64,000 bases of DNA from assembly GCA_021323635.1 (NCBI GenBank), contig JAJPKQ010000007.1:1-64000 (forward strand), in the 5' to 3' direction. The stretch is from a bacterium (GTDB taxonomy: Bacteria; Actinomycetota; Thermoleophilia; Solirubrobacterales; Solirubrobacteraceae). Positions 1 to 64,000 of this stretch are shown here, in pieces. The position numbers and the translations under genes were made by a program. The notes under the pieces are model-generated. The model did no database searches. It was not told the DNA's origin and saw only the letters and a list, made by a program, of their open reading frames with translations. Numbering within the stretch: the first letter of the stretch is position 1; each line of letters begins with the position of its first letter.

Positions 1-645
1 ACGCGACCGGCGCCTCTATGCCATCATCACCACAGACCAATCAGCCGACGAGAAGTGGGGCCACTTCAGGCGTCCGTGCTGGGGCCAGTGCAAGCGACCG
101 CACCGAGTATGCGCGCTCAAGGCGTCGACCTGCTGCAGCTCATAGACCTGCCGCTGGGCGCCGTGGTCTATGAGCGCAAAATGGCCCTCAACATCGCCAA
201 GTTGGGAACCTACAAGCCCAAGGTCAAACCGCGCGCATATTTCAAGGACAGGCGGGCGTCGCAACCTTCCACGGGCACCGTGACGACCGCATCAACGTCG
301 CGGGCTATCACGGCTGAGAGCGGCGCAGAAGACGGACCTAATATGTCGACGGCTACTGCTCCGCCGGAAGCGGTGTCCGCCGCTGCGCCCATCAAGCTTT
401 GGAGCAGGCCATGGACCGTACGTGTCGACGCCTGCTCCACGAGCACTATAGCCGTGGGGGCCAAGCGATGCAAACATGAAATATTGTGCTGGATGATACG
501 CAACGGCGCCCTTTCCCCGGCTCTGCCGCCTGCAGCGCAGGTCATGCACCATCCGTTGACAGCGGCAGACCAAGCCGGGTCAGCTTGAGATTGCGCAGCG
601 GGGCAAGTCTCGGCCGCTGCTCGTCCACGGTACGCTGAGCATGCA
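1..645. other. Region without a convincing gene
   Basis: No reading frame here gives a recognisable protein. Short frames with mixed codon use are open on both strands, for example 55-588 (+) and 210-545 (-), but neither shows a family motif. Base composition is somewhat less GC-rich than the genes that follow (about 63-65% in two 60-base samples I counted). One plus-strand frame around 380-470 looks protein-like, with short stretches rich in Glu, Arg and Leu, but it is broken by stops on both sides. This could be the decayed tail of a mobile or accessory gene that begins outside the window. Confidence 0.4.
631..636 (+). promoter_or_regulatory. -10-like hexamer of asd
   Basis: TACGCT fits the actinobacterial TANNNT -10 pattern and ends 9 nt before the asd ATG, with no Shine-Dalgarno sequence between them. 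This suggests a leaderless or near-leaderless transcript. The same arrangement recurs at many starts in this window. Confidence 0.4.
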
Positions 646-1737
646 ATGAGCGATCGGCGGACGACGGAGGGCTACCGGGTTGCGGTCATCGGCGCAACCG
701 GCCAGGTCGGACGGCTGATGCTGACGCTGCTGCGCGAGCGCTCCTTCCCGGCGCGCGAGATCGTCCCCTTTGCCTCCGAGCGCTCCGCCGGCAGCGAGCT
801 TGCGGGCTTTGGCCGCGTGCAGGCGCTCAGCGAGCAGGCGCTCGAGGGCTTTGACGTCGCGCTCTTCTCGGCTGGCGGCTCGGTCTCCGGTCAGTGGGCG
901 CCGCGCTTTGCGGATGCAGGCGCGATCGTGATCGACAACTCCTCGCGCTGGCGCATGGACCCGGCGATCCCCCTGATCGTCGCCGAGGTCAATGCCGCTG
1001 CGCTCGCGACCCTGCGCCGCTCGCCGGCGGGCGGTGCGATCATCGCCAACCCGAACTGCTCGACGATGCAGATGGTCGTGGCGCTCGCCCCGATCCACGC
1101 CGCCGCCGGGATCGAGCGCCTCGTGATCGCCACCTACCAGGCGGTCTCCGGCACCGGCAAGCGCGCAGTCGCCGAGCTTGAGGCTCAGGCGCGGGCGGTC
1201 CTTGAGGCTCGCAGCGCCGGGCGCCAGGCGCAGATCGCCCCAGAGGTCTACCCGCACCAGATCGCCTTCAATGTGCTGCCGCAGGCAGGCTCCTTCCCGG
1301 AGGGCGACGACCACACCGACGAGGAGCGCAAGCTGATGGGCGAGACGCGCAAGATCCTGGGCGACGAGTCGATCCGCGTCTCCGCCACCTGCGCGCGCGT
1401 GCCGGTCTTCATCGGCCACTCGGAGGCGGTCAACGTCCAGACGCGCGAGGCGATCTCGCCGCAGGACGCCCGCGAGCTGCTCGCAGCGGCGCCGGGCGTG
1501 CGCGTCCTGGATGACCCGGGGCGCGCCGAATACCCGCTCGCGAGCGCAGCGGCCGGGCGCGATGAGGTGCTCGTAGGTCGTCTGCGCCGCGACCCCAGCC
1601 ACGAGCGCGCGCTTGACATGTGGATCGTCGCCGACAACCTGCGCAAGGGCGCCGCGACGAACGCAGTGCAGATCGCAGAGCTGGCGCACGAGCGCGGGCT
1701 GATCCAAGGCGGACGCCCGCTCGCCGCCGCCGGATAG
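646..1737 (+). CDS. asd: Aspartate-semialdehyde dehydrogenase
   Basis: Reduces aspartyl-4-phosphate to aspartate-4-semialdehyde with NADPH, the branch point to lysine/diaminopimelate, threonine and methionine. The 363-residue product has the N-terminal dinucleotide-binding glycine motif VIGATGQVG (residues 14-22). It has the active-site NPNCST with nucleophile Cys138, and a late GHSEAVNV with His258 as the probable acid/base. Length matches the family. The ATG at 646 sits just behind a TANNNT element and leaves only about 10 residues before the first beta strand, so it is a good start. No lysC is adjacent, so the gene appears to stand alone. It ends about 30 nt before the next gene on the same strand. 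Confidence 0.95.
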   Translation: MSDRRTTEGYRVAVIGATGQVGRLMLTLLRERSFPAREIVPFASERSAGSELAGFGRVQALSEQALEGFDVALFSAGGSVSGQWAPRFADAGAIVIDNSSRWRMDPAIPLIVAEVNAAALATLRRSPAGGAIIANPNCSTMQMVVALAPIHAAAGIERLVIATYQAVSGTGKRAVAELEAQARAVLEARSAGRQAQIAPEVYPHQIAFNVLPQAGSFPEGDDHTDEERKLMGETRKILGDESIRVSATCARVPVFIGHSEAVNVQTREAISPQDARELLAAAPGVRVLDDPGRAEYPLASAAAGRDEVLVGRLRRDPSHERALDMWIVADNLRKGAATNAVQIAELAHERGLIQGGRPLAAAG

Positions 1738-1768
1738 CGTTCGCAGCTCGCTCTGACATCATCGTCAC

Positions 1769-2311
1769 ATGTCCGCGCTGCACACTGCGGTCATTGCGCT
1801 GTGGATCGCCTTCTGGCTCTACTGGCTGATCGCCGCGCGCGACGTCAAGCGAGGGTCGCGCGCCAGACGTGCTCGTCCGGCAAGCGCGGCGATCATCGCG
1901 CTCGCGCTGCTGCTGCTGCGCGCGCTTGGCGCCTCCGCCCTGAGCGTGCGCTCCCCGGCGCTCTGCGCCCTCGGTCTGGCGATCCTCGTCGCGAGCCTCG
2001 CCTTTGCGGTCTGGGCGCGGGTCTACCTTGGCCGCAACTGGGGGATGCCGATGACCGCAAAGCGCGAGCCCGAGCTTGTCATGACCGGGCCCTACCGCTT
2101 GGTGCGACACCCGATCTACGCAGGTCTGCTGGGCGGCATGCTCGGCACCGCGCTTGCCACCAACCCGCTGGCTCTGATTGCAGTGGCGCTGATGGGCGGC
2201 TACTTGCTCCACTGTGCGCGGGTTGAGGAAGAGCTGATGCGCTCAGCCTTTCCCGCTCAGTATGAGCGCTACTGCGAGCGCACAAAGCTGCTCGTTCCCT
2301 TCCTGCTGTGA
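1769..2311 (+). CDS. Isoprenylcysteine carboxyl methyltransferase-family membrane protein
   Basis: A 180-residue integral membrane protein with about four to five hydrophobic segments. The C-terminal half carries the family signature GPYRLVRHPIYAG (about residues 109-121), followed by an EEELM...YERYCERT block near the end. These features define the ICMT/phospholipid-methyltransferase superfamily, which uses S-adenosylmethionine at the membrane. In bacteria the real acceptor is mostly unknown, so no substrate is assigned. It lies between asd and an uncharacterised gene on the same strand and may be cotranscribed with either. Confidence 0.8.
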   Translation: MSALHTAVIALWIAFWLYWLIAARDVKRGSRARRARPASAAIIALALLLLRALGASALSVRSPALCALGLAILVASLAFAVWARVYLGRNWGMPMTAKREPELVMTGPYRLVRHPIYAGLLGGMLGTALATNPLALIAVALMGGYLLHCARVEEELMRSAFPAQYERYCERTKLLVPFLL

Positions 2312-2378
2312 GCCGCGCAGCGCTGCCGTTGGGCGCCGGCACCGCAGCGAGCGTGGCTCCGCACGGCGGCGGGCAGGA

Positions 2379-3287
2379 ATGCGCGCCGCTGCGGCGAACC
2401 TCGGGGCGATGGTTCGAGCCAACGCGCAGCGCACGCTCGTGAAGTCGCCTCCCGAGCTCTGGAGCGAGCTGAGCGACGAGCAGACCCTGCGCGCTCACCT
2501 CGCCGACCTGAGCGACGTCAGGATCACCAGCCGCGTGGAGGAGCGACGCATCGAGTGGCAGGCAAGCGGCGCCCGCGGCAGCATCGAGATCCAGCCCTCC
2601 GGATGGGGCACCAAGGTCATGCTCTCGCTCGAGCAAGACGATCACGGAAGCACACAGAGCTCTCCCACGGGGACGCCCCCCTCACCGGCGGAGGCACTTG
2701 CGGAGCGACAGCCGGAGCCGATGCGGGAAGGGCCGGCGGCCGGGCGATCGACGTCGAGCGCGGCGGTCGAACCTCCTGGGCGGACCGCGACCGACCCCGC
2801 CCCTCCTGGCCCCGGCGCGAGCTCTGCGCCGGAGACGCTTGCGGGCAGCGAGCCGCCGTGGCCCGCCCTGCGGCGAAGATCGCTACGCGCGCGCATCGGC
2901 GCGCTGCTGCGGATCGCCTCGCCCGAGCGCCGCCGCCGGCGCAGCCAACAGAGCGAGCGACCTGGCAGCGAGGCGCCTGGAGAGGAGCTGCCGCCTGGCG
3001 GCGGTCACGATGTGCCTGGAGCTGACGGGCTCGAAGCGGAGTTTGAGCGCCTCAGCGCGGCGGTGCTTGCCCCCGCTCGGCCGCATGGCGCCTCGCCGCA
3101 AGCGCCTGAGGAGCCCGCCGCCGTCGCGCCCGATGGTCGCGTCAAGGCCGGGGTGAGCAGCGGCCGGCCCACATCAGCAGGGATCGGCGATGCGCAGGAT
3201 GAGCCTCTCCGCAGCGCCCAGGAGCTGCTGAGCGCACTCCTTGACCGCTTGGGCGAAGCGCACCACCGCCCGTTCTCCCGAGCCTGA
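2379..3287 (+). CDS. Uncharacterised protein with START/SRPBCC-like N-terminus and disordered tail
   Basis: No confident family. The first ~80 residues, with KSPPELWSELSD and a later stretch of alternating charged and hydrophobic strands ending in GWGTKVMLSLE, resemble the SRPBCC (START-like) fold in pattern. The remaining ~220 residues are rich in Pro, Ala, Ser, Gly and Arg, probably disordered, with a short amphipathic helix near the C-terminus (SAQELLSALLDRLGEA). The frame is open further upstream but would overlap the preceding methyltransferase. ATG 2379 follows a GGCAGGA sequence; ATG 2409 is an alternative. Length 302 residues from 2379. Confidence 0.55.
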   Translation: MRAAAANLGAMVRANAQRTLVKSPPELWSELSDEQTLRAHLADLSDVRITSRVEERRIEWQASGARGSIEIQPSGWGTKVMLSLEQDDHGSTQSSPTGTPPSPAEALAERQPEPMREGPAAGRSTSSAAVEPPGRTATDPAPPGPGASSAPETLAGSEPPWPALRRRSLRARIGALLRIASPERRRRRSQQSERPGSEAPGEELPPGGGHDVPGADGLEAEFERLSAAVLAPARPHGASPQAPEEPAAVAPDGRVKAGVSSGRPTSAGIGDAQDEPLRSAQELLSALLDRLGEAHHRPFSRA

Positions 3288-3329
3288 GGCGGGCCTGCTG
3301 CTAATGTCACCGCTCGTGGGAGCAGCGGC

Positions 3330-3887
3330 TTGAGAGGAGCAGGGCCGGCGCGGCGGTGCACGCTCGCAGCGGGGCTGGTCACAGCACTGCTTGCGACCGC
3401 CGGCGGCTCGGCCCAAGCCGCGCTGCCGCCCGGCCACGCCGCCTTCGCCGGCAGCGGCAGCATCTATTACAACAATTCTCCACACTGGGTACGCGCGCAA
3501 GGCGCGGCGATCAGCTTCGGAATCTCGCCAGACCGGCGCCGGATCATCGACTTCTACGGCACCTACACCTACTACTGCGGCGGTGGCTCCTCCTATGTCA
3601 AGGCGCGCTACATCACCATCTCCAGACAGGGCACCTTCCGCTACGACTTCAATGTCCCTGACCGCGCCGCCAACGGCCACGTCTACGGCCGCGTCTACGT
3701 CTCGATCTATGGCCATTTCCTGCATGGCGGCAAGCGCGCCGAGGTCGACTACCTCGTCGATGTCGTGCAGCCCGATCGGGAAAGCATCGGCGGCCACCAC
3801 AGCCGCGTCAAGCACCCCTACTCTCCCCGCCAGCCGCTGGCGCTCGGCTGCGCATCCTGGGTGCGCGGCTCCGCTCACGCGCGCTGA
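3330..3887 (+). CDS. Secreted protein of unknown function
   Basis: A 185-residue product with a clear Sec signal peptide: basic start, hydrophobic core LAAGLVTALLATAGG, and a likely AQA cleavage site around residue 30. The mature part is rich in Tyr and Gly (FYGTYTYYCGGGSSY) and predicted to be mostly beta strands. I recognise no catalytic motif or family. The most plausible start is TTG 3330, preceded by GGGAG, because no ATG or GTG lies in frame before the signal core. It would be an exported or envelope protein. The gene ends 144 nt before the carboxyltransferase gene. Confidence 0.55.
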   Translation: MRGAGPARRCTLAAGLVTALLATAGGSAQAALPPGHAAFAGSGSIYYNNSPHWVRAQGAAISFGISPDRRRIIDFYGTYTYYCGGGSSYVKARYITISRQGTFRYDFNVPDRAANGHVYGRVYVSIYGHFLHGGKRAEVDYLVDVVQPDRESIGGHHSRVKHPYSPRQPLALGCASWVRGSAHAR

Positions 3888-4031
3888 TCGCGCCGGCCTC
3901 AGACGGCCGCCCGACAGCTCGCGAGCGCAACCGCGCAACTCGGAGCGACGGTCGGCAATCAGGATGCCGGCACTCTCCATCTCACGGTTGCAGCGCTACC
4001 TCACAATGGCAGCCTCCAGCAAGCAAGGAGC

Positions 4032-5666
4032 ATGAAAACGACGGGCCGGGACAGGCCGGCGTCAACCCGAGGCTCGCCGCCGGATAAGATCGCTCCCCGC
4101 ATGCGCGAGAAGGCGCCCGAGACATACGAGGAGAAGCTCGACCAGCTTGAAGAGCTGCGCGGCGAAGCGCGCCATCCCGAGGGGCCCGCGGTGGACAAGC
4201 AGCACGAGCGCGGCAAGCTCACGGCGCGCGAGCGCATCGACCTGCTGCTCGACGAGGGCTCCTTCCGCGAGCTCGACGCCTTTGTGCGTCATCGCACCAG
4301 CGCATTCGGGATGGACAAGAACCGCCCTCTCGCCGATGCGGTCGTGACCGGCCACGGGACGATCGAAGGGCGGCCGGTCTGCGTCTTCTCCCAGGACTTC
4401 ACGGTCTTCGGAGGCTCCCTCGGAGAGGTGATGGGGGAGAAGATGTGCAAGGTCATGGACCTCGCCGCGAAGATCGGCTGCCCGGTGATCGGCATCAACG
4501 ACTCCGGCGGGGCGCGCATCCAGGAGGGCGTGGTCTCGCTCGGCGCCTACGGCGACGTCTTCCTGCGCAACGTCCGCTGCTCGGGCGTGATCCCGCAGAT
4601 CAGCCTGATCATGGGGCCCTGCGCCGGCGGCGCCGTCTACTCGCCGGCGATCACAGACTTCATCTTCATGGTGCGCGAGACCTCGCACATGTTCATAACC
4701 GGGCCGGACGTGATCAAGACCGTCACCGGCGAGGAGGTTGGCTTTGAGGAGCTCGGCGGGGCCGACGCCCACAACAGCAGGTCGGGCGTCGCCCAGTTCG
4801 CCTGCGAGAGCGAGGAGGCCTGCCTGCAGGACTGTCGCTATCTGCTCTCCTTTCTGCCCCAGAACAACCTCTCGCTGCCGCCGCGCATCGCAGTCGACGA
4901 CACGCCCGATCGCGAAGCGCCGGAGCTCGACCACGTCGTCCCCGACAATCCCAACAAGCCATACGACATGCGCGAGGTCGTGCGTCTGATTGTCGATGAG
5001 GGCGAGTTCTTCGAGGTCCACGCCGCCTACGCACGCAACATCGTCTGCGGCTTCGCGCGCCTGGACGGGCATGCGGTCGGGATCGTCGGCAACCAGCCAA
5101 ACCAGCTCGCGGGCGTGCTCGACATCGACGCCTCGGCAAAGGCCGCGCGCTTCGTGCGCACCTGCGACGCCTTCAACATCCCCCTGCTCACCTTCTGCGA
5201 CGTCCCCGGCTTTCTTCCCGGCACGGCGCAGGAGTGGGGCGGCATCATCCGCCATGGCGCAAAGCTCCTCTACGCCTACGCCGAGGCCTCGGTGCCGAAG
5301 CTGACGGTCATCACACGCAAGGCCTATGGCGGCGCCTACGACGTCATGGCCTCCAAGCACCTCGGCGCGGACTTCAACTTCGCCTGGCCAACCGCGGAGG
5401 TCGCGGTGATGGGGCCGGAGGGAGCGGTCAATATCATCTACCGGCGCGACATCGCCAAGAGCCCGACCCCCGAGGAGCGACGGGCGCGGCTGATCGCCGA
5501 CTACAAGGCACACTTCGCCAACCCCTACGCCGCCGCCGAGCGCGGCTACATCGACGATGTGATCGTCCCGCACGAAACGCGCCCGCGGCTGGTCGCAGCG
5601 CTGCAGACGCTGCTCACCAAGCGCGAGCCCGGCCCCGCCCGCAAACACGGCAACATCCCGCTCTGA
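4032..5666 (+). CDS. Acyl-CoA carboxylase beta (carboxyltransferase) subunit, PccB/AccD type
   Basis: Transfers carboxyl from carboxybiotin to acetyl- or propionyl-CoA. The 544-residue protein has both crotonase-like halves. The first has [12 protein letters not shown] (Asp157 region) and the oxyanion-hole segment CAGGAVYSP (about 197-205). The second has [13 protein letters not shown] and [11 protein letters not shown]. The C-terminus KHGNIPL is typical of PccB-type subunits. ATG 4032 has an AAGGAG Shine-Dalgarno 4 nt upstream; a second ATG about 23 codons later begins the conserved region. The matching biotin carboxylase/BCCP subunit is probably the gene at 14337, and a possible small epsilon-like subunit lies at 7979. 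Substrate preference cannot be read with certainty. Confidence 0.92.
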
Positions 5667-5708
5667 GCGCACCGCCGGCCCAGCCTCACTGTGGGCTGTC
5701 CTGCGGCC

Positions 5709-5950
5709 ATGCGTCTGCACATCACGCTCGAGGACTCGCTTGTCTCTGAGCTGGACCGACGCGTCGGCCCGCGTGGGCGCAGCGGCTTCCTCGCGCAGGC
5801 GCTTCGCGAGGCGCTCGAGGAGCCTAGGCGCTGGGAGCTGATCGAGAAGTCGCGAGGACGCATCGGCGATGCAGGCCTCAAGTTGGACGAGAGCCCGGCG
5901 GCTTGGGTGCACCGCACCCGCCGCGCCGATCGCGAGGCGCCTCGGCTGAG
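5709..5950 (+). CDS. VapB-like ribbon-helix-helix antitoxin, 3' end uncertain
   Basis: The first ~45 residues form a typical RHH DNA-binding unit: a beta strand MRLHITLEDSL, helix A, then GRSGFLAQALREALEE. This is followed by the linker common to VapB antitoxins (SPAAWVHRTRRADREA). In intact modules the antitoxin stops where the toxin begins. Here the frame runs on without a stop to about 6530, overlapping the exporter gene, while a TGA occurs in the next frame at 5947. A frameshift or lost stop is therefore likely, and the stated end is where family similarity stops. Its partner toxin is also broken. Confidence 0.5.
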
Positions 5951-5962
5951 CAGCCGCGTGCG

Positions 5963-6370
5963 TTGCCCGCGCTGCTTGACACGACGGACCTGGTCGACTA
6001 CCTGCGCGGGCGCACGCGCACCGCTGCGCGACCGGCGCGCCTGCACGGCGCGGGTGAGCGGCTCTAGGTCTGCGCGATCAGCGTCGAGGAGCTCTGGCGC
6101 TGCCTGCACGCCGACGAGCAGGCGGCGGCAGAGTCGCTCCTCGCCGGTCTGCGGGCCGCCCCCTTTGGCAAGGCCGAGGGGCGGACGGCGGGACGCCGGC
6201 GACGCGAACAGGCCGCGCGCGGCCACACCCTCGCCCAGGCGGACTGCCGGATCGCCGCTGCCGCACGCTTGCTCGGGGCGACTCTCGCGACAGGAAGCCC
6301 GCGTGACTTCCCGATGGCGCGATCGCCGCGCGTGGAGATCGCCCGCGTGCACCGGCCCGCCGGGGAGCAG
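5963..6370 (+). pseudogene. VapC-type PIN-domain toxin remnant with internal stop
   Basis: In the frame two bases offset from the antitoxin the sequence reads LLDTTDLVDYLRG, the start of a PIN ribonuclease with its first acidic residue. It then meets TAG at 6065-6067, and continues with ISVEELWRCL (second acidic residue) and LAQADCRIAAAARLLGATLAT..DFP (the C-terminal PIN block). The same-frame stop splits the toxin after about 34 residues. The natural C-terminus is also lost, since the frame stays open to 6559. The toxin is almost certainly non-functional, leaving a relic of a toxin-antitoxin pair. Confidence 0.65.
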
Positions 6371-6411
6371 GCCGCCCGAGGCGGCTGTCGCTGCGGCCAT
6401 AATCGAGGCCT

Positions 6412-7959
6412 ATGGGCGTGCGTCTGCGAGCAACTCCACAGGCCGCCGCGCAGCCCGCGCGCAAGTGCAGCCAGGCGCGCCACGCGCAGGCAGCGGCGCG
6501 CCGGGATGGCGTCGCAGAGCCCATCTCTGAGCATCAGGGGCTGGCGATGGCCGTCGTGATGACCGGCGTGCTGATCGCGGCGGTGGACACCACGATCGTC
6601 GTGCTGGCGCTGCCTTCGATCGAGCGCGACCTGCACATCGCTCTCGCCTCGGTCGTCTGGGTGATCATCGGCTACCTGCTCGTTATCACCCTCCTGGCCA
6701 CCCAGGTCGGTCGCCTCGGCGACATGTTCGGGCGTGTGCGGATGTATGAGGCGGGTTTCCTGCTCTTCATCGTCGGCTCAGCGCTCTGCGCGCTTGCCTT
6801 CGACGAGGCCTCGATCATCGCCTTCCGCGTCATCCAGGGGATCGGCGGCGCCTTCCTGACGGCGAACTCGGGGGCGATCATCGCTGAGCTCTTCCCGGCG
6901 CAGGAGCGTGGCAGGGCGTATGGCTTCAACAGCGTCGGCTGGTCGCTGGGCGCGGTGCTTGGGATCGTCCTGGGCGGCGCGATCGTCACCTACATCTCAT
7001 GGCGCTGGATCTTCTGGATCAATGTGCCGATCGGGCTGGGCGCGCTCGTGCTCGCCCTGCGCATCCTGCACGAGCGAGCCGCCCGCCGCAGCCACGTCCT
7101 GGACCCCGCGGGCATGCTGACGCTCGGCCTGGGCCTGTTCGGGATCCTCTGGGCGATCACCCGCCTTGCGACCAGCAGCCTCGACGGCGCGATCGTCGGC
7201 CACTTGGTCGGCGGCGTCGCGATGGTCGCCCTCTTCGCCGTGATCGAGCGCCGCAGCCAGGAGCCGATGGTGAAGCTGTCGATCTTCCGCGTGCCGATGA
7301 TGACCCCATCGCTGCTGGCCGCGCTCTTCCAGGGGCTGGCGAACTTCGCCGTGCTCTTCCTCGTCATCATGTACCTGCAGGGAGCGCGGGCGCTCTCGCC
7401 GATCCACGCCTCGCTGCTGCTGGTCCCCGGCTATCTCCTCGGCGGCCTCATCGGCCCCTTCGCCGGGCGCCTCGCCGACCGCACCGCCCCCTTCATCCCG
7501 GCGACGCTCGGCCTTGCCGTGCAGGTGATCGCGCTGGCGCTCTACGCGCAGCTCGGGCTCCGCAGCGGTCTCTGGCTGGTGGTAGCCGCCTCGATGGTCA
7601 ACGGCGTCGGCGCCTCGTGCTTCTTTCCCGCCAACTCCTCCGCGGTGATGAAGGCCTCGCCGCCGGCGCTCTTCGGCGTCGCATCAGGGATGCTGCGCAC
7701 CTTCTCAAACGTGGGGATGGTCTTCTCCTACGCGCTTGCGATCCTGATCGCCTCAGCGGCGATCTCCCGCCATCTTGCCTTTGCGATCTTCGTCGGCTCG
7801 GCATCGCTGCATGGACGCCTCGCGACCGCCTTCACCAGCGGCCTGCATGCAGCCTTCTACGCCTCGATGGGCCTGATGGCGCTGGCGGCGCTGCTCTCCG
7901 CCACCCGCGCGAGCAGGATCGGCGGACCAGGAGCCAACCGGCAGCCCGCGCTCGGCTGA
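6412..7959 (+). CDS. MFS multidrug exporter, DHA2 (14-TM, EmrB/QacA) family
   Basis: A 515-residue membrane protein with about 14 hydrophobic segments. TM1 carries the DHA2 hallmark GVLIAAVDTTIVVLALPSI, loop 2-3 has motif A (GRLGDMFGRVRMY), and TM5 has motif C-like Gly-rich GAVLGIVLGGAI, typical of proton-driven antiporters. The likely role is drug/proton antiport at the cytoplasmic membrane; the substrate is unknown. ATG 6412 lies 8 nt after a CATAAT -10-like hexamer, favouring this start over internal ATG 6547. No regulator gene is adjacent. Confidence 0.9.
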   Translation: MGVRLRATPQAAAQPARKCSQARHAQAAARRDGVAEPISEHQGLAMAVVMTGVLIAAVDTTIVVLALPSIERDLHIALASVVWVIIGYLLVITLLATQVGRLGDMFGRVRMYEAGFLLFIVGSALCALAFDEASIIAFRVIQGIGGAFLTANSGAIIAELFPAQERGRAYGFNSVGWSLGAVLGIVLGGAIVTYISWRWIFWINVPIGLGALVLALRILHERAARRSHVLDPAGMLTLGLGLFGILWAITRLATSSLDGAIVGHLVGGVAMVALFAVIERRSQEPMVKLSIFRVPMMTPSLLAALFQGLANFAVLFLVIMYLQGARALSPIHASLLLVPGYLLGGLIGPFAGRLADRTAPFIPATLGLAVQVIALALYAQLGLRSGLWLVVAASMVNGVGASCFFPANSSAVMKASPPALFGVASGMLRTFSNVGMVFSYALAILIASAAISRHLAFAIFVGSASLHGRLATAFTSGLHAAFYASMGLMALAALLSATRASRIGGPGANRQPALG

Positions 7960-7978
7960 GAGCTGCAACGATAAGCCA

Positions 7979-8209
7979 ATGAGCACCGACAGAAGCAGCC
8001 CGCGGATGCTGACCGGCACCCGGCCCGCACCGGGCCCGGCGGAGGCGGCCGCGATCGCAGCCGCGCTGGAGCGCTTTCGGAGCGAGAGAGCTGCGGCAAC
8101 CCTGCCCGCGCCTGCAGCGAATCCCGACCGCTGGCTGGAGGAGGCGCTGCTGGCCGGCGTAGGGCGGTCGCCCACCGCGCTGCTGCGGGAGCCCTGGCTA
8201 AATATCTAA
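7979..8209 (+). CDS. Small protein resembling acyl-CoA carboxylase epsilon subunits
   Basis: A 76-residue protein. The stretch PAEAAAIAAALERFRSER followed by a variable linker and NPDRWLEEALLAGVGR resembles the short AccE-type subunits that stabilise actinobacterial acyl-CoA carboxylases. It lies 2.3 kb downstream of the carboxyltransferase gene on the same strand, with a broken toxin-antitoxin module and an exporter between. The similarity is by pattern only, so this is a tentative call. If wrong, it is a small conserved hypothetical. Confidence 0.45.
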   Translation: MSTDRSSPRMLTGTRPAPGPAEAAAIAAALERFRSERAAATLPAPAANPDRWLEEALLAGVGRSPTALLREPWLNI

Positions 8210-8301
8210 AAAGCACTCGGATTTTTGGTGTTATACTCGCGCCGAGCGTCGGCCGATGACGGCCGCTGAGGACTCAAGCGCAGATAGGAGGTTGACCCCT
8301 G
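8210..8301 (+). promoter_or_regulatory. Promoter and leader of the sulfate-assimilation operon
   Basis: This AT-rich patch stands out from its surroundings. It contains TATACT (8232-8237), a near-consensus -10, with no clear -35, so an activator may be needed. CTCGG at 8216-8220 and CCGAG at 8243-8247 form an inverted repeat flanking the -10, a possible operator. Downstream a short hairpin (CGGCCG, loop ATGA, CGGCCG; 8250-8265) sits in the roughly 60-nt leader. A strong Shine-Dalgarno AGGAGG lies 9 nt before the ATG at 8302. This operon therefore has a true 5' leader, unlike many neighbours. Confidence 0.5.
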
Positions 8302-10143
8302 ATGAAGAGCGACACAGCAGCGATCGCCGAGCGGGCGGCGGACGGTCGCGGGACGCTCGCGGACCCTGAGGTGCTGCGGGACGTGCCCGGCCACGTGATC
8401 CCGATCCTGCAGCGCGAGTTCGATGACTTCAAGACCGAGGCCACGCGCTTCCTTGCCGGCGAGATCGACGAAGAGGAGTTCATCAAATTCCGCCTCAAGC
8501 AGGGCGTCTACGGTCAGCGCCAGTCGGACGTCCAGATGGTGCGCACCAAGCTTCCCTTCGGCGCGATCACAGCCGAGCAGCTCGAGGCCTTCGCGAGCGT
8601 GATCGAGAAGTATGCGCCGCTGCGCAAGGGACACATCACGACGCGGCAGAACATCCAGATTCACCACGTGCCGCTGCTCGACGCCGAGCGAGCGATCCGC
8701 GAGCTGGGAGACGCCGGGCTCTCCTCGCGCGAGGGCTGCGGCAACACGATCCGCAACGTCACCGGCGACCCCTTTGCGGGCATCGCCAAGGACGAGCTCT
8801 TCGACATGACCCCCTATGCGACCGCCTACGTGCGCTATTTCGTACGTCATCCGACCACGCAGGCGATGCCGCGCAAGGTGAAGACCGCCTTCGACGGCTC
8901 CGCGGCCGGGCGCGCGATCGCCGAGATCCACGACATTGCCTTCTGCGCGCGAGTGCGCGAAGATGGCGGCCACACGCTGCGCGGCGCCCAGATGCTGGTG
9001 GGCGGTGGCACCTCGATCATGCCGCGCAAGGCGGCCGTCCTCTACGACTTCGTAGAGCTCGACAACGGCGAGTACCTCAAGGTCGCCGAGGCGGTTCTGC
9101 GCATCTTCGACCGCCAGGACTGGCTGCGACCCAACCGCGCGCGCGCGCGGATCAAGGTTTTCGTCGACAAGTACGGGATCGACGAGCTGCGCCGGCAGGT
9201 GGAGGAGGAGCTGCAGGGCGACTGGGTGGCCGAGCGCGACTTCAGCCTCGATCGGCTGATCTCCCACTACGACGAGCAGGCCGACGCGCCGGCGCCACCC
9301 GAGCGCTACGGGACGCCCAACGGCGACCTCTCCGAGTTCGAGCGCTTCTGCTCGACGAGCGTCACCGAGCAGCGCCAGGACGGCTACGTCGCCGTCGAGG
9401 TCCATGTTCCGCGCGGCGACCTGACACCTGAGCAGCTCCGCGGCCTGGCGGCGATCCTCCGTCGCCACTGCAGCCCGCTGGCCCGGACCACCGTCCAGCA
9501 GAACCTGCTGCTGCGCTACGTGCGACGCGAGAGCCTCTATGACCTCTGGCGCGAGCTGTGCGCGATCGAGCTCGGCGCGCCGGGCGCGCGCCAGATCGAG
9601 GATGTCGTCTCCTGCCCGGGCACCGACTCCTGCAAGCTCGGCATCACCAGCTCGATGGGCCTGAACGCGGCGCTGCGCCAGCGCCTTGCGGCGATGGCGA
9701 TCGAGGATCCGCTTGCGCGCGCCGTCAACGTCAAGATCTCCGGCTGCCCGAACGGCTGCGGTCAGCACCACCTCGGGACGATCGGCTTCTACGGCGCCTC
9801 GATCAAGGTCGGCGAGCACACCATCCCCGCCTACATCCCCCACGTCGGCGGGACCTTTGAAGGCGCGCCGGTGTCATTCGGCCAGCGGCTGAAGCTGCGT
9901 CTGCCGGCCAAGCGCGTCCCGGACGCGCTCGAGCGCATCATCCGTCACTACGAGCAGGAGCACCGCGAGGGCGAGCACTTCGGCCCCTATGTCGAGCGCG
10001 TCGGCACGGAGGCGATCGAAGCGCAGATCAAGGAGCTGGCGATGCCGGTCGATTTCGGGATTGAGACCATGAGCGAATTCATCGACTGGAGTCGCTCCGC
10101 CCCCTTCCAGGTGATCAGAGGCGAAGGCGAGTGCGCGGTATAG
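8302..10143 (+). CDS. sir: Ferredoxin-dependent sulfite reductase (siroheme/4Fe-4S)
   Basis: Six-electron reduction of sulfite to sulfide in the cytoplasm. The 613-residue protein has the two-fold NiR/SiR repeat, with KGHITTRQNIQIHHV in the first half. The [4Fe-4S]-siroheme ligands occur as SCPGTDSCKLG (Cys438, Cys444) and SGCPNGCGQHH (Cys482, Cys486). Nitrite reductases share this architecture, but the gene leads an operon with APS reductase and ATP sulfurylase, so sulfite is the likely substrate. A consensus ribosome-binding site precedes ATG 8302. The stop overlaps the next start by 13 nt, implying translational coupling. Confidence 0.9.
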   Translation: MKSDTAAIAERAADGRGTLADPEVLRDVPGHVIPILQREFDDFKTEATRFLAGEIDEEEFIKFRLKQGVYGQRQSDVQMVRTKLPFGAITAEQLEAFASVIEKYAPLRKGHITTRQNIQIHHVPLLDAERAIRELGDAGLSSREGCGNTIRNVTGDPFAGIAKDELFDMTPYATAYVRYFVRHPTTQAMPRKVKTAFDGSAAGRAIAEIHDIAFCARVREDGGHTLRGAQMLVGGGTSIMPRKAAVLYDFVELDNGEYLKVAEAVLRIFDRQDWLRPNRARARIKVFVDKYGIDELRRQVEEELQGDWVAERDFSLDRLISHYDEQADAPAPPERYGTPNGDLSEFERFCSTSVTEQRQDGYVAVEVHVPRGDLTPEQLRGLAAILRRHCSPLARTTVQQNLLLRYVRRESLYDLWRELCAIELGAPGARQIEDVVSCPGTDSCKLGITSSMGLNAALRQRLAAMAIEDPLARAVNVKISGCPNGCGQHHLGTIGFYGASIKVGEHTIPAYIPHVGGTFEGAPVSFGQRLKLRLPAKRVPDALERIIRHYEQEHREGEHFGPYVERVGTEAIEAQIKELAMPVDFGIETMSEFIDWSRSAPFQVIRGEGECAV

Positions 10144-10955
10144 CCAAGCCGAGCGCCGAGAGCGGCGGCGGCGCGGCACGTTCAGCGGCCGCGGCGGCTC
10201 ACGCCGACACGCTCGCGCATGACCATGCCCGCAGCCTGCGCGAGACGCTTGCAGAGGCGCTCGAGCACCACCGCGGCGCTCTGGTCATGCTCTGCTCCTT
10301 CCAGAAGGAGGAGTCGGTGCTGCTCGACGAGCTGATCCGGGTCGGCGGCGAGCGCTTTCCCGGTCAGCCGATCGAGGCGCTCTGCCGAATCGTCACAATC
10401 GATACTGGTGTCCTGTTCGAGGAGACGCTGTCAACGTGGCGGCGCTTTGAAGAGCACTTCCGGGTGCGCATCGACGTGGAGGACGCAAGCGCACCCTCGA
10501 TCGGCCTGGAAGGCGCCTGGAGCGGGCCTGAGAACTGCTGCTCGGTGGCAAAGGTCGCAGCGCTCGATCGCGCGCTTGCGGGCGCGCAGGGCTGGATCAC
10601 AGGCCTGCGGCGCGAGCAGAGCCCGACCCGCGCCGACGTAATCCCGATCGAACGCGACAGCGCACGGCAGATCTTCAAGTACAACCCGCTCGCCCACTGG
10701 TCCGAGCGCGACGTCTGGCGTCGGATCCACGAGCACAGGCTCCCCTACCACCCGCTCCACGACCGCGGCTACGCCTCGATCGGCTGCGCGCCCTGCACGC
10801 GTCCCGGCAGCGGCCGGGAGGGTCGCTGGGCGGGACTGGAGAAGACCGAGTGCGGTCTGCACCTGCCCGCGCGCGGCGCGCCTGCCGGCGAGGAGCAGCT
10901 GCGGGCGCGCACGCGGCGCCCGGCAGAGGGCTCCGGAGGCGCAGCCGAGCGTTAA
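10131..10955 (+). CDS. cysH: Adenylylsulfate (APS) reductase
   Basis: Reduces APS to sulfite plus AMP using thioredoxin. The 274-residue protein shows the cysteine pairs that ligate the [4Fe-4S] cluster, Cys136-Cys137 (NCCSVAK) and Cys219/Cys222 (CAPC). This marks it as an APS reductase rather than a PAPS reductase. The catalytic ECGLH motif has Cys241. No APS kinase is present in the operon, which agrees with direct APS reduction. GTG 10131 overlaps the end of the sulfite reductase gene. The first ~25 residues are Ala/Gly-rich and may be unstructured, so a slightly later start is possible. Confidence 0.92.
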   Translation: MRGIAKPSAESGGGAARSAAAAAHADTLAHDHARSLRETLAEALEHHRGALVMLCSFQKEESVLLDELIRVGGERFPGQPIEALCRIVTIDTGVLFEETLSTWRRFEEHFRVRIDVEDASAPSIGLEGAWSGPENCCSVAKVAALDRALAGAQGWITGLRREQSPTRADVIPIERDSARQIFKYNPLAHWSERDVWRRIHEHRLPYHPLHDRGYASIGCAPCTRPGSGREGRWAGLEKTECGLHLPARGAPAGEEQLRARTRRPAEGSGGAAER

Positions 10956-10976
10956 GGCTTTGTTAGGGTGATACCA

Positions 10977-11078
10977 ATGCACAACCGTAGATGGATTCCG
11001 GTCGAGCAGCGCACACAGGGCGTCGCTGAGCAGGCGAGCGGCAGGCGCGCGGGCACCAGGGAGGATCGCAGGCCATGA
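10977..11078 (+). CDS. Possible 33-residue ORF coupled to the TSUP gene
   Basis: ATG 10977 follows an AGGGTG sequence and opens a 33-codon frame rich in Arg, Gln and Glu (starts MHNRRWIPVEQ). Its TGA overlaps the ATG of the transporter gene as ATGA. The overlap and the otherwise long 120-nt gap after cysH make it a candidate coupling or leader peptide. It has no Cys or Met codons beyond the start, so sulfur-amino-acid attenuation is unlikely. Evidence is only positional. Confidence 0.25.
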   Translation: MHNRRWIPVEQRTQGVAEQASGRRAGTREDRRP

Positions 11079-12052
11079 GCGGGATCTCCGCCGAGGTCAT
11101 CCTCTTTGGTGTGGGTGTGGGCGTCCTGATCGGGCTGACCGGCATCGGCGGCGGGTCGCTGATGACGCCGCTGCTGGTGACCGTGCTCGGAGTGGCACCG
11201 ATCGTCGCGGTCGGCACGGACCTGACATACGGAGCGATCACGAAGTCGGTCGGCGGGTATCGCCATCTGCGCAAGGGGACCGTCGATCTGGGCGTCGCCA
11301 AGTGGCTTGCCTACGGCGGCGTCCCGGGCGTGGGGATCGGCGTCGCCCTGCTCGATCGGCTGCACTCAAGCTACGGGCACTCCTTCGACCACGTGCTCAT
11401 GGGCTGCCTGGCGGGAGCGCTGCTGCTGGTCGCAGGCGCGGTGATCGTGCGCACCTTCATCGTGCCCAAGCTAGCCCTCCGCGAGAGCCACAGCTTTGAC
11501 TTCACGCCGCGCTCGCGCGCCCTGGCGGTCATCCTGGGGCTTGCGATGGGGGTGATCCTGGGATTGACCTCGGTCGGCTCGGGCGCGCTGATCGGCGTCG
11601 CGATGATGCTTGTCTTCCGGCTGACCCCGCGGCGGGTAGCGGGCTCGAGCATCTTCCTCGCCGCGCTGCTGCTTGCGGTCGGCGCTATCGCCCACATCGC
11701 CTCGGGCAACGTCAACTGGGTGCTGATGGCAAACATCCTGATCGGCTCGGTGCCGGGCGTGCTGCTCGGCGCGCACTTCGTCGACCGCGTTCCGGAGCGG
11801 GCGCTGCGCGTGGTGCTCGCGGCGGTGCTGCTGGGCTCGGCGCTTGCGCTCGTCAACAGCGCCGGTGGCCGGATGCCGGCCGCGGTGATCTTCGGCGCCC
11901 CGCTTGCGATCGGCCTGCTCGGGCTGCTGCGTCGGACCAAGCTCCCTGAGGCGGTGGCCGCTGGCGGCGCGAGCACCGCGGCAATCGCTGCAGGCGTGCC
12001 GCTCGGGGGCCTCGCTGCGGCCGAGCGCGAGCGCCAGGGGGAGCGCAGATGA
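11075..12052 (+). CDS. TSUP (TauE/SafE/CysZ-like) sulfur-compound transporter
   Basis: A 325-residue membrane protein with about eight or nine hydrophobic segments. It has two TSUP half-repeats, each opening with a Gly-rich motif: GLTGIGGGSLMTPLL near residue 20 and GLTSVGSGALIG near residue 165. Family members move sulfite, sulfate or organosulfonates. Its position between cysH and cysD suggests sulfate uptake or sulfite relief during sulfate assimilation; no ABC sulfate permease is nearby. ATG 11075 is preceded by GGGAGGATCG. The stop overlaps cysD as ATGA. Direction of transport cannot be told from sequence. Confidence 0.85.
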   Translation: MSGISAEVILFGVGVGVLIGLTGIGGGSLMTPLLVTVLGVAPIVAVGTDLTYGAITKSVGGYRHLRKGTVDLGVAKWLAYGGVPGVGIGVALLDRLHSSYGHSFDHVLMGCLAGALLLVAGAVIVRTFIVPKLALRESHSFDFTPRSRALAVILGLAMGVILGLTSVGSGALIGVAMMLVFRLTPRRVAGSSIFLAALLLAVGAIAHIASGNVNWVLMANILIGSVPGVLLGAHFVDRVPERALRVVLAAVLLGSALALVNSAGGRMPAAVIFGAPLAIGLLGLLRRTKLPEAVAAGGASTAAIAAGVPLGGLAAAERERQGERR

Positions 12053-12972
12053 GCATCGCCGCCGGTCGGCGCCCGACGCTCAGCCACCTGGCGGCGCTCG
12101 AGTCCGAGGCGATACACGTCATGCGCGAGGTGGCGGCCGAGTTCGAGCGGCCGGTGGTGCTCTTCTCCGGCGGCAAGGACTCGCTGGTGCTGCTGCGCCT
12201 TGCTGAGAAGGCCTTCCGGCCCGCGCCCTTCCCCTTCCCGCTGATGCACGTCGACACCGGCCACAACTTCCCCGAGGTGATCGAGCTGCGCGACCGGCGC
12301 GTCGCGGAGCTCGGCGAGCGCCTGATCGTCGCCAGCGTCCAGGAGTCGATCGACCGCGGGCGCGTCGTCGAGGAGACCGGGCCGCGCGCATCACGCAATC
12401 GCCTACAGACGACGACCCTGCTTGATGCGATCAACGAGCACCGCTTCGACGCGGTGCTCGGCGGCGCGCGGCGCGACGAGGAGCGCGCGCGAGCCAAGGA
12501 GCGCGTCTTCTCCTTTCGCGACGACTTCGGTCACTGGGACCCCAAGAGCCAGCGCCCGGAGCTCTGGAGCCTCTACAACGGCCGCATCGCCCGCGGCGAG
12601 CACGTGCGCGTCTTCCCGCTCTCCAACTGGACCGAGCTCGACGTCTGGGAGTACATCGAGCGCGAGGCGCTCGAGCTGCCCTCGATCTACTTCGCGCACG
12701 AGCGCGAGGTCTTCGAGCGCGACGGGATGCTCTATGCCTTCTGGGAGGGTGCGCAGCTGCTCGAGGGCGAGCGGGTGACCCGCGAGTCGGTCCGCTACCG
12801 CACGGTCGGCGACATGACCTGCACCGGGGGCGTGCGCTCGCACGCTCGCACGATCGCCGAGGTCGTGCGCGAGATCGCCACCACCCGCGTGACCGAGCGC
12901 GGCGAGACGCGCGCCGATGACCGCGTCTCGGAGGCGGCGATGGAGGATCGCAAGAAGGTCGGGTACTTCTAG
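12049..12972 (+). CDS. cysD: Sulfate adenylyltransferase subunit 2
   Basis: Catalytic half of ATP sulfurylase, making APS from sulfate and ATP. The 307-residue protein carries the PP-loop FSGGKDS (Ser40-Ser45), the MHVDTGHNFPE block, and the C-terminal TVGDMTCTG signature. It is cotranslated with the transporter upstream (ATGA overlap) and abuts cysN directly, with cysN's ATG following its stop codon. The CysDN heterodimer couples APS formation to GTP hydrolysis. Confidence 0.95.
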   Translation: MSIAAGRRPTLSHLAALESEAIHVMREVAAEFERPVVLFSGGKDSLVLLRLAEKAFRPAPFPFPLMHVDTGHNFPEVIELRDRRVAELGERLIVASVQESIDRGRVVEETGPRASRNRLQTTTLLDAINEHRFDAVLGGARRDEERARAKERVFSFRDDFGHWDPKSQRPELWSLYNGRIARGEHVRVFPLSNWTELDVWEYIEREALELPSIYFAHEREVFERDGMLYAFWEGAQLLEGERVTRESVRYRTVGDMTCTGGVRSHARTIAEVVREIATTRVTERGETRADDRVSEAAMEDRKKVGYF

Positions 12973-14295
12973 ATGACCCTCGACCTCCTGCGCTTCTCGA
13001 CCGCCGGCTCGGTCGACGACGGCAAGAGCACCCTGATCGGCCGTCTGCTTTACGACTCAAAGCAGGTCTTCGAGGACCAGCTCGAGCACGTCCGCCAGGC
13101 GAGCGCACGCCGCGGCGGCGAGGGGGCGTTCGACCTCGCCCTGCTGACGGACGGGCTGCGCGCCGAGCGCGAGCAGGGCATCACGATCGATGTCGCCTAC
13201 CGCTACTTCGCGACCGCCAGGCGGCGCTTCATCATCGCCGACACGCCCGGGCACGTGCAGTACACGCGCAACATGGTCACCGGCGCAAGCACGGCCGACC
13301 TGGCGGTGATCCTGATCGACGCCCGCGCCGGCGTCGTCGAGCAGTCCCGCCGCCATGCGTTCATAGCCTCGCTGCTGCGCATACCCCAGCTCGTGGTGGC
13401 GGTGAACAAGATGGACCTGGTCGACCACAGCAACGAGCGCTTTGCGGAGATCAGGGCGCAGTTCGCGGAGTTCGCCGCCGGGCTTGAGGGCTCCCCGGAG
13501 ATCCATTACATCCCGATCTCCGCGCTGCACGGCGACAATGTGGTCGAGCGCTCCGCCCGCATGGCGTGGTATGAGGGCGAGCCTCTGCTCGAGCTGCTGG
13601 AGACGGTGGAGGTCGACTACGACCACCCCTACGAGACACCTGCTCGCTTCCCCGTGCAGTGGGTGATCCGCCCTGCGCAGGGCCCCCAGCGCACGCACTC
13701 CAACGGCTCGCACCCCCCCATCCCTGCGCACCTCGCCGACCCCGACTACCGCGCCTACGCCGGCCAGCTGGCCAGCGGCGCGCTGCGTCTCGGCGAGGAG
13801 GTGCTCGTGCTGCCGGCAGGCACGCGCTCGCGCATCGCGGCAATAGATACTTTTGACGCTCCGCTCAAGGAGGCGCTGGCGCCGATGTCGATCGCCCTGC
13901 GCCTCGCCGACGACCTCGATGTCTCGCGCGGCGATCTGATCTGCCGACCGGCGCAGGCGCCGGTGATCTGCCGCGAGCTTGCGGCGGACATCTGCTGGAT
14001 GAGCGAGGCGCCTCTGCGAGGCGGCTCGCGCTATCTGCTCAAGCACACCAGCCGCCAGGTGAGCGCGATCATCGACGAGATCGTCGATCGCGTGGACGTC
14101 CACACGCTAGCGCGCGAGCCGGGCCCCGACGCGCTCCAGCTCAACGACATCGGTCGCCTCAGGCTGCGCACGAGCGCCCCGCTGGCGCTTGACTCCTACC
14201 GCGCCGATCGGCGCACGGGCTGCTTCATCCTCATCGATGAGGCCACAAACGGCACGGTCGGGGCGGGCATGGTGCGCGAGCTGCCAGCGACATGA
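12973..14295 (+). CDS. cysN: Sulfate adenylyltransferase subunit 1 (GTPase)
   Basis: EF-Tu-like GTPase that drives APS synthesis by CysD. G1 is GSVDDGKS (residues 12-19), G3 is DTPGHVQYTRNMVTGAS and G4 is NKMDLVD, followed by beta-barrel domains. At 440 residues it lacks the C-terminal APS kinase domain found in CysNC fusions, which fits the APS-reductase route. It is the last gene of the operon; the next gene starts 41 nt later with its own -10-like element. Confidence 0.95.
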   Translation: MTLDLLRFSTAGSVDDGKSTLIGRLLYDSKQVFEDQLEHVRQASARRGGEGAFDLALLTDGLRAEREQGITIDVAYRYFATARRRFIIADTPGHVQYTRNMVTGASTADLAVILIDARAGVVEQSRRHAFIASLLRIPQLVVAVNKMDLVDHSNERFAEIRAQFAEFAAGLEGSPEIHYIPISALHGDNVVERSARMAWYEGEPLLELLETVEVDYDHPYETPARFPVQWVIRPAQGPQRTHSNGSHPPIPAHLADPDYRAYAGQLASGALRLGEEVLVLPAGTRSRIAAIDTFDAPLKEALAPMSIALRLADDLDVSRGDLICRPAQAPVICRELAADICWMSEAPLRGGSRYLLKHTSRQVSAIIDEIVDRVDVHTLAREPGPDALQLNDIGRLRLRTSAPLALDSYRADRRTGCFILIDEATNGTVGAGMVRELPAT

Positions 14296-14318
14296 GCGCG
14301 CCAGCGTGCACAACCGCT

Positions 14319-14324
14319 TAAGCT
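14319..14324 (+). promoter_or_regulatory. -10-like hexamer of the biotin carboxylase gene
   Basis: TAAGCT (TANNNT) ends 12 nt before ATG 14337 in the short gap after cysN. This suggests the carboxylase gene has its own near-leaderless promoter rather than riding on the sulfur operon. Confidence 0.35.
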
Positions 14325-14336
14325 TCCGCTGACCCG

Positions 14337-16151
14337 ATGTTCAAGAAGATCCTGATCGCCAACCGCGGAGAGATCGCGCTGCGCGTCATCCGCGCCGCCG
14401 AAGAGCTCTCCTGCGCGACTGTCGCAGTCTACGCCGAGGTCGATCGCGACGCGATCTTCGTGCGCCGCGCAGATGAGGCCTACAACCTCGGCGGCGGCCC
14501 GCCCGCCGACAACTACCTGAACATCGAGAAGATCATCGCGGTGGCAAAGCGCTCAGGCGCCGAGGCGATCCACCCCGGCTATGGCTTCCTCGCCGAGAAC
14601 GCAGCCTTCTCCGCGGCCTGCGAGGAGGCGGGCATCGTCTTCATCGGCCCGCCCCCGGCGGCGATCGAGGCGATGGGCTCCAAGACGCGCGCACGCGAGC
14701 TGATGAAGGCGGCGGGCGTGCCGATCGTGCCCGGGACGACCGAGCCGGTCGCCACCCCTGAGGAGGCGCTGGCGATCGCAAGCGAGCAGCTGGGCTTCCC
14801 GATCGCCGTGAAGGCCGCAGGCGGCGGCGGCGGCAAGGGCTTCCGTGTCGCGCTCAGCGAGCAGGAGCTGCCCGACGCCTTCGCGGGCGCCTCGCGCGAG
14901 GGCGAGAAGTTCTTCTCCGACCCGACCGTCTACCTCGAGCGCTACCTGCCCGACCCGCGCCACGTCGAGATTCAGGTGCTTGCGGATCGCCACGGCAACG
15001 TCATCCACCTGGGCGAGCGCGACTGCTCGATCCAGCGTCGCCATCAGAAGCTGATCGAGGAGTCCCCCGCCCCGGAGTGGATCGTCACGCCGCAGCTGCG
15101 CGAGCGCATCGGCGCGATCGGGGTCGAGGCTGCGCGTGCGGTCGACTATGTGGGCGCGGGCACGGTCGAGGGGCTGCTGCAGGGCGAGGAGTACTTCTTC
15201 CTTGAGATGAACACGAGGGTGCAGGTGGAGCACTGCGTGACCGAGATGACGACCGGCATCGACATCGTCAAGGAGGGGATCCGCGCCGCTGCAGGCGAGC
15301 CGCTCTCCTACAGCCAGGAGGACGTCGTGCTGCGCGGCCATGCGATCGAGTGCCGCATCAACGCCGAGGACGCCGCCAAGGGCTTCACGCCCGCGCCGGG
15401 TCGGATCTCAAGCTACCGCGAGCCGACCGGTCCGGGCGTGCGGGTGGACTCGGGGGTCGGCGCGGGCGACGAGATATCGCCCAACTACGACCCGATGGTC
15501 GCGAAGCTGATCGTCTGGGACGCCGACCGCGCACAGGCGACCGCACGCATGCTGCGTGCCCTGCGCGAATATGAGATCGGCGGCCTGACCACGCTCGTCC
15601 CCTTCCACCGCGCGCTGCTGGCAACCGAGCAGTGGGCAAAGGGTGAAACCTGCCGCGACCTGCTTGAAGACCGCGACTGGCTGCGCTCGACCGCCCCCGA
15701 GCAGGCACCTGCAGCGGGGGCGCAGAGCGACCCGGGCCGAGAGCTGATCGAGCGCAGCTACACGGTCGAGGTCTCCGGGCGGCGCTATGACGTGCGCGTG
15801 CTGGGCGAGGCCTCAGAGCAGCCGCTGGCCGCAGCGACGGGCCCGGCGCTGGCGCGCACGCCACGGCCGCGACGGGCGCAGCGCGCGCAGAGCAACGGCG
15901 GCGGCGCAGGCGGGCCTGACACGATCACCTCGCCGCTACAGGGCAACATGTGGAAGGTGCTTGTCAAGCAGGGAGACGCCGTCCAGGAGGGTCAGCTGCT
16001 CTGCATCATCGAGGCGATGAAGATGGAGAACGAGATCACCGCGCACAAGTCCGGAGTGATCGCGCAGCTGCCGATCAGCGAGGGCGCTCCGATCGCTGCC
16101 GGGGACCCGATCGCGACGATCACGGCGGCCGAGGGCGCCGACGGCGGCTAG
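14337..16151 (+). CDS. Acetyl/propionyl-CoA carboxylase alpha subunit (biotin carboxylase + BCCP)
   Basis: ATP-dependent carboxylation of the biotin carried on its own C-terminus. Residues 1-~450 form biotin carboxylase (FKKILIANRGEIALR start, ATP-grasp Gly-rich loop AAGGGGGKGF, EMNTRVQVEH). After a linker rich in Ala and Arg comes a biotinyl domain with EAMKMEN, biotinyl-lysine Lys562. The 604-residue two-domain form is the AccA3/AccA1 type of Actinomycetota. The carboxyltransferase partner is likely the gene at 4032. Convergent with the HAD gene downstream. Confidence 0.95.
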   Translation: MFKKILIANRGEIALRVIRAAEELSCATVAVYAEVDRDAIFVRRADEAYNLGGGPPADNYLNIEKIIAVAKRSGAEAIHPGYGFLAENAAFSAACEEAGIVFIGPPPAAIEAMGSKTRARELMKAAGVPIVPGTTEPVATPEEALAIASEQLGFPIAVKAAGGGGGKGFRVALSEQELPDAFAGASREGEKFFSDPTVYLERYLPDPRHVEIQVLADRHGNVIHLGERDCSIQRRHQKLIEESPAPEWIVTPQLRERIGAIGVEAARAVDYVGAGTVEGLLQGEEYFFLEMNTRVQVEHCVTEMTTGIDIVKEGIRAAAGEPLSYSQEDVVLRGHAIECRINAEDAAKGFTPAPGRISSYREPTGPGVRVDSGVGAGDEISPNYDPMVAKLIVWDADRAQATARMLRALREYEIGGLTTLVPFHRALLATEQWAKGETCRDLLEDRDWLRSTAPEQAPAAGAQSDPGRELIERSYTVEVSGRRYDVRVLGEASEQPLAAATGPALARTPRPRRAQRAQSNGGGAGGPDTITSPLQGNMWKVLVKQGDAVQEGQLLCIIEAMKMENEITAHKSGVIAQLPISEGAPIAAGDPIATITAAEGADGG

Positions 16152-16177
16152 GCCCGCTCGAAGCTCCTCCTGCCCTC

Positions 16178-16858
16178 CTACAGCGCGCCCAGCAGGCGCG
16201 CAGCCTCGCGCAGGTTCGGCACCTCCGCGGTCGGCTTCGCCTGGCCCGATGCCAGCTTGACCTTGCGGCGGTTGACCCAGATCACCGGGACGCGCTGCTT
16301 CGCACAGGGCGCCACGTCGTGGTGGTGGCTGGCGGCGATGTGCACCCAGCCGCGCTTGCCGCCGATGCGCCGCGCAAACTCCGTGAAGTGCGCCGTGTCG
16401 GGCTTGTAGGCGCGGACCTGCTGCGCTGTCACGACAAGGTCGAAGTCGGTCTTGAGGTGGCGTCTGGTCTGCCCGAGCAGCTTGTCGTCGATGTTCGCGA
16501 TCAGGCCGAGCCGGTACTTCTTTGCAAAGCGCACGAGCTGGGCGTTGGCTTCGCGGTAGGGCAGCCAGCGCGGGATCGACTCCGGCAGGAAGCGCGAGCG
16601 GGCCGGTTCCATGTCCCATCCGATCCGCTTGGCGATCGCGATCGCGGTGCGCCGCAGGACCTCGGCGTAGAGCTCGTATGAGCCCGCTTCGATCTCGCGC
16701 GAGACCTCGTGGAAGAGCTCGATCAGCTGCTCGCGCTCGATCTCCACGCCGTCCTTGGCCGCCTCGCGCGCAAATGCCTCGTAGATGCCGGTCTCCCAGT
16801 CGATGATCGTCCCGTAGACGTCGAAGGTGACCCAGGTGATGTTCTTGGGAAGCGGCAT
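16178..16858 (-). CDS. HAD-superfamily hydrolase, haloacid dehalogenase type II-like
   Basis: A 226-residue HAD hydrolase. Motif I is FDVYGTIID, with the Asp nucleophile near residue 12. A four-helix cap follows, motif II is LIANIDD, the motif III Lys is in RAYKPD, and motif IV is around AASHHHDV. This pattern matches the L-2-haloacid dehalogenase/phosphatase subgroup; the substrate is unknown. ATG 16858 lies 7 nt after TAATAAT; an alternative ATG at 16867 overlaps that element and is less likely. It is divergently transcribed from sucC, with a gap of only about 68 nt. Confidence 0.8.
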   Translation of the reverse strand: MPLPKNITWVTFDVYGTIIDWETGIYEAFAREAAKDGVEIEREQLIELFHEVSREIEAGSYELYAEVLRRTAIAIAKRIGWDMEPARSRFLPESIPRWLPYREANAQLVRFAKKYRLGLIANIDDKLLGQTRRHLKTDFDLVVTAQQVRAYKPDTAHFTEFARRIGGKRGWVHIAASHHHDVAPCAKQRVPVIWVNRRKVKLASGQAKPTAEVPNLREAARLLGAL

Positions 16859-16908
16859 CCGCGGCATTATTACCCGCGCGGGTCGCCGCGCGCAACCAGG
16901 CTTTGCAA

Positions 16909-16914
16909 TAGAGT
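16909..16914 (+). promoter_or_regulatory. -10-like hexamer of sucC
   Basis: TAGAGT fits TANNNT and ends 12 nt before ATG 16927; no Shine-Dalgarno sequence is seen. Likely a leaderless start for the sucCD operon. Confidence 0.4.
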
Positions 16915-16926
16915 CTCGCGGCGCGG

Positions 16927-18093
16927 ATGGATCTCTTGGAGTATCAAGGCAAGGAGCTTTTCGCACGCCACGGGCTTGCGGTCAGTCGCGGGATGACCGC
17001 GCGCAGCGTCGAGGATGCGGTCGCGGCGGCGGCCGGCCTTGGCTTTCCGGTGGTCGTGAAGGCCCAGGTGCTGATCGGCGGACGCGGCAAGGCGGGCGGC
17101 GTGAAGCTCGCGGGCAGCGAGGAGGAGCTGCGCGAGCACGCCGGCGCGATCCTCGGCATGTCGATTCGCGGCCATGTCGTGCACACCCTGTGGATCGAGC
17201 GCGCCTCTGAGATCGCAAGCGAGCTCTACGCCTCGGTGCTGCTCGACCGCTCCGCGAAGGCGCCGCTTGTGATGTTCTCAAGCGAAGGGGGCATCGAGAT
17301 CGAGCAGGTCGCGCGCGAGCACCCCGACAAGCTGGCGCGCGAGCACGTCGACTACCTCGGCGGCCTGCAGCGAGAGCAGGCGCTGGAGATCGCCGCGGCG
17401 GGCGGCGCGCCGGAGGATCTGCGCGAGGCGATCGCCGATGCGCTCTGCTGCCTCTACGAGGTCTTCTGCCAGGAGGAGGCGACGCTCACCGAGATCAACC
17501 CGCTGATCATCACGCCAGAGCGCGAGGTTCGCGCCCTTGATGCAAAGGTGACGCTCGATGACAACGCGCTCTTCCGCCATCCCGAGAACCAGGGCTACTC
17601 GGACCTCGAGAGCCTCGACCCGCTCGAGCGCCGCGCGCGCGAGGAGGGGGTTCAGTACGTCGGCCTCGATGGCGACATCGGCATCCTCGGCAACGGCGCG
17701 GGGCTGGTGATGTCGACGCTCGACGTCGTCGCGCAGGCGGGCGGCCGCCCGGCCAACTTCCTCGATGCGGGCGGCGGCGCCGATGCGGCAAAGATCGAGC
17801 AGGCCGCGAGCCTGATCCTCTCGAACCCTGCCGTCAAGGCGGTCCTGTTCAACATCTTCGGTGGCATCACCCGCTGCGACGAGGTGGCCAAGGGGCTGAT
17901 CGCCGCCTTCGAAAGCCTCAAGCCGACGCTGCCCTTTGTGGTGCGGCTGGACGGCACCAACGCTGAGCAGGGTCGCGAGCTGCTCGCTGAGGCGCAGCTG
18001 CCCGGCGTGCACAGCGCGCAGACGATGGATGAGGCCGCAGCGCTCGTGGTTGAGCTGGCGAGGAGCGCCGAGAATGTCGGGAGCGCGCGCTGA
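16927..18093 (+). CDS. sucC: Succinyl-CoA ligase (ADP-forming), beta subunit
   Basis: TCA-cycle substrate-level phosphorylation with SucD. The 388-residue protein starts MDLLEYQGKELFARHGL and has the ATP-grasp fold (VVVKAQVLIGGRGKAGGVKLA). The conserved LTEINPL segment and NIFGGITRCDEVA in the CoA-ligase domain are both present. The stop overlaps the sucD start (TGATG). Confidence 0.95.
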   Translation: MDLLEYQGKELFARHGLAVSRGMTARSVEDAVAAAAGLGFPVVVKAQVLIGGRGKAGGVKLAGSEEELREHAGAILGMSIRGHVVHTLWIERASEIASELYASVLLDRSAKAPLVMFSSEGGIEIEQVAREHPDKLAREHVDYLGGLQREQALEIAAAGGAPEDLREAIADALCCLYEVFCQEEATLTEINPLIITPEREVRALDAKVTLDDNALFRHPENQGYSDLESLDPLERRAREEGVQYVGLDGDIGILGNGAGLVMSTLDVVAQAGGRPANFLDAGGGADAAKIEQAASLILSNPAVKAVLFNIFGGITRCDEVAKGLIAAFESLKPTLPFVVRLDGTNAEQGRELLAEAQLPGVHSAQTMDEAAALVVELARSAENVGSAR

Positions 18094-18983
18094 TGGCGAT
18101 CCTCGTTGAGCGCTCCACGCGCCTGTGCGTAGCGGGCATCACCGGGCGCGAGGGCTCCTTCCACACGCGCGCAAACCGCGACTATGGGACCAACGTCGTC
18201 TCCGGCGTAACCCCCGGCAAGGGCGGGCAGAGCATGGAGGGCATCCCGGTCTTCGATCGCTTCGCCGATGCGGTCGCGCAGACGCAGCCGAACACGGCGA
18301 TGATCTTCGTGCCGCCGCGCTTCGCCGCCGACTCGATCCTCGAGGCGGCCGCCGCGGGCATCGAGCTGATCGTCGCGATCACGGAGGGCATCCCTGCCCA
18401 TGACGAGCTGCGCGTCTACAACACCCTGCGTCGCGACCACCCGCAGACGCGGCTGATCGGGCCAAACTGCCCGGGCATCCTCTCGCCCGAGCAGGCAAAT
18501 GTGGGGATCATCCCCGCCGCGGTCTTCGCGCAGGGCTCAGTCGGTGTCGTGTCGCGATCGGGCACGCTCACCTACCAGATCGGCAAGGAGATCGCGCAGG
18601 CCGGCCTGGGCTGCTCGACGATCGTCGGCATCGGCGGCGACCCGGTCCCCGGCTCATCCTTCGTTGAGATCATCGAGCTGTTCGCGGGCGACCCCGAGAC
18701 GGAGCTGATCGTGCTGGCGGGCGAGATCGGAGGCTCGGCGGAGGAGGAGGCCGCGGAGTACATCGCCGAGACGGTCAGCAAGCCCGTGATCGCCTACATC
18801 GCCGGCTTCACGGCTCCGGAAGGCAAGACGATGGGCCACGCCGGCGCGATCGTCTCCGGCTCCGCAGGCACCGCGCAGGCGAAGGCGCAGGCGCTCGAGG
18901 CCCACGGCGTGCCCGTCGCCCGCACCCCCTCGCAGGTGGCGACGCTCGCCGTCGAGGCGCTCGCGCAGCGCACCAGCAGCTGA
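18093..18983 (+). CDS. sucD: Succinyl-CoA ligase, alpha subunit
   Basis: Partner of SucC. The 296-residue protein has the CoA-binding Rossmann region ([18 protein letters not shown]) and the phosphohistidine loop GHAGAIVSG with His249. It is translationally coupled to sucC by a one-base overlap. The next gene starts 7 nt downstream, so the aminotransferase may belong to the same transcript. Confidence 0.95.
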
Positions 18984-18990
18984 GGCTCAG

Positions 18991-20073
18991 ATGAGCGGCG
19001 AGATCTCCTTCGCACGCGGCGCTCCCTCGCTTGACATCATCGACGTCGAGGGGCTGCAGCGGGCCGCGGCGCAGGCGCTCGCCGAGGACCCGGGCGGCGC
19101 GACCGCCTACGGCACCGCCGTCGGATACCTGCCGCTTCGAAGCTGGATCGCCGAGCGCCACAACGTCGCACCTGAGCAGGTGATCGTGACCAATGGATCG
19201 ATGCAGGCTGACGCCCTGCTCTTCGAGCGGCTGGTGGGCGAGGCGTCCGAGGTGATCGTGGAGCGCCCGACCTACGACCGCACGCTGCTTGCGCTCAGCC
19301 AGCGCGGCGCGCGCCTGCAAGCGATCGACCTCGCAGCGGACGGGCTGGAGATCGGAGCCCTGGAGCAGCTGCTCGCGGGCGGCGCGCGCCCGGCGCTGGC
19401 ACATGTGATCCCAAACTTCCAGAACCCGGCCGGGTGCACGCTCTCGCGCGAGAAGCGCGAAGCCCTGCTTGCGCTTGCCGAGCGCCACGACTTCATGGTC
19501 TTCGAGGACGACCCCTACGCGGCGCTCAGCTTCAGCGGCGAGGTGCCCCCGACGATGCTCTCGATGGCGCCGGAGCGCGTCACCTATGCCTCCTCCTTCT
19601 CCAAGACCGTCTGCCCGGGCGTGCGCGTCGGCTACCTGGTGGGCAGCGAGGAGCTGATCGGCGAGATCACGCGCCTTGCGACGGGCACCTACATCTCGCC
19701 CAACATGCTCGCGCAGGCAATCGTCTACCGCTTCTGCGCCGGCGGGGCGCTCGAGCGCTCGATCGAGCGGGTTCGCGCCGCGCTCGCCGAGCGTGCCAAA
19801 GCGCTCTCAGAGGCGCTCTGCGAGGCGCTGCCGGAGCTTGACTTCAACCGCCCGGAGGGGGGCTACTTCCTGTGGGCGCGGCTGCCGGAGGGCCTCGACG
19901 TCGAGGATCTGCACCGCGCGGCGATCGAGCGCGGGGTCATCTTCGTGAAGGGCACCGACTTCATGCTCGAGGGCGGCGAGCGCCACCTGCGCCTCGCCTA
20001 CTCGGGCGTCGGCATCGAGCAGATCCGCGCGGGCGTCGGACGTCTGGCCGAGGCCTGGCGCTCGCTGCGCTAG
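18991..20073 (+). CDS. PLP-dependent class I/II aminotransferase (2-aminoadipate transaminase-like)
   Basis: A 360-residue fold-type I aminotransferase. Recognisable motifs are NFQNPAGCTLS (substrate/PLP region), FEDDPYAALSF (the PLP-pyridine Asp and a Tyr) and SFSKTVCPGVRVGY with the Schiff-base Lys. These are characteristic of the LysN/ARO8 and MocR-aminotransferase subgroup, often annotated as 2-aminoadipate or aromatic aminotransferases. No N-terminal GntR domain is fused. It follows sucD by 7 nt. Substrate is uncertain. Confidence 0.85.
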   Translation: MSGEISFARGAPSLDIIDVEGLQRAAAQALAEDPGGATAYGTAVGYLPLRSWIAERHNVAPEQVIVTNGSMQADALLFERLVGEASEVIVERPTYDRTLLALSQRGARLQAIDLAADGLEIGALEQLLAGGARPALAHVIPNFQNPAGCTLSREKREALLALAERHDFMVFEDDPYAALSFSGEVPPTMLSMAPERVTYASSFSKTVCPGVRVGYLVGSEELIGEITRLATGTYISPNMLAQAIVYRFCAGGALERSIERVRAALAERAKALSEALCEALPELDFNRPEGGYFLWARLPEGLDVEDLHRAAIERGVIFVKGTDFMLEGGERHLRLAYSGVGIEQIRAGVGRLAEAWRSLR

Positions 20074-20103
20074 CGCGCTCGGTTCGCTGCGCGCTCGCAG
20101 GCC

Positions 20104-20820
20104 TCAGCGCCCGTAGCGGCGCTCGCCGAGCATCAGGTACTCCGGCAGGGCGGTGCGCGGCGGCGGCGAGGGATCGGCGACGACGGAGACCGTTTCGGCG
20201 ACGCTCGTGGTGACCGTGCAGAGCTTGCCCTTGCTTGTCTCGATCACGACCTCGTGGTCGTCCTTGGAGCGCAGCACCCCGGAGAGGCCGGGGTAGAGGC
20301 CCGCGGCCTTGAGGTAGCGCAGCAGGTCCTGCGCCTCGTTCTCAAAGCGCAGGATGCGCACCTCCGCGCCCACCTCCACGTCGGCCAGCGGCACGCCCGG
20401 CTCGCGCTCGCCCAGGCGGATCGGATGCCCGTGCGGGCAGTTCTTGGCCTCGCCGACCTTCGCCCGGATGCGCTCTTCAAGCATCGGGGACATGCCGTGC
20501 TCGAGGCTCTCGGCCTGCTCGTGGACCTCGTCCCAGGGCACCTCGAGCACATCGGTGAGGAAGCGCTCGATCAGGCGATGGCGGGAGACGATCGTCTCCG
20601 CCTGCTTGGCGCCGGCGCGCGTGAAGGAGATCAGCTTGTCCTGTCCGCGCGTGATGTAGCCGTCGCGTTCCAGCCGGCCGACCATTTCATGGACGGTCGG
20701 CGCGGAGAGCTGCATCGCGCGCGCGACGTTTGCGGCGGTCATCGCGAGCCCCGCCTCCTTCAGCCAGAAGAGGATCTGCAGGTACTCCTCCTCGGCGAGC
20801 GTGAAGTGATCGGCTGGCAT
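20104..20820 (-). CDS. DtxR/IdeR/MntR-family metal-dependent transcriptional regulator
   Basis: A 238-residue regulator with an N-terminal winged helix (AEEEYLQILFWL, then QLSAPTVHEMVGRLERDGYI). The metal-binding dimerisation domain follows, with LIERFLTDVL, the His/Glu-rich VHEQAESLEHGMS, and CPHGHPI. A C-terminal SH3/FeoA-like domain closes the protein. It represses iron or manganese genes when the metal is bound; which metal cannot be decided. The TANNNT hexamer TAGCAT lies 9 nt upstream of the ATG (20830-20835). No metal transporter is adjacent, although an iron-handling MbfA-like gene lies at 39267. Confidence 0.92.
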   Translation of the reverse strand: MPADHFTLAEEEYLQILFWLKEAGLAMTAANVARAMQLSAPTVHEMVGRLERDGYITRGQDKLISFTRAGAKQAETIVSRHRLIERFLTDVLEVPWDEVHEQAESLEHGMSPMLEERIRAKVGEAKNCPHGHPIRLGEREPGVPLADVEVGAEVRILRFENEAQDLLRYLKAAGLYPGLSGVLRSKDDHEVVIETSKGKLCTVTTSVAETVSVVADPSPPPRTALPEYLMLGERRYGR

Positions 20821-20902
20821 TCTGCACTGATGCTAGAGGAGACCGCACAGCGCGTGCGCGCGGCTGAGAGCCGCAGCCTGCGCAGGCTGGCAGAATCGGC
20901 CG

Positions 20903-21331
20903 ATGGCCCCAAGGGTCGTGATCTGCGCTGCGGCAAGCTTCAGCGAGACGCTTGCCGCGAGCGCCTGCGCGCGTGCGTTGGCAGCCGGCATCGCAGCGGC
21001 TGCCCCGGAGCTTGACGTGCAGCCGCACGCGCTGGAGGAGCCGGGCGAGGAGCCAGGCGCGATCCTGTGCGAGCCGGCGGCCATCCGCGCCCTCGTGCTG
21101 GCGGCGCCCGGGCTGGGCGGCCGGCCGCAGCCCACCGAGCCGGCCTTTCTGCTGGCGAGCACCGCCCGCCAGGGGGGCATACCTGCCTATGGCGTCAGCG
21201 CGCTGCGCGAGCCGGACCGCTTCTACGCGCGCATGCTCGATCTGCAGTTGATCATCCCTGCCGCAACCCGACCGGCGCTCACACGCGCCGGTCGGAGATT
21301 GGGGAGGATCCTGATCGAGCAGTTCCGCTAG
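20903..21331 (+). CDS. Glycerate-kinase-like short protein
   Basis: A 142-residue protein. The opening (PRVVICAAASFSETLAASACARALAAGI) recalls the first strand and helix of glycerate-2-kinases, and the region PAFLLASTARQGGIPAYGVSAL recalls their late Rossmann-like block. At about one third of normal glycerate kinase length it lacks the central catalytic part, so it would not be an active kinase. It may be a shortened paralogue with another role or a decaying gene. It lies divergent from dtxR and 30 nt before gpsA. Confidence 0.4.
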   Translation: MAPRVVICAAASFSETLAASACARALAAGIAAAAPELDVQPHALEEPGEEPGAILCEPAAIRALVLAAPGLGGRPQPTEPAFLLASTARQGGIPAYGVSALREPDRFYARMLDLQLIIPAATRPALTRAGRRLGRILIEQFR

Positions 21332-21361
21332 GCGTGCGGGGTGAGCTACGCTCGCGACCCC

Positions 21362-22498
21362 ATGAGCGATTCCGACCCACAGCCTCCCGGCGCCCACCGC
21401 GCGCTGGGGCGCCCGATGCTCGGATCCAGGCGCGTCACGATCATCGGCGCAGGCTCCTTCGGCACCGCGCTGGCGGTCGTCTTTGCGCGGGCGGGGATCC
21501 GCGCCAGCCTGCAGGCGCACACGGCCGAGCAGGCGCACGAGCTGCGCAGCGCTGGCGAGAACCGGCGCTACCTCCCCGGGATCGACCTGCCCGGAGCGCT
21601 GCGCATCGAGGCGCTCGGCGACTCGCTGGGGCGATCGGAGCTCATCTTCCTGGCGGTGCCGGCGCGTGCCTTTCAGGGGCTTGTCGAGAGCCTGGCCGCG
21701 ACTGACCTGCGCCCCGATGCGGCGCTGATCTCGCTGACCAAAGGCCTCACGAGCGCAGCCGGCGCGCCGCCGACGACGCTCCTCGCGGATCGCTTCGGCG
21801 CTGATCGGGTCGCCTGCATCGGTGGCCCCGCGCATGCGCAGGAGATGGTGCGTGCCGGCGCAGCGCTTGTCGCTGCAGCGCGCAGAGAGCAGCTGGCGGG
21901 CTCGATCGCGCAGCTCTTGGGGCGCGCAGGGCTGGTCTGCGAGATCTCAGACGACCCGCTCGGCGTGGAGCTTGCGGGCGCCGCCAAGAACGCGGCCGCG
22001 CTTGCCGCAGGGGCGACGCAGTCGCAGGGGCCGAATGCCGCAGGCGCGGCCGCAGGGCACATCTTCGGCGAGGTCTACCGCTACGCCGCGCGCCTCGGCG
22101 CCCGCCCGGAGTCCTTCATCGGCCTGGCCGGCACCGGCGATCTGGTCGCGACCGCGCTTGCGGCGCAGAGCCGCAATCGCCGTGCGGGCGAGCTGCTTGC
22201 GCAAGGGGTCTCGGCCGGCGAAATACCGGGGCGCATCGGGCAGGCGGTGGAGGCGCTGGAGTCGGTCGGCCTGCTGGCGAGCGCGATCGAGTCCGCGGGC
22301 GTCCAGGCGCCGGTGCTGAGCGCGCTGGGCCGGCTGATCGGCGGCGAGCTGCCGCTGCAGGAGTGGGTCGCGCTGGTGCGCGCCACGGTGCCGCCGCCGG
22401 CGCGCTTCGGCGCACGCCGCGCCCGCCGCCGGCGCGCCTCCGGTGGGCTGGGCGCGCTGCTGGCGCGCATCTGGCAGGCGCTGCTTCGCAGGGGATGA
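21362..22498 (+). CDS. gpsA: Glycerol-3-phosphate dehydrogenase [NAD(P)+]
   Basis: Makes sn-glycerol 3-phosphate from dihydroxyacetone phosphate for phospholipid synthesis. The 378-residue protein has VTIIGAGSFGTALAVVF (NAD(P) binding), LTKGL, and GVELAGAAKNAAALAAG with the catalytic Lys. The C-terminal GLAGTGDLVATALAAQSRN signature is present. The C-terminal ~40 residues are an unusual Arg/Pro-rich extension. ATG 21362 is favoured because TACGCT (21347-21352) lies 9 nt upstream; GTG 21341 would place the start inside the promoter. The stop overlaps the helicase start (ATGA). Confidence 0.93.
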   Translation: MSDSDPQPPGAHRALGRPMLGSRRVTIIGAGSFGTALAVVFARAGIRASLQAHTAEQAHELRSAGENRRYLPGIDLPGALRIEALGDSLGRSELIFLAVPARAFQGLVESLAATDLRPDAALISLTKGLTSAAGAPPTTLLADRFGADRVACIGGPAHAQEMVRAGAALVAAARREQLAGSIAQLLGRAGLVCEISDDPLGVELAGAAKNAAALAAGATQSQGPNAAGAAAGHIFGEVYRYAARLGARPESFIGLAGTGDLVATALAAQSRNRRAGELLAQGVSAGEIPGRIGQAVEALESVGLLASAIESAGVQAPVLSALGRLIGGELPLQEWVALVRATVPPPARFGARRARRRRASGGLGALLARIWQALLRRG

Positions 22499-24906
22499 GC
22501 GAGCGCCTGCGCAGCTCCCGGCGGCAGCGCACGCCCGATCGCTTTGCGGCGCTTCTGCGCCGCGGGGAGGAGACGGGGCGGATACGGGCTCGTCGGCGCG
22601 AGCGCGCGCGGCGCTCTCGCACGGTGGCGCTCCCGGATGGGCTGCACGCGCTGCTGGCCACCGCGCTGGCCGAGGCCGGGATCGAGCGCCTCTACAGCCA
22701 CCAACGCGACGCCCTGCTGGCGGCGCTTGATCAGGATGTGATCATCACCACGGGCACAGCCTCAGGCAAGTCGCTTGCCTTCAACCTGCCGACGCTGCAG
22801 ATGCTCTGCGCCGACCTGAGCGCGCGCGCGCTCTACATCTATCCGACGAAGGCGCTGGCGCAGGACCAGCTGGAGGGTCTGCGACGCCTGGACTTAGGCC
22901 GCCGCCTGCGACCTGCGATCTACAACAGCGACACCCCGCGGGAGGCGCGGGCGGAGATTCGCCGCAATGCCAACCTGATCCTGACGACGCCGGACATGCT
23001 GCACGTTGGCATTCTCCCCAACCACAATCTCTGGCGCGAGCTCTTTGCAAACCTGGCGTGCGTCGTGATCGACGAGGCGCACGTCTACCGCGGCGTCTTC
23101 GGATCGCACGTCGGCAACGTGCTGCGCCGCCTGCGGCGGATCGCCTGGGCATACGGCACCACGCCACGAATGCTGCTTGCCTCCGCGACGATCGCAAACC
23201 CCAGCGAGCTTGCAACGACGCTGCTGGGCAGCGAGGAGGTGGCTGTGATCGACGGCGACGGGGCGCCCAGGGGCGGACGCGAGATCGCGCTCTGGAATCC
23301 CGCCGTCAGAGAGCTTCCCGACGAGCAGTGGGCCGGTGGAGCGGCGCTTGGCGAGGACGGCGCAGAGAACCGCCGCGCCGTGCTCTCGGAGTCCGCTGAG
23401 CTTGCCGCCGAGCTCCTGCGCGGCGGGGCGCGTCTGATCTGCTTCCTGGGGTCGCGACGGCGCGCGGAGCTGCTGACGGGAATGATCCGCTCAGCGCTGC
23501 AGCGCGCCGGCGCGGGCGAGCTTGCGGCAACGGTCGCCGCCTACCGCGCCGGCTACACCCCCGCCCAGCGCCGAGCGCTCGAGCAGCGCCTGCGCGCAGG
23601 CGAGCTGCGCGCTGTCACAACGACCAACGCGCTCGAGCTTGGCATCGACATCGGAGCGCTCGATGCGGCCATTGTCGTGACCTTTCCGGGCTCGGTGGCC
23701 TCGCTGCGCCAGATGTGGGGGCGGGCTGGACGCAGCGGTGTCGGCCTGGCGCTGCTTGTGGCCGGCGAAGATGCGCTCGACCAGTACTTCTGCAGCCATC
23801 CGGAGTCGCTGCTCGGTCGCCCCGTCGAGGCTGCGATCCTCGACCCGGCGAACGTTCGCATCCGCTCAGAGCATCTGCTCTGCGCGGCGGCAGAGCTCCC
23901 CCTGAGCCAGGGCGACAGTGCCTTCTTCGGACCCGCGCTGCACGAGCAGGCCGAGCGGCTGGTCGCCGAGGGGCTGCTGGTCAGGCGCCCACAGCTGCGC
24001 GCGCACTCGCCCGGCAGCATCAGCTACGTGCTGCGGCGTCCCCATGAGCGGCCCGCGCAAAGGCTCTCGTTGCGCTCCGCAAGCGCCTCGTCGGTGCAGA
24101 TCGTCGACCTGCGCACAGGCGAGCTGCTTGGCACCAGCGAGAAGGAGCGCGCGCTGGCGACGCTGCACGACGGCGCCGCCTACCTGCACATGGGCGAGCC
24201 CTACGTCGTCCGCGAGCTGGACTTAGACGGCGCCCGCGCCTATGTCGAGCCGTTCTCCGGCGACTGGTACTCCCAGCCGCGGCGCGAGATCGAGACCGCG
24301 ATCGAGCGCACGCTGGCGCAGCGGCAGCTGCCCGGGCTGCGCCTCTGCTTCGGCGAGCTCGAGGTGCGCGAACGGGTCGTCGGCTATCGCCGCCGACGGA
24401 CGCGCGACCACGCTCACCTGGGCTTCAGCGCGCTCGAGCTGCCGGCGATCTCCTACCGCACGCAGGGCCTGTGGCTCACCGTGATGGGTGAGATCTTCAC
24501 GCTCGACGCTGCCCACCCCACAGCGGTGATCGCGCCGGAGGGGGACGTGCTGGCGGCGCTGCACGCGCTCGAGCACGCACAGATCGCGATCATGCCGCTG
24601 CTTGCGCTCTGCGACCGTCGCGACATCGGCGGGCTCTCCACCAACGCCCACCCGCAGACCGGCGGTGCGACGATCTTCCTCTACGACGGCCACCCCGGTG
24701 GCGTGGGGCTGACGAAGGCCGCCTTCGAGCGCTTCGAGGAGCTCTGCGAGCGCACAGCACAGCTGCTTGAGGGCTGCTCGTGCGCCGACGGCTGCCCCTC
24801 CTGCGTGCAGTCGCCGCAGTGCGGGAACCTCAACGAAGCGCTCTCCAAGCGCGGCGCGCTCGCGCTGCTGCGCGCGCTTGAGCTGACCGGCACTGGATCG
24901 AGCTGA
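22495..24906 (+). CDS. DEAD/DEAH-box helicase with C-terminal DUF1998 (YprA/MrfA-like)
   Basis: An 803-residue SF2 helicase. Motif I is TGTASGKS (Lys92), motif II is DEAH (193-196), and motif VI is MWGRAGRSG. The second half ends in the DUF1998 module with a compact cysteine cluster, CADGCPSC then CGN, probably a metal or Fe-S site. This matches the YprA/MrfA group linked in Bacillus to excision of mitomycin-type DNA damage. The first ~40 residues are very Arg-rich. ATG 22495 overlaps the gpsA stop, so the two are coupled. Convergent with the sulfatase gene. Confidence 0.9.
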   Translation: MSERLRSSRRQRTPDRFAALLRRGEETGRIRARRRERARRSRTVALPDGLHALLATALAEAGIERLYSHQRDALLAALDQDVIITTGTASGKSLAFNLPTLQMLCADLSARALYIYPTKALAQDQLEGLRRLDLGRRLRPAIYNSDTPREARAEIRRNANLILTTPDMLHVGILPNHNLWRELFANLACVVIDEAHVYRGVFGSHVGNVLRRLRRIAWAYGTTPRMLLASATIANPSELATTLLGSEEVAVIDGDGAPRGGREIALWNPAVRELPDEQWAGGAALGEDGAENRRAVLSESAELAAELLRGGARLICFLGSRRRAELLTGMIRSALQRAGAGELAATVAAYRAGYTPAQRRALEQRLRAGELRAVTTTNALELGIDIGALDAAIVVTFPGSVASLRQMWGRAGRSGVGLALLVAGEDALDQYFCSHPESLLGRPVEAAILDPANVRIRSEHLLCAAAELPLSQGDSAFFGPALHEQAERLVAEGLLVRRPQLRAHSPGSISYVLRRPHERPAQRLSLRSASASSVQIVDLRTGELLGTSEKERALATLHDGAAYLHMGEPYVVRELDLDGARAYVEPFSGDWYSQPRREIETAIERTLAQRQLPGLRLCFGELEVRERVVGYRRRRTRDHAHLGFSALELPAISYRTQGLWLTVMGEIFTLDAAHPTAVIAPEGDVLAALHALEHAQIAIMPLLALCDRRDIGGLSTNAHPQTGGATIFLYDGHPGGVGLTKAAFERFEELCERTAQLLEGCSCADGCPSCVQSPQCGNLNEALSKRGALALLRALELTGTGSS

Positions 24907-24925
24907 GCGCCACCGCCCGGCACGC

Positions 24926-26680
24926 TCACTGCGCGCCGAGCTTGTCCGCCACCCTCGGTCGGCCCTCGCGCCGCTCGATCTTGCGCCGCAGCACGGTCGC
25001 TTCAACGGCGGCCTGCCGTGCTTTGTCGTAGTAGTTGGCGTAGCCGGCCTGCTGGGCGCTCTGCAGGTAGGAGGGCAGGGACTCGCGCAGCTCATTGCGA
25101 ATCGCCGCTTCAAGCTGCTCACGCAGCATCGGCTCCAGGTCGCTGGCGCCGGCAACATTCTCGATCTCCAGCCGGCCGCCCAGCGTGCGGTAGTCGTAGA
25201 GCTCGCTTTCCTGGCCGGAGGCCTCGATGCGGTCGGTGTGCGGCGCCCAGTTGGAATAGAGCGCGTACTTGGCATGCGGCGTGCGGATCGCGGTGACGTG
25301 CAGCGGCGCCTCTGCGGCGTAGAGCTCGATCGCAAACTCCGTCACGATCTCGTCGGTGCTGTGGAGGATGTAGGGACGCCCGGGAGCTGTCGGGTCGCCG
25401 AGCATCGCCGCCAGGTCGTGGCGAGAGGCGATGTGCGCGTAGCGCGGCTCCTGCCGCCAGGCGCCAGAGCCCGTGGCGATGCTCAGCAGCATCGGCGCAA
25501 AGTCGGCGCTTGAGGTGAGCCCGGTGCGCGGCTGCGCGGGCGCAGCGGCGAGGAGGCCGCGCATGTCCTTGACGATAAGCGGCACGCGCAGCGCCTCGTC
25601 GTAGGCGGCGGCGCCCTTGCCGCGCATGCCGTGCGAGGCGCCGTACTCGCCGTGGTCGGAGGTGAAGACGATCACCGTGTTGGCCGCGATCTGCGGCCGG
25701 GAGAGCAGCGTGTCAAGCACCGCTCCGATCTGCTGGTCGACGCGGCGGCACAGCTTCAGGTAGAGGTCCATGAACGGGAGCCAGGCGCGGGCCATGCGCG
25801 GGCCGGAGTAGGGGACGCGCCCGAATGAGACCTGCGAGGTTCCCTGGAAGGAGAGCTGCAGGCGCGGCTTGCGCTGCGCTTCGAGCGACGCCGGCGTCTC
25901 GAAGTTCGGCGGCAGCGCGCTGACGATCCGCGGCGCGCTGCGCTCCGCAGGGACCTGGTCGCTCCAGCGATACCACCACTCGATGTCGTGGGGGTTGACG
26001 AAGGAGACCGTCGTGCACCAGGGGCGCCGCTGGGGGGCTCTGGCGTACCAGCGGCGGAACTGCTCAGCGATCTGGGGGTCCACCCGCCAGCCCTGGCCGG
26101 GGCTGCCGTCCGGCGAGGGGTAGGTGCCGCCGGAGAAGCCGTAGGGCTCAAGCGCCCCGCGGTCGGCCTCAGTCCAGAGGTTGTCGCCCTGGGTGAGATG
26201 CCATTTGCCGTAATACCAGGTCTCATAGCCCTGATCGCGGAGCATCGAGCCCCAGGTCTGGAAGCGCGGGGAGAGCGTGCTGCCGCTGGTGATCAGGCAG
26301 CCGGTCTGCTGGCTGTATAGCCCGGTGAGCAGCACCGAGCGCGCGGGGGTGCAGTCGTTGGCGGCGGTGTAATGGCTGGAGAAGTAGACGCCCCCGCGGC
26401 GCAGCCGCGCGAGATTCGGCATCAGGCCGGCTGCGGCGGCCTCGTTCTGGAACCACTGCGGCGCGCGCAGCTGATCGACGATCACGACGAGGATGTTCGG
26501 CGGCCGCTGCGGCGGCGGCGGTATCGAGATCCTCTTTGGCGCGCTCCGCTTGACGCGCTCGCTCTCGCCGGCGAGCAGGCCGCCGGCAATGCCGCCGCCG
26601 GCGGCGATCGCACCGCCCGCGATCAGGCCGCGCTTGATCAGCGTGCGGCGCGTGACGCGCTTCTCTTTGCCGCCGCCCAT
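24926..26680 (-). CDS. Tat-exported sulfatase
   Basis: Hydrolyses sulfate esters outside the cytoplasmic membrane. The N-terminus is a Tat signal (TRRTLIKRGLIAGG, then a long Gly/Ala hydrophobic core). The alkaline-phosphatase-fold sulfatase domain begins at PNILVVIVDQL. The sulfatase signature CTPAR (Cys110) supplies the formylglycine precursor, with the metal-site FTSDHGE in the second half. At 584 residues it is a typical single-domain sulfatase with a C-terminal subdomain. No formylglycine-generating enzyme is visible in the window. It starts 10 nt after the fumC stop on the same strand; substrate unknown. Confidence 0.9.
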   Translation of the reverse strand: MGGGKEKRVTRRTLIKRGLIAGGAIAAGGGIAGGLLAGESERVKRSAPKRISIPPPPQRPPNILVVIVDQLRAPQWFQNEAAAAGLMPNLARLRRGGVYFSSHYTAANDCTPARSVLLTGLYSQQTGCLITSGSTLSPRFQTWGSMLRDQGYETWYYGKWHLTQGDNLWTEADRGALEPYGFSGGTYPSPDGSPGQGWRVDPQIAEQFRRWYARAPQRRPWCTTVSFVNPHDIEWWYRWSDQVPAERSAPRIVSALPPNFETPASLEAQRKPRLQLSFQGTSQVSFGRVPYSGPRMARAWLPFMDLYLKLCRRVDQQIGAVLDTLLSRPQIAANTVIVFTSDHGEYGASHGMRGKGAAAYDEALRVPLIVKDMRGLLAAAPAQPRTGLTSSADFAPMLLSIATGSGAWRQEPRYAHIASRHDLAAMLGDPTAPGRPYILHSTDEIVTEFAIELYAAEAPLHVTAIRTPHAKYALYSNWAPHTDRIEASGQESELYDYRTLGGRLEIENVAGASDLEPMLREQLEAAIRNELRESLPSYLQSAQQAGYANYYDKARQAAVEATVLRRKIERREGRPRVADKLGAQ

Positions 26681-26690
26681 GGCGGAGGGC

Positions 26691-28016
26691 TCACTTGGCC
26701 TGGTTGCCGAGCGCGATCCGCGCAAGATCGATCGTGCGGTCATAGAGCGCGGCGTCGACGCCCTCAGCGAGGGCCACCTCGCGCAGCGGCCTGCCCGACT
26801 CCGTCGCCTTCTTCACGATCACGGTCGCCTTGTCGTAGCCGATCGCGGCGTTCAGCGCGGTGGCGACCGCAAGCGTGGAGCCGGCTGAGGCCGCGCACGC
26901 CGCCCGGTTTGCCTTCAGCCCGTCGATGCACTTGTGGGCGAAGACCTCTGCCGCGGAGGCGAGCAGGTGCAGCGAGCCCAGCAGGTTGCGCGCGATCAGC
27001 GGGATGCGGACGTTGAGCTCGAACTGCCCCTGCATGCCGCCGATCGTGATCGCCGCGTCATTGCCGATCACCTGCGCTGATACCTGCAGGACGACCTCGG
27101 GGATCACGGGGTTGACCTTCCCGGGCATGATCGAGGAGCCCTTCTGCAGCTCCGGCAGGATCAGCTCGCCGATGCCCGCGCGCGGCCCAGAGCCCATCAG
27201 CGCGATGTCGTTGGCGATCTTCGTCAGCGAGACCGCAAGCACCTTGAGCGCCCCGGAGAGCTCGACCAGCGCATCGCGGTTGGCCTGTGCCTCGAAGCGA
27301 TCGCGCGGCGCAGCAAGACCGCGCAGCGAGTGCTCGCGGGCGAGCCTTGCGCGCACGAGCGCAGCGAAGCGCGGGTGCGTGTTCAGGCCCGTGCCCGTCG
27401 CCGTGCCGCCGAGCGGCAGTTCGCCGACGTGGGGGAGCGTCGCGCGAATGCGCTCCTGAGCGAGCGCGATCTGGGCGGCGTATCCGGAGAGCTCCTGGCC
27501 GAGCGTGACCGGGACCGCATCCATCAGGTGCGTGCGCCCGGCCTTGACGATCGCTGCGAAGGCGCGCGCCTTGCGCGCCAGTGAGCGCTCGAGCGCGCGC
27601 AGCGCCGGCAGCAGCTGGCGCTGGGCGGACTCAAGCGCCGCCAGGTGAACGGCGGAGGGGAAGGTGTCGTTGGATGACTGGCCCATGTTGACGTGATCGT
27701 TGGGGTGCACGTCGCTCCCTGCGAGCGTCGCGATGACCTCGTTGACGTTCATGTTCGTGGAGGTGCCTGAGCCGGTCTGGAAGACGTCGATCGGGAACTG
27801 GTCGTCGTGCTTGCCTGCGGCAACCGCCTGCGCGGCCGCTTCGATCGCCCGCGCACGCCGCTTGTCGAGGAGGCCGAGCTCGCAGTTGACAGCGGCTGCC
27901 GCGCCCTTGATGCGGGCAAGCCAGTGGATCACCGCGAGCGGCATCCGCTCGCCGGAGATCGGAAAGTTCTCGATTGCCTTTGCGGTCTCTGCGCCGTAGA
28001 GGGTCTTGGCGGCCAT
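26691..28016 (-). CDS. fumC: Class II fumarate hydratase
   Basis: Interconverts fumarate and malate. The 441-residue protein carries the family signature GSSIMPGKVNPV, the GQSSNDTFPSA block and the SS-loop region. The N-terminus is short: it starts almost directly at LYGAETAKAIENFPISG, lacking about 15-20 residues found in most FumC proteins. The upstream frame closes at a TAG, so no extension is possible. ATG 28016 follows AAAGGAG by about 9 nt; ATG 28022 is nearer and less likely. Likely cotranscribed with the sulfatase downstream. Confidence 0.92.
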   Translation of the reverse strand: MAAKTLYGAETAKAIENFPISGERMPLAVIHWLARIKGAAAAVNCELGLLDKRRARAIEAAAQAVAAGKHDDQFPIDVFQTGSGTSTNMNVNEVIATLAGSDVHPNDHVNMGQSSNDTFPSAVHLAALESAQRQLLPALRALERSLARKARAFAAIVKAGRTHLMDAVPVTLGQELSGYAAQIALAQERIRATLPHVGELPLGGTATGTGLNTHPRFAALVRARLAREHSLRGLAAPRDRFEAQANRDALVELSGALKVLAVSLTKIANDIALMGSGPRAGIGELILPELQKGSSIMPGKVNPVIPEVVLQVSAQVIGNDAAITIGGMQGQFELNVRIPLIARNLLGSLHLLASAAEVFAHKCIDGLKANRAACAASAGSTLAVATALNAAIGYDKATVIVKKATESGRPLREVALAEGVDAALYDRTIDLARIALGNQAK

Positions 28017-28144
28017 CCTCATCGCTCCTTTGCGTCGGTTCTGCGGTGGTACCCGACTCTATCTATCGCCTGTCCGCTGCGGCTCAGCGCCGCGTGCGGC
28101 GCGAGGATCTCCGCCGCGCCCGTCGCCGGGTCTGCGCAATGCCC

Positions 28145-28164
28145 TGCAATGATCGTGATTTGCA
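28145..28164. promoter_or_regulatory. Imperfect inverted repeat between fumC and the MerR gene
   Basis: TGCAA and TTGCA arms separated by 10 nt lie in the roughly 220-nt divergent region between fumC and the MerR-type gene, which otherwise holds no gene. It could be an operator for the adjacent regulator, but the arms are only five bases long. Confidence 0.2.
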
Positions 28165-28236
28165 TGAAATGTGGCGGTTTGCAGAGCCGCTTGCGAAGCC
28201 TGGCGAGATCGTGCAAGAGCGCCAGAGTGGGTGCGT

Positions 28237-29196
28237 ATGGGAGCAATCCGAACCAATGCCGCTGCGCTGATGCTGGGGGTGAGCCCAAGCACCCTGCGCG
28301 GCTGGGAGCGGCGCTTTTCCTTCCCGAGCCCCACGCGCAGCGAGGGCGGCCACCGCCTCTACGAGCTTGAGGAGATCGAGCTGCTGCGGGCGGCGCTGCA
28401 GGAGACGGGTGAGATCTCCGCGGCGATCGCGCTCGCGCGCGGGCGCGGACTGGGACCACCGACCGAGCAACGGCTGCGCGCGGCGCTGCTTGAGTACGAC
28501 GCCCAGCGCGCGGACCTGATCCTCGAGCAGAGCCTTGCGATGCGAACGCTCGAGCGCACGGTGGAGATGGTGCTGCTGGGTGCGCTCGAGACGATCGTAC
28601 CCGACGGGGAGCTCTCCTCGGAGTACTGCTTCGCATGGCGCTATGCGACATCCTGGCTCTGCGCGATCCAGCGCATCACGGCGCCTGCGACCCGCAGCGA
28701 GGGCGTGCTGATCTTCGACGCCGCACAGCCGCTGGAGCGCGCTGCCCTGCGCAATCAGGCGCTCGAGCTGTTCCTGCGCCGTGCGGGGCTGCGCGTCCTC
28801 GCCCTGCCGACAGCGATCGCGCCCGAGCGCCTTGGCAGTGCCCTGCGAGCGCTTCAGCCACGTGCGATCGTGCTTGCCGGAGCGGGGGCGGACCTTGACG
28901 AGATCGCGCGCCTGGTGCATGCGGCACGCCGGGTCGCAGGCGATGCGCTCGTGCTCGACTTCCAGGGAGCGCTGCCGGACACCGGTGCGAGCACCGTCGG
29001 GCGGCTGCCCTCGACGCCGGGCGCCGCAGCCGGGGCGATCTGCGCGCAGCTCGCCGACCCGCCGACGCAGCTTCCCGCCGAGCGCAGGAGGCGCTTCGTG
29101 CGCTCGCAGGCGCCGGCAGAGCCTGCGGCGGGCGCGCCGAATGCGATGGCGCTCTCTGCGCGCCGCGGGCGCGAGCGCGCTCGCATCGCGCGCTGA
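28237..29196 (+). CDS. MerR-family regulator with B12-binding-like C-terminal domain
   Basis: A 319-residue protein. The N-terminal winged helix reads NAAALMLGVSPSTLRGWERRF...EGGHRLYELEEIELL, as in MerR regulators of the CarA/LitR type. A helical bundle (about 90-180) and a Rossmann-like alpha/beta region (about 180-270) follow, reminiscent of cobalamin-sensing CarH proteins. The cobalamin-ligand motif DxHxxG is absent, so B12 or light sensing is doubtful. The last ~50 residues are Ala/Arg-rich and probably disordered. ATG 28237 or GTG 28231 are equivalent starts. It is divergent from fumC and may regulate it or itself. Confidence 0.75.
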   Translation: MGAIRTNAAALMLGVSPSTLRGWERRFSFPSPTRSEGGHRLYELEEIELLRAALQETGEISAAIALARGRGLGPPTEQRLRAALLEYDAQRADLILEQSLAMRTLERTVEMVLLGALETIVPDGELSSEYCFAWRYATSWLCAIQRITAPATRSEGVLIFDAAQPLERAALRNQALELFLRRAGLRVLALPTAIAPERLGSALRALQPRAIVLAGAGADLDEIARLVHAARRVAGDALVLDFQGALPDTGASTVGRLPSTPGAAAGAICAQLADPPTQLPAERRRRFVRSQAPAEPAAGAPNAMALSARRGRERARIAR

Positions 29197-29263
29197 CGGC
29201 GGCAAGGGGCGCTGCGGTCAGCGGCGCTCAGCCCCGCGCAGCCTCGCCGGGGCGTGCTGCAAA

Positions 29264-29269
29264 TAGAAT
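29264..29269 (+). promoter_or_regulatory. -10-like hexamer of ileS
   Basis: TAGAAT fits TANNNT and ends 9 nt before ATG 29279. No Shine-Dalgarno and no T-box elements are visible in the 82-nt gap, so ileS is probably transcribed leaderless. Confidence 0.4.
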
Positions 29270-29278
29270 TCCCGCGCA

Positions 29279-32200
29279 ATGGCCGACCCTTCGCATCCGC
29301 TGATCCCCGAGCAGCAGCTCGCGCCCGACCGCGCGCTGCCCGAGCTCGAGCGCGAGGTGCTGGCGCGCTGGCGGCAGCGTGATGTGTTCGCCAAGTCGCT
29401 CAAGCGCCGCGAGGGAGCCCCGCGCTGGGTCTTCTACGAGGGGCCGCCGACGGCTAACGGGCCGCCGGGCGCCCACCACGTGCTCTCGCGCGTCTTCAAG
29501 GACATCTACCCGCGCTTCCAGACGATGCGCGGCCACTACGTCGAGCGCAAGGGCGGCTGGGACTGCCACGGGCTGCCGGTCGAGATCTCCGTCGAACAGA
29601 AGCTCGGGATCACGAGCAAGGGCCAGATCGAGAGCGAGGTGGGGATCGAGCGCTTCAACCGCGAGTGTCGCGAGTCGGTCTTCGCCTACGTGGAGGAGTG
29701 GAACCGCCTGACCGAGCGGATCGGCTTCTGGATCGACCTCGATCACGCCTACCGCACGATGGACGAGGGCTACATCGAGTCGGTCTGGTGGGCGCTCTCA
29801 GAGCTCTACAGGAAGGGCCTGCTCTTCGAGGACCACAAGGTCGTCCCCTACTGCTACCGCTGCCAGACCGCGCTCTCCTCGCACGAGGTCGCGCTCGGCT
29901 ACCGCGAGATCACCGACCGCTCGATCTACGTGCGCCTGCCGCTGAACCTGAAGGGCGAGCGGACGCTCAGCGGCACCCGCCCCGACGGCAGCAAGGTGGA
30001 GGTGACCTTCGAGGAAGGCGATGAGCTGCTGATCTGGACGACGACGCCCTGGACGCTGCCGGGCAACCTCGCGGTGGCGGTCGGCCCGCAGATCGAGTAC
30101 GTGCGCGCGCGCGTGCCCGACAAGCCGCGCTTGGGCTCAGCGGCCGGCAGGGTCGTGATCCTCGCCGCCGAGCGCGTGGCGGCGGTGCTCGGCGAGGGGG
30201 CGGAGGTGCTCGGCGCAAGCTTCCCCGGCAGCGTGCTGATCTCAGCCGGCGAAGGTGGCGTGCGGGGCGGCGGCGTCTTCTACCGCGGCCCGATCTTTCC
30301 CAACGGCACGCGCGCGGGCGGAGCGCCGGTGATCGCCGGCGACTTTGTCTCCACCGCCGACGGCACCGGCCTGGTGCACATCGCCCCGGCCTTCGGCGCC
30401 GAGGACTTCGAGGCGGCGAGGGCTGCGGACCTGCCTGGCTCAGGCGCCTCCGGGCGGCACGACGTGCTCTGTCCGGTGCGCCTCGATGGCACCTTCGATA
30501 AGCGCGTGTCAAGCATCGACGGCAGCCGCCGCTACGAGGGCATGAAGGTCAGGGACGAAGCCACGACGCAGGCGCTCATCGATGACCTTGCCGCCCACGA
30601 TCGCCTGCTCTACGAGCTCCCCTACGCCCACTCCTACCCCCACTGCTGGCGCTGCGACACGCCGCTCATCTACCTTGCAAAGGTCAGCTGGTACGTCCGC
30701 ACCAGCGCCAAGCGCCAGGAGCTGCTGGCCGCCAACGAGACGGTCGCCTGGCACCCGGAGCACGTCAAGGAGGGGCGCTTCGGCGAATGGCTGCGCGGCA
30801 ACGTCGACTGGGCGCTCTCGCGCGAGCGCTACTGGGGCACGCCGCTGCCGATCTGGCGCTGCGAGCGCGGCCACGTGAAGGTGATCGGCTCCTTTGCCGA
30901 GCTGGAGGCGCTCAGCGGCACAGCGCTCGAGGACCACCACCGCCCCTACGTCGACGAGGTCACCTTCCCCTGCGACGATGAGTCAGGGCGCGCGCCGCTG
31001 GCGCTCGCCCCCGGTGCGGAGGTGGGCTGCCCGGTCCCCTGCGGCGCGACGATGCGCCGCGTCCCCGACGTGATCGACGTCTGGTTTGACTCCGGCGCGA
31101 TGCCCTTCGCCCAGCACCACGCGCGCTCGGCCAAGGACCCCGCCTTTGCTGAGCGCTTCCCCGCCGACTTCATCTGCGAGGCGCTCGATCAGACGCGCGG
31201 CTGGTTCTACTCGCTGCTTGCGATCTCGACGCTGCTGTTCGAGCGCGCGCCCTACCGCAACGTGCTCTGCCTGGGGCTGATCCTCGACCAGGAGGGCCAG
31301 AAGATGTCCAAGTCGCGCGGCAACACGGTCGAGCCCTGGGAGGTGATCGAGCGCTACGGCGCCGACGCCTTCCGCTGGTACCTCTTCACCGCCAAGGCGC
31401 CCTGGGAGGGGTATCGCTTCTCGATCGAGGCGATCGGCGAGCAGGTGCGGCTGTTCCTGCGCCCGCTCTGGAACACGCTCTCCTTCTACGCCCTCTACGC
31501 GCGCGCGAATGCGGCGCGGCTCTCGAGCGCAAGCGCGATCGGCGAGCGCAGCGACCTGGACCGCTGGATCCTCTCGCGCAGCGCCGCGGTCGCCGAGGAG
31601 GTCTGCGCGCGCCTTGAGTCCTACGATGCGACGAGCGCCGGGCGCGCGCTCGCACAGCTGCTCGACGACATCTCCAACTGGTACATCCGTCGCTCGCGGC
31701 GGCGCTTCTGGGACGGCGAGCCCGCGGCCTTCGCCACCCTGCGCAGCGTGCTTGTGATCTTCGCGCAGTGCCTGGCGCCCTTCTGTCCGTTCATCGCCGA
31801 TGAGCTCTACGAGCGCCTGGGCGGCGAGCTGGAGTCCGTTCACCTCTGCGACTTCCCCGCCGGCGATGCGCTGCCCGAGCGCGATCGTGAGCTCGAGCGG
31901 GCGATGGAGCTGGTGCGCAGCGCGGTGCGTCTGGGCCTTGCGGCGCGTGCTGGCGCGAAGGTCAAGATCCGCCAGCCGCTGGCCGAGGCGCTGATCGTCG
32001 CCGACCCGCAGGAGCGTGGTGCGATCGAGCCGCACGGCGAGCTCTTGTGTGAGGAGCTCAACGTCAAGCGCCTGCGCTTTCTCACGGGCGCGCAGGAGCT
32101 TGGCGGCTACGTCGTCAAGCCAAACTACCGCACGCTCGGGCCGCGCTTTGGCCGCTCGATGCCCGCGGTCGCGCAGGCGCTTGCGAAGCTTGACCCAGAG

Positions 32201-32656
32201 CAGGTTGCCGCGGCGCTGCGGGCGGGCGAGCGACTTGCGATCAGCGTCGCGGGCGAGGCTCACGAGCTCGGCGCCGAGGACATCCTGCTCACGCTGCAGG
32301 CGCCGGAGGGCTTTGCCGTCGAGCGCGAGGGCGCCCGCGCCGTTGCGCTCGACCTGCATATCGACGAGACGCTGCGTGCCGAGGGCCGCTGCCGCGAGAT
32401 CGTCCGCGCCGTGCAGAACGCACGTCGCAACGCCGGCCTGGCGGTCGAGGAGCGCATAGAGCTGCGGCTCGCGGGCGCAAGCGAGCTGCTTGCGGCCGCT
32501 GACGCCTGCTCCGAGTACCTCAGCGGCGAGACGCTCGCGCTTGCGCTGCAGCTCGACGGTGACGCTGTGGAGCGCTTCGAGCACCAGGAGCAGGTGCGCA
32601 TCGAGGGCCTGGAGCTCTCGATCGCGCTGCGCCGCGCCGAGGCCGCACGCTCCTGA
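29279..32656 (+). CDS. ileS: Isoleucyl-tRNA synthetase, IleRS2 type with GxHH signature
   Basis: Charges tRNA-Ile. The 1125-residue protein has the class I catalytic core interrupted by the CP1 editing domain, the KMSKS loop at 675-679 (QKMSKSRGN), an anticodon-binding domain and the long C-terminal region typical of IleRS2. The usual HxGH signature reads GAHH (Gly64-His67) within PPTANGPPGAHH. Altered GxHH signatures are described in a subset of IleRS2 enzymes and are linked to extreme mupirocin resistance. Zinc-binding C-terminal cysteines of IleRS1 are not seen. ATG 29279 sits behind a TANNNT element. Confidence 0.95.
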   Translation: MADPSHPLIPEQQLAPDRALPELEREVLARWRQRDVFAKSLKRREGAPRWVFYEGPPTANGPPGAHHVLSRVFKDIYPRFQTMRGHYVERKGGWDCHGLPVEISVEQKLGITSKGQIESEVGIERFNRECRESVFAYVEEWNRLTERIGFWIDLDHAYRTMDEGYIESVWWALSELYRKGLLFEDHKVVPYCYRCQTALSSHEVALGYREITDRSIYVRLPLNLKGERTLSGTRPDGSKVEVTFEEGDELLIWTTTPWTLPGNLAVAVGPQIEYVRARVPDKPRLGSAAGRVVILAAERVAAVLGEGAEVLGASFPGSVLISAGEGGVRGGGVFYRGPIFPNGTRAGGAPVIAGDFVSTADGTGLVHIAPAFGAEDFEAARAADLPGSGASGRHDVLCPVRLDGTFDKRVSSIDGSRRYEGMKVRDEATTQALIDDLAAHDRLLYELPYAHSYPHCWRCDTPLIYLAKVSWYVRTSAKRQELLAANETVAWHPEHVKEGRFGEWLRGNVDWALSRERYWGTPLPIWRCERGHVKVIGSFAELEALSGTALEDHHRPYVDEVTFPCDDESGRAPLALAPGAEVGCPVPCGATMRRVPDVIDVWFDSGAMPFAQHHARSAKDPAFAERFPADFICEALDQTRGWFYSLLAISTLLFERAPYRNVLCLGLILDQEGQKMSKSRGNTVEPWEVIERYGADAFRWYLFTAKAPWEGYRFSIEAIGEQVRLFLRPLWNTLSFYALYARANAARLSSASAIGERSDLDRWILSRSAAVAEEVCARLESYDATSAGRALAQLLDDISNWYIRRSRRRFWDGEPAAFATLRSVLVIFAQCLAPFCPFIADELYERLGGELESVHLCDFPAGDALPERDRELERAMELVRSAVRLGLAARAGAKVKIRQPLAEALIVADPQERGAIEPHGELLCEELNVKRLRFLTGAQELGGYVVKPNYRTLGPRFGRSMPAVAQALAKLDPEQVAAALRAGERLAISVAGEAHELGAEDILLTLQAPEGFAVEREGARAVALDLHIDETLRAEGRCREIVRAVQNARRNAGLAVEERIELRLAGASELLAAADACSEYLSGETLALALQLDGDAVERFEHQEQVRIEGLELSIALRRAEAARS

Positions 32657-32692
32657 GCTGCGCGGCGGGGCCCGCTCCTTGAGTCGGCGCCC

Positions 32693-33025
32693 CTATGCGC
32701 CCGCGAGCACCGGCTCGAGCTCGGCCTGCAGCCGCTGCTTGGGGTAGGCGCCGATGATGCTCTTGACCGGCTTGCCGGCCTTGAAGAGGATCATCGTCGG
32801 GATCGAGAGGATCTGGAAGCTGGCAGCGGTCTGCTGGTTCTCGTCCACGTTCAGCTTGACGATCTTCAGATCCGCCCGTTCGCCCGCGATCTCCTCGAGC
32901 ACCGGCGCAACCATCCGGCAGGGGCCGCACCAGGGCGCCCAGAAGTCCACAAGCACCGGCTTCTCGGACTCGAGCACCTCCGCTTGAAAGTTGCTGTCGC
33001 TCACTTCATTGATGTTGCCTGCCAT
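32693..33025 (-). CDS. trxA: Thioredoxin
   Basis: Cytoplasmic disulfide reductase, 110 residues, with the active site WCGPC (Cys33, Cys36), the cis-Pro segment SIPTM and the C-terminal helix. The open frame extends far upstream antisense to the neighbouring gene, but ATG 33025 has a GCAGGAG ribosome-binding site and gives the exact family length. It can supply electrons to the APS reductase and other reductases. Convergent with ileS. Confidence 0.96.
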   Translation of the reverse strand: MAGNINEVSDSNFQAEVLESEKPVLVDFWAPWCGPCRMVAPVLEEIAGERADLKIVKLNVDENQQTAASFQILSIPTMILFKAGKPVKSIIGAYPKQRLQAELEPVLAGA

Positions 33026-33079
33026 TGCTCCTGCCTTTCGTTCGGGGGTCCATGCGCTCCTGCCTCCGCCTTCAAAGTC

Positions 33080-33085
33080 ACTATA
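33080..33085 (-). promoter_or_regulatory. Probable -10 of trxA
   Basis: On the minus strand TATAGT lies about 55 nt upstream of the trxA ATG in a short AT-rich patch. No clear -35 and no SigR-type GGAAT/GTT pair is visible. Confidence 0.35.
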
Positions 33086-33108
33086 CAAAGTGTAGCGTGT
33101 GCCGACGC

Positions 33109-33885
33109 TCAGCTCGAGGCGCGCTCGGCGGCGACGTGCGCCGCCGGCGCGCCCGGCGGCGGTCGCCTGGCGAGGCGCAGGGCAGGCACCAGCCAGAACG
33201 CCTCGGCGGTGATGCGCCAGGACATCTTGCTCTTGCCCTCCGTGCGATCGCGGAAGACGATCGGCACCTCCACGACGCGAAAGCCGCTCTGCACGGCGCG
33301 ATAGGTGAGCTCGATCTGGAAGGCATAGCCGTGCGAGCGAACGCTCTGAAAGTCGATCGCCTCGAGCACCTCGCGCCGAAAGCACTTGAAGCCTCCGGTC
33401 AGGTCGCGGATGTGAAGCGAGAGGATCACCTGCGCATAGAGCGAGCCTCCGCGGCTGATGGCGCGGCGCAGCAGCGTCCAGTCCGTGACGCCGCCGCCCG
33501 GCACATAGCGGGAGCCCAGTGCCAGATCGGCGCCGTCTTCGATCGCGCCCAGCAGGCGCGCGAGGTCGGCCGGATCGTGCGAGAAGTCGGAGTCCATCTC
33601 CATGACGTAGGAGGCGCCGTGCTCGAGGGCGTGCGCGAACCCCGCTAGGTAGGCCGGGCCGATGCCTTCCTTGCTCTTGCGGTGAAGAACATGCACCCAG
33701 TCCCGCTGCGCGGCCAGCCGCTCTGCGATCTCGCCGGTGCCGTCCGGCGAGTCGTCGTCGACGATCAGCACGCGGTAGCCGGAGAGCGGGCAATCGCTCA
33801 GCACGGCTCCCGCCGCGCCTACGATCCGCTCGATGTTCTCCGCCTCGTTGTAGGTTGGCAGTACAAGCCAAGCCTCTCCGTCCAT
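33109..33885 (-). CDS. Polyprenol monophosphomannose synthase (DPM1-like GT2)
   Basis: Transfers mannose from GDP-mannose to polyprenyl phosphate, supplying the lipid-linked donor for envelope glycans and protein mannosylation. The 258-residue GT2 enzyme has LPTYNEAENI, the VDDDSPDGT loop, the catalytic EMDSDFSHDP, GSRYVPGGGV and the LTGGFKCFRREVL motif of dolichol-phosphate-mannose synthases. There is no C-terminal membrane domain, as in Ppm1 catalytic parts. ATG 33885 is preceded at 9 nt by TAAGGT (33895-33900). Confidence 0.9.
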   Translation of the reverse strand: MDGEAWLVLPTYNEAENIERIVGAAGAVLSDCPLSGYRVLIVDDDSPDGTGEIAERLAAQRDWVHVLHRKSKEGIGPAYLAGFAHALEHGASYVMEMDSDFSHDPADLARLLGAIEDGADLALGSRYVPGGGVTDWTLLRRAISRGGSLYAQVILSLHIRDLTGGFKCFRREVLEAIDFQSVRSHGYAFQIELTYRAVQSGFRVVEVPIVFRDRTEGKSKMSWRITAEAFWLVPALRLARRPPPGAPAAHVAAERASS

Positions 33886-33947
33886 AGCGTCCCTACCTTA
33901 CATGGTGCCCGGCGCTGCGGCAGCAGCCGGCTTGCGGCTCGACTGAG

Positions 33948-35711
33948 ATGGCCCACCCCCTGACCAACGCCCAGATCGCCGACTCGCTCGAGGAGCTTGG
34001 CGACCTCTACGAGCTCGACGGCGCCGATCGCCATCGCGTCCTCGCCTACCGGCGCGCGGCACGAGCGATCCGCGAGAGCTCTGCCTCGGTGGCGGCGCTG
34101 GTCGGAGAGGGCCGCGCGCGCGAGCTGCCCGGCATCGGGCAGACGCTTGAAGCAAAGATCGGCGACCTGCTCGCGTACGGCGAGATACCCGCCGCAGTCG
34201 CGCTCAAGCAGCGCTACCCCGCGGGCGTGATCGCGCTCACGCGCCTGCCCGGCATCGGCCCCAAGCGCGCCCGGGCGCTCTTCACCGATCTCGGCATCGA
34301 CTCGCCGGCGGCGCTGCGCGCCGCAGCGGCCGCCGGGAGGCTGCGCACAGAGCGCGGCTTCGGTCCGAAGTTCGAGGCCAATGTCCTGGCCGCAACGGCG
34401 CAGGAGCTCACGGGCGGCCCCTCCCGCGTGCTGCTGCCGCGCGCGCTCGAGCTGGGCGAGGAGCTTGTTGCGGGGCTGCTTGACAGCGGGCCTCCTGCCG
34501 CAAACGCTCAGATCGCCGGTTCGGCGCGGCGGATGGTCGAGGCGGTCGGGGATCTCGACCTGGTCGCAACCGCCGATGACCCCGCGGCGCTGGCAGATGC
34601 CTTTGCCGCGCTGCCCCAGATCGAGGTCGTGCTGCAGTCCGGGCCGGCCGCCGTGCGCGCCCGGACGCACATGGGCCTGGATGTCGACCTGCGGCTGGCG
34701 CGCCCTGCCGAGCATGGCAATCTGCTGCAGCACTTCACCGGATCGGCCCAGCACAACGAGGCGCTGCGAGCCGACGCGCGCGCGCGCGGCTACCACGTCT
34801 CCGAGCACGGCGTCAGCGAGGAGGCAAGCGGCCGGCTGCACACCTTTGCGGAGGAGCAGGGCGTCTACAGCCTCCTCGGCTACCGCCCGATCCCGCCGGA
34901 GCTGCGCGAGAATCGCGGCGAGCTGCAGGCCGCGCGCGAGCATGGGCCAGGTCTGCCGGAGCTGGTGCGCGAGCGCGACGTCCGCGGCGACCTGCACTGC
35001 CACACGGTCGCCTCAGACGGGCGCGCCCAGATCGAGGAGATGGCGCTTGCAGCCGCTGCGCGCGGCTATGAATACCTCGCGATCACCGATCACTCCGCCT
35101 CGCACGGCTTCGGCAAGGCGGTCTCTCCCGCTCAGCTGCGTGATCAGATCGAGCGCATCCACCGCCTCAACTCAAGCGGCCTCGGCATTCGGCTGCTTGC
35201 CGGCAGCGAGGTCAACATCCTTCCCGACGGCTCCCTCGACTACGACGATGACCTGCTTGGCGAGCTCGATTGGGTGATCGCGAGCATCCACACCTCCTTC
35301 CGGCTCTCAGAGCAGCGGATGACCGAGCGCCTGGTAAGCGCGATGCGCCACCCTGCAGTCGATGCGATCGCCCACCCGACGGGGCGGCTGATCGAGCAGC
35401 GCCCCTCCTATGCGCTCGACCGCGAGACGCTCTTCGAGGTGGCCGCGCAAACCGGAACCTTCCTGGAGATTAACGCCAACCCACTGCGCCGCGACCTCTC
35501 CGAGCAGGATGCCCGTGCGGCCGCGCAGGCGGGCGTGCTGCTGGTGGTCAACTCCGACGCCCACTCGACGGAGATGCTCGCGCTGCTGCGCTACGGCATC
35601 GCGACGGCGCGGCGCGGCTGGCTGCGCGCCGCCGATGTGGCGAACACGCGCAGCTGGGAGGAGCTGCAGCGCATGGGCAAGCGCGGGCGCCGGATGCCAC
35701 CGGCGAGCTGA
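33948..35711 (+). CDS. polX: Family X DNA polymerase with PHP domain
   Basis: A 587-residue repair polymerase. The N-terminal 8-kDa-like domain has tandem helix-hairpin-helix motifs (LPGIGQTLEAKI, LPGIGPKRARAL). The palm follows, with GSARR and GDLDLV carrying catalytic acidic residues and GLDVDLRLA the third. From about residue 345 comes a PHP phosphoesterase domain with RGDLHCHT, ITDHS, AGSEVNI, IAHPTG and NSDAH metal ligands. The metal-ligand set looks complete, so 3'-5' exonuclease activity is plausible as in Bacillus PolX. Confidence 0.93.
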   Translation: MAHPLTNAQIADSLEELGDLYELDGADRHRVLAYRRAARAIRESSASVAALVGEGRARELPGIGQTLEAKIGDLLAYGEIPAAVALKQRYPAGVIALTRLPGIGPKRARALFTDLGIDSPAALRAAAAAGRLRTERGFGPKFEANVLAATAQELTGGPSRVLLPRALELGEELVAGLLDSGPPAANAQIAGSARRMVEAVGDLDLVATADDPAALADAFAALPQIEVVLQSGPAAVRARTHMGLDVDLRLARPAEHGNLLQHFTGSAQHNEALRADARARGYHVSEHGVSEEASGRLHTFAEEQGVYSLLGYRPIPPELRENRGELQAAREHGPGLPELVRERDVRGDLHCHTVASDGRAQIEEMALAAAARGYEYLAITDHSASHGFGKAVSPAQLRDQIERIHRLNSSGLGIRLLAGSEVNILPDGSLDYDDDLLGELDWVIASIHTSFRLSEQRMTERLVSAMRHPAVDAIAHPTGRLIEQRPSYALDRETLFEVAAQTGTFLEINANPLRRDLSEQDARAAAQAGVLLVVNSDAHSTEMLALLRYGIATARRGWLRAADVANTRSWEELQRMGKRGRRMPPAS

Positions 35712-35741
35712 GGGCGCAGAAGCGCCGGCGCTCGCGGCCTG

Positions 35742-36767
35742 CTATCCCGCCTTGCCACCGCCGAGCAGCCTTGGCAGCACCTGCTCGGCGAGGATGCGAT
35801 CGACAGCAGCGCGCGAGTAGGGAGCGAGCAGCTCCCTGGCGCGCTCGGCGTAGTCGGGCGCGGGCTGATCGAGCGCGATGCGCAGCGCTCGGCTGAGCTC
35901 CTCGCTCACCAGGCGGGGATCGAGCGCACGTGCGATCGGCAGCGCGACGTAAGGGCCGGATGCGGGCGTCGTGACAAGCCTGCATCCGGCCGCAAGCGCC
36001 TCCAGCTGGACGATCCCGTAGTCCTCCCGCAGCGGCGCGCAGACGAAGGCCTGCGCACGCGCGAGCAGCTCGCGATAGCGCTCGCGCGGGAGCCGCCCGA
36101 GAGCCTGCACCGAGCCATCCGCGGGCAGCTGCACCCCCGCGGCCGCAAGCTCATCCCGCTCGGCGCCCGCCACCAGCAGCTGCTCCCCCTCTCTGCGCGC
36201 TTCAAGGAAGGCCTGCACGACGCGCGCTGCGCCCTTCTTGCGCGGGTTGGCGGCGTAGGTGACAGCGGCGATGTCGCGCTCGGGCGTCGCGCCGCCGGGA
36301 GGCTCCACTGGAACCGGCAGGATCACCGCATCCCGATCGCGCCGCCGCGCGGGCCCGCGCAGCGAGCGCTCGCTCATCGGCAGCAGCAGCGGCGCGGCGG
36401 CGATGCGGCGGCGCTCCGCGGCGCGTTGCCAGATGCCGTGGCGACCCGGGCGATTCTCACACGCAAGCGTGTCAAAGCGGATCGCGCCGCGCCGGGGCCA
36501 CAGCAGCGCGGCGGTGATCGAGCAGTAGATCACCGCGCGCGGGCGGCGCTTTGCGATCCCCGCGGCAGCCGCCGCGCGCGCGCTGCGCGCCCAGCACAGG
36601 TCCGTCGCCATGAATGTGCGCACCGCGGGGGGTGCGGGCGCGCGGATCATCTCCGCGTCGGCGCCCACGCGCTGCAGCGCGCGCAGCAGCTCCTCGTCTG
36701 CGGTCCGCCAGCCCGCTGTGGAGGCCAGCGAGACGAGCAGCACGTCGGGGGCGCTCACGCCGCGCAT
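35742..36767 (-). CDS. Glycosyltransferase (GT-B, GT4-like)
   Basis: A 341-residue protein. The C-terminal half shows the GT-B retaining-transferase pattern: LGRLPRERYRELLARAQAFVCAPLREDYGIVQLEALAAGC, with the Glu-rich nucleotide-sugar site, and a basic middle region (NPRKKG). The N-terminal half is divergent and Ala/Arg-rich. Acceptor and donor are unknown. ATG 36767 overlaps the stop of the membrane-protein gene upstream (ATGA), so it is translationally coupled. It is the third gene of a minus-strand operon that starts with a trehalose-phosphatase-like gene. Confidence 0.75.
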   Translation of the reverse strand: MRGVSAPDVLLVSLASTAGWRTADEELLRALQRVGADAEMIRAPAPPAVRTFMATDLCWARSARAAAAAGIAKRRPRAVIYCSITAALLWPRRGAIRFDTLACENRPGRHGIWQRAAERRRIAAAPLLLPMSERSLRGPARRRDRDAVILPVPVEPPGGATPERDIAAVTYAANPRKKGAARVVQAFLEARREGEQLLVAGAERDELAAAGVQLPADGSVQALGRLPRERYRELLARAQAFVCAPLREDYGIVQLEALAAGCRLVTTPASGPYVALPIARALDPRLVSEELSRALRIALDQPAPDYAERARELLAPYSRAAVDRILAEQVLPRLLGGGKAG

Positions 36768-37297
36768 CAGGGCAGCGCGCGCCCGCGCGCATCCGGCGCC
36801 GGCGACTTGAAGCCGGGCGTTCGCTGCAGGGCGATCGGCTGCAGCGGCGAGGTGCGAAGGACGTAGAAGCAGACCCCGTCGCGCTTCTCGATCGCGGCGA
36901 CCGCGGCGTGCTGCCGGCGCCAGGCCAGCGCGCCTGCGATCGCAAAGCCCGCGCCGATGCCCGGCACCTGGGGCGCGACCAGCGCCAGCGCACCGGCGAG
37001 GATCGTCACCGCCAGCAGCGGCCAGAGGCGGTTGAGCAGGATCGTCCCCGGCTGCTCCGAGGGCAGCGCCGGGCTCGCCTTCGCGCGCGCCAGCAGGCGC
37101 GCGATCGCGGGGCTGGCCTGCTGCCGGCGTCCGAGCCACAGCCCGAGCGCCACCGCGAGCACCCACCACCCGAGCGTGGCCAGCAGAAGCGTGGAGCGAC
37201 CCGTCGGAGCGGCGACCAGCACCGCCAGCACGCCGAGCGCGCTGGCGGCCGCGGCGGTGAGGACGACCGTTGCTCTGAGGAACTCTACGAAGCGCAA
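36767..37297 (-). CDS. Membrane protein of unknown function
   Basis: A 176-residue protein with four likely transmembrane helices: two in the first ~60 residues, two around 90-130. A soluble tail follows (HAAVAAIEKRDGVCFYVLRTSPLQPIALQRTPGFK). The end overlaps the start of the glycosyltransferase gene, and it begins 39 nt after the phosphatase-like gene, so all three probably act together in an envelope or osmolyte sugar pathway. No family recognised. Confidence 0.6.
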   Translation of the reverse strand: MRFVEFLRATVVLTAAAASALGVLAVLVAAPTGRSTLLLATLGWWVLAVALGLWLGRRQQASPAIARLLARAKASPALPSEQPGTILLNRLWPLLAVTILAGALALVAPQVPGIGAGFAIAGALAWRRQHAAVAAIEKRDGVCFYVLRTSPLQPIALQRTPGFKSPAPDARGRALP

Positions 37298-37335
37298 CGC
37301 GGAGCCTGGTGGTGGTGCGTCGATTGCGAGCGTGC

Positions 37336-38163
37336 TCAGAGGAGCCCGGCAAGCAGCGCGCGCACCTCCTCAACCGAAGTGATCACAAGGTCAGCATGCT
37401 CGATCAGCTCCTCAGGGGCCTCCTCGGAGGCGACCGCCACGCAACAGGCCGCTTCGAGCCGGCCCTCGCGCACGAGCTCGCGCAGCGCGCCGAAGGCATC
37501 AAGATCGGTGCGATCGTCGCCGACATACATCGCAACCGCAATGCGCTCGCCCTCCTCGCCGCCCGGGAGCGCGCCGGCGAGCAGCTCGCGCACTCCACGC
37601 CCCTTGTCGAAGGCGACCGGCGGTCGGACCTCGAGCACCTTGCGCCCGCGATGGATGAAGAGGCCCGCCGCGCCGGCGCGCTTGGCAAGCTCCTCGACCA
37701 GGGCTACGGCGGCCGCCTCGTCGCGCGCGCCGCGCCAGTGCAGCGCCAGCACTGGCCCCTTCTCCTCGACGCGCACGCGCGCCCGGCGCAGCGCCGCCGC
37801 CGGCAGCGAGCTTGCAAACCGATCAACCTGGGAGCGGGCAGCCGCGAGCGCGGGGTCGAGGATCCGCACCTGCGTGGAGGCCGGCGCAAGCAGCTCCGCG
37901 CCGTGGTTGCCGACGTAGGCGATGCTGCCGATCCCGACCATCTGGCGCGCCTCCTGGGCGCGGCGCCCGCTCACGCAGGCGATCAGCGCGTAGCGATGGG
38001 TCAGCTCGATCAGCAGCGAGCGCATCGCCTCGCTGACGCGCGCCTCCTCGGCGCGCTCGACGATCGGTGCGAGCGTGCCGTCGACGTCCAGGAGGATTGC
38101 CGCGGACTCCGGGCTTGACCGCAGTGGAGCGAGCGCGTGCGCGATCGAGGCGGCGGACGACAC
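37336..38163 (-). CDS. Trehalose-6-phosphate phosphatase-like HAD hydrolase
   Basis: A 275-residue HAD phosphatase of the OtsB type: motif I LLDVDGTLAPIV, CVSGR (motif II), GNHGAEL, VEEKGPVLALHWR in the cap and MYVGDDRTDLDAF (motif IV) near the end. Such enzymes remove the phosphate from trehalose-6-phosphate. No trehalose-phosphate synthase is next to it, so a related sugar phosphate is also possible. Only GTG starts precede motif I; 38163 lies 7 nt behind AATACT, with 38184 and 38169 as alternatives. Confidence 0.8.
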   Translation of the reverse strand: MSSAASIAHALAPLRSSPESAAILLDVDGTLAPIVERAEEARVSEAMRSLLIELTHRYALIACVSGRRAQEARQMVGIGSIAYVGNHGAELLAPASTQVRILDPALAAARSQVDRFASSLPAAALRRARVRVEEKGPVLALHWRGARDEAAAVALVEELAKRAGAAGLFIHRGRKVLEVRPPVAFDKGRGVRELLAGALPGGEEGERIAVAMYVGDDRTDLDAFGALRELVREGRLEAACCVAVASEEAPEELIEHADLVITSVEEVRALLAGLL

Positions 38164-38232
38164 GGCCACTAGTATTGCGCGCACGTCCCCACCCGGCACG
38201 ACACCTCGAGATTGCGCGCGGGCGCGCACGCC

Positions 38233-38595
38233 ATGGCTGAGCGCCGGACGCTGAAGCTGGCCCTGATCGGCAGCGCGGCGGGACTCTTCTCAGGCATCTT
38301 CGGGGTGGGCGGCGGCTCGGTGATCGTTCCGGCGCTGGTGCTCTCCCTCGGCTACAACCAGCGCGAGGCCGCCGGCACCTCGCTGCTGGCGATCACGATG
38401 ATCGCCGCCTTTGCTGCCGCCCTGCAGGCGGGCTACGGCAACGTCCACGTGCTGGACGGCGTGCTGATCGGCGTCCCGGCGATCGTCGGGGTGCTGATCG
38501 GCGCGCGCGTCGCGCGCGTGGTTCCCCACCGCACGCTCGCGCTGGTCTTCTCCGCCGTCCTGCTTGCTGCCTCCGTGGAGCTGATCCTGGAATGA
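38233..38595 (+). CDS. TSUP (TauE/SafE) half-transporter, first half
   Basis: A 120-residue membrane protein with about four helices. It has a single TSUP half-repeat opening with LIGSAAGLFSGIFGVGGGSVIVPALVL. Canonical TSUP proteins have two such halves in one chain of about 250 residues. Its stop overlaps the next gene's start as ATGA, and that gene encodes the second half. ATG 38233 is chosen; a TTG start at 38212 is possible. Substrate unknown, likely a sulfur oxyanion or organic anion. Confidence 0.8.
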   Translation: MAERRTLKLALIGSAAGLFSGIFGVGGGSVIVPALVLSLGYNQREAAGTSLLAITMIAAFAAALQAGYGNVHVLDGVLIGVPAIVGVLIGARVARVVPHRTLALVFSAVLLAASVELILE

Positions 38596-38960
38596 TCGGC
38601 GCGCTCCTGATCGGCCTTGTGGGCGGCGTGATCGCGGGGCTGCTGGGGCTGGGCGGCGGCGTCATCTTCGTGCCCGGGCTGGTGCTGCTGCTGCACCTCG
38701 GGCAGCAGCAGGCAGAGGCGACGTCGCTGCTGGCGATCGTGCCGGTCGCGCTCGTGGGCGCGATCAGCCACGCCCGCCACGGCAACGTGCGAGCGCGCGA
38801 CGGCGCGATGGTCGGCGCCGTCGCGCTGGCAGGAGCGGCGCTCGGTGTGGTGCTCGCAAACGCGCTCTCCGGAGCGCTGCTGCGCGATGCCTTCGCCCTG
38901 CTCATGATCTTCGTCGCCTTCGAGCTGGCGCGCAGCGCACTGCGGCGCCCGATACCATGA
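38592..38960 (+). CDS. TSUP (TauE/SafE) half-transporter, second half
   Basis: A 122-residue membrane protein with about four helices, again opening with a Gly-rich TSUP motif (GVIAGLLGLGGGVIFVPGLVLL). It is coupled to the preceding half gene by a 4-nt overlap and in a different frame, so the pair cannot be read as one chain without frameshifting. Both halves look intact, which argues for a genuine two-subunit transporter rather than a single sequencing error. tatA begins 8 nt downstream. Confidence 0.8.
   Translation: MIGALLIGLVGGVIAGLLGLGGGVIFVPGLVLLLHLGQQQAEATSLLAIVPVALVGAISHARHGNVRARDGAMVGAVALAGAALGVVLANALSGALLRDAFALLMIFVAFELARSALRRPIP
38953..38958 (+). promoter_or_regulatory. -10-like hexamer of tatA
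   Basis: TACCAT (TANNNT) ends 9 nt before the tatA ATG and overlaps the end of the TSUP half gene; a probable leaderless promoter. Confidence 0.35.
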
Positions 38961-38967
38961 GCGGATC

Positions 38968-39243
38968 ATGTTTGGTGGCGGACTAGACAGCCCTACCCAT
39001 ATTCTGTTGCTGCTGCTGGTCGTCCTGCTGGTCTTCGGCGCAAGGCGGCTGCCTGAAATCGGCCGCTCGCTGGGAAGCGGCATCCGCGAGTTTCGGCACT
39101 CTGTGAGCGGCGAGGCACTGCCTCCAGCGCCGCCCGCGAGCGCCACGGCACGCGCAGATGCCGGCGCTTCGCCGGCGCCTGCGCAGGAGCCTGTGCAGAG
39201 CGCCGGGGCAAGCGCTGAGGATCTTCAGAGGCAGAGAGCCTAG
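38968..39243 (+). CDS. tatA: Sec-independent (Tat) translocase subunit TatA
   Basis: A 91-residue protein with one N-terminal transmembrane helix (ILLLLLVVLLVFGARRLPEIGRSLG), the hinge and the amphipathic helix of TatA/B proteins (FGxxxLPEIGRSLGxGIREF). A long Pro/Ala/Ser-rich cytoplasmic tail follows. It forms the export pore for folded proteins with a twin-arginine signal, such as the sulfatase at 24926. tatC is not in the window. Confidence 0.92.
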   Translation: MFGGGLDSPTHILLLLLVVLLVFGARRLPEIGRSLGSGIREFRHSVSGEALPPAPPASATARADAGASPAPAQEPVQSAGASAEDLQRQRA

Positions 39244-39266
39244 GCGGCAGCAGGCGCCGCGCGATC

Positions 39267-40511
39267 GTGAGCAGCACCGGCAAGCCGGACGCGGTCAGTC
39301 CTGCGCAGATTCGTGCCCGGCTTGAGCGGGCCTGGCGTGGCGAGGTGCAGGCCCAGTACGTGTACGCACGCCTCGCCGAGCGCGAGCGCGACGGCGGACG
39401 CGCGCGGCTGCTGCGTGAGCTGGCGGCCGGCGAGGTCGCTCACCGCGAACGCCTGGAGGCACGCATGCGTGCGCTCGGCATCGAGGTGCCCCCTCGCGAG
39501 AGCGTTCGCATCCCCTGGATCCTGCGCCTGCAGTCGCGCATCGCGCCGCTGCCGCGGCTGCTGGCAGCGCGCGAGGCCGCAGAGGTCAGCGAGGTGGAGG
39601 CAGGCGGCGTCTACGGGGCGGCGACCGGAGACCCTGAGACAGACCGCCTGCTGAGCGAGATCGCAGCGGAGGAGCGAGCGCACTCGCTCAGCGTGCGCGG
39701 GCTGATCGCCGGGGAGCACGGCTCGCAGCCGGGCAATCATGCCGGAGCCGGCGAGGCGGCGCCGGCGAGCGCGGGCGAGCAGGCCGAGCGCGAGCGAGCG
39801 CGCGGGCGCCTGGAGCGGATTCTCTCGCGCGAGCGCTGGCACAGCACCGGCGGCGGCTGGATCGCAGGCGCCATCTATGGCGCCAACGACGGCCTGGCGG
39901 CGGTCTTCGGCATCGTCGCAGGCGTCTCGGGCGCCACCAACGGCGGCAGGCTCGTCCTGACCGCCGGGCTGGCCGGGGCGATCGCCTCAGCGCTCTCGAT
40001 GGCGACCGGCGCCTTCCTGGCCGAGCGCTCAGAGGTCGAGGTGGGCGTCGCGAACCTCGAGCAGGAGCGCCAGGAGATCGCCCAGCACCCCGAGGAGGAG
40101 CGCGAAGAGCTTGCGCTCTTTCTGCAGCTGAAGGGCATCGAGCGCGGCGCCGCCGAGTCGATCGCGGCCAAGCTGGCGGAGTACCCGGAGGCGATGCTGC
40201 GGGTCCTGGCGGGCGAAGAGTTCGGGAGCCTGAAGACCGACGGCCACGCGGTGCAGGCAGCGCTCGCCGGCGGGCTCTCAACGGCGGCAGGCGCGATCGT
40301 GCCGGTGGTGCCGTTCATCTTCATCACCGGCACCGCAGCGTTCATCGTCGCCGCCGCGATCTCGCTTGTTGCCCACTTTCTCGTCGGCGCGGCCAAGTCG
40401 CTGGTGACGCTGCGCTCCTGGTGGGCGGCGGGGTTGGAAATGACGCTCGCGGGCGTCCTCGTCGGCGGCGTCCTCTACGGCGTCGGCCTGCTGCTGCCCG
40501 TGCCCGGCTGA
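39267..40511 (+). CDS. Membrane-bound ferritin-like/VIT1 iron exporter (MbfA-like)
   Basis: A 414-residue fusion. The first ~155 residues form a ferritin/rubrerythrin-like four-helix unit with Glu and ExxH-type metal ligands (RGEVQAQYVYARLAE, GEVAHRERLE, EVEAGGVYG, EIAAEERAHS). Residues ~195-414 are a VIT1/CCC1 transporter with GAIYGANDGLAAVFGIVAGVSGA, SMATGAFLAERSE, a cytoplasmic helical loop and three further helices. This order is that of MbfA proteins, which bind iron and export it or deliver it across the membrane. The GTG 39267 start is 23 nt after tatA. DtxR control is a reasonable guess. Confidence 0.88.
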   Translation: MSSTGKPDAVSPAQIRARLERAWRGEVQAQYVYARLAERERDGGRARLLRELAAGEVAHRERLEARMRALGIEVPPRESVRIPWILRLQSRIAPLPRLLAAREAAEVSEVEAGGVYGAATGDPETDRLLSEIAAEERAHSLSVRGLIAGEHGSQPGNHAGAGEAAPASAGEQAERERARGRLERILSRERWHSTGGGWIAGAIYGANDGLAAVFGIVAGVSGATNGGRLVLTAGLAGAIASALSMATGAFLAERSEVEVGVANLEQERQEIAQHPEEEREELALFLQLKGIERGAAESIAAKLAEYPEAMLRVLAGEEFGSLKTDGHAVQAALAGGLSTAAGAIVPVVPFIFITGTAAFIVAAAISLVAHFLVGAAKSLVTLRSWWAAGLEMTLAGVLVGGVLYGVGLLLPVPG

Positions 40512-40549
40512 GCGCGTCTGGGCAGGCGGGGGAACCGGAGCCGATCCGG

Positions 40550-40555
40550 TACCGT
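40550..40555 (+). promoter_or_regulatory. -10-like hexamer of the PAC2 gene
   Basis: TACCGT (TANNNT) lies 7 nt before GTG 40563 and overlaps GTG 40554, supporting 40563 as a leaderless start. Confidence 0.3.
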
Positions 40556-40562
40556 GGATCAG

Positions 40563-41438
40563 GTGCAACTCCTTCACTGGGACCACCGCCCCTCAAAGCT
40601 GCGCGCGCCGGCGCTGATCTGCGCCTTCAGCGGCTGGAACGACGCCGGTGAGGCCGCCTCTGCGGCGCTGCGCTTCCTGGCGACTGCGCTTGGCGCGGAG
40701 CGCTTCGCGTGGGCGGACTCAGAGGAGCTCTTCGACTATCAGGCGACCCGGCCGACGGTGCGCCTGCGCAAGAGCGGCGCCAGGAGCGTCGAGTGGCCAC
40801 AGCTGGAGCTGCTGGCGGCAAAGGTGCCGCGGGCGCCGCGCGATGTGCTGCTGCTGCAGGGGCCTGAGCCGTCCCTGCGCTGGCGCTCGCTGGCCGACCA
40901 GCTCTTCGAGGTCGCCGAGGCGCTCGGCGTCCAGCTGGTGGTGAGCGTGGGGGCGCTGCTGGCCGAGGTCGCCCACACGCGGCCGGTTCCCTTGACCGCG
41001 CTTGCCTCCGATCCGGCGCTGATCGAGCGCTTCGGGCTGCGCAGCTCCAGCTATGAGGGCCCGACCGGCATCGTCGGGGTGCTGCATTCGACCTTCGCGC
41101 GCGGTGGCGTGCCCGCGGTCTCGCTGTGGGCGAGCGTGCCGCATTACGTTGCAGCCGCCCCGAACCCGAAGGCGGCGCTGGCGCTCGTGCGACGCACAGA
41201 AGCCCTGATCGGCGTGACCGTCGACGCCTCGGCGCTCGAGCGCGCTGCGGCCGACTATGAGCGCCAGGTCGGGCTGGCCGTCGCCGCCGACTCCGACGTG
41301 CAGGCGTTCGTCGAGCGCCTGGAGCAGAACGGCAGCGAGGAGGACGAGGCGCTGCTCTGGAGCGAGCTTCCCTCCGGAGAGCTGATCGCCCGCGAGTTCC
41401 AGCGCTTTCTGCGCCAACGCGGCACGGACGGCTCCTAG
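40563..41438 (+). CDS. PAC2-family protein
   Basis: A 291-residue protein of the PAC2 (proteasome assembly chaperone 2-like) family. The opening APALICAFSGWNDAGEAASAAL is the family hallmark. It is followed by LFDYQATRPTVRL, a VVSVGALLAEVAHTRP strand-helix unit, and SVPHYVAAAPNPKAALALV in the second half. Actinobacterial members are common and usually lack a demonstrated function; some occur near proteasome or repair genes. Start GTG 40563 is chosen from the promoter position. Convergent with the nuclease gene. Confidence 0.85.
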   Translation: MQLLHWDHRPSKLRAPALICAFSGWNDAGEAASAALRFLATALGAERFAWADSEELFDYQATRPTVRLRKSGARSVEWPQLELLAAKVPRAPRDVLLLQGPEPSLRWRSLADQLFEVAEALGVQLVVSVGALLAEVAHTRPVPLTALASDPALIERFGLRSSSYEGPTGIVGVLHSTFARGGVPAVSLWASVPHYVAAAPNPKAALALVRRTEALIGVTVDASALERAAADYERQVGLAVAADSDVQAFVERLEQNGSEEDEALLWSELPSGELIAREFQRFLRQRGTDGS

Positions 41439-41477
41439 CGCACGCGCCGCCGCGCACTGCGCCGATCGCTCAGCGGC

Positions 41478-44400
41478 TCAGCTCTCCACAGCCGGGCAGA
41501 CCGCCAGGAAGTCGCAGGCCGCGCACGCGGCATAGGAGGGGCGGGGCGTGAAGCGCAGCGCGAGGATCTCCCCGGCTACCTGCTCAAGCGCCTGCGCAAC
41601 GCGCGCCCTTCGCTCCTCCGCGCTGCGCTGCGGCAGGCGCACCTGAACGCCGTCGATGATGAAGCTGTAGGTGAGCGTGACCTGCTCGCAGCCCCACTCT
41701 TCCTGCGCGGCGAGGCCGTAGACCTCGAGCTGAAGCTGCTCTTCAAGCTGCTCGAGAGGACGCGCGCGGCTCGTCTTGTAGTCGATGATCTCGTAATGGC
41801 GATCGTCGATGCGATCGACGCGGTCGACCCTGCCGCGCAGCGTGTGCGGCCCGACTCTGATCGCAAAGCTGCGCTCCAGCCAGACCGGGTCCGCGGGCCG
41901 GAGGGCAAGCGAGCGCTGATAGTCAAGCAGCGCATCGCGCGCGAGCGCATAGAGCTCCGCTCCGCCGCGGCCCAGCCCGACCCTCTGCCAGGCAGCGCCA
42001 AGGCAGCTCTCGATCACCCTGGCGCCGGCGTCTCCCCGCGCCCCATCCTGATCGCCCGCAAAGCGGGCGTGGAAGCGCTCGAGCGCGCGGTGCACAGCGA
42101 TCCCGAAGCGCTGCTCGGGTGTCTGGTAGCGCGGCAGATGCAAGAGCCGCGCAAACTTGAAGCGCAGCGGGCAGGAGCGAAAGCTGTCCAGATCCGAGGC
42201 GGAGAGCACGAGCCCCTGGCCGCGGCGTGGCAGCAGCGCCGCCAGCGAGCGCTCCGCGCCGGCGATCGCCGGCGCAGCGCCCGCGCCGGACTGCTCGGCG
42301 CCCGCAAGCAGCTCCGGGAGCCGCTGCGCTGCCAGCTGCGCCACGGGCGAGCCGTGAAAGAGCTCGCGCTGCTGGGGGCTTGCGCTGCGCAGCAGCCGCG
42401 CGTCGAGATCCTCGCTGTGCGCACGGGGGTCAGCCTCGGCGGGCAGCGCTCGCAGCGCTGCAAGCTTCATGTAGGCGAGCGCTGCGCTGACACCCGCTGC
42501 GATCTCCTGCTCGCTGTCCAGGCGCAGCTCACCGAGATGTGAGCCGACGGCCTCGAGCTCATCGATCAGGGCCTTGCGCGCCCCGCGCATCAGCGAGCTG
42601 GAGAGCTTGGGCCCTGCAAGGCGATCGCCGTCGATGCGCTCCCAGCTGCGGTCAAGGCGCCTCGAGAGCAGCTGCGCTGCGCCGCCGAGGGCGCCGGCGG
42701 CAGCTGTGCCGAAGGGCTCGGCGGCGACCACGAGCGCGCGCTCGCGCCCAAGCTCCAGCCAACGTTCCAGGACCCCAAGCTCACGCTCGGAGCGCTCACG
42801 CTCGGAGCGCTCGCCGCGGCTGCGCTGCGGCTGCTCCGCGCTTGAGGGCAGCGATGCGCCGGGCGCGACGATCACCACGTCGAGCGGATGCGCCCAGGAG
42901 TCCGCTGCTGAGAGCAGCAGCGGCACCCCCGTGCAATCCTCGGGCCAGGAGCCCTCCTCGCCCCAGGGATCCTCGGCCTCGCCGGCAACCAGCGGCAGGC
43001 CGGCGTCGGCGATCGCCAGGATGTCTCTTGCGATCGCCGCTGCATCTGCATCCGGTCGCAGCTCGGCAAGCTCCTGCCCGAGCGCCTGCAGCGCCGCGAG
43101 TGCTCCGGCCGCGCAGCGCGCAGGGCGATCCGTATCAGGCTCGCTCAGCTCGTGGAGGCCCGCGCGCCAGATCAGCGCCGGGAGCAGCGTCCAGGGCTGC
43201 GCCTCGGCCAGCTCCTGCCTGAGCGCGCTGTGGAGCTCGAGGAAGGAGTGGATGCGCTCGCGCGCCGCCGGCGAGCACTGCGGCGCCTGCGCAACCGCAG
43301 CGGCGGCGCTTGCCAGATCGAGCCGGCGTCCCTGGAGCAGCCTGCTGACGTGCGCCGCCTCCGCGGGCGGCAGCGCCGGCGGGCGCAGCAGCAGGCGCAT
43401 CGCCTCGGTAGCGTGCGGGTCAAGCAGCAGGCGCAGCCAGGCCAGCAGGTCGCGGACCGGCGGCGGGGCAAACATCTCCGGCGCGAAGGGCGCAAAGAAG
43501 GGCAGGTGGCGCGCCCGGAGCGCCCCCGCAAGCTCGCGACCATCGCGCGCCAGCGACGGTAGGACGACAGCGACCCGGGAGCGGCCATCGCGGCCAAGCT
43601 GCGCTTCGACCTCGGCTGCCAACCAGCGCGCCCGCGCGTGGCGATCGGCACAGAGCAGGAGCTCCACGCCTGAGCGCCCGCCGCTGCGCTCGGAGGGCTC
43701 AACGTCGGCGGGCAGCTCGCGCACAGGCACCTCAGCGTCGCCATACGCCTTCGCCAGCAGCTCTCGCAGCCGCTGCGCTGCGCGCGCGGGAAGCGCGATT
43801 GTGATCTGCGCCGGCAGCGCAGCGAGGGCCGCGATCAGCGCTGCGCCTGCGCCGCTCAGATCCGGCGTGCCCGCGACCAGCAGATGGCTGTAGCGTGCCG
43901 CAAGCGCGTCCAGCAAGCGCCCGCGGCGCTGCAGCGCCTCAGCAGCTGCCCACAGCGTCTCAGGCGCTGAGAGCGCCTCGGTGCGCCGAGCGCCCCCCGG
44001 CGCAGCCGCGCTTTCCACATCGATGCGCTCGAGCTCCTGCGCCAGCATCCGCAGCGCCCTGCGCCGCGCCGAGCCCTGGTGTCTGGCCTCGCGCTCCAGC
44101 GCCGCCTCTGCGGCGAGCGCCAGCCGCGCCTGGCGCGAGGCTGCGCGGGGCTCTGCCGCGCCCTGCGCCGCGCCGGCGCCCGCTGCTACCAGCTCAAGCG
44201 CGAGGCCGAGCGCCGAGACCACACGGGGCTTGGGGCCGCCAGCTGCGCGCAGAGCGGCGCGCAGCGCCCCCACCGCCCCGCCGTCGACCCCCACGAGCAG
44301 GATCGACTCCGGGGCGCTGCGCTGCGCGATCAGCGCCTGGGCGCGCTGCGCAAGCAGGGCAGCGCGCTGCGCCGACCCGCCCGTCAGGATCTCGAGGCCA

Positions 44401-44510
44401 TGCGCCGGCGCCGCGTCGCAGGCAGGTGTCCGCGACGCCGGGGCAGAATGGCGCCCCGTCGCCTCGACGGCCGGGCGCTCGCTGACAGCTGCGGGCCTTG
44501 GCTCCTGCAC
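41478..44510 (-). CDS. AddB-like PD-(D/E)XK nuclease with inactive helicase-like region
   Basis: A 1010-residue protein resembling AddB/RexB recombination nucleases. The N-terminal part corresponds to an SF1 helicase fold, but the expected Walker A reads LTGGSAQRAAL, without Gly-Lys-Ser/Thr. Near the C-terminus lies a RecB-type nuclease: FGIAVHRALERFH, GRVDRVD and EIIDYKTS with the Asp/Lys catalytic set. CAACDFLAVC follows, probable Fe-S ligands. AddB normally pairs with AddA to process double-strand breaks, yet no AddA-type helicase gene adjoins. The start is a GTG at 44510 with ~35 poorly conserved residues. Long Ala/Arg/Glu-rich tracts suggest divergence. Confidence 0.8.
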   Translation of the reverse strand: MQEPRPAAVSERPAVEATGRHSAPASRTPACDAAPAHGLEILTGGSAQRAALLAQRAQALIAQRSAPESILLVGVDGGAVGALRAALRAAGGPKPRVVSALGLALELVAAGAGAAQGAAEPRAASRQARLALAAEAALEREARHQGSARRRALRMLAQELERIDVESAAAPGGARRTEALSAPETLWAAAEALQRRGRLLDALAARYSHLLVAGTPDLSGAGAALIAALAALPAQITIALPARAAQRLRELLAKAYGDAEVPVRELPADVEPSERSGGRSGVELLLCADRHARARWLAAEVEAQLGRDGRSRVAVVLPSLARDGRELAGALRARHLPFFAPFAPEMFAPPPVRDLLAWLRLLLDPHATEAMRLLLRPPALPPAEAAHVSRLLQGRRLDLASAAAAVAQAPQCSPAARERIHSFLELHSALRQELAEAQPWTLLPALIWRAGLHELSEPDTDRPARCAAGALAALQALGQELAELRPDADAAAIARDILAIADAGLPLVAGEAEDPWGEEGSWPEDCTGVPLLLSAADSWAHPLDVVIVAPGASLPSSAEQPQRSRGERSERERSERELGVLERWLELGRERALVVAAEPFGTAAAGALGGAAQLLSRRLDRSWERIDGDRLAGPKLSSSLMRGARKALIDELEAVGSHLGELRLDSEQEIAAGVSAALAYMKLAALRALPAEADPRAHSEDLDARLLRSASPQQRELFHGSPVAQLAAQRLPELLAGAEQSGAGAAPAIAGAERSLAALLPRRGQGLVLSASDLDSFRSCPLRFKFARLLHLPRYQTPEQRFGIAVHRALERFHARFAGDQDGARGDAGARVIESCLGAAWQRVGLGRGGAELYALARDALLDYQRSLALRPADPVWLERSFAIRVGPHTLRGRVDRVDRIDDRHYEIIDYKTSRARPLEQLEEQLQLEVYGLAAQEEWGCEQVTLTYSFIIDGVQVRLPQRSAEERRARVAQALEQVAGEILALRFTPRPSYAACAACDFLAVCPAVES

Positions 44511-44521
44511 CCACCTAGGAT

Positions 44522-45574
44522 ATGCGGGTGGACGCGATCGACTGGGACATCGCGCAATGGATCGGTGAGCGGCTCGCCGGCACAGCGGCGCCCACGCTCG
44601 GCGCGCTCCCCGACATGCGCGAGCTCGCCAGCGGCTTTGCGCGCAGCGTGAGCGATTACTCGGGGCTCGCCCCCCCGGCGCAGCTGCCGCCGCTGGAGGC
44701 GGTCGATCGCTCAGTCTGGATAGCGGCGAACCTCGCCGCGATGCGTCCGCTCCTTGAGCCGTTTGCGGCCAGGCGGCTTGGGCGCACCCCGCGCAAAGCA
44801 GCCCCCCTTATGCGTGCGGCGCGCGGCGCCTCAGCGCTGCTCCTCGGCGCCCAGGTGGGAGCGATCCTCGGCATGCTCTCGCAGCGAGTCCTCGGCCAAT
44901 ACGACGTCGCACTGCTCGACGAGAGCGCCCCGCCGCGGCTGCTGCTGGTTGCCCCGAACCTGATGCAAACCGCCCGCACGCTGAAGCTCGACCGCGAGGA
45001 GCTCACGCGCTGGGTCGCGATCCACGAGCTGACTCACGCCGTGCAGTTCACCTCAGCGAGCTGGCTGCGCGACTACCTCGGCGGGCTGATACGCGAGCTG
45101 ATCGAGCGCATGCAGGTGAGCGTCGCTCCCGCTGACGTTCTGCGTGCGATGCGCCCGGGCGGAGTCGCGACGATGATCGAGCGGCTCGCCCGCGGTGAAG
45201 TGCTGCGCGTGACCCTCGGCGAGAGCCGCTGGTCGCTGGTCGAGCGCATGCAGTCGGCGATGTCCCTGATCGAGGGTCACGCGGAGCACGTGATGGACGC
45301 GGTCGGAGCCGACCTGCTGCCCTCGCTGCCGCGCCTGCGCAGCGCGCTCGACCAGCGCCGGCGCCAGTCGCGCCCGCTGCCCTGGCGCGTGCTAGAGCGC
45401 CTGCTCGGGCTGGAGATGAAGATGCGCCAGTACGAGGTTGGCAGGCGCTTCTGCGACGAGGTCGTCGCCGCGCGTGGCTCTAAGGCGCTTGCGCTTGCGT
45501 TCGCCGCGCCTGAGGCGCTGCCCACTGCGGCCGAGCTGGCCGAGCCCGCGCGCTGGCTTGCGCGCATCGCCTGA
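44522..45574 (+). CDS. DUF2342 zinc-dependent metalloprotease-like protein
   Basis: A 350-residue protein of the actinobacterial 'coenzyme F420 biosynthesis-associated' family (DUF2342, zincin_2). The metal site is HELTH (168-172), with a downstream EGHAEHVMDAVG segment that would supply further ligands. The opening VDAIDWDIAQWIGERL and the GMLSQRVLGQYD segment are family-typical. The proteolytic substrate is unknown. It is divergent from the nuclease gene, with only 11 nt between starts. Confidence 0.88.
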   Translation: MRVDAIDWDIAQWIGERLAGTAAPTLGALPDMRELASGFARSVSDYSGLAPPAQLPPLEAVDRSVWIAANLAAMRPLLEPFAARRLGRTPRKAAPLMRAARGASALLLGAQVGAILGMLSQRVLGQYDVALLDESAPPRLLLVAPNLMQTARTLKLDREELTRWVAIHELTHAVQFTSASWLRDYLGGLIRELIERMQVSVAPADVLRAMRPGGVATMIERLARGEVLRVTLGESRWSLVERMQSAMSLIEGHAEHVMDAVGADLLPSLPRLRSALDQRRRQSRPLPWRVLERLLGLEMKMRQYEVGRRFCDEVVAARGSKALALAFAAPEALPTAAELAEPARWLARIA

Positions 45575-45612
45575 GCGGCGGCGAGGCGCTCATCGCAGGC
45601 TTCGGAGATTAT

Positions 45613-45626
45613 CGAACATATGTTCG
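45613..45626. promoter_or_regulatory. LexA (SOS) box 1
   Basis: CGAACATATGTTCG is a perfect 14-bp palindrome identical to the Gram-positive/actinobacterial SOS-box consensus CGAACRNRYGTTCG. It lies about 100 nt upstream of the second box and 227 nt before the basic-protein gene; no other gene start is nearby. Confidence 0.8.
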
Positions 45627-45710
45627 TGACCCGAATGGCTCCCGCTGAGGCCTTTTATCTTCGGAGTTTGCGGCCTATCCGTCGAATCGGGCCTTGACAA
45701 TTCGAGCGCC

Positions 45711-45738
45711 TTGAACAAACATCTGTTCGTGGTAGACT
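45711..45738 (+). promoter_or_regulatory. SOS-type promoter with LexA box 2 between -35 and -10
   Basis: TTGAAC (45711-45716) and TAGACT (45733-45738) are spaced by 16 nt. Between them, at 45716-45729, lies CAAACATCTGTTCG, which matches the SOS-box consensus palindrome at 12 of 14 positions. LexA bound here would block RNA polymerase directly. About 100 nt of 5' leader follow before the ATG at 45840. Confidence 0.7.
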
Positions 45739-45839
45739 GATGCACAGGAGCTGAGCTTTACGGAGCTTGTCCACAGGCAGGATCTAAAAGGTCCAGGGCG
45801 AACAGGTAAAGCAGAGTCGACAGGAGGCTTAACGAGGCG

Positions 45840-46415
45840 ATGCCAGCCAGCACAGCAAGCGCCAGGTCAAACGTTGGGAGCGGCCGTAGTGCGCAGCGCA
45901 GCCGAGCGGTGAAAAGCAGCGCGAAGAGCACTCGCAGCGCGCAGCGCAGAGGCTCGACGCGCAGCATGGGCACACGTGCCCAGCACGGAGCAAGAGCACG
46001 CAGCGGCGCTCGCATCCCGGGCGAACGGGCGATGCTGATCCCGATCGGCGCCGCGCTGATCGCCAGGGAGCGCTTGGTCTCCAGCGTCAACGATGTCTTC
46101 TCCACCTACACCAGCGCAAAGGAGATCGGCAACCAGCTGCGGCGCTTCGAACGACGCGGCGCAAGCGCCCGCACGCGCCTGGAGCGCGAGGTGCGTCGCA
46201 CTCGCACGCGCCTGGAGCGCGGCGTGCGCATGCGTCGGCGGGAGCTGACAAAGCGGCGCACGCGCCTTGGCCGTGACCTCTCCGCCCAGGTCGAGCAGGC
46301 GCAGCGCCAGATCGAGCGCACGCAGAGCCGTCTCAGCGACGTGCTGAAAGATCGCGTCGGCTCTCCGAGCCAGACGATGGAACGCATTCAGGAGCGCGTA
46401 TTGAGTCGCGACTGA
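45840..46415 (+). CDS. SOS-box-controlled basic coiled-coil protein, unknown function
   Basis: A 191-residue, extremely basic protein. Residues 1-~62 are a low-complexity Ser/Arg/Ala/Gly tail (histone-H1-like in composition). Residues ~65-80 form a hydrophobic stretch (AMLIPIGAALIARERLV). Residues ~95-185 form long charged helices with repeated Arg/Glu/Leu heptads (RTRLEREVRRTRTRLERGV), predicted coiled coil. No enzyme motif is visible. The ATG follows a GGAGG 12 nt upstream. Its promoter carries two LexA sites, so expression should rise on DNA damage. A DNA- or nucleoid-binding role is a guess from charge and regulation. Confidence 0.7.
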   Translation: MPASTASARSNVGSGRSAQRSRAVKSSAKSTRSAQRRGSTRSMGTRAQHGARARSGARIPGERAMLIPIGAALIARERLVSSVNDVFSTYTSAKEIGNQLRRFERRGASARTRLEREVRRTRTRLERGVRMRRRELTKRRTRLGRDLSAQVEQAQRQIERTQSRLSDVLKDRVGSPSQTMERIQERVLSRD

Positions 46416-46428
46416 CGAACAGGCTTCC

Positions 46429-46455
46429 CCGTCGTCGTGCGGAGGACGACGACGG
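46429..46455 (+). terminator. Hairpin 1 downstream of the basic-protein gene
   Basis: CCGTCGTCGT and ACGACGACGG form a perfect 10-bp stem with a 7-nt loop, 14 nt after the stop codon. No T-tract follows; actinobacterial terminators often lack one. Confidence 0.55.
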
Positions 46456-46463
46456 AAGGTCTG

Positions 46464-46484
46464 CCGGCTAACTCCTTCAGCCGG
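46464..46484 (+). terminator. Hairpin 2
   Basis: CCGGCT and AGCCGG form a 6-bp stem with a 9-nt loop; the weakest of four successive hairpins in this gap. Confidence 0.35.
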
Positions 46485-46512
46485 TGGAAGCAGGACCCTC
46501 TCCTCCCTCCCT

Positions 46513-46541
46513 CCGGCGGGGCGGCACAGCTGCCCCGCCGG
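46513..46541 (+). terminator. Hairpin 3
   Basis: CCGGCGGGGC and GCCCCGCCGG form a perfect 10-bp GC-only stem around a 9-nt loop (GGCACAGCT). Confidence 0.5.
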
Positions 46542-46575
46542 CAAGCTTCACCCACATCATCCCTCTCCCCCTCGC

Positions 46576-46606
46576 CAACGCCCCGGCGCACAGCGCCGGG
46601 GCGTTG
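46576..46606 (+). terminator. Hairpin 4, strong
   Basis: CAACGCCCCGGCGC and GCGCCGGGGCGTTG form a perfect 14-bp stem closed by the triloop ACA. It ends about 110 nt before the Mrp gene and is the strongest hairpin in the window. The remaining sequence of this ~300-nt gap shows no gene. Confidence 0.6.
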
Positions 46607-46716
46607 TGCATCTGCAATCGGCGCATAGTGGCCGTAGACCTGGATCGGCGCCGCGGCGCCCCGCGCAGCGCGACGACAGGCGCCGCCATCGCGCCGCGAT
46701 CTGGCAGAATGGGTGC

Positions 46717-47889
46717 GTGCAGACACCCTCTGTCGAGACGATCACAGACGCGCTGAAGAGCGTGATCGACCCCGAGCTGCGCCGCTCGATCGTCGAGCTC
46801 GACATGGTGCGCGAGGTCAAGGTCGGAGCGGGCGGCGTGGTCGACGTGACCGTCTCGCTGACCACCGCCGGATGCCCGATCCGCGGCCACTTTCAGCAGG
46901 CGGTGCGCTCCGCGGTCGGCGCGCTTGAAGGCGTCAGCCACGTCAATGTCTTCTTCGACGTGCTGAGCGACGAGCAGAAGGCTGCCCTCAAGCAGCGCCT
47001 GGGGATCGGCGGCACCCTGCCCGACGGCGCGCTCGCGCAGATCGCCAATGTCCTGTGCGTCGGCTCTGGCAAGGGCGGCGTGGGCAAGTCGTCGCTGACT
47101 GCCAACCTTGCGGCGGCGCTCGCCGCCGAAGGGCGCCGCGTCGGCGTGCTCGATGCCGATGTCTGGGGCTACTCGATTCCGCGGATGTACGGCCTCGGCG
47201 CCACGCGCCCGGCAGTCTCGGCGGAGCGCAAGATCATCCCCAACGAGGCTCATGGCGTGAAGGTGATGTCGATCGGCTTCTTCCTCGAGCAGGACGCGGC
47301 GGTGGTCTGGCGCGGCCCGATGCTGCACAAGGCGCTGGCCCAGTTCCTCAAGGACGTGGACTGGGGCGAGCTTGACGACCTGCTGATCGACCTGCCGCCC
47401 GGCACGGGCGATGTCTCGATGACCCTCGCGCAGCTGGTCCCCGGCGCAAGCTTCCTGATCGTCACAACGCCGCAGCCGACCGCGCAGAAGGTGGCCAGAC
47501 GGGCGGGAGAGATGGCAGGCCGCCTGCAGCTTGCGATCACGGGCGTGATCGAGAACATGTCCGGCTTCACGACGCCCGCAGGCGAGCGCTACGCCATCTT
47601 CGGCTCAGGCGGCGGCGAGGAGCTTGCGGCGGAGCTGGATGTGCCGCTGCTGGCAAAGGTGCCCTTGACGATCGCCCTGCGCGAGCACTCCGACAGCGGC
47701 ACGCCGCTGGTCGTCGAGGACCCGGACGACCCTGCCGCGCAGGCGATCCGCCACGCGGCGCGGGGGCTGATCGCGCTCGCCCCCCCGCCCGTGGGCGCCT
47801 CGCTGCCGATGGCCGCGCCGGCGGCGGGCGGGGCCTCTCCGGCGGCGGCAGCGCCCGCGCCCATCGGCGCCTCGCTGCCGATGGCCTGA
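46717..47889 (+). CDS. Mrp/ApbC (NBP35-type) Fe-S cluster carrier ATPase
   Basis: A 390-residue P-loop ATPase for Fe-S cluster delivery. The N-terminal DUF59/MIP18 domain (ITDALKSVIDPEL...GCPIRGHF, residues ~5-95) precedes the deviant Walker A GSGKGGVGKSS, the DADVWGYSIPRM motif and DLPPGTGDVSMTL. The C-terminal ~35 residues are an Ala/Pro-rich tail in which GASLPMA occurs twice. The frame is open upstream, but GTG 46717 starts the domain cleanly. The cluster-ligating CPxC of some Mrp proteins is not evident. A ferredoxin gene lies convergently just 5 nt downstream. Confidence 0.9.
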   Translation: MQTPSVETITDALKSVIDPELRRSIVELDMVREVKVGAGGVVDVTVSLTTAGCPIRGHFQQAVRSAVGALEGVSHVNVFFDVLSDEQKAALKQRLGIGGTLPDGALAQIANVLCVGSGKGGVGKSSLTANLAAALAAEGRRVGVLDADVWGYSIPRMYGLGATRPAVSAERKIIPNEAHGVKVMSIGFFLEQDAAVVWRGPMLHKALAQFLKDVDWGELDDLLIDLPPGTGDVSMTLAQLVPGASFLIVTTPQPTAQKVARRAGEMAGRLQLAITGVIENMSGFTTPAGERYAIFGSGGGEELAAELDVPLLAKVPLTIALREHSDSGTPLVVEDPDDPAAQAIRHAARGLIALAPPPVGASLPMAAPAAGGASPAAAAPAPIGASLPMA

Positions 47890-47893
47890 GCGC

Positions 47894-48160
47894 TCAGCGG
47901 CTGTTGGCGAAGTATTCGGCGTTGATCTGCGCGTACTTGCGCCACTCCTCGGGGAGCTGGTCCTCGGCGAAGCACGCGTCCACGGGGCAGGCCTCGACGC
48001 AGGCGTCGCAGTCGATGCACTCGTCCGGGTCGATGTAGAGCATCTCCGCTGTCTCGTAGCCCGACTCCTCTGGCGTGGGGTGGATGCAGTCGACCGGGCA
48101 GACCTCGACGCATGAGTTGTCCTTGGTGCCGATGCATGGCTCGGCGATCACGTAGGCCAT
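47894..48160 (-). CDS. fdxA: 7Fe (3Fe-4S/4Fe-4S) ferredoxin
   Basis: An 88-residue low-potential electron carrier. The N-terminal cysteine set CIGTKDNSCVEVCPVDC and the second set CIDCDACVEACP follow the FdxA pattern, in which one site holds a 3Fe-4S and the other a 4Fe-4S cluster. The C-terminal helix (PEEWRKYAQINAEYF) is typical. It could feed the ferredoxin-dependent sulfite reductase of this window. Acidic composition (many Asp/Glu) is as expected. Confidence 0.93.
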   Translation of the reverse strand: MAYVIAEPCIGTKDNSCVEVCPVDCIHPTPEESGYETAEMLYIDPDECIDCDACVEACPVDACFAEDQLPEEWRKYAQINAEYFANSR

Positions 48161-48250
48161 CGATTCAACCTTTCTCCTCGTTCGGTGGCTCGCTGTCTCT
48201 TGATCCGTCCGCGCTCAGGCTTGTCGCGGCCGCGCCGATTCTAGCTGCGC

Positions 48251-49696
48251 TCAGCCGGCTGCGACCGGCGGCCGTCGCTGCGCCCATGCGCATGCGCCTT
48301 CCAGCTGGGCGCCGAGCGCCAGCAGCGTGCCCTCGTCCGCAGGGCGGCCGACGAGCTGGACCGCCAGCGGCAGGCCGTCGGAGCCTTCGAACAACGGCAG
48401 CGCGATCGCCGGGTGACCGGAGGCGTTGAAGAGCGCGGTAAAGGGCGTGAAGTGGCCTGAGCGCGTGAAGGTCTCAAGCGGCTCGGGGGCGTAGGTGTCG
48501 AGGGCGCCGATCGGCAGCGGGCGCTGCGCCAGCGCGGGGGTCAGGAGCGCGTCGTAGCCGGCGAGCAGCTCGGCGACCGGGCGCAGCGCGGAGAGCAGCT
48601 CGGTCTCGATCGCAAGCCCCTCGATCGCCGAGCGCCCCTTGGCAAGCTCGTAGATCGCGTAGCTCATCGGCTCCATGTCCGCTGCGGCAGGCTCGCGCCC
48701 GGCGATGCGACCGGAGTAGGCGATCGCAAGCGCGATGTTGATCGCAAAGAGCGTCCCGAAGAGCGTGCCGAGGCGCTGATCCGGCCAGGGGGGCGTGACC
48801 TCCTCGACGCTGTGGCCAAGATCGCCCAGCAGCGCAGCGGCGCGCTCAGCGGCCGCCGCGCACTGCGCATCGACCGGCGCCTCCGCGATCGGCGAGCGCG
48901 TCGTGAAGCCGATCCGCAATGCCCGCGGCGACTTTGCTGCAAGCTCGGCGAAGGGTGCAGATGGCGCGGGCGCCCAGTAGGCGTCGCCTTTCTCCGGGCC
49001 GCAGAGCACGTCGAGCAGCGCGGCGGAGTCGGCGATCGTGCGGGTGAGCATGCCGTCGATCACCAGCAGCGAGTGGGCAAGCTCCGGCGCGAGCGAGACG
49101 CGACCGCGCTGGGGCTTGAGCCCCACCAGGCCGCAGCAGGCGGCGGGGATGCGGATCGAGCCGCCGCCGTCATTGCCGTGGGCGACCGGCAGCATCCCTG
49201 CTGCGACGGCTGCCGCAGAGCCGCCTGAGGAGCCGCCCGGCGTGCGCTGCAGATCCCAGGGGTTGCGGGTGGGGCCGAAGATGTGCGCCTCGCAGACGGG
49301 CAGGATCGCGTACTCGGGGACGGTGGTGGTGCCGATCACGATGAAGCCCGCAGCGCGCAGCCGCCGCGTGAGCGCGCAGTCGTAAGGGGCGCGATGGCGC
49401 TCGAGCAGCGGCGCGCCGTGGGTCAGGCGCAGCCCGGCGACGGCGCGGTTGTTCTTCACCGCCGTCGGCACCCCTGCAAAGGGGCGCTCATCTCCCGGCG
49501 CAACCGCATCGGCGGCAGCGAGCGCGCGCTCGGCGTCGATCTCGACGAAGGCGTTCAGCTGCCCGTTGACCTCCTCGATCCGAGCCAGCGAGAGCTCGAC
49601 AAGCTCACGTGCTGAGAGCTCGCCGGCGCGCACCTTCGCCGCCAGCTCAAGCGCCGGGCAGAGCAGCAGATCCTTGTCGGCGCTCGAATGAGCCAC
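48251..49696 (-). CDS. Amidase-signature-family amidase
   Basis: A 481-residue amidase-signature hydrolase with the Ser-cisSer-Lys triad elements: the Lys in GVPTAVKNN, GGSSGGSAAAVAAGM, and GGGSIRIPAACCGLVGLKP. The usual KDN is KNN here, a minor variation. Substrate may be a small amide; it does not sit with gatC/gatB, so it is not assigned to tRNA amidation. GTG 49696 is chosen because conserved sequence begins about ten residues later; an ATG at 49795 would add 33 non-conserved residues and overlap the citrate synthase upstream region. Confidence 0.87.
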   Translation of the reverse strand: MAHSSADKDLLLCPALELAAKVRAGELSARELVELSLARIEEVNGQLNAFVEIDAERALAAADAVAPGDERPFAGVPTAVKNNRAVAGLRLTHGAPLLERHRAPYDCALTRRLRAAGFIVIGTTTVPEYAILPVCEAHIFGPTRNPWDLQRTPGGSSGGSAAAVAAGMLPVAHGNDGGGSIRIPAACCGLVGLKPQRGRVSLAPELAHSLLVIDGMLTRTIADSAALLDVLCGPEKGDAYWAPAPSAPFAELAAKSPRALRIGFTTRSPIAEAPVDAQCAAAAERAAALLGDLGHSVEEVTPPWPDQRLGTLFGTLFAINIALAIAYSGRIAGREPAAADMEPMSYAIYELAKGRSAIEGLAIETELLSALRPVAELLAGYDALLTPALAQRPLPIGALDTYAPEPLETFTRSGHFTPFTALFNASGHPAIALPLFEGSDGLPLAVQLVGRPADEGTLLALGAQLEGACAWAQRRPPVAAG

Positions 49697-49866
49697 GACC
49701 CGCCACCCTACCGGCCTGAGGGCCGCTGTGGCGCCGCCAGGTCGAGGCAGCGAGCTCGCACGGACGAAGCATGCCGCCCGCCGCGGTGCAAACATATCGC
49801 GGTGGGCTCAGAAGGCCCGCATCAGGCGCTGCCGCCGCAACCCGACGGTGCGCGAGCAATGTCAAG

Positions 49867-49890
49867 GCCGGCCAGAAAGCCGGCCAGAAA
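49867..49890. repeat. 12-bp tandem duplication upstream of citrate synthase
   Basis: GCCGGCCAGAAA occurs twice back-to-back, ending 11 nt before the citrate synthase ATG. Each copy contains the palindrome GGCC. It may be slippage or a small operator. Confidence 0.5.
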
Positions 49891-49901
49891 GCGAGCAGGT
49901 G

Positions 49902-51035
49902 ATGAGTCAGGTTCAAAGCACGGGCTCCGTGGCGAGCGCCAACGGCGACCCCAGCAAGGAAGTCAAGTCCGGCCTCGAGGGCGTGGTTGCCTTTGCCACG
50001 CAGATCGCCGAGCCAAACCGCGAGGGCGGGTCGCTGCGCTACCGCGGCGTCGACATCGAGGAGCTGGTCGGCAGTGTCCGCTATGAGCAGGTATGGGGGC
50101 TGCTTGTCGACGGTCATCTGGACCCCGGTCTGCCCCCGGCCGAGCCCCATCCGCTGCTGGTGCGCTCGGGTGACCCGCGCGTCGACGTCCAGGCGGCGCT
50201 GGCGATGCTCGCGCCCGAGTGGGGCTTTCGTCCGCTGATGGACGTCTCCGATGAGGAGGTGCGCGACAACCTCGCCCGCGCCTCGGTGATGGCGCTCTCC
50301 TTCGTCGCCCAGTCCGCGCGCGGGGCGGGCCAGACGCCGGTTCCCCAAAGCGAGATCGACAAGGCGCACTCGATTCCCGAGCGCTTTCTGATCCGCTGGC
50401 GGGGCGAGGCCAACCCCGACCACGTCAAGGCGATCGACGCCTACTGGATCTCGGCCGCAGAGCACGGCATGAACGCCTCGACCTTCACCGCGCGCGTGGT
50501 CGCCTCGACCGGCGCGGATGCCGCGGCAGCGCTCTCGGCGGCGGTCGGAGCGCTCTCCGGGCCGCTGCACGGCGGCGCCCCCTCGCGCGTGCTGAAGATG
50601 CTCGACGAAGTCGAAGCCTCCGGTGATGCGGAGGGCTGGGTACGCGCGGCGCTCGACCGCGGCGAGCGCCTGATGGGCTTCGGCCACCGCATCTACCGCG
50701 CCGAAGACCCGCGCGCGAAGGTGCTGCGGCGCACCTGCCGGGAGCTTGGCTCGCCGCGCTTCGAGGTCGCCGAGGCGCTCGAGCGCGCGGCGCTCGCAGA
50801 GCTGCACGCGCGCAAGCCCGATCGTGTGCTGGCGACAAACGTCGAGTTCTGGTCAGCGGTGGTCCTTGACCTCGCCGAGGTGCCGCCGGAGCTCTTCACG
50901 CCGATGTTTACCTGCGCGCGCGTGGCGGGCTGGTCGGCGCACATCCTCGAGCAGAAGCGCGAAGGGCGCCTGATCCGTCCCACGGCGCTCTATGTGGGCG
51001 AGGGACCGAGACCGCTTTCGGCTCTGCTCGCGTAA
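49902..51035 (+). CDS. Citrate synthase
   Basis: Condenses oxaloacetate and acetyl-CoA, or propionyl-CoA in methylcitrate synthases. The 377-residue protein is of the short type. Catalytic segments are GPLHGGAPSRVL (His), MGFGHRIYRAEDPRA (His) and the late Asp/Arg region LDLAEVPPELFTPMF...GWSAHILEQ. The opening SGLEGVVAFATQIAE is typical of actinobacterial CitA/PrpC-like forms. ATG 49902 is chosen although the frame is open upstream, since the upstream part is unconserved. Convergent with groEL. Confidence 0.92.
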   Translation: MSQVQSTGSVASANGDPSKEVKSGLEGVVAFATQIAEPNREGGSLRYRGVDIEELVGSVRYEQVWGLLVDGHLDPGLPPAEPHPLLVRSGDPRVDVQAALAMLAPEWGFRPLMDVSDEEVRDNLARASVMALSFVAQSARGAGQTPVPQSEIDKAHSIPERFLIRWRGEANPDHVKAIDAYWISAAEHGMNASTFTARVVASTGADAAAALSAAVGALSGPLHGGAPSRVLKMLDEVEASGDAEGWVRAALDRGERLMGFGHRIYRAEDPRAKVLRRTCRELGSPRFEVAEALERAALAELHARKPDRVLATNVEFWSAVVLDLAEVPPELFTPMFTCARVAGWSAHILEQKREGRLIRPTALYVGEGPRPLSALLA

Positions 51036-51075
51036 AGGCCGCCGGAGCCCGCTGCCACCCCTGCTGCAAGGCGTG

Positions 51076-51109
51076 GGTGGCGGTGGCTCTCCGGCATGCC
51101 ACCGCCACC
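51076..51109. terminator. Strong hairpin after citrate synthase
   Basis: GGTGGCGGTGGC and GCCACCGCCACC form a perfect 12-bp stem with a 10-nt loop, 40 nt after the citrate synthase stop in a convergent gap. Confidence 0.6.
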
Positions 51110-51185
51110 GCATCCACCATGCCTCCAGCCGCGGGTCTCGTAAAGATCCGTCCCAACGGTGGAGAGCGTCTGCCGGGAGCGCGAA

Positions 51186-51206
51186 GGCCCGGAGCGTTGC
51201 CGGGCC
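51186..51206. terminator. Hairpin in the convergent citrate synthase/groEL gap
   Basis: GGCCCGG and CCGGGCC pair as a 7-bp stem around a 7-nt loop; possibly a secondary terminator. Confidence 0.35.
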
Positions 51207-51248
51207 CTCGTCGCTGCATCGGCCGACCCTGATCAGATCGGCAGCATC

Positions 51249-51273
51249 GGCGCCCGCGATGAGCGCGGGCGCC
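51249..51273 (-). terminator. Hairpin after groEL
   Basis: GGCGCCCGCG and CGCGGGCGCC form a perfect 10-bp stem with a 5-nt loop, 20 nt past the groEL stop on the minus strand. Confidence 0.55.
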
Positions 51274-51293
51274 GAACTTCATCATCTGGACGA

Positions 51294-52925
51294 CTACATC
51301 ATCCCGCTCATGTCGGGCATGCCGCCACCACCGCCACCGGCGGCTTCCTTCTCGGGGATCTCCGCAACGATCGCCTCGGTGGTGAGGATGTTCTTGGCGA
51401 TCGAGGCCGCGTTCTGAAGCGCCGAGCGCGTGACCATGGCCGGGTCGATGATGCCCGCCGCAACCAGATCGACGACTTCGTTGGTCGCGGCGTTCAGGCC
51501 CTGGCCGTTCTTTGCCTTGCGGACATCAGCAACGACAACCGAGCCCTCGAGGCCCGCGTTCTCGGCGATCTGGCGCAGCGGCTCCTCGAGCGCGCGCAGC
51601 ACGATCCGAGCGCCGGTGAGCTCGTCCTCTTCAAGCCCGCCGTTGAGGGAGACGGCCTCGGCCGCACGCAGCAGCGCCACGCCGCCGCCCGGGACGATGC
51701 CCTCCTCAAGCGCGGCACGCGTCGCCTGCAGGGCGTCCTCGACGCGGTGCTTCTTCTCCTTCATCTCGGTCTCGGTCGCGGCGCCGACCTTCACGACCGC
51801 AACGCCGCCGGAGAGCTTCGCCAGCCGTTCCTGGAGCTTTTCGCGGTCGAAGTCCGAGTCGGTGTTCTCGATTTCGGCCTTGATCTGGTTGATCCGCCCC
51901 TTGATCGCCTCCGCGTCGCCGGCGCCATCGACGATCGTCGTGGTGTCCTTGGCGATGACCACCCGGCGGGCGCGACCGAGCTGGGAGAGCTGGGTGTTCT
52001 CCAGCTTCAGCCCCATCTCCTCGGTGATCACCTCGCCCTTGGTCAGGATCGCGATGTCCTCGAGCATCCGCTTGCGACGGTCGCCGAAGCCGGGCGCCTT
52101 GACCGCGACGCCGGTGAAGGTGCCGCGGAGCTTGTTGACGACCAGCGTCGCAAGCGACTCGCCCTCGACGTCCTCAGCGATGATCAGCAGCGGCTTGCCG
52201 GACTGGATCACCTGCTCGAGCACCGGCAGCAGGTCGCGCACCGCGCCGATCTTCTGATTGGCGATCAGGATGTAGGGGTCCTCGAGCACCGCCTCCATCC
52301 GATCCTGGTCGGTGACCATGTAGGGGGAGATGTAGCCCTTGTCGAACTGCATCCCCTCGGTGAACTCGAGGTCCATGCCAAAGGTCTGGCCCTCCTCGAC
52401 GTTCACGACGCCGTCCTTGCCGACCTTCTCGATCGCGTCGGCGATCACGTCGCCGATCGTCTCATCGCCGGCGGAGATCGTCGCCACGCGGGCGATCTGC
52501 TCCTTGCCGGAGACCTCCTTGGACTGCGAGGCGATGTTGTCGACGACCTGCTCCACGGCCTTCTCGATGCCGCGCTTGACAGCGAGCGGGTTGGCGCCGG
52601 CGGCGACGTTCTTCAGGCCCTGGCGGACGATCGCCTGAGCGAGGACGGTCGCAGTGGTCGTCCCGTCTCCTGCGACGTCGTTGGTCGCCGTCGCAACCTC
52701 GCGGACAAGCTGCGCGCCCTGGTTCTCGAAGACGTCCTCGACCTCGATCTCGCGCGCGATCGTGACACCGTCGTTTGTGATCGTGGGCGCGCCGAACTTC
52801 TTGTCGAGAACCACGTAGCGGCCCTTCGGGCCGAGGGTCACCTTGACCGCGTTCGCTACTGCGTCGACACCCGCCTCGAGCGCCTTGCGGGCATCCGCGT
52901 CGTACTTGATCTGCTTGTGTGCCAT
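51294..52925 (-). CDS. groEL: Chaperonin GroEL
   Basis: 60-kDa chaperonin, 543 residues. The ATPase segments [22 protein letters not shown] and the C-terminal signature [12 protein letters not shown]-like ([15 protein letters not shown]) are present. The C-terminus is Gly/Met-rich ([13 protein letters not shown]), as in the folding-active type rather than His-rich paralogues. Directly downstream of groES in one operon, 15 nt apart, under the CIRCE element. Confidence 0.97.
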
Positions 52926-52940
52926 TTCCTCTGCTTCTCC

Positions 52941-53237
52941 TTAGGACTCCACGCGAGCCAGAACGTCGGACTCGCGCAGGACGAGCAGCTCCTCGCCCTC
53001 AACCTTGATCTCCGTCCCGCCGTACTTGCTGTAGAGGACCTCTTCGCCCTCCTTGACATCGAGCGGGATCCGCTTGCCGTCGTCGCCGACCTTGCCCTCG
53101 CCGACGGCGAGGACCTTGCCCTTCTGCGGCTTTTCCTTGGCCGTGTCGGGGAGGACGATGCCGCTCGCGGTCGTCTCCTCCTCCTCCACCGCCCTGACGA
53201 TCAGACGGTCGCCCAGAGGCTTGAGCTTCATCTTCAA
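52941..53237 (-). CDS. groES: Co-chaperonin GroES
   Basis: A 98-residue co-chaperonin that caps GroEL. It has [18 protein letters not shown] at the start, the mobile loop with [18 protein letters not shown], and the C-terminal [24 protein letters not shown]. First gene of the groESL operon, preceded by a CIRCE operator about 52 nt upstream. Confidence 0.97.
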
Positions 53238-53288
53238 CGGACCTCCAAATAGAACCTGTGTTGAACTAATGTGTGCTTTGCATCATGG

Positions 53289-53315
53289 TTGGCACTCTCC
53301 CCTCGAGAGTGCCAG
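53289..53315. promoter_or_regulatory. CIRCE operator (HrcA) upstream of groESL
   Basis: TTGGCACTC, nine spacer bases, then GAGTGCCAG: the classic CIRCE inverted repeat with one base changed per arm from TTAGCACTC/GAGTGCTAA. It is placed between the probable promoter and the groES start, so HrcA repression is expected. Confidence 0.92.
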
Positions 53316-53325
53316 ATCTGGCAGA

Positions 53326-53331
53326 GGTATA
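53326..53331 (-). promoter_or_regulatory. Probable -10 of groESL
   Basis: On the minus strand TATACC lies 10 nt upstream of the CIRCE element. Transcription would therefore start at or just inside the operator, the usual arrangement. Confidence 0.5.
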
Positions 53332-53457
53332 GCAGAGATTCAGGCAAGCAGGCACCCTGCCCACGAGATGCTCACAAGCCTGCCGGCTGGAGCCGGGGGT
53401 AGGCGGTCGCGGCCTCGCTCTGCGGGCCACCGGCGCGCGCCGGGCTGCGCGGCGGCG

Positions 53458-53856
53458 CTAGTTCTGCGCCCCGCCGAAGCCCTTCATCGCCTGGGTCATG
53501 TGCGGCGGGTTGTCGACGACCTGCGAGAAGCGCACAACGGTGACCGTGTCCTCCATCGAGACCTTGCGGCCGTAGATCTGCTCGAGGAAGGCGATCAGCT
53601 CCTCGTGACGGCGAAACTCGGGGTTGTCGTGCTTGATGTCACGCGGCGAGAGGTCGGCGAGGCGCATGACCTCGACCTGGTCGATCACCGCCTCGAAGAT
53701 CCGTTCGCGTGGCGAGTACTGATAGCCGATCGTCACCAGAACAAGCTGGTTCTTGCGGTACTTATGCGACTTGTCTCCAAGCCTGATGGTGGCCGTCTTG
53801 CGCCCGCGCTTGAGCTCGTCCGCGAAGATCGTCGAGTAGAAGTTGAGAACTTGCAT
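53458..53856 (-). CDS. ASCH-domain protein
   Basis: A 132-residue single-domain protein: VLNFYSTIFADELKRGRKTATIRLGDKSHKYRKNQLVLVTIG has the ASCH beta-barrel with the GKKTATIR-type motif. Such proteins belong to the PUA-like fold and bind RNA or nucleotides; function in bacteria is mostly undefined. TAGCCT (53867-53872) lies 10 nt before the ATG, another likely leaderless start. Confidence 0.8.
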   Translation of the reverse strand: MQVLNFYSTIFADELKRGRKTATIRLGDKSHKYRKNQLVLVTIGYQYSPRERIFEAVIDQVEVMRLADLSPRDIKHDNPEFRRHEELIAFLEQIYGRKVSMEDTVTVVRFSQVVDNPPHMTQAMKGFGGAQN

Positions 53857-53912
53857 GCAACCAGGCAGGCTATCGGTCTTCGCCCCTTTTGCGAAGCCCG
53901 CCGCGGCGCCGC

Positions 53913-54659
53913 TCAGAAGATGTAGGCCCGCAGCGCGGCGGGATCGTGAACCACCAGGCGCCCGCGTCCCTGGGAGATGACCCCGGCGCGCTCCAGCACC
54001 GCCAGGAAGCGGCTGGCGGACTCGCGCGATGAGCCGGCGAGCTTGGCGAGGTCGGCCTGCGTCGCCATCACCAGCACATCGCGGGCTCCCTGCGTCCCCG
54101 CAGCGCCGCCGTGCTGCTCGGAGCGCTCTGCAAGCGTGCGCTCGACCAGCTGGTGGAGAACCGCGGCAACGCGGCTCTGCACGGTCTGGAAGGACTGCCG
54201 AGCCAGGCGCTCATTGGTCTCGCGCAGCCTGCGGCCGAGCGCGATCACCAGACGCGCTGAGATCTCCGGATGCTGGCGCATCAGCTGGCGCATGTCGCGG
54301 CCGAGCACGCCGATCACCTGGAGGTCCTCGGTCGCCTCGACCGTCGCCGAGCGCCGCTCCTCCTCGAACATCGCAAGCTCTCCGAAGATCTCGCCAGGGC
54401 CGAAGGTTGCAAGCGTGATTGCACGTCCGCCGGCGTGCTCGCGCACGGCGCGGCAGTGGCCGGATCGAACTATGTAGCAGGTGTCACTGGCGTCGCCCTC
54501 GCGAAAGACGATCTCGCCGGCGGAGAAGCGACGCGGAACGGCGACCTGGGCGATGCGCTCGAGATCCTCGGGCGCAAGCTCCGCGAAGACCGGGACGTGC
54601 GCAAGCAGCCTGACGGTCTCCTCGAAGGTCGGGCTGGCGCTCGAGCGTGCTGGCACCAT
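53913..54659 (-). CDS. Crp/Fnr-family transcriptional regulator
   Basis: A 248-residue regulator. The N-terminal cyclic-nucleotide-binding barrel (ELAPEDLERIAQVA, FREGDASDTCYIVRSG, GPGEIFGELAMFEEERRSATVEA with the phosphate-binding cassette) is joined by a long helix to a Crp-type winged helix (TQADLAKLAGSSRESASRFLAVLERAGVI). The cassette GELAMFEEERRSATV fits cAMP-type ligand binding. No Fnr-type N-terminal cysteines. Targets unknown. Confidence 0.92.
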   Translation of the reverse strand: MVPARSSASPTFEETVRLLAHVPVFAELAPEDLERIAQVAVPRRFSAGEIVFREGDASDTCYIVRSGHCRAVREHAGGRAITLATFGPGEIFGELAMFEEERRSATVEATEDLQVIGVLGRDMRQLMRQHPEISARLVIALGRRLRETNERLARQSFQTVQSRVAAVLHQLVERTLAERSEQHGGAAGTQGARDVLVMATQADLAKLAGSSRESASRFLAVLERAGVISQGRGRLVVHDPAALRAYIF

Positions 54660-54736
54660 CCCTGAGTGAATAGCAGACGCTATGCAGTCTCCGGCGGCAG
54701 CCTCCTTGAGCTGGGCCCCAGCCGCTGCCAGTCGGC

Positions 54737-55516
54737 TCAGGCGTACTGCGCGACGGAGTCAAACAGGCGCGGGTCGTTGGTGATGATGCCGTCGACCCCG
54801 AGCACGCTCAGCGAGCCGATGATCGCCGGGTCATCGACGGTCCATGCATAGAGCTCCCCGCCGGCGGCCGCGACGGCGGCAGCGAGCGCGGGGCTGATCA
54901 GCCGCCAGTGGGCCATCAGCGCATCGACGTGGCCGGCTTCGATCACCGCGCGCGCCCGCGCGGGCAGGATCCGCCGTCCCAGCCACAGCGCGAGCAGGGC
55001 AGGAGCAGCGGTGAGCGCGCTGGCGGTGTAGTCGCGCCTGGCGCGCGGCACCGACCAGCCCAGGCGCACCTGGGGAGCGCGCTTGCGGATCGAGATGAGC
55101 TCTTTGAGGTAGGTGCAGCTGAGCAGCGATCGCTCCGCAAGCCCGCTGCGCTCCAGGTCGTCGACAACCCGCAGGCCGTAACCCGGGAGCTTGAGATCGA
55201 CGTCGAAGGCAAGCTCGCGGTAGGGGTCGCCCGCGAGGTGTGAAAGCGCGGTGGCCAGCGGCAGCGGCTCGCGGCTGTAGAGGTCGCTGTAGTCGTGGGC
55301 TATGAAGAGCTCGCCGCTGCCGTCCGTCCGCTCGGGCAGCACGTCGAGCTCGATCATCTCCACCCCTGCCAGCAGCGCAGCCTGAAAGCTTGCAAGGGTG
55401 TTGCCGGGGGCGATGTGCGCAGCGCCCTTGTGACCCACGCGCAGCGGCTGGGGGCGGGCGCTGGCGCTCGGCTCCCCGCCGCTTGCGCGCTCCCTGTGCT
55501 CTGACTGCCTGGCCAT
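54737..55516 (-). CDS. Glycerophosphodiester phosphodiesterase
   Basis: A 259-residue GDPD TIM-barrel enzyme that releases sn-glycerol 3-phosphate from deacylated phospholipids. It has VGHKGAAHIAPGNTLASF (catalytic His, usually GHRG...PENT), EMIELDVLPERTDG (metal Glu/Asp), IAHDYSDLY, and YAWTVDD near the end. The GHRG to GHKG and PENT to PGNT changes are departures from consensus; loss of the metal-ligand Glu in PENT could affect activity. ATG 55516 lies 7 nt behind TAGCCT (55524-55529). No signal peptide. Confidence 0.82.
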   Translation of the reverse strand: MARQSEHRERASGGEPSASARPQPLRVGHKGAAHIAPGNTLASFQAALLAGVEMIELDVLPERTDGSGELFIAHDYSDLYSREPLPLATALSHLAGDPYRELAFDVDLKLPGYGLRVVDDLERSGLAERSLLSCTYLKELISIRKRAPQVRLGWSVPRARRDYTASALTAAPALLALWLGRRILPARARAVIEAGHVDALMAHWRLISPALAAAVAAAGGELYAWTVDDPAIIGSLSVLGVDGIITNDPRLFDSVAQYA

Positions 55517-55526
55517 CACAGCGAGG

Positions 55527-56279
55527 CTAGCGGGGCTCCTGCTCACCGGCGCCGGCAAGCGCACGCGCGCGCTCCAGCACCGCATCGATCATCGCCTCGG
55601 TGAGGCGGCCGGTGAAGGTGTTCTGCTGGCTGGGATGAAAGCAGCCCAGCAGCCGGTGGCGCCCAAGCGCGACCTCGGCGCCGTGGGCAAAGCGCGGTCG
55701 CGGGCGCACAGCGCGCGCCTCCTGCTCGAGCAGCCGCAGCGCGGCAGCCCACGCGAAGGCGCCGAGGCAGACGATCACGCGTAGCCCGCCGAGGATCTCA
55801 AGCTCTGCGCGCACATAGGGCAGGCAGGCGTCGCGCTCGGAGGTGGAGGGACGGTTGGCGGGTGGCGCGCAGCGCACCGCCGCGGTGATGTAGACGTCGC
55901 GTAGGCGCAGCGAGTCGGCGCGATGGCGCGAGCTCGGCGCGCTTGCCAGCCCGGCGCGGTGCAGGGCGGCAAAGAGGAAGTCGCCGGAGCGGTCGCCCGT
56001 GAACATGCGCCCGGTGCGGTTTGCGCCGTGGGCGGCGGGTGCCAGGCCGAGCAGCATGATGCGCGCCTGCGGATCGCCGAAGCCCGGCAGCGGGCGGCCC
56101 CAGTACTCCTGATCGCGGAAGGCCGCGCGGCGCTCGCGCGCAACCTGCTCGCGCCAGGCCACCAGCCGCTCGCAGCGCCGGCAGCCGATCACCCGCTCGC
56201 CCAGCTGTGCGAGCGCGAGCGCTCTCCCGCTGCTGCAGGCGCCGTCGGGGGCGCCGCTCGAATACGCTTGCGCAGACAT
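55527..56279 (-). CDS. Uracil-DNA glycosylase, family 5 (UDGb-like)
   Basis: Base-excision repair of uracil in DNA. The 250-residue protein has IGCRRCERLVAWREQVA with the first two Fe-S cysteines, GLAPAAHGANRTGRMFTGD (motif A), TAAVRCAPPANRPS and DACLPY (remaining cysteines), and the late GCFHPSQQNTF motif. Family-5 enzymes carry a [4Fe-4S] cluster and remove uracil and oxidised bases. ATG 56279 shares the CATG with the divergent lipoprotein start at 56278, so both coding regions abut exactly. Confidence 0.9.
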   Translation of the reverse strand: MSAQAYSSGAPDGACSSGRALALAQLGERVIGCRRCERLVAWREQVARERRAAFRDQEYWGRPLPGFGDPQARIMLLGLAPAAHGANRTGRMFTGDRSGDFLFAALHRAGLASAPSSRHRADSLRLRDVYITAAVRCAPPANRPSTSERDACLPYVRAELEILGGLRVIVCLGAFAWAAALRLLEQEARAVRPRPRFAHGAEVALGRHRLLGCFHPSQQNTFTGRLTEAMIDAVLERARALAGAGEQEPR

Positions 56280-56709
56280 GCAGCTCACATCCAAGCAGCC
56301 GCTGTGCCTGGCCTGTGCGATCGCCTCGGCAGCAGCCCTTGCGGGCTGCGGGGGCACCGTCTCGACGGGCTCCTACAGCGGCGAAAGCCACGCGGTGGCG
56401 GAACGCATCTCAGCGTTCCAGCGCGATGCAACCGAAGCAAGCCAGAAGAAGGTCTGCAATGAAGACCTCTCGGCCAAGCTGCGCGAGCAGATCGCAAAGT
56501 CCGGCAAGGGCTGCGAAGAAGCGCTCAAGGAACAGCTCAAGGCGGTGGAGGACATCACGCTTGAAGTCAAGTCGATCTCGGTACAGGGCAAGAGCGCAAG
56601 CGCGCAGGTGAGCAGCACCTACTCGGGCAAGCCCTGCGCCTCGACCCTGCTGCTCGCCAAGGAAGGCAGCGCCTGGCGGATCTCGGGGCAGCGCAGCAGC
56701 TGCAGGTAG
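56278..56709 (+). CDS. Small lipoprotein of unknown function
   Basis: A 143-residue protein with a lipobox AALAGC (Cys24) after a hydrophobic signal, so it is likely lipid-anchored outside. The mature part has two long helical stretches with three cysteines (KKVCNED, GKGCEEAL, GKPCAST, possibly disulfides). It ends with a beta region WRISGQRSSC, suggestive of an NTF2-like fold. TACGCT (56263-56268) lies 9 nt before the ATG. It is the only plus-strand gene after Mrp/citrate synthase in this part. Confidence 0.6.
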   Translation: MQLTSKQPLCLACAIASAAALAGCGGTVSTGSYSGESHAVAERISAFQRDATEASQKKVCNEDLSAKLREQIAKSGKGCEEALKEQLKAVEDITLEVKSISVQGKSASAQVSSTYSGKPCASTLLLAKEGSAWRISGQRSSCR

Positions 56710-56745
56710 ACTCACCCGCCCCTGCCAGGCCCCGGCGCGCCACTC

Positions 56746-57759
56746 CTAGCTGCCGGTGAGCGCGCGCCCATAGTGGCGCTCGTAGTAGGCGCGGTAATCC
56801 CCGGAGCGGATCGGCTCCCACCAGGCGCGATTGCGCCGATACCACTCCACCGTCCGCGCAAGCCCCTCTGCAAGCCCGACCGCCGGCGACCAGCCGAGCG
56901 CTTCCACCCGCTCCGAGGAGAGCGAGTAGCGGCGGTCGTGGCCAGGGCGGTCGCGGATGTGCTCGATCTGGGTCTCCGCAGCGCCCGTGAGCGCGACGAT
57001 CTGCCTGACGATATCGATGTTGGCGCACTCGTCGGGGCCGCCGACGTTGTAGACCTCGCCCGCGGCGCCTGCTTCGAGCACGCGGCCGATCGCAGCGGCA
57101 AAGTCGGTCACAAAGAGCCAGTTGCGCACCTGCAGGCCATCGCCGTAGATCGGCAGGTGCTCGCCTTCCAGCGCATTCAGCACCATCAGCGGGATCAGCT
57201 TCTCGGGATACTGATAGGGGCCGTAGTTGTTCGACCCACGGCAGATGCATGCCTGAAGCCCATGGGTGCGGTGGTAGCTCTGCACGAGCAGGTCGGCGCC
57301 GGCCTTGCTTGCCGAGTAGGGCGAGGAGGGAAGCAGCGGCGAGGTCTCGTTGAAGGAGCCCTGCTCGATCGAGCCGTAGACCTCGTCGGTCGAGATCTGG
57401 ATCAACCGCAGCGAGTGGCGACGAGCGGCCTCGAGCAGGGTGAAGGTGCCGAGCACGTTCGTGCGCACAAAGGCATCGGGCGCTTCGATCGAGCGGTCGA
57501 CGTGGGTCTCGGCGGCAAAGTTGACGATCGCCTCGACGCCGGGCAGCGCGCCGAGGGCGCGCTCGACGTCCTGCTCGCTCTCGATCGCGCCCTGAAGGAA
57601 GGTGAAGCCGGGCTCCTGCTCGATGTCGGCCAAGCTCTCGCGCCGCCCGGCGTAGGTGAGCTTGTCGAGCACCAGGATCTGATCTTCGTGCTCGCGCACG
57701 CGGACGCGCACGAAGTTCGAGCCGATGAAGCCCGCCCCGCCGCAGACGATGATCCTCAT
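56746..57759 (-). CDS. rmlB: dTDP-glucose 4,6-dehydratase
   Basis: Second step of dTDP-L-rhamnose synthesis. The 337-residue SDR protein has the NAD motif GGAGFIGSNFV, AETHVDRSI, the active site STDEVYG (Thr-Asp-Glu) with Tyr-Lys in YSASKAGAD, and RGSNNYGPYQYPEKLIPL. Its ATG overlaps the rmlD stop by 4 nt, so it is translated after rmlD. dTDP-rhamnose is used in envelope polysaccharide. Confidence 0.95.
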   Translation of the reverse strand: MRIIVCGGAGFIGSNFVRVRVREHEDQILVLDKLTYAGRRESLADIEQEPGFTFLQGAIESEQDVERALGALPGVEAIVNFAAETHVDRSIEAPDAFVRTNVLGTFTLLEAARRHSLRLIQISTDEVYGSIEQGSFNETSPLLPSSPYSASKAGADLLVQSYHRTHGLQACICRGSNNYGPYQYPEKLIPLMVLNALEGEHLPIYGDGLQVRNWLFVTDFAAAIGRVLEAGAAGEVYNVGGPDECANIDIVRQIVALTGAAETQIEHIRDRPGHDRRYSLSSERVEALGWSPAVGLAEGLARTVEWYRRNRAWWEPIRSGDYRAYYERHYGRALTGS

Positions 57760-58676
57760 GCGCGCATGATTCCAGCTCGCGCCGCAAGATAGCCTTCAAG
57801 CCCCTGCTGCCAGGGCGGGAGCGCGATCACATCCGACCGCTCGCTCGCCAGGGCGGAGTAGGCCGGGCGGGGCGCGGCGCGGCCGCTCTCGGCGCTGCCG
57901 ATTGCCTGGACGCGGCAGTCCAGCTCCGCCTGGCGGAAGATCTCACGCGCAAAGCCACACCAGGAGACCTCGCCGCCCCCTGCAAGGTGAACGATCCCGC
58001 GCACGGAGCGCTCGAGCAACCCGATCAGGGCGGGCGCCAGATGGCCGGTCCAGGTCGGTGTCCCGACCTGGTCATCGACGACTGAGACCGCTCCGCGCTC
58101 CCCTGCCAGCCGCAGCATCGTCGCGACGAAGTTGCGGCCACCCAGCCCAAAGAGCCAGGAGCTGCGCACGATCGTGTGCTGACCGCCGGCCGCTGCCACC
58201 GCCTCCTCGCCGGCGCGCTTGCTCATCCCGTATGCGCCGCAGGGCGCGGGGGGATCTGACTCGCGATAGGGGTCTCCGGGCGCGTGGGCGCCCGCTGCGC
58301 CGGGGCGCACCCCACCGAAGACATAGTCGCTTGAGATGTGCAGCAGCGGTATCGAGCGCGCAGCCGCTGCTTGCGCAAGCAGCCCAGGGCCCTCGGCATT
58401 GACGGCAAAGGCCTCCTCGCGGCGCTGCTCGGCACCGTCCACGTCCGTGAACGCCGCGCAGTTGACGATCGCCGGGGAGGGATCCTCAGACGCCGCGCCG
58501 CTTGCTTCTGCCGGCTCGCCATCCGCCAAGCGCTCGAGCGCCGCGGTCACTTGGCGCTCGTCGCAGATGTCAAGCTGTGCGTGGGGCAGCGCAAGCACGC
58601 GGTGCCCGGCGCGGTCGGCGGCGCGGATCAGGTCGGCGGCAAGCATGCCACCGGCGCCTGTGATCAGAATGCGCAT
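57756..58676 (-). CDS. rmlD: dTDP-4-dehydrorhamnose reductase
   Basis: Last step of dTDP-L-rhamnose synthesis. The 306-residue SDR protein begins MRILITGAGGMLAADLI, and has CAAFTDVDGAE, SSDYVFGG and YGMSKRAGEE (Tyr/Lys pair). An Ala/Glu insertion around residues 50-65 (EPAEASGAASEDP) is unusual. TAGCTT (58683-58688) is 6 nt upstream of the ATG, giving rmlD-rmlB their own near-leaderless promoter. rmlC is not visible in the window. Confidence 0.93.
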   Translation of the reverse strand: MRILITGAGGMLAADLIRAADRAGHRVLALPHAQLDICDERQVTAALERLADGEPAEASGAASEDPSPAIVNCAAFTDVDGAEQRREEAFAVNAEGPGLLAQAAAARSIPLLHISSDYVFGGVRPGAAGAHAPGDPYRESDPPAPCGAYGMSKRAGEEAVAAAGGQHTIVRSSWLFGLGGRNFVATMLRLAGERGAVSVVDDQVGTPTWTGHLAPALIGLLERSVRGIVHLAGGGEVSWCGFAREIFRQAELDCRVQAIGSAESGRAAPRPAYSALASERSDVIALPPWQQGLEGYLAARAGIMRA

Positions 58677-58682
58677 GGCTGG

Positions 58683-58688
58683 AAGCTA
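58683..58688 (-). promoter_or_regulatory. -10-like hexamer of rmlD
   Basis: TAGCTT (TANNNT) on the minus strand ends 6 nt before the rmlD ATG; a probable leaderless promoter separating rmlDB from the WxL-like genes upstream. Confidence 0.35.
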
Positions 58689-58738
58689 GTCGATCTCCCC
58701 CGAGCGGCGCCCAGGTGGCGCGCAGCCGCGAAGCTGCC

Positions 58739-61078
58739 CTACGGCCCGCTTGCAAGCGTCAGCGTCCAGGTGGAGCTGTAGCTGCCCTTGTGGGCATCGG
58801 CGGGCACGGCCAGCTTGAGGTAGCTGACCACGCGCGCCGGGCCGACGCCGCTGCCGGGCTGCGCGTCGAAGATCTTCACCGGCGCCGGCGCCGGTTCACC
58901 GGCGGGGAGGGTGAGCGGGGTGGAGACCGCATTGACCGGCGGGGCGCAGCCGCCTTCCCCGAGGGCAGATTCGTTGCGCGTGATCGTGAGCGCGCCGGAG
59001 GGAAGCGTGGCGCCGGCAACATCCTTGAACGGGGTCGAGGTCGCTTCGATCGACCAGCCGGGCAGCGTAGGCGATTCATCGTCGACCGTCAGCAGGAGCG
59101 CGCTTTCTGCAACCTCGTTCTTGCCGTTCAGGCGCAGCGCGGGCAGCGCAAGGGTGGGCGGCCCGGCAATCGTCGCTTCGCCGCTTGCGCAGGAGCTCTC
59201 GAAGGAGATGATCTCGCCGCCTTCGCCGACCGCAAAGCCGCGCAGCGCATTCGCGAAGGAGACTCCATGTAGGGTCTTTGGCGCCGGGTCATAGATCGTG
59301 CCGCCGTACTTCGCGGAGACTTCGTTGTAGGGGGTGCTCTCGATCGTGCCGCCTTCGCCGACGCCGAAGCAGATACCTGCGGCCGGGCAGCTGCCCGCGT
59401 ACCAGGTCTCCGTTCGTCGCAGTTCCAGTTCGCTCCAGCTTTCACCGCCGTTTGTCGTCTTGTAGGCGTAGCCTTCAGCGCCGCCGATCCAGCATTCGGA
59501 GGCGCTTGCGCAGTCCGCCGCGTAGAAGGTCATCGTGCGCGGCGAGGTGCGTGCGCTCCAGCCTTCGCCGCCGTTGGCGCTCGTGTAGATGGCGCCGCCG
59601 GCGCCGGCGGCAAGGCAGAAGCTGCCGCTGCAGCTGACCGAGTAGAGCGTTTCTGATCCCAGCGGCCCGCGGCTGCTCCACGCTTCGCCGCCGTCGGCGC
59701 TGGTGTAGACGCCTCCGCCTTCGCCCACCGCCACGCAGGCGCCGGCGCTCGTGCAGGAGACCGCCTCCAGCGTGCCGCCGCCAAGGGGCGAGCGCGCCGT
59801 CCATGCTTCGCCGCCGTCGGCGCTCGTAAGCACGGTTCCGGCGGCGCCGACTGCCACGCAGTCGAGCGCCGAGGCGCACGAGACGCCGTCGAGCGCCTCC
59901 GTCGTCGGGGTGCTGTGCAGGGCCCATTCCGAGCCGTTGCTCGTGGTGATGACGGTGCCGGCGGCGCCGACAGCAACGCAGGCAACGATGCCCCCGCAGG
60001 AGACCGCAGCGAGGTTGGCGGTGGTGGGTGAGGGCGGCTGCACCCAACCCATGCCGCCGCCATCGGAGTTGCGCAGGATCTCGGCGACCGCGCCGACCGT
60101 CACGCAGACCAGCCGCGTGGGGCAGGAGATGCCGTAGAGATTGTCGGTCGTGTCCGCTGAGCCGTGCAGCCAGGTTGTGCCGCCGTTCTCGCTGTAGAGC
60201 ATCGTTGCCAGTTCCTGGCCCTTGTCTCCGACGGCGATGCAGCGGATCGTGCTGGTGCAGGCGATCGCATTGAGTTCGTAGGAGACGGTGGAGGCGCTCG
60301 CGCTCCAGGAGGCGCCGCCGGAGCTGCTCTTGAGGATCACCCCGCCGGCGCCGACCGCATAGCAGATCGACCCGCTTGGGCAGTCGACGCCGTTGAGCTG
60401 CGCGGTGCTCCCTGTTTCGCGCGCCATCCAGCCTTCGCCGAAGTTGTCGCTGGTGAGGCTCACCCCGCCGGCGCCGACCGCCACGCAGATGCCGGTGGGC
60501 AGGCAGGAGAGCGCGCGCAGTTCCTGCGCAGTGGACACGCTCACGACGCTGAAGCTTTCACCGCCATTCACAGAGCGCAGCACCGTTCCGGCGGCGCCCA
60601 CCGCGACGCAGTCGCTGGTGGTCGGGCAGGAGACCGCGGCGAGGCTGCTCGTGGTCGGAGAGCTGACCGCGCTCCAAGCTTCGCCGCCGTCGGTCGAGCG
60701 CAGGATCGCTCCACCGGCGCCGACCGCCAGGCAGAGGGTCGTGCTCGCACAGGAGACCGAGCGCAGTTCGGCTGAGCTGGGCGAGGTGCGCTTGCTCCAT
60801 TCCGGTTCGCCGCTGCTTGCGGTCTGCTCGATCGTGCCTTCGGCCCCGACCGCCACACACCACGCGCTTGTCGGGCACGAGACGGAATTGATCGTCGCGG
60901 TGATGCTGCCGCCCACTGTCTGCGGCTCCCACTCGCAGCCGCTCACCGCAAGCGCGCACACCAGGATTAGGAGCGCGGCTGGCGCTCGCGCTGCGCCGAT
61001 GCCCGCGCGGATGCGCCTCAGGCCGCTCGCCTGCGCTCCCCGCGCGTGTGCGCGCTCACGGTCAGAGGCGCTGGCCAT
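58739..61078 (-). CDS. Lipoprotein with 14 propeller-blade repeats and C-terminal WxL-like domain
   Basis: A 779-residue surface protein. After a signal with lipobox VSGC come 14 tandem ~40-residue repeats of the form SC..(5-7)..C-AVG-GT-L-S-GG..W, as in YCF48/BNR-type beta-propellers. The last repeat lacks the Cys pair. Fourteen units would fold as two seven-bladed propellers. The last ~130 residues form a WxL-like domain with GWSIEATSTPF and the terminal STWTLTLASGP, closely matching the end of the small protein at 62161. Glu in the GGE motif is mostly GAA, unlike neighbours that use GAG. ATG 61078 overlaps the upstream gene by 17 nt. Likely a cell-wall adhesin or scaffold. Confidence 0.8.
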   Translation of the reverse strand: MASASDRERAHARGAQASGLRRIRAGIGAARAPAALLILVCALAVSGCEWEPQTVGGSITATINSVSCPTSAWCVAVGAEGTIEQTASSGEPEWSKRTSPSSAELRSVSCASTTLCLAVGAGGAILRSTDGGEAWSAVSSPTTSSLAAVSCPTTSDCVAVGAAGTVLRSVNGGESFSVVSVSTAQELRALSCLPTGICVAVGAGGVSLTSDNFGEGWMARETGSTAQLNGVDCPSGSICYAVGAGGVILKSSSGGASWSASASTVSYELNAIACTSTIRCIAVGDKGQELATMLYSENGGTTWLHGSADTTDNLYGISCPTRLVCVTVGAVAEILRNSDGGGMGWVQPPSPTTANLAAVSCGGIVACVAVGAAGTVITTSNGSEWALHSTPTTEALDGVSCASALDCVAVGAAGTVLTSADGGEAWTARSPLGGGTLEAVSCTSAGACVAVGEGGGVYTSADGGEAWSSRGPLGSETLYSVSCSGSFCLAAGAGGAIYTSANGGEGWSARTSPRTMTFYAADCASASECWIGGAEGYAYKTTNGGESWSELELRRTETWYAGSCPAAGICFGVGEGGTIESTPYNEVSAKYGGTIYDPAPKTLHGVSFANALRGFAVGEGGEIISFESSCASGEATIAGPPTLALPALRLNGKNEVAESALLLTVDDESPTLPGWSIEATSTPFKDVAGATLPSGALTITRNESALGEGGCAPPVNAVSTPLTLPAGEPAPAPVKIFDAQPGSGVGPARVVSYLKLAVPADAHKGSYSSTWTLTLASGP

Positions 61079-62153
61079 GGCCGTAGGCGACCGGCTCGGA
61101 GCGCCTGCGCTCGCGACGGCGCACAAACAACAACAGCAGCAGCGAGACCAGCGCGGCGGCGGCGCAGGCGCCTGCCAGGAGCGCCCAGGGGAGTGGGGTC
61201 CGACGGCGCGCTGTGGGAGCAGCGGAGCTGCTGCCGGCCAGCGGCTGACCCAAGCTCGCAGCGGCGCTGATCGTGACAGCCTGCCCGCAGTCGCTGGCCT
61301 GGGCGGCGATGGTGTAGGCGCCGGGCGCAAGCGGTTGAGGCCAGGGCAGCGGGTAGGGGATCGTATCTCCGGGCAGGATCGCTTCAAGGCGGCGGGAGAC
61401 TGTCCGCGTCGCCCCCTGCGCGCCATGCAGGGTGACCGTAAGCGCGGGCTTGCAGAGCAGGCGGCCGCCATTGCGCAGCGCGACGATCACCGCCGCTCGC
61501 TGCGTGCCGCCAAGCGGGCCGAGCGAGGCGCCCTCGACCTGGATCTGCGCAGCTGCGGGCCCCGGCACGATCACCTCGACGCCGATCACGATGCGCAGGA
61601 TCTGGGTGATCGAGAAGCGCCCTCCCGAGCGGCTGGGGGTGGCATTCTGAAAGGCGATGCCGGCAAGGTGATCGCCCGGCTGGGTGCCGCGCGGCACGCG
61701 CACCGTGAAGGCGAGGCGGCGCGCGCCCCCGGGCGCCAGGGTCACTCTGGCAAGCGCTGGCGTCACCCAGCGACCGGGGCCGTGCATCGCGCTGCCGCGG
61801 CTTGAGTAGACGGCCCCCGACGTCACGCCGGTCAGCCCTTCGACGGGGTAGACGAGGATGCTGACGGTGTGCGATGAGGAGTTGCGCAGAAGCGCTTCCT
61901 CGTGAGCTGTGCCGCCGGCAGCGATGTGCGGACGAAAGTATGAGCGCGTGATCGGTTCGCCGGCGCTGAAGGTCGCCGGGACGGCGGAGATCCCGCCAAG
62001 CTGCGGCGCGCCTTCGCCTGCGAGCGCGCTCGGCGCCGCAGCGGCTGCGAGCGCCAGGATGATGCCGCACCGGCTCGCCAGAGCGCGGCCTCGCGCCAGC
62101 GGGCGCGCTGGCGCAGAGCCGATCATGCCAGCGGGTGGCCGGAGCCCGCTCAT
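61062..62153 (-). CDS. DUF916/DUF3324-type WxL-interacting membrane protein
   Basis: A 363-residue exported protein. A signal peptide (cleavage near SALA/GE) precedes an N-terminal DUF916-like beta domain (VYPVEGLTGVTSGAVYSSRG, RRLAFTVRVPRGTQPGDHLAGI). A second beta domain follows (RNGGRLLCKPALTVTLHG, LAPGAYTI), then one transmembrane helix (about 318-342) and an Arg-rich cytoplasmic tail. In Firmicutes such proteins (WxIP) anchor to peptidoglycan and bind WxL proteins. Here the gene sits between two WxL-like proteins, which strongly supports the same pairing. It starts 7 nt after the small WxL gene. Confidence 0.82.
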   Translation of the reverse strand: MSGLRPPAGMIGSAPARPLARGRALASRCGIILALAAAAAPSALAGEGAPQLGGISAVPATFSAGEPITRSYFRPHIAAGGTAHEEALLRNSSSHTVSILVYPVEGLTGVTSGAVYSSRGSAMHGPGRWVTPALARVTLAPGGARRLAFTVRVPRGTQPGDHLAGIAFQNATPSRSGGRFSITQILRIVIGVEVIVPGPAAAQIQVEGASLGPLGGTQRAAVIVALRNGGRLLCKPALTVTLHGAQGATRTVSRRLEAILPGDTIPYPLPWPQPLAPGAYTIAAQASDCGQAVTISAAASLGQPLAGSSSAAPTARRRTPLPWALLAGACAAAALVSLLLLLFVRRRERRRSEPVAYGHGQRL

Positions 62154-62160
62154 CGCCCGC

Positions 62161-62760
62161 CTATGGGCCGCTCACAAGCGAGAATTCCCAGGTAGCGGTG
62201 TAGGTGCCCTTGTATGCGTTCCCGGGCACCGTCAGCGACCAGGTTGGTGTGACCGTCTGATTGCCCATGCCGCTGTTTTCGGCGGCGTCGTACATCTTTG
62301 TAGCGGTGGGCATCGTTTCCCCGGCCGGCAGCGTGTAGGGGTAGCTGATCGCGTTTGACGCAAGCGTGCACGTGGCTCCTGCGTCGCATGCGTCGCTCGG
62401 CGCCGAGCCGATCGTCGTCGCCGTGCTCAGCAGGGCATGGGTGCCGTTCTTGAAGACGGTCGATGTCGCGGTGATGTTCCACCCCGCCCCGGTGCCGCGG
62501 GCGTCGCTGACGTCGAAAGGCTGGCCCTTGGTGATGACGATGTTCTTGCCCGTGATCCTGGTGGCCGGAAAGGCCACAGCAGCGGGCGTCGATTCGATGA
62601 ATTCAAAGCCGCCTTCGGTGAGTTCCTCGCTTGCCGCGACGCTCACGCCCGTGGCGCTAGCCTGGCCGGCGACGCTGAGCATGCCGGCCGCTGCTGCAAC
62701 CAGCGCCAGCGCAATCTGCCAGCGCGCCTGAAAAAGAGATCGCAAACCATCCATGGTCAT
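62161..62760 (-). CDS. Small secreted WxL-domain-like protein
   Basis: A 199-residue secreted protein with signal peptide cleaved around ASA/TG (residue 36). The mature part is one WxL-like domain with ITGKNIVITKGQPFDVSDARG, GAGWNITATSTVFKNG (Trp94) and the C-terminal TPTWSLTVPGNAYKGTYTAT then WEFSLVSGP (Trp174, Trp191). The V-D-RG-GAGW and GTYTAT-W patterns match WxL domains that attach to Gram-positive cell walls. GAA is favoured for Glu, unlike most genes here. A GAGG sequence precedes ATG 62760. First gene of the WxL-like operon. Confidence 0.78.
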   Translation of the reverse strand: MTMDGLRSLFQARWQIALALVAAAAGMLSVAGQASATGVSVAASEELTEGGFEFIESTPAAVAFPATRITGKNIVITKGQPFDVSDARGTGAGWNITATSTVFKNGTHALLSTATTIGSAPSDACDAGATCTLASNAISYPYTLPAGETMPTATKMYDAAENSGMGNQTVTPTWSLTVPGNAYKGTYTATWEFSLVSGP

Positions 62761-63014
62761 TGCCTGACCTCGCTTTCCTCATTCCTTGCGCACTCGGGCG
62801 CAGGGCCGGCGGCAGGGCGCTGCGAGCCGTCCGGTCGATTGCGCTCGCGGGTCGCAGCGGCCCCTCAGTGGCAAGAGACAACCGCCGGGGCAACCCGTGC
62901 GCGGTTTGTGGCTATAGATCACTCATCGGTCGCTCGGGCCGACAGCTTGAGCCCTTTTTGGGCTTGCTGCACGCGAGCTTGCAGCGCGAGCGTCGTGGAT
63001 TCTCAGCGCCGCTG
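62761..63014 (-). promoter_or_regulatory. Promoter and leader region of the WxL-like operon
   Basis: About 250 nt between rmlA and the small WxL gene on the minus strand, without a gene. It holds a -10-like TATAGC in a small AT-rich patch, followed by a long GC-rich leader of roughly 150 nt with several complementary segments (GCCCC/GGGGC among them). I could not match it to a known riboswitch. Confidence 0.3.
62950..62964 (-). terminator. Possible terminator after rmlA
   Basis: On the minus strand AGCCC, loop AAAAA, GGGCT forms a 5-bp hairpin about 50 nt past the rmlA stop. A second short hairpin (GCTGCA/TGCAGC) lies just before it. Confidence 0.35.
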
Positions 63015-64000
63015 CTATGGGATCGCGACTTCGGAGTTGTCGCCGACCATGAAGCGGTAGGCGCGCGGCGCACCGCGATCGCGGCCGATGCGCACGTTGC
63101 GACCAAGCAGCGAGGACTCGATCCGCCCGTCGATGTCGCTGATCGAGCAGCCCGCCAGCAGGATCGAGTGCTCGACCTCCGCGCGCTCAAGCGTGCAGCC
63201 ATCGCCGATCGCCGTATAGGGGCCGATGTAGCAGTCTGAGATCTGGGCGCCCGCGCCGATGATCGCCGGCCCGCGCACGCGCGTGCGCAGCAGGCGCGCT
63301 CCCGCTGCGACCTGCACGCGCCCCTCCACCGTCGTCTCGACCAGCTCGCCCTCCAGCGATGCCCCGATCGCATCGAGGATCAGGCGGTTGGCCTCGAGCA
63401 TGTCTTCGAGCCGGCCGGTGTCCTTCCACCAGCCCTCGACGATGTGCGGCTCGACGCGGCCGCCGCCGTCGATGATCGACTGGATCGCATCGGTGATCTC
63501 AAGCTCGCCGCGCGCTGACGGCGAGATCGAGCGCGCGGCTGCATGGATGCGTGCCGTGAACATGTACACGCCCACGAGCGCGAGGTCGCTCGGCGGCTGC
63601 TTGGGCTTCTCGATCAGCCGCACAACGCGCATCGCGCCCCCTGGCGCGCTCGCAAGCTCGGCGACGCCGTAGCTCTCCGGGTCATCTACAGGGGTGAGCA
63701 GGATGAGGGCATCCGGCGCGCTTGCCCTGAAGGCGGCGACGAGATCCTGGATCCCGCCCTGCAGGAGGTTGTCGCCAAGGTACATCACAAATGAGCTCTC
63801 CCCGAGAAAGGGCTCGGCGGTGAGCACCGCGTGGGCCAGGCCGAGCGGCGCCTGTTGGGGGATGTAGGTGATCTGCGCGCCGAAGCGCTCGCCCGATCCC
63901 GCCGCAGCTTCGATCTCCGCCGCTGTCTGCGGGGCGACGATCACGCCGATCTGCGTGATCCCGGCCGCCACGAGCGCCTCGATGCCGTAGAAGAGAACGG
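63015..64000 (-). CDS. rmlA: Glucose-1-phosphate thymidylyltransferase (partial, start outside the window)
   Basis: First step of dTDP-L-rhamnose synthesis, dTTP plus glucose-1-phosphate to dTDP-glucose. The visible 327-residue part begins inside the nucleotidyltransferase domain (VLFYGIEALVAAGI); the N-terminal GGxGTRL loop lies beyond position 64000. It contains YIPQQAPLGLAHAV, YLGDN, EKP and GWWKDTGR typical of RmlA. A C-terminal left-handed beta-helix follows, of the long actinobacterial type (VRGPAIIGAGAQISDCYIGPYTAIGDGC). It faces the same way as the WxL-like genes and rmlDB. Confidence 0.93.
   Translation of the reverse strand, partial: VLFYGIEALVAAGITQIGVIVAPQTAAEIEAAAGSGERFGAQITYIPQQAPLGLAHAVLTAEPFLGESSFVMYLGDNLLQGGIQDLVAAFRASAPDALILLTPVDDPESYGVAELASAPGGAMRVVRLIEKPKQPPSDLALVGVYMFTARIHAAARSISPSARGELEITDAIQSIIDGGGRVEPHIVEGWWKDTGRLEDMLEANRLILDAIGASLEGELVETTVEGRVQVAAGARLLRTRVRGPAIIGAGAQISDCYIGPYTAIGDGCTLERAEVEHSILLAGCSISDIDGRIESSLLGRNVRIGRDRGAPRAYRFMVGDNSEVAIP

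What the first reader, a model, noticed from the sequence alone, without database searches (positions are those of the whole stretch)
58739..62760. A WxL-type cell-surface system in a high-GC actinobacterium
Three adjacent minus-strand genes encode: a small secreted WxL-like protein; a membrane-anchored DUF916/DUF3324-type protein, the known WxL partner in Firmicutes; and a large lipoprotein whose last ~130 residues repeat the same domain. The domain ends are alike (STWTLTLASGP and TATWEFSLVSGP), as are the internal segments GWSIEATSTPF and GWNITATSTVF. WxL systems are characterised almost only in low-GC Gram-positives, where they bind peptidoglycan and host or plant polymers. A lipoprotein-anchored, propeller-bearing version appears unusual. 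The cluster layout is seen directly; surface assembly is inferred.
Basis: partly seen in the sequence, partly recalled or inferred. Interest (0 to 1): 0.85.

Follow-up and report, generated by a model that had tools for sequence, protein, structure and literature searches.

The report
WxL surface operon in soil actinobacterium
A bacterium of the soil family Solirubrobacteraceae carries, dropped into its rhamnose-sugar operon, a complete three-gene surface-display set known until now almost only from gut firmicutes, here showing a double propeller-shaped protein at the cell surface; relatives of the set turn out to be spread through the whole phylum of Actinobacteria.

Summary
Three tightly packed minus-strand genes (62760-58739) encode a small WxL protein (Pfam PF13731, 1.8e-7, over cut-off), a WxLIP-type membrane protein (DUF916 weak on its own, but 15/16 homologues match PF06030 and the family profile matches the solved E. 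faecium WxLIP1 at 4e-14) and a lipoprotein with about 14 Ycf48/BNR propeller blades and a C-terminal WxL domain 43% identical to the small one. This is the canonical minimal WxL cluster in the same gene order as in Listeria innocua. The same trio with a propeller recurs in five other Solirubrobacteraceae/Solirubrobacterales genomes, and WxL-WxLIP pairs occur across Actinomycetota, carrying peptidases, phosphatases, GDPD, HtaA, CBM96 or ice-binding domains instead. In all 21 comparable congeners rmlA and rmlD abut; here the trio sits between them, and its WxLIP groups with other genera, so it was probably acquired horizontally. The lipobox was seen only in the window copy. Novel reading not excluded: the WxL model resembles chaperone-usher pilins, so WxLIP may act as a donor-strand chaperone. 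New variant of a known kind.

The parts
62161..62760 (-). small WxL protein, 199 aa, signal peptide about residues 1-36 then one WxL domain
   Evidence: PF13731 1.8e-7 over cut-off; AF2 model mean pLDDT 88, domain core about 97
62458..62505 (-). WxL motif 1 of the small protein (DARGTGAGWNITATST, residues 86-101)
   Evidence: W94 and the turn before it are near-invariant in 44 homologues and present in Listeria WxL
62164..62202 (-). WxL motif 2 of the small protein (YTATWEFSLVSGP, residues 187-199, C-terminus)
   Evidence: sequence; W191 invariant in 8 close homologues, lost in most other actinobacterial small WxLs
61062..62153 (-). WxLIP-like protein, 363 aa: signal peptide, two Ig-like domains (DUF916/DUF3324 type), one TM helix, basic C-terminal tail
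   Evidence: PF06030 8.7e-4 in this copy, 15/16 homologues; profile vs solved EfmWxLIP1 9i1y/9i25 E=4e-14; TM from hydropathy
61125..61196 (-). C-terminal transmembrane helix of the WxLIP-like protein, followed by RRRERRRSE
   Evidence: hydropathy, sequence
58739..61078 (-). large WxL protein, 779 aa lipoprotein: lipobox, tandem beta-propeller, C-terminal WxL domain
   Evidence: PSII_BNR 6.2e-19; PDB Ycf48 hits 4.7e-12; AF2 model
60935..60946 (-). lipobox VSGC, predicted lipidated Cys48
   Evidence: sequence after hydrophobic stretch APAALLILVCALAVSGC
60059..60907 (-). propeller blades 1-7 (residues 58-340), each with a C-x5-C pair
   Evidence: 13 C-x4/5-C repeats with period 41 aa / 123 nt over both propellers; model confidence moderate, poor at 287-343
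59192..60049 (-). propeller blades 8-14 (residues 344-629), a closed seven-bladed propeller in the model
   Evidence: VIA-align Z about 30-32, rmsd 2.3, 276 aligned residues with seven-bladed propellers
58742..59191 (-). C-terminal WxL domain of the large protein (residues 630-779)
   Evidence: 43% identity to the small WxL, 4.7e-25; in-house WxL profile 2e-39
63015..63998 (-). rmlA (truncated by window edge), upstream flank
   Evidence: TIGR01208 1.4e-114
57756..58676 (-). rmlD, downstream flank
   Evidence: TIGR01214 5.6e-81
56746..57759 (-). rmlB, downstream flank
   Evidence: TIGR01181 1.3e-132

Best explanation
It is a complete WxL surface-display operon of the known minimal kind (small WxL, WxLIP, large WxL) in a Solirubrobacteraceae genome, probably acquired horizontally as one block into the rmlA-rmlD-rmlB operon. 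Shown by sequence: three co-directional, nearly overlapping genes; two homologous WxL domains, one alone and one at the C-terminus of a tandem Ycf48-like propeller; a WxLIP homologue with a C-terminal membrane helix; a lipobox on the large protein. Inferred: WxLIP sits in the bacterium's own membrane with its Ig-like domains outside, binds and stabilises the WxL domains (as predicted by others for the E. faecium pair), and thereby holds the large protein's double propeller at the wall, where it binds an unknown protein or glycan ligand; the lipid anchor in this copy gives a second attachment point.
For: WxL over the Pfam cut-off and all 18 aligned homologues match PF13731; hhalign of the actinobacterial WxL family to a Listeria WxL P=3.6e-11. 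WxLIP family: 15/16 match PF06030, 6/16 PF11797, solved EfmWxLIP1 4e-14, L. curvatus WxLIP 4.6e-10. Same gene order small WxL-WxLIP-large in Listeria innocua. Same trio with propeller in G234 (two loci), G667, G669, G672 and L198. In the phylum-wide sample every genome with a WxL hit (21 of 56 WxLIP-positive genomes) has it within about 3 kb of a WxLIP gene. Horizontal entry: rmlA and rmlD abut (0 to about 150 bp) in all 21 congeners with the orthologous rmlD, versus 4.3 kb in the window; the window WxLIP falls in a clade of 21 rows (100/99) with no other member of its own genus, while four congeners carry a distant WxL lineage. TM placement: positive tail after the helix; some homologues have C-terminal domains after it that belong in the cytosol (DUF3892 over cut-off, GGDEF-like below cut-off).
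Against: No experiment. The window's middle protein and the large protein's WxL domain are below Pfam cut-offs alone. Motif 2 is W-E-F rather than W-x-L in the small protein, and both first motifs are W-x-I. No ligand for the propeller is known. WxLIP-WxL binding was not modelled here (no multimer tool). No repeats or integrase mark the insertion, so the mode of entry is unknown, and it rests on one MAG contig.
Confidence: 0.8

Rival explanations
1. WxL-WxLIP is a monoderm counterpart of a chaperone-pilin pair: the WxL domain is an incomplete, pilin-like Ig fold completed by a strand donated by WxLIP, the small WxL can pass its N-terminal strand to another WxL domain, and the large WxL is the tip-adhesin equivalent (binding domain first, pilin-like domain last).
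For: Model of the small WxL aligns best with FimA, PapA, FimG and related pilins over residues 50-198 (Z up to 8.2, rmsd about 3, about 120 residues; the first 29 rows are pilus subunits or adhesin pilin domains). hhalign of WxL with 11 E. coli K-12 pilins P=7e-5 against 0.05-0.5 for controls, but only 30 columns and in another register. Published AF2 work predicts a WxLIP hairpin strand filling a gap in WxL in parallel orientation (PMC10599100). Small WxLs have a conserved N-terminal tail that the window's large WxL lacks.
Against: Z near 8 is within the range the tool calls common; Foldseek E only 0.04. No sequence link between WxLIP and PapD-type chaperones. WxL is reported to bind peptidoglycan. 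Some large WxLs keep the tail (L045, L060).
Confidence: 0.2
2. The trio functionally belongs to dTDP-rhamnose or surface-glycan synthesis and modifies or binds the rhamnan it helps make.
For: It lies between rmlA and rmlD on the same strand; some other Thermoleophilia WxL loci lie near weakly similar SDR epimerases.
Against: No clear rmlA, rmlB or rmlD orthologue lies near any of the other WxL loci examined, and all congeners have the rml operon without the trio.
Confidence: 0.1
3. The resemblance is generic: secreted Ser/Thr/Gly-rich beta-sandwich proteins that happen to lie together, not a WxL system.
For: Window copies of WxLIP and large WxL domain are below Pfam cut-offs.
Against: Family-level profiles, solved-structure match and conserved neighbourhood.
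Confidence: 0.03

Closest known systems
WxL / WxLIP clusters (Csc clusters) of Firmicutes, e.g. Listeria innocua plasmid NZ_CP095725, E. faecium EfmWxLIP1, L. plantarum csc
   Same: same three components, same order small WxL-WxLIP-large WxL, WxL domain C-terminal, WxLIP of similar length with C-terminal TM helix
   Different: high-GC actinobacterium; W-x-I / W-E-F variants of the motifs; motif spacing 96-97 residues in both small and large (published 106 and 68); propeller instead of adhesin/LRR domains; lipobox on the large protein; no LPxTG protein noticed among the neighbouring genes
Ycf48 / HCF136 photosystem II assembly lipoproteins (PDB 2xbg, 5oj5, 8am5)
   Same: BNR/Asp-box-type seven-bladed propeller; Ycf48 is also a lipoprotein
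   Different: two propellers in tandem, a Cys pair in nearly every blade, C-terminal WxL domain; NCBIfam Ycf48 equivalog cut-off not met
Chaperone-usher pilins and PapD-like chaperones (FimA/FimC)
   Same: predicted fold of the WxL domain resembles the pilin body; partner with two Ig-like domains (published for WxLIP)
   Different: no sequence support for the chaperone link, membrane-anchored partner, no usher seen
DUF916 domain-containing proteins of Actinomycetota (annotated in Clavibacter and Arthrobacter plasmids)
   Same: homologous WxLIP_PGBD
   Different: annotated only as DUF916; the preceding gene in Clavibacter is a hypothetical protein without Pfam match

Membership tests
WxL cluster (small WxL + WxLIP + large WxL) | small secreted protein consisting of one WxL domain | tested here: met
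   PF13731 1.8e-7, over cut-off
WxL cluster (small WxL + WxLIP + large WxL) | large protein with C-terminal WxL domain | tested here: met
   43% identity to small WxL, 4.7e-25; Pfam alone 0.13, below cut-off, but the Listeria innocua third protein also escapes Pfam WxL
WxL cluster (small WxL + WxLIP + large WxL) | adjacent WxLIP protein with DUF916 (PGBD) | tested here: met
   8.7e-4 in this copy, family 15/16, solved EfmWxLIP1 4e-14
WxL cluster (small WxL + WxLIP + large WxL) | DUF3324 (HBD) following DUF916 | tested here: inconclusive
   no Pfam hit in the window copy, 6/16 homologues match, profile aligns over both domains of EfmWxLIP1
WxL cluster (small WxL + WxLIP + large WxL) | two Trp-x-Leu motifs in the WxL domain | tested here: inconclusive
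   both Trp present in both proteins, but WNI/WEF and WSI/WTL; motif-2 Trp lost in most other actinobacterial small copies
WxL cluster (small WxL + WxLIP + large WxL) | C-terminal transmembrane helix on WxLIP | tested here: met
   hydropathy, residues about 320-343
WxL cluster (small WxL + WxLIP + large WxL) | binding of WxL to peptidoglycan and to WxLIP | not testable with these tools
   needs biochemistry or multimer modelling
Ycf48-type propeller | seven-bladed BNR propeller | tested here: met
   PF14870 6.2e-19, Foldseek Ycf48 TM-score 0.73, C-terminal propeller Z about 31 with seven-bladed folds
Ycf48-type propeller | NCBIfam Ycf48 equivalog cut-off (orthologue of Ycf48) | tested here: not met
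   70.7 bits against a cut-off of 326
Chaperone-usher pilin | pilin fold with incomplete Ig sandwich | tested here: inconclusive
   Z up to 8.2; hhalign P=7e-5 over 30 columns
PapD-like chaperone (for WxLIP) | sequence similarity to PapD-type chaperones | tested here: not met
   hhalign probability under 1%

The most novel reading that the evidence does not exclude
WxL-WxLIP is a general donor-strand chaperone/pilin-like display system of single-membrane bacteria, not a gut-firmicute peptidoglycan anchor: WxLIP is a membrane-tethered chaperone that completes the WxL fold, small WxLs hand their N-terminal strand on, and large WxLs present exchangeable cargo (propellers, peptidases, phosphatases).
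Probability: 0.18. Interest if true: 0.85.

Novelty: new variant of a known kind. Interest (0 to 1): 0.55.

Why it matters
Published surveys (PMC9772566) describe WxL proteins as more than 91% firmicute and mainly from gut commensals, and PMC10599100 explains them as host-binding platforms whose membrane helix enters host cells. Finding the full cluster in soil-type Actinobacteria, with enzyme or propeller cargo and, in some WxLIPs, cytosolic-type domains behind the helix, argues that the core function is display on the bacterium's own envelope, independent of animal hosts. It also gives a free-living group in which to test how WxLIP holds WxL.

Tried and rejected
No WxL chain was found among solved structures with the actinobacterial profile or with a Listeria WxL. 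PapD-like chaperones showed no profile match to WxLIP. Conserved link to rhamnose genes: rejected. Mobile-element traces at the insertion: no flanking repeats, tRNA or Rfam RNA; the promoter scan found nothing and the terminator scan nothing beyond chance. A first whole-alignment scan of genome contigs failed for lack of conserved stretches; a narrower one found 17 loci. No paper in the library joins WxL domain with Thermoleophilia, and none of the titles listed for WxL with Streptomyces concerns actinobacterial WxL clusters (titles only, not read).

Full report
OBSERVATION. The first gap is 7 nt and the second pair overlaps by 17 nt. Flanks are rmlA upstream (254 bp away) and rmlD, rmlB downstream (62 bp away), all co-directional. 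The resemblance between the ends of the small protein and the lipoprotein is real homology: 43% identity over 142 residues, E=4.7e-25.

IDENTITY OF THE PARTS. The small protein matches PF13731 WxL at 1.8e-7, over the curated cut-off. The middle protein matches PF06030 (WxLIP_PGBD) at 8.7e-4, below cut-off, and has no PF11797 match. The lipoprotein matches PSII_BNR (Ycf48) at 6.2e-19 and WxL at 0.13. Homologues settle the weak cases: of an alignment of 16 WxLIPs (window and 15 other loci) 15 match PF06030 (best 1.5e-10) and 6 match PF11797. The profile of this family finds only one solved protein with significance, EfmWxLIP1 of Enterococcus faecium (9i1y, 9i25), at 4e-14 over both Ig-like domains. 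A Listeria innocua WxL aligns with the family at P=3.6e-11; its cluster has the same gene order, and its third protein, like ours, escapes the Pfam WxL model although it ends in a WxL motif.

MOTIFS. Both domains keep both tryptophans, but as WNI/WEF and WSI/WTL; spacing is 97 and 96 residues, where published values are 106 for small and 68 for large WxLs (PMC9772566). By my regular-expression census of loci largely chosen for WxL hits, the first Trp is near-universal in actinobacterial copies, and a Trp in the last 16 residues is kept in 25 of 78 small and 20 of 38 large ones, largely in Solirubrobacteraceae.

PROPELLER. The lipoprotein has 13 repeats of about 41 residues with a Cys pair plus one without, so 14 blades. 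The second half (344-629) is modelled as a closed seven-bladed propeller (Z about 30-32 with seven-bladed folds); the first half is modelled less well, with a gap in confidence at 287-343. Two seven-bladed propellers in tandem is the simplest reading. The best sequence match in the PDB is Ycf48 (4.7e-12); the Ycf48 equivalog cut-off of NCBIfam is not met. No enzyme family with a curated match was found in it. The lipobox VSGC48 was seen only in this copy; other propeller-bearing large WxLs examined have plain signal peptides.

DISTRIBUTION. With Pfam WxL, 26 of 299 genomes of the class match at E<=0.01, 23 over cut-off. With the WxLIP profile, 82 of 396 genomes across the phylum match at 1e-4. 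Of 56 of these searched for WxL, 21 match, and in each the WxL lies within about 3 kb of a WxLIP gene (one search read; two are divergent). In fetched loci 49 of 60 WxLIP genes have a WxL gene directly upstream on the same strand; these loci were mostly chosen for WxL hits, so this number is biased upward. The trio with a propeller occurs in the window, G234 (two loci), G667, G669, G672 and L198; named records matching such loci are Solirubrobacteraceae, Patulibacter and Solirubrobacterales MAGs. L050 has PKD plus a lactonase-type propeller instead. Elsewhere the WxL-like domain follows peptidase M64, X-Pro peptidase S15, purple acid phosphatase, GDPD, HtaA, CBM96, fn3, ice-binding-like or TIG domains.

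ORIGIN HERE. All 21 other genomes of the genus with the orthologous rmlD have rmlA ending 0 to about 150 bp before rmlD; the window alone has 4.3 kb between them. The window WxLIP falls in a clade of 21 sequences (support 100/99) from other genera and families, while four congeners have a distant WxL type elsewhere in their genomes. Together this argues for horizontal acquisition of the trio as a block into the rml operon. No mobile-element signature was found. The proposal rests on one MAG contig.

HOW IT PROBABLY WORKS. Shown: secretion signals, the lipobox, the WxLIP transmembrane helix with a strongly basic tail (sequence and hydropathy). Inferred: WxLIP lies in the bacterium's own cytoplasmic membrane, Ig-like domains outside. 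Published work proposed that this helix enters host membranes (PMC10599100). Against that, some actinobacterial WxLIPs carry DUF3892 (over cut-off) or GGDEF-like remnants (below cut-off) after the helix, domains expected in the cytosol. The published AF2 models have a WxLIP strand completing the WxL sandwich. By homology the window WxLIP should hold the small WxL and the lipoprotein's WxL domain, presenting the double propeller at the wall. The ligand is unknown.

NOVEL READING. The small WxL model (mean pLDDT 88) aligns best with chaperone-usher pilins (Z up to 8.2, about 120 residues, rmsd about 3), though Foldseek gives only E=0.04 and such Z values are common. A profile comparison with E. 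coli K-12 pilins gave P=7e-5 against 0.05-0.5 for controls, over 30 columns in a register that disagrees with the fold alignment. WxLIP shows no sequence link to PapD-like chaperones. I consider a donor-strand mechanism possible (0.18), not shown.

VERDICT. The observation and its interpretation are supported. The cluster is a member of the WxL/WxLIP kind with new cargo, new motif variants, a lipid anchor and a phylum-wide range not described in the papers found.

Noticed in passing
window 56746-63998: The trio interrupts an rmlA-rmlD-rmlB operon that is uninterrupted between rmlA and rmlD in all 21 comparable congeners.
   Followed up: yes
L180:7859-12753, L186:3894-5822, L189:6160-8496, L190:3395-5392, L192:4634-6142, L175:6466-7632, L177:6761-8233: C-terminal WxL-like domains follow secreted enzymes and binding domains (M64, S15, purple acid phosphatase, GDPD, HtaA, ice-binding-like, CBM96) next to WxLIP genes in other Actinomycetota.
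   Followed up: partly
L042:8241-8657, L046:2819-3244, L048:2484-2804: Some WxLIPs carry GGDEF-like (below cut-off) or DUF3892 (over cut-off) domains after the transmembrane helix, hinting at signalling across the membrane.
   Followed up: partly
L183:4912-6777: One open frame joins a WxLIP with an Era-like GTPase plus KH domain; real fusion, lost stop or gene-calling artefact not resolved.
   Followed up: no
L041, L057, L063, L064: In family f7 the WxL-WxLIP loci lie beside genes weakly similar to rmlB (SDR epimerase-type).
   Followed up: no
L206: A WxL homologue close to the Solirubrobacteraceae type in a MAG labelled Mycobacterium; the label or binning may be wrong.
   Followed up: no
window 56278-56709 (+): Small putative lipoprotein (AGC lipobox) with a sub-threshold lumazine-binding-2 match, convergent with rmlB.
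   Followed up: no
L045:10046-10612, L060:9827-10360: A second type of small WxL starts directly at a C-x-x-GG-L segment without the N-terminal tail, as in many large WxLs.
   Followed up: partly
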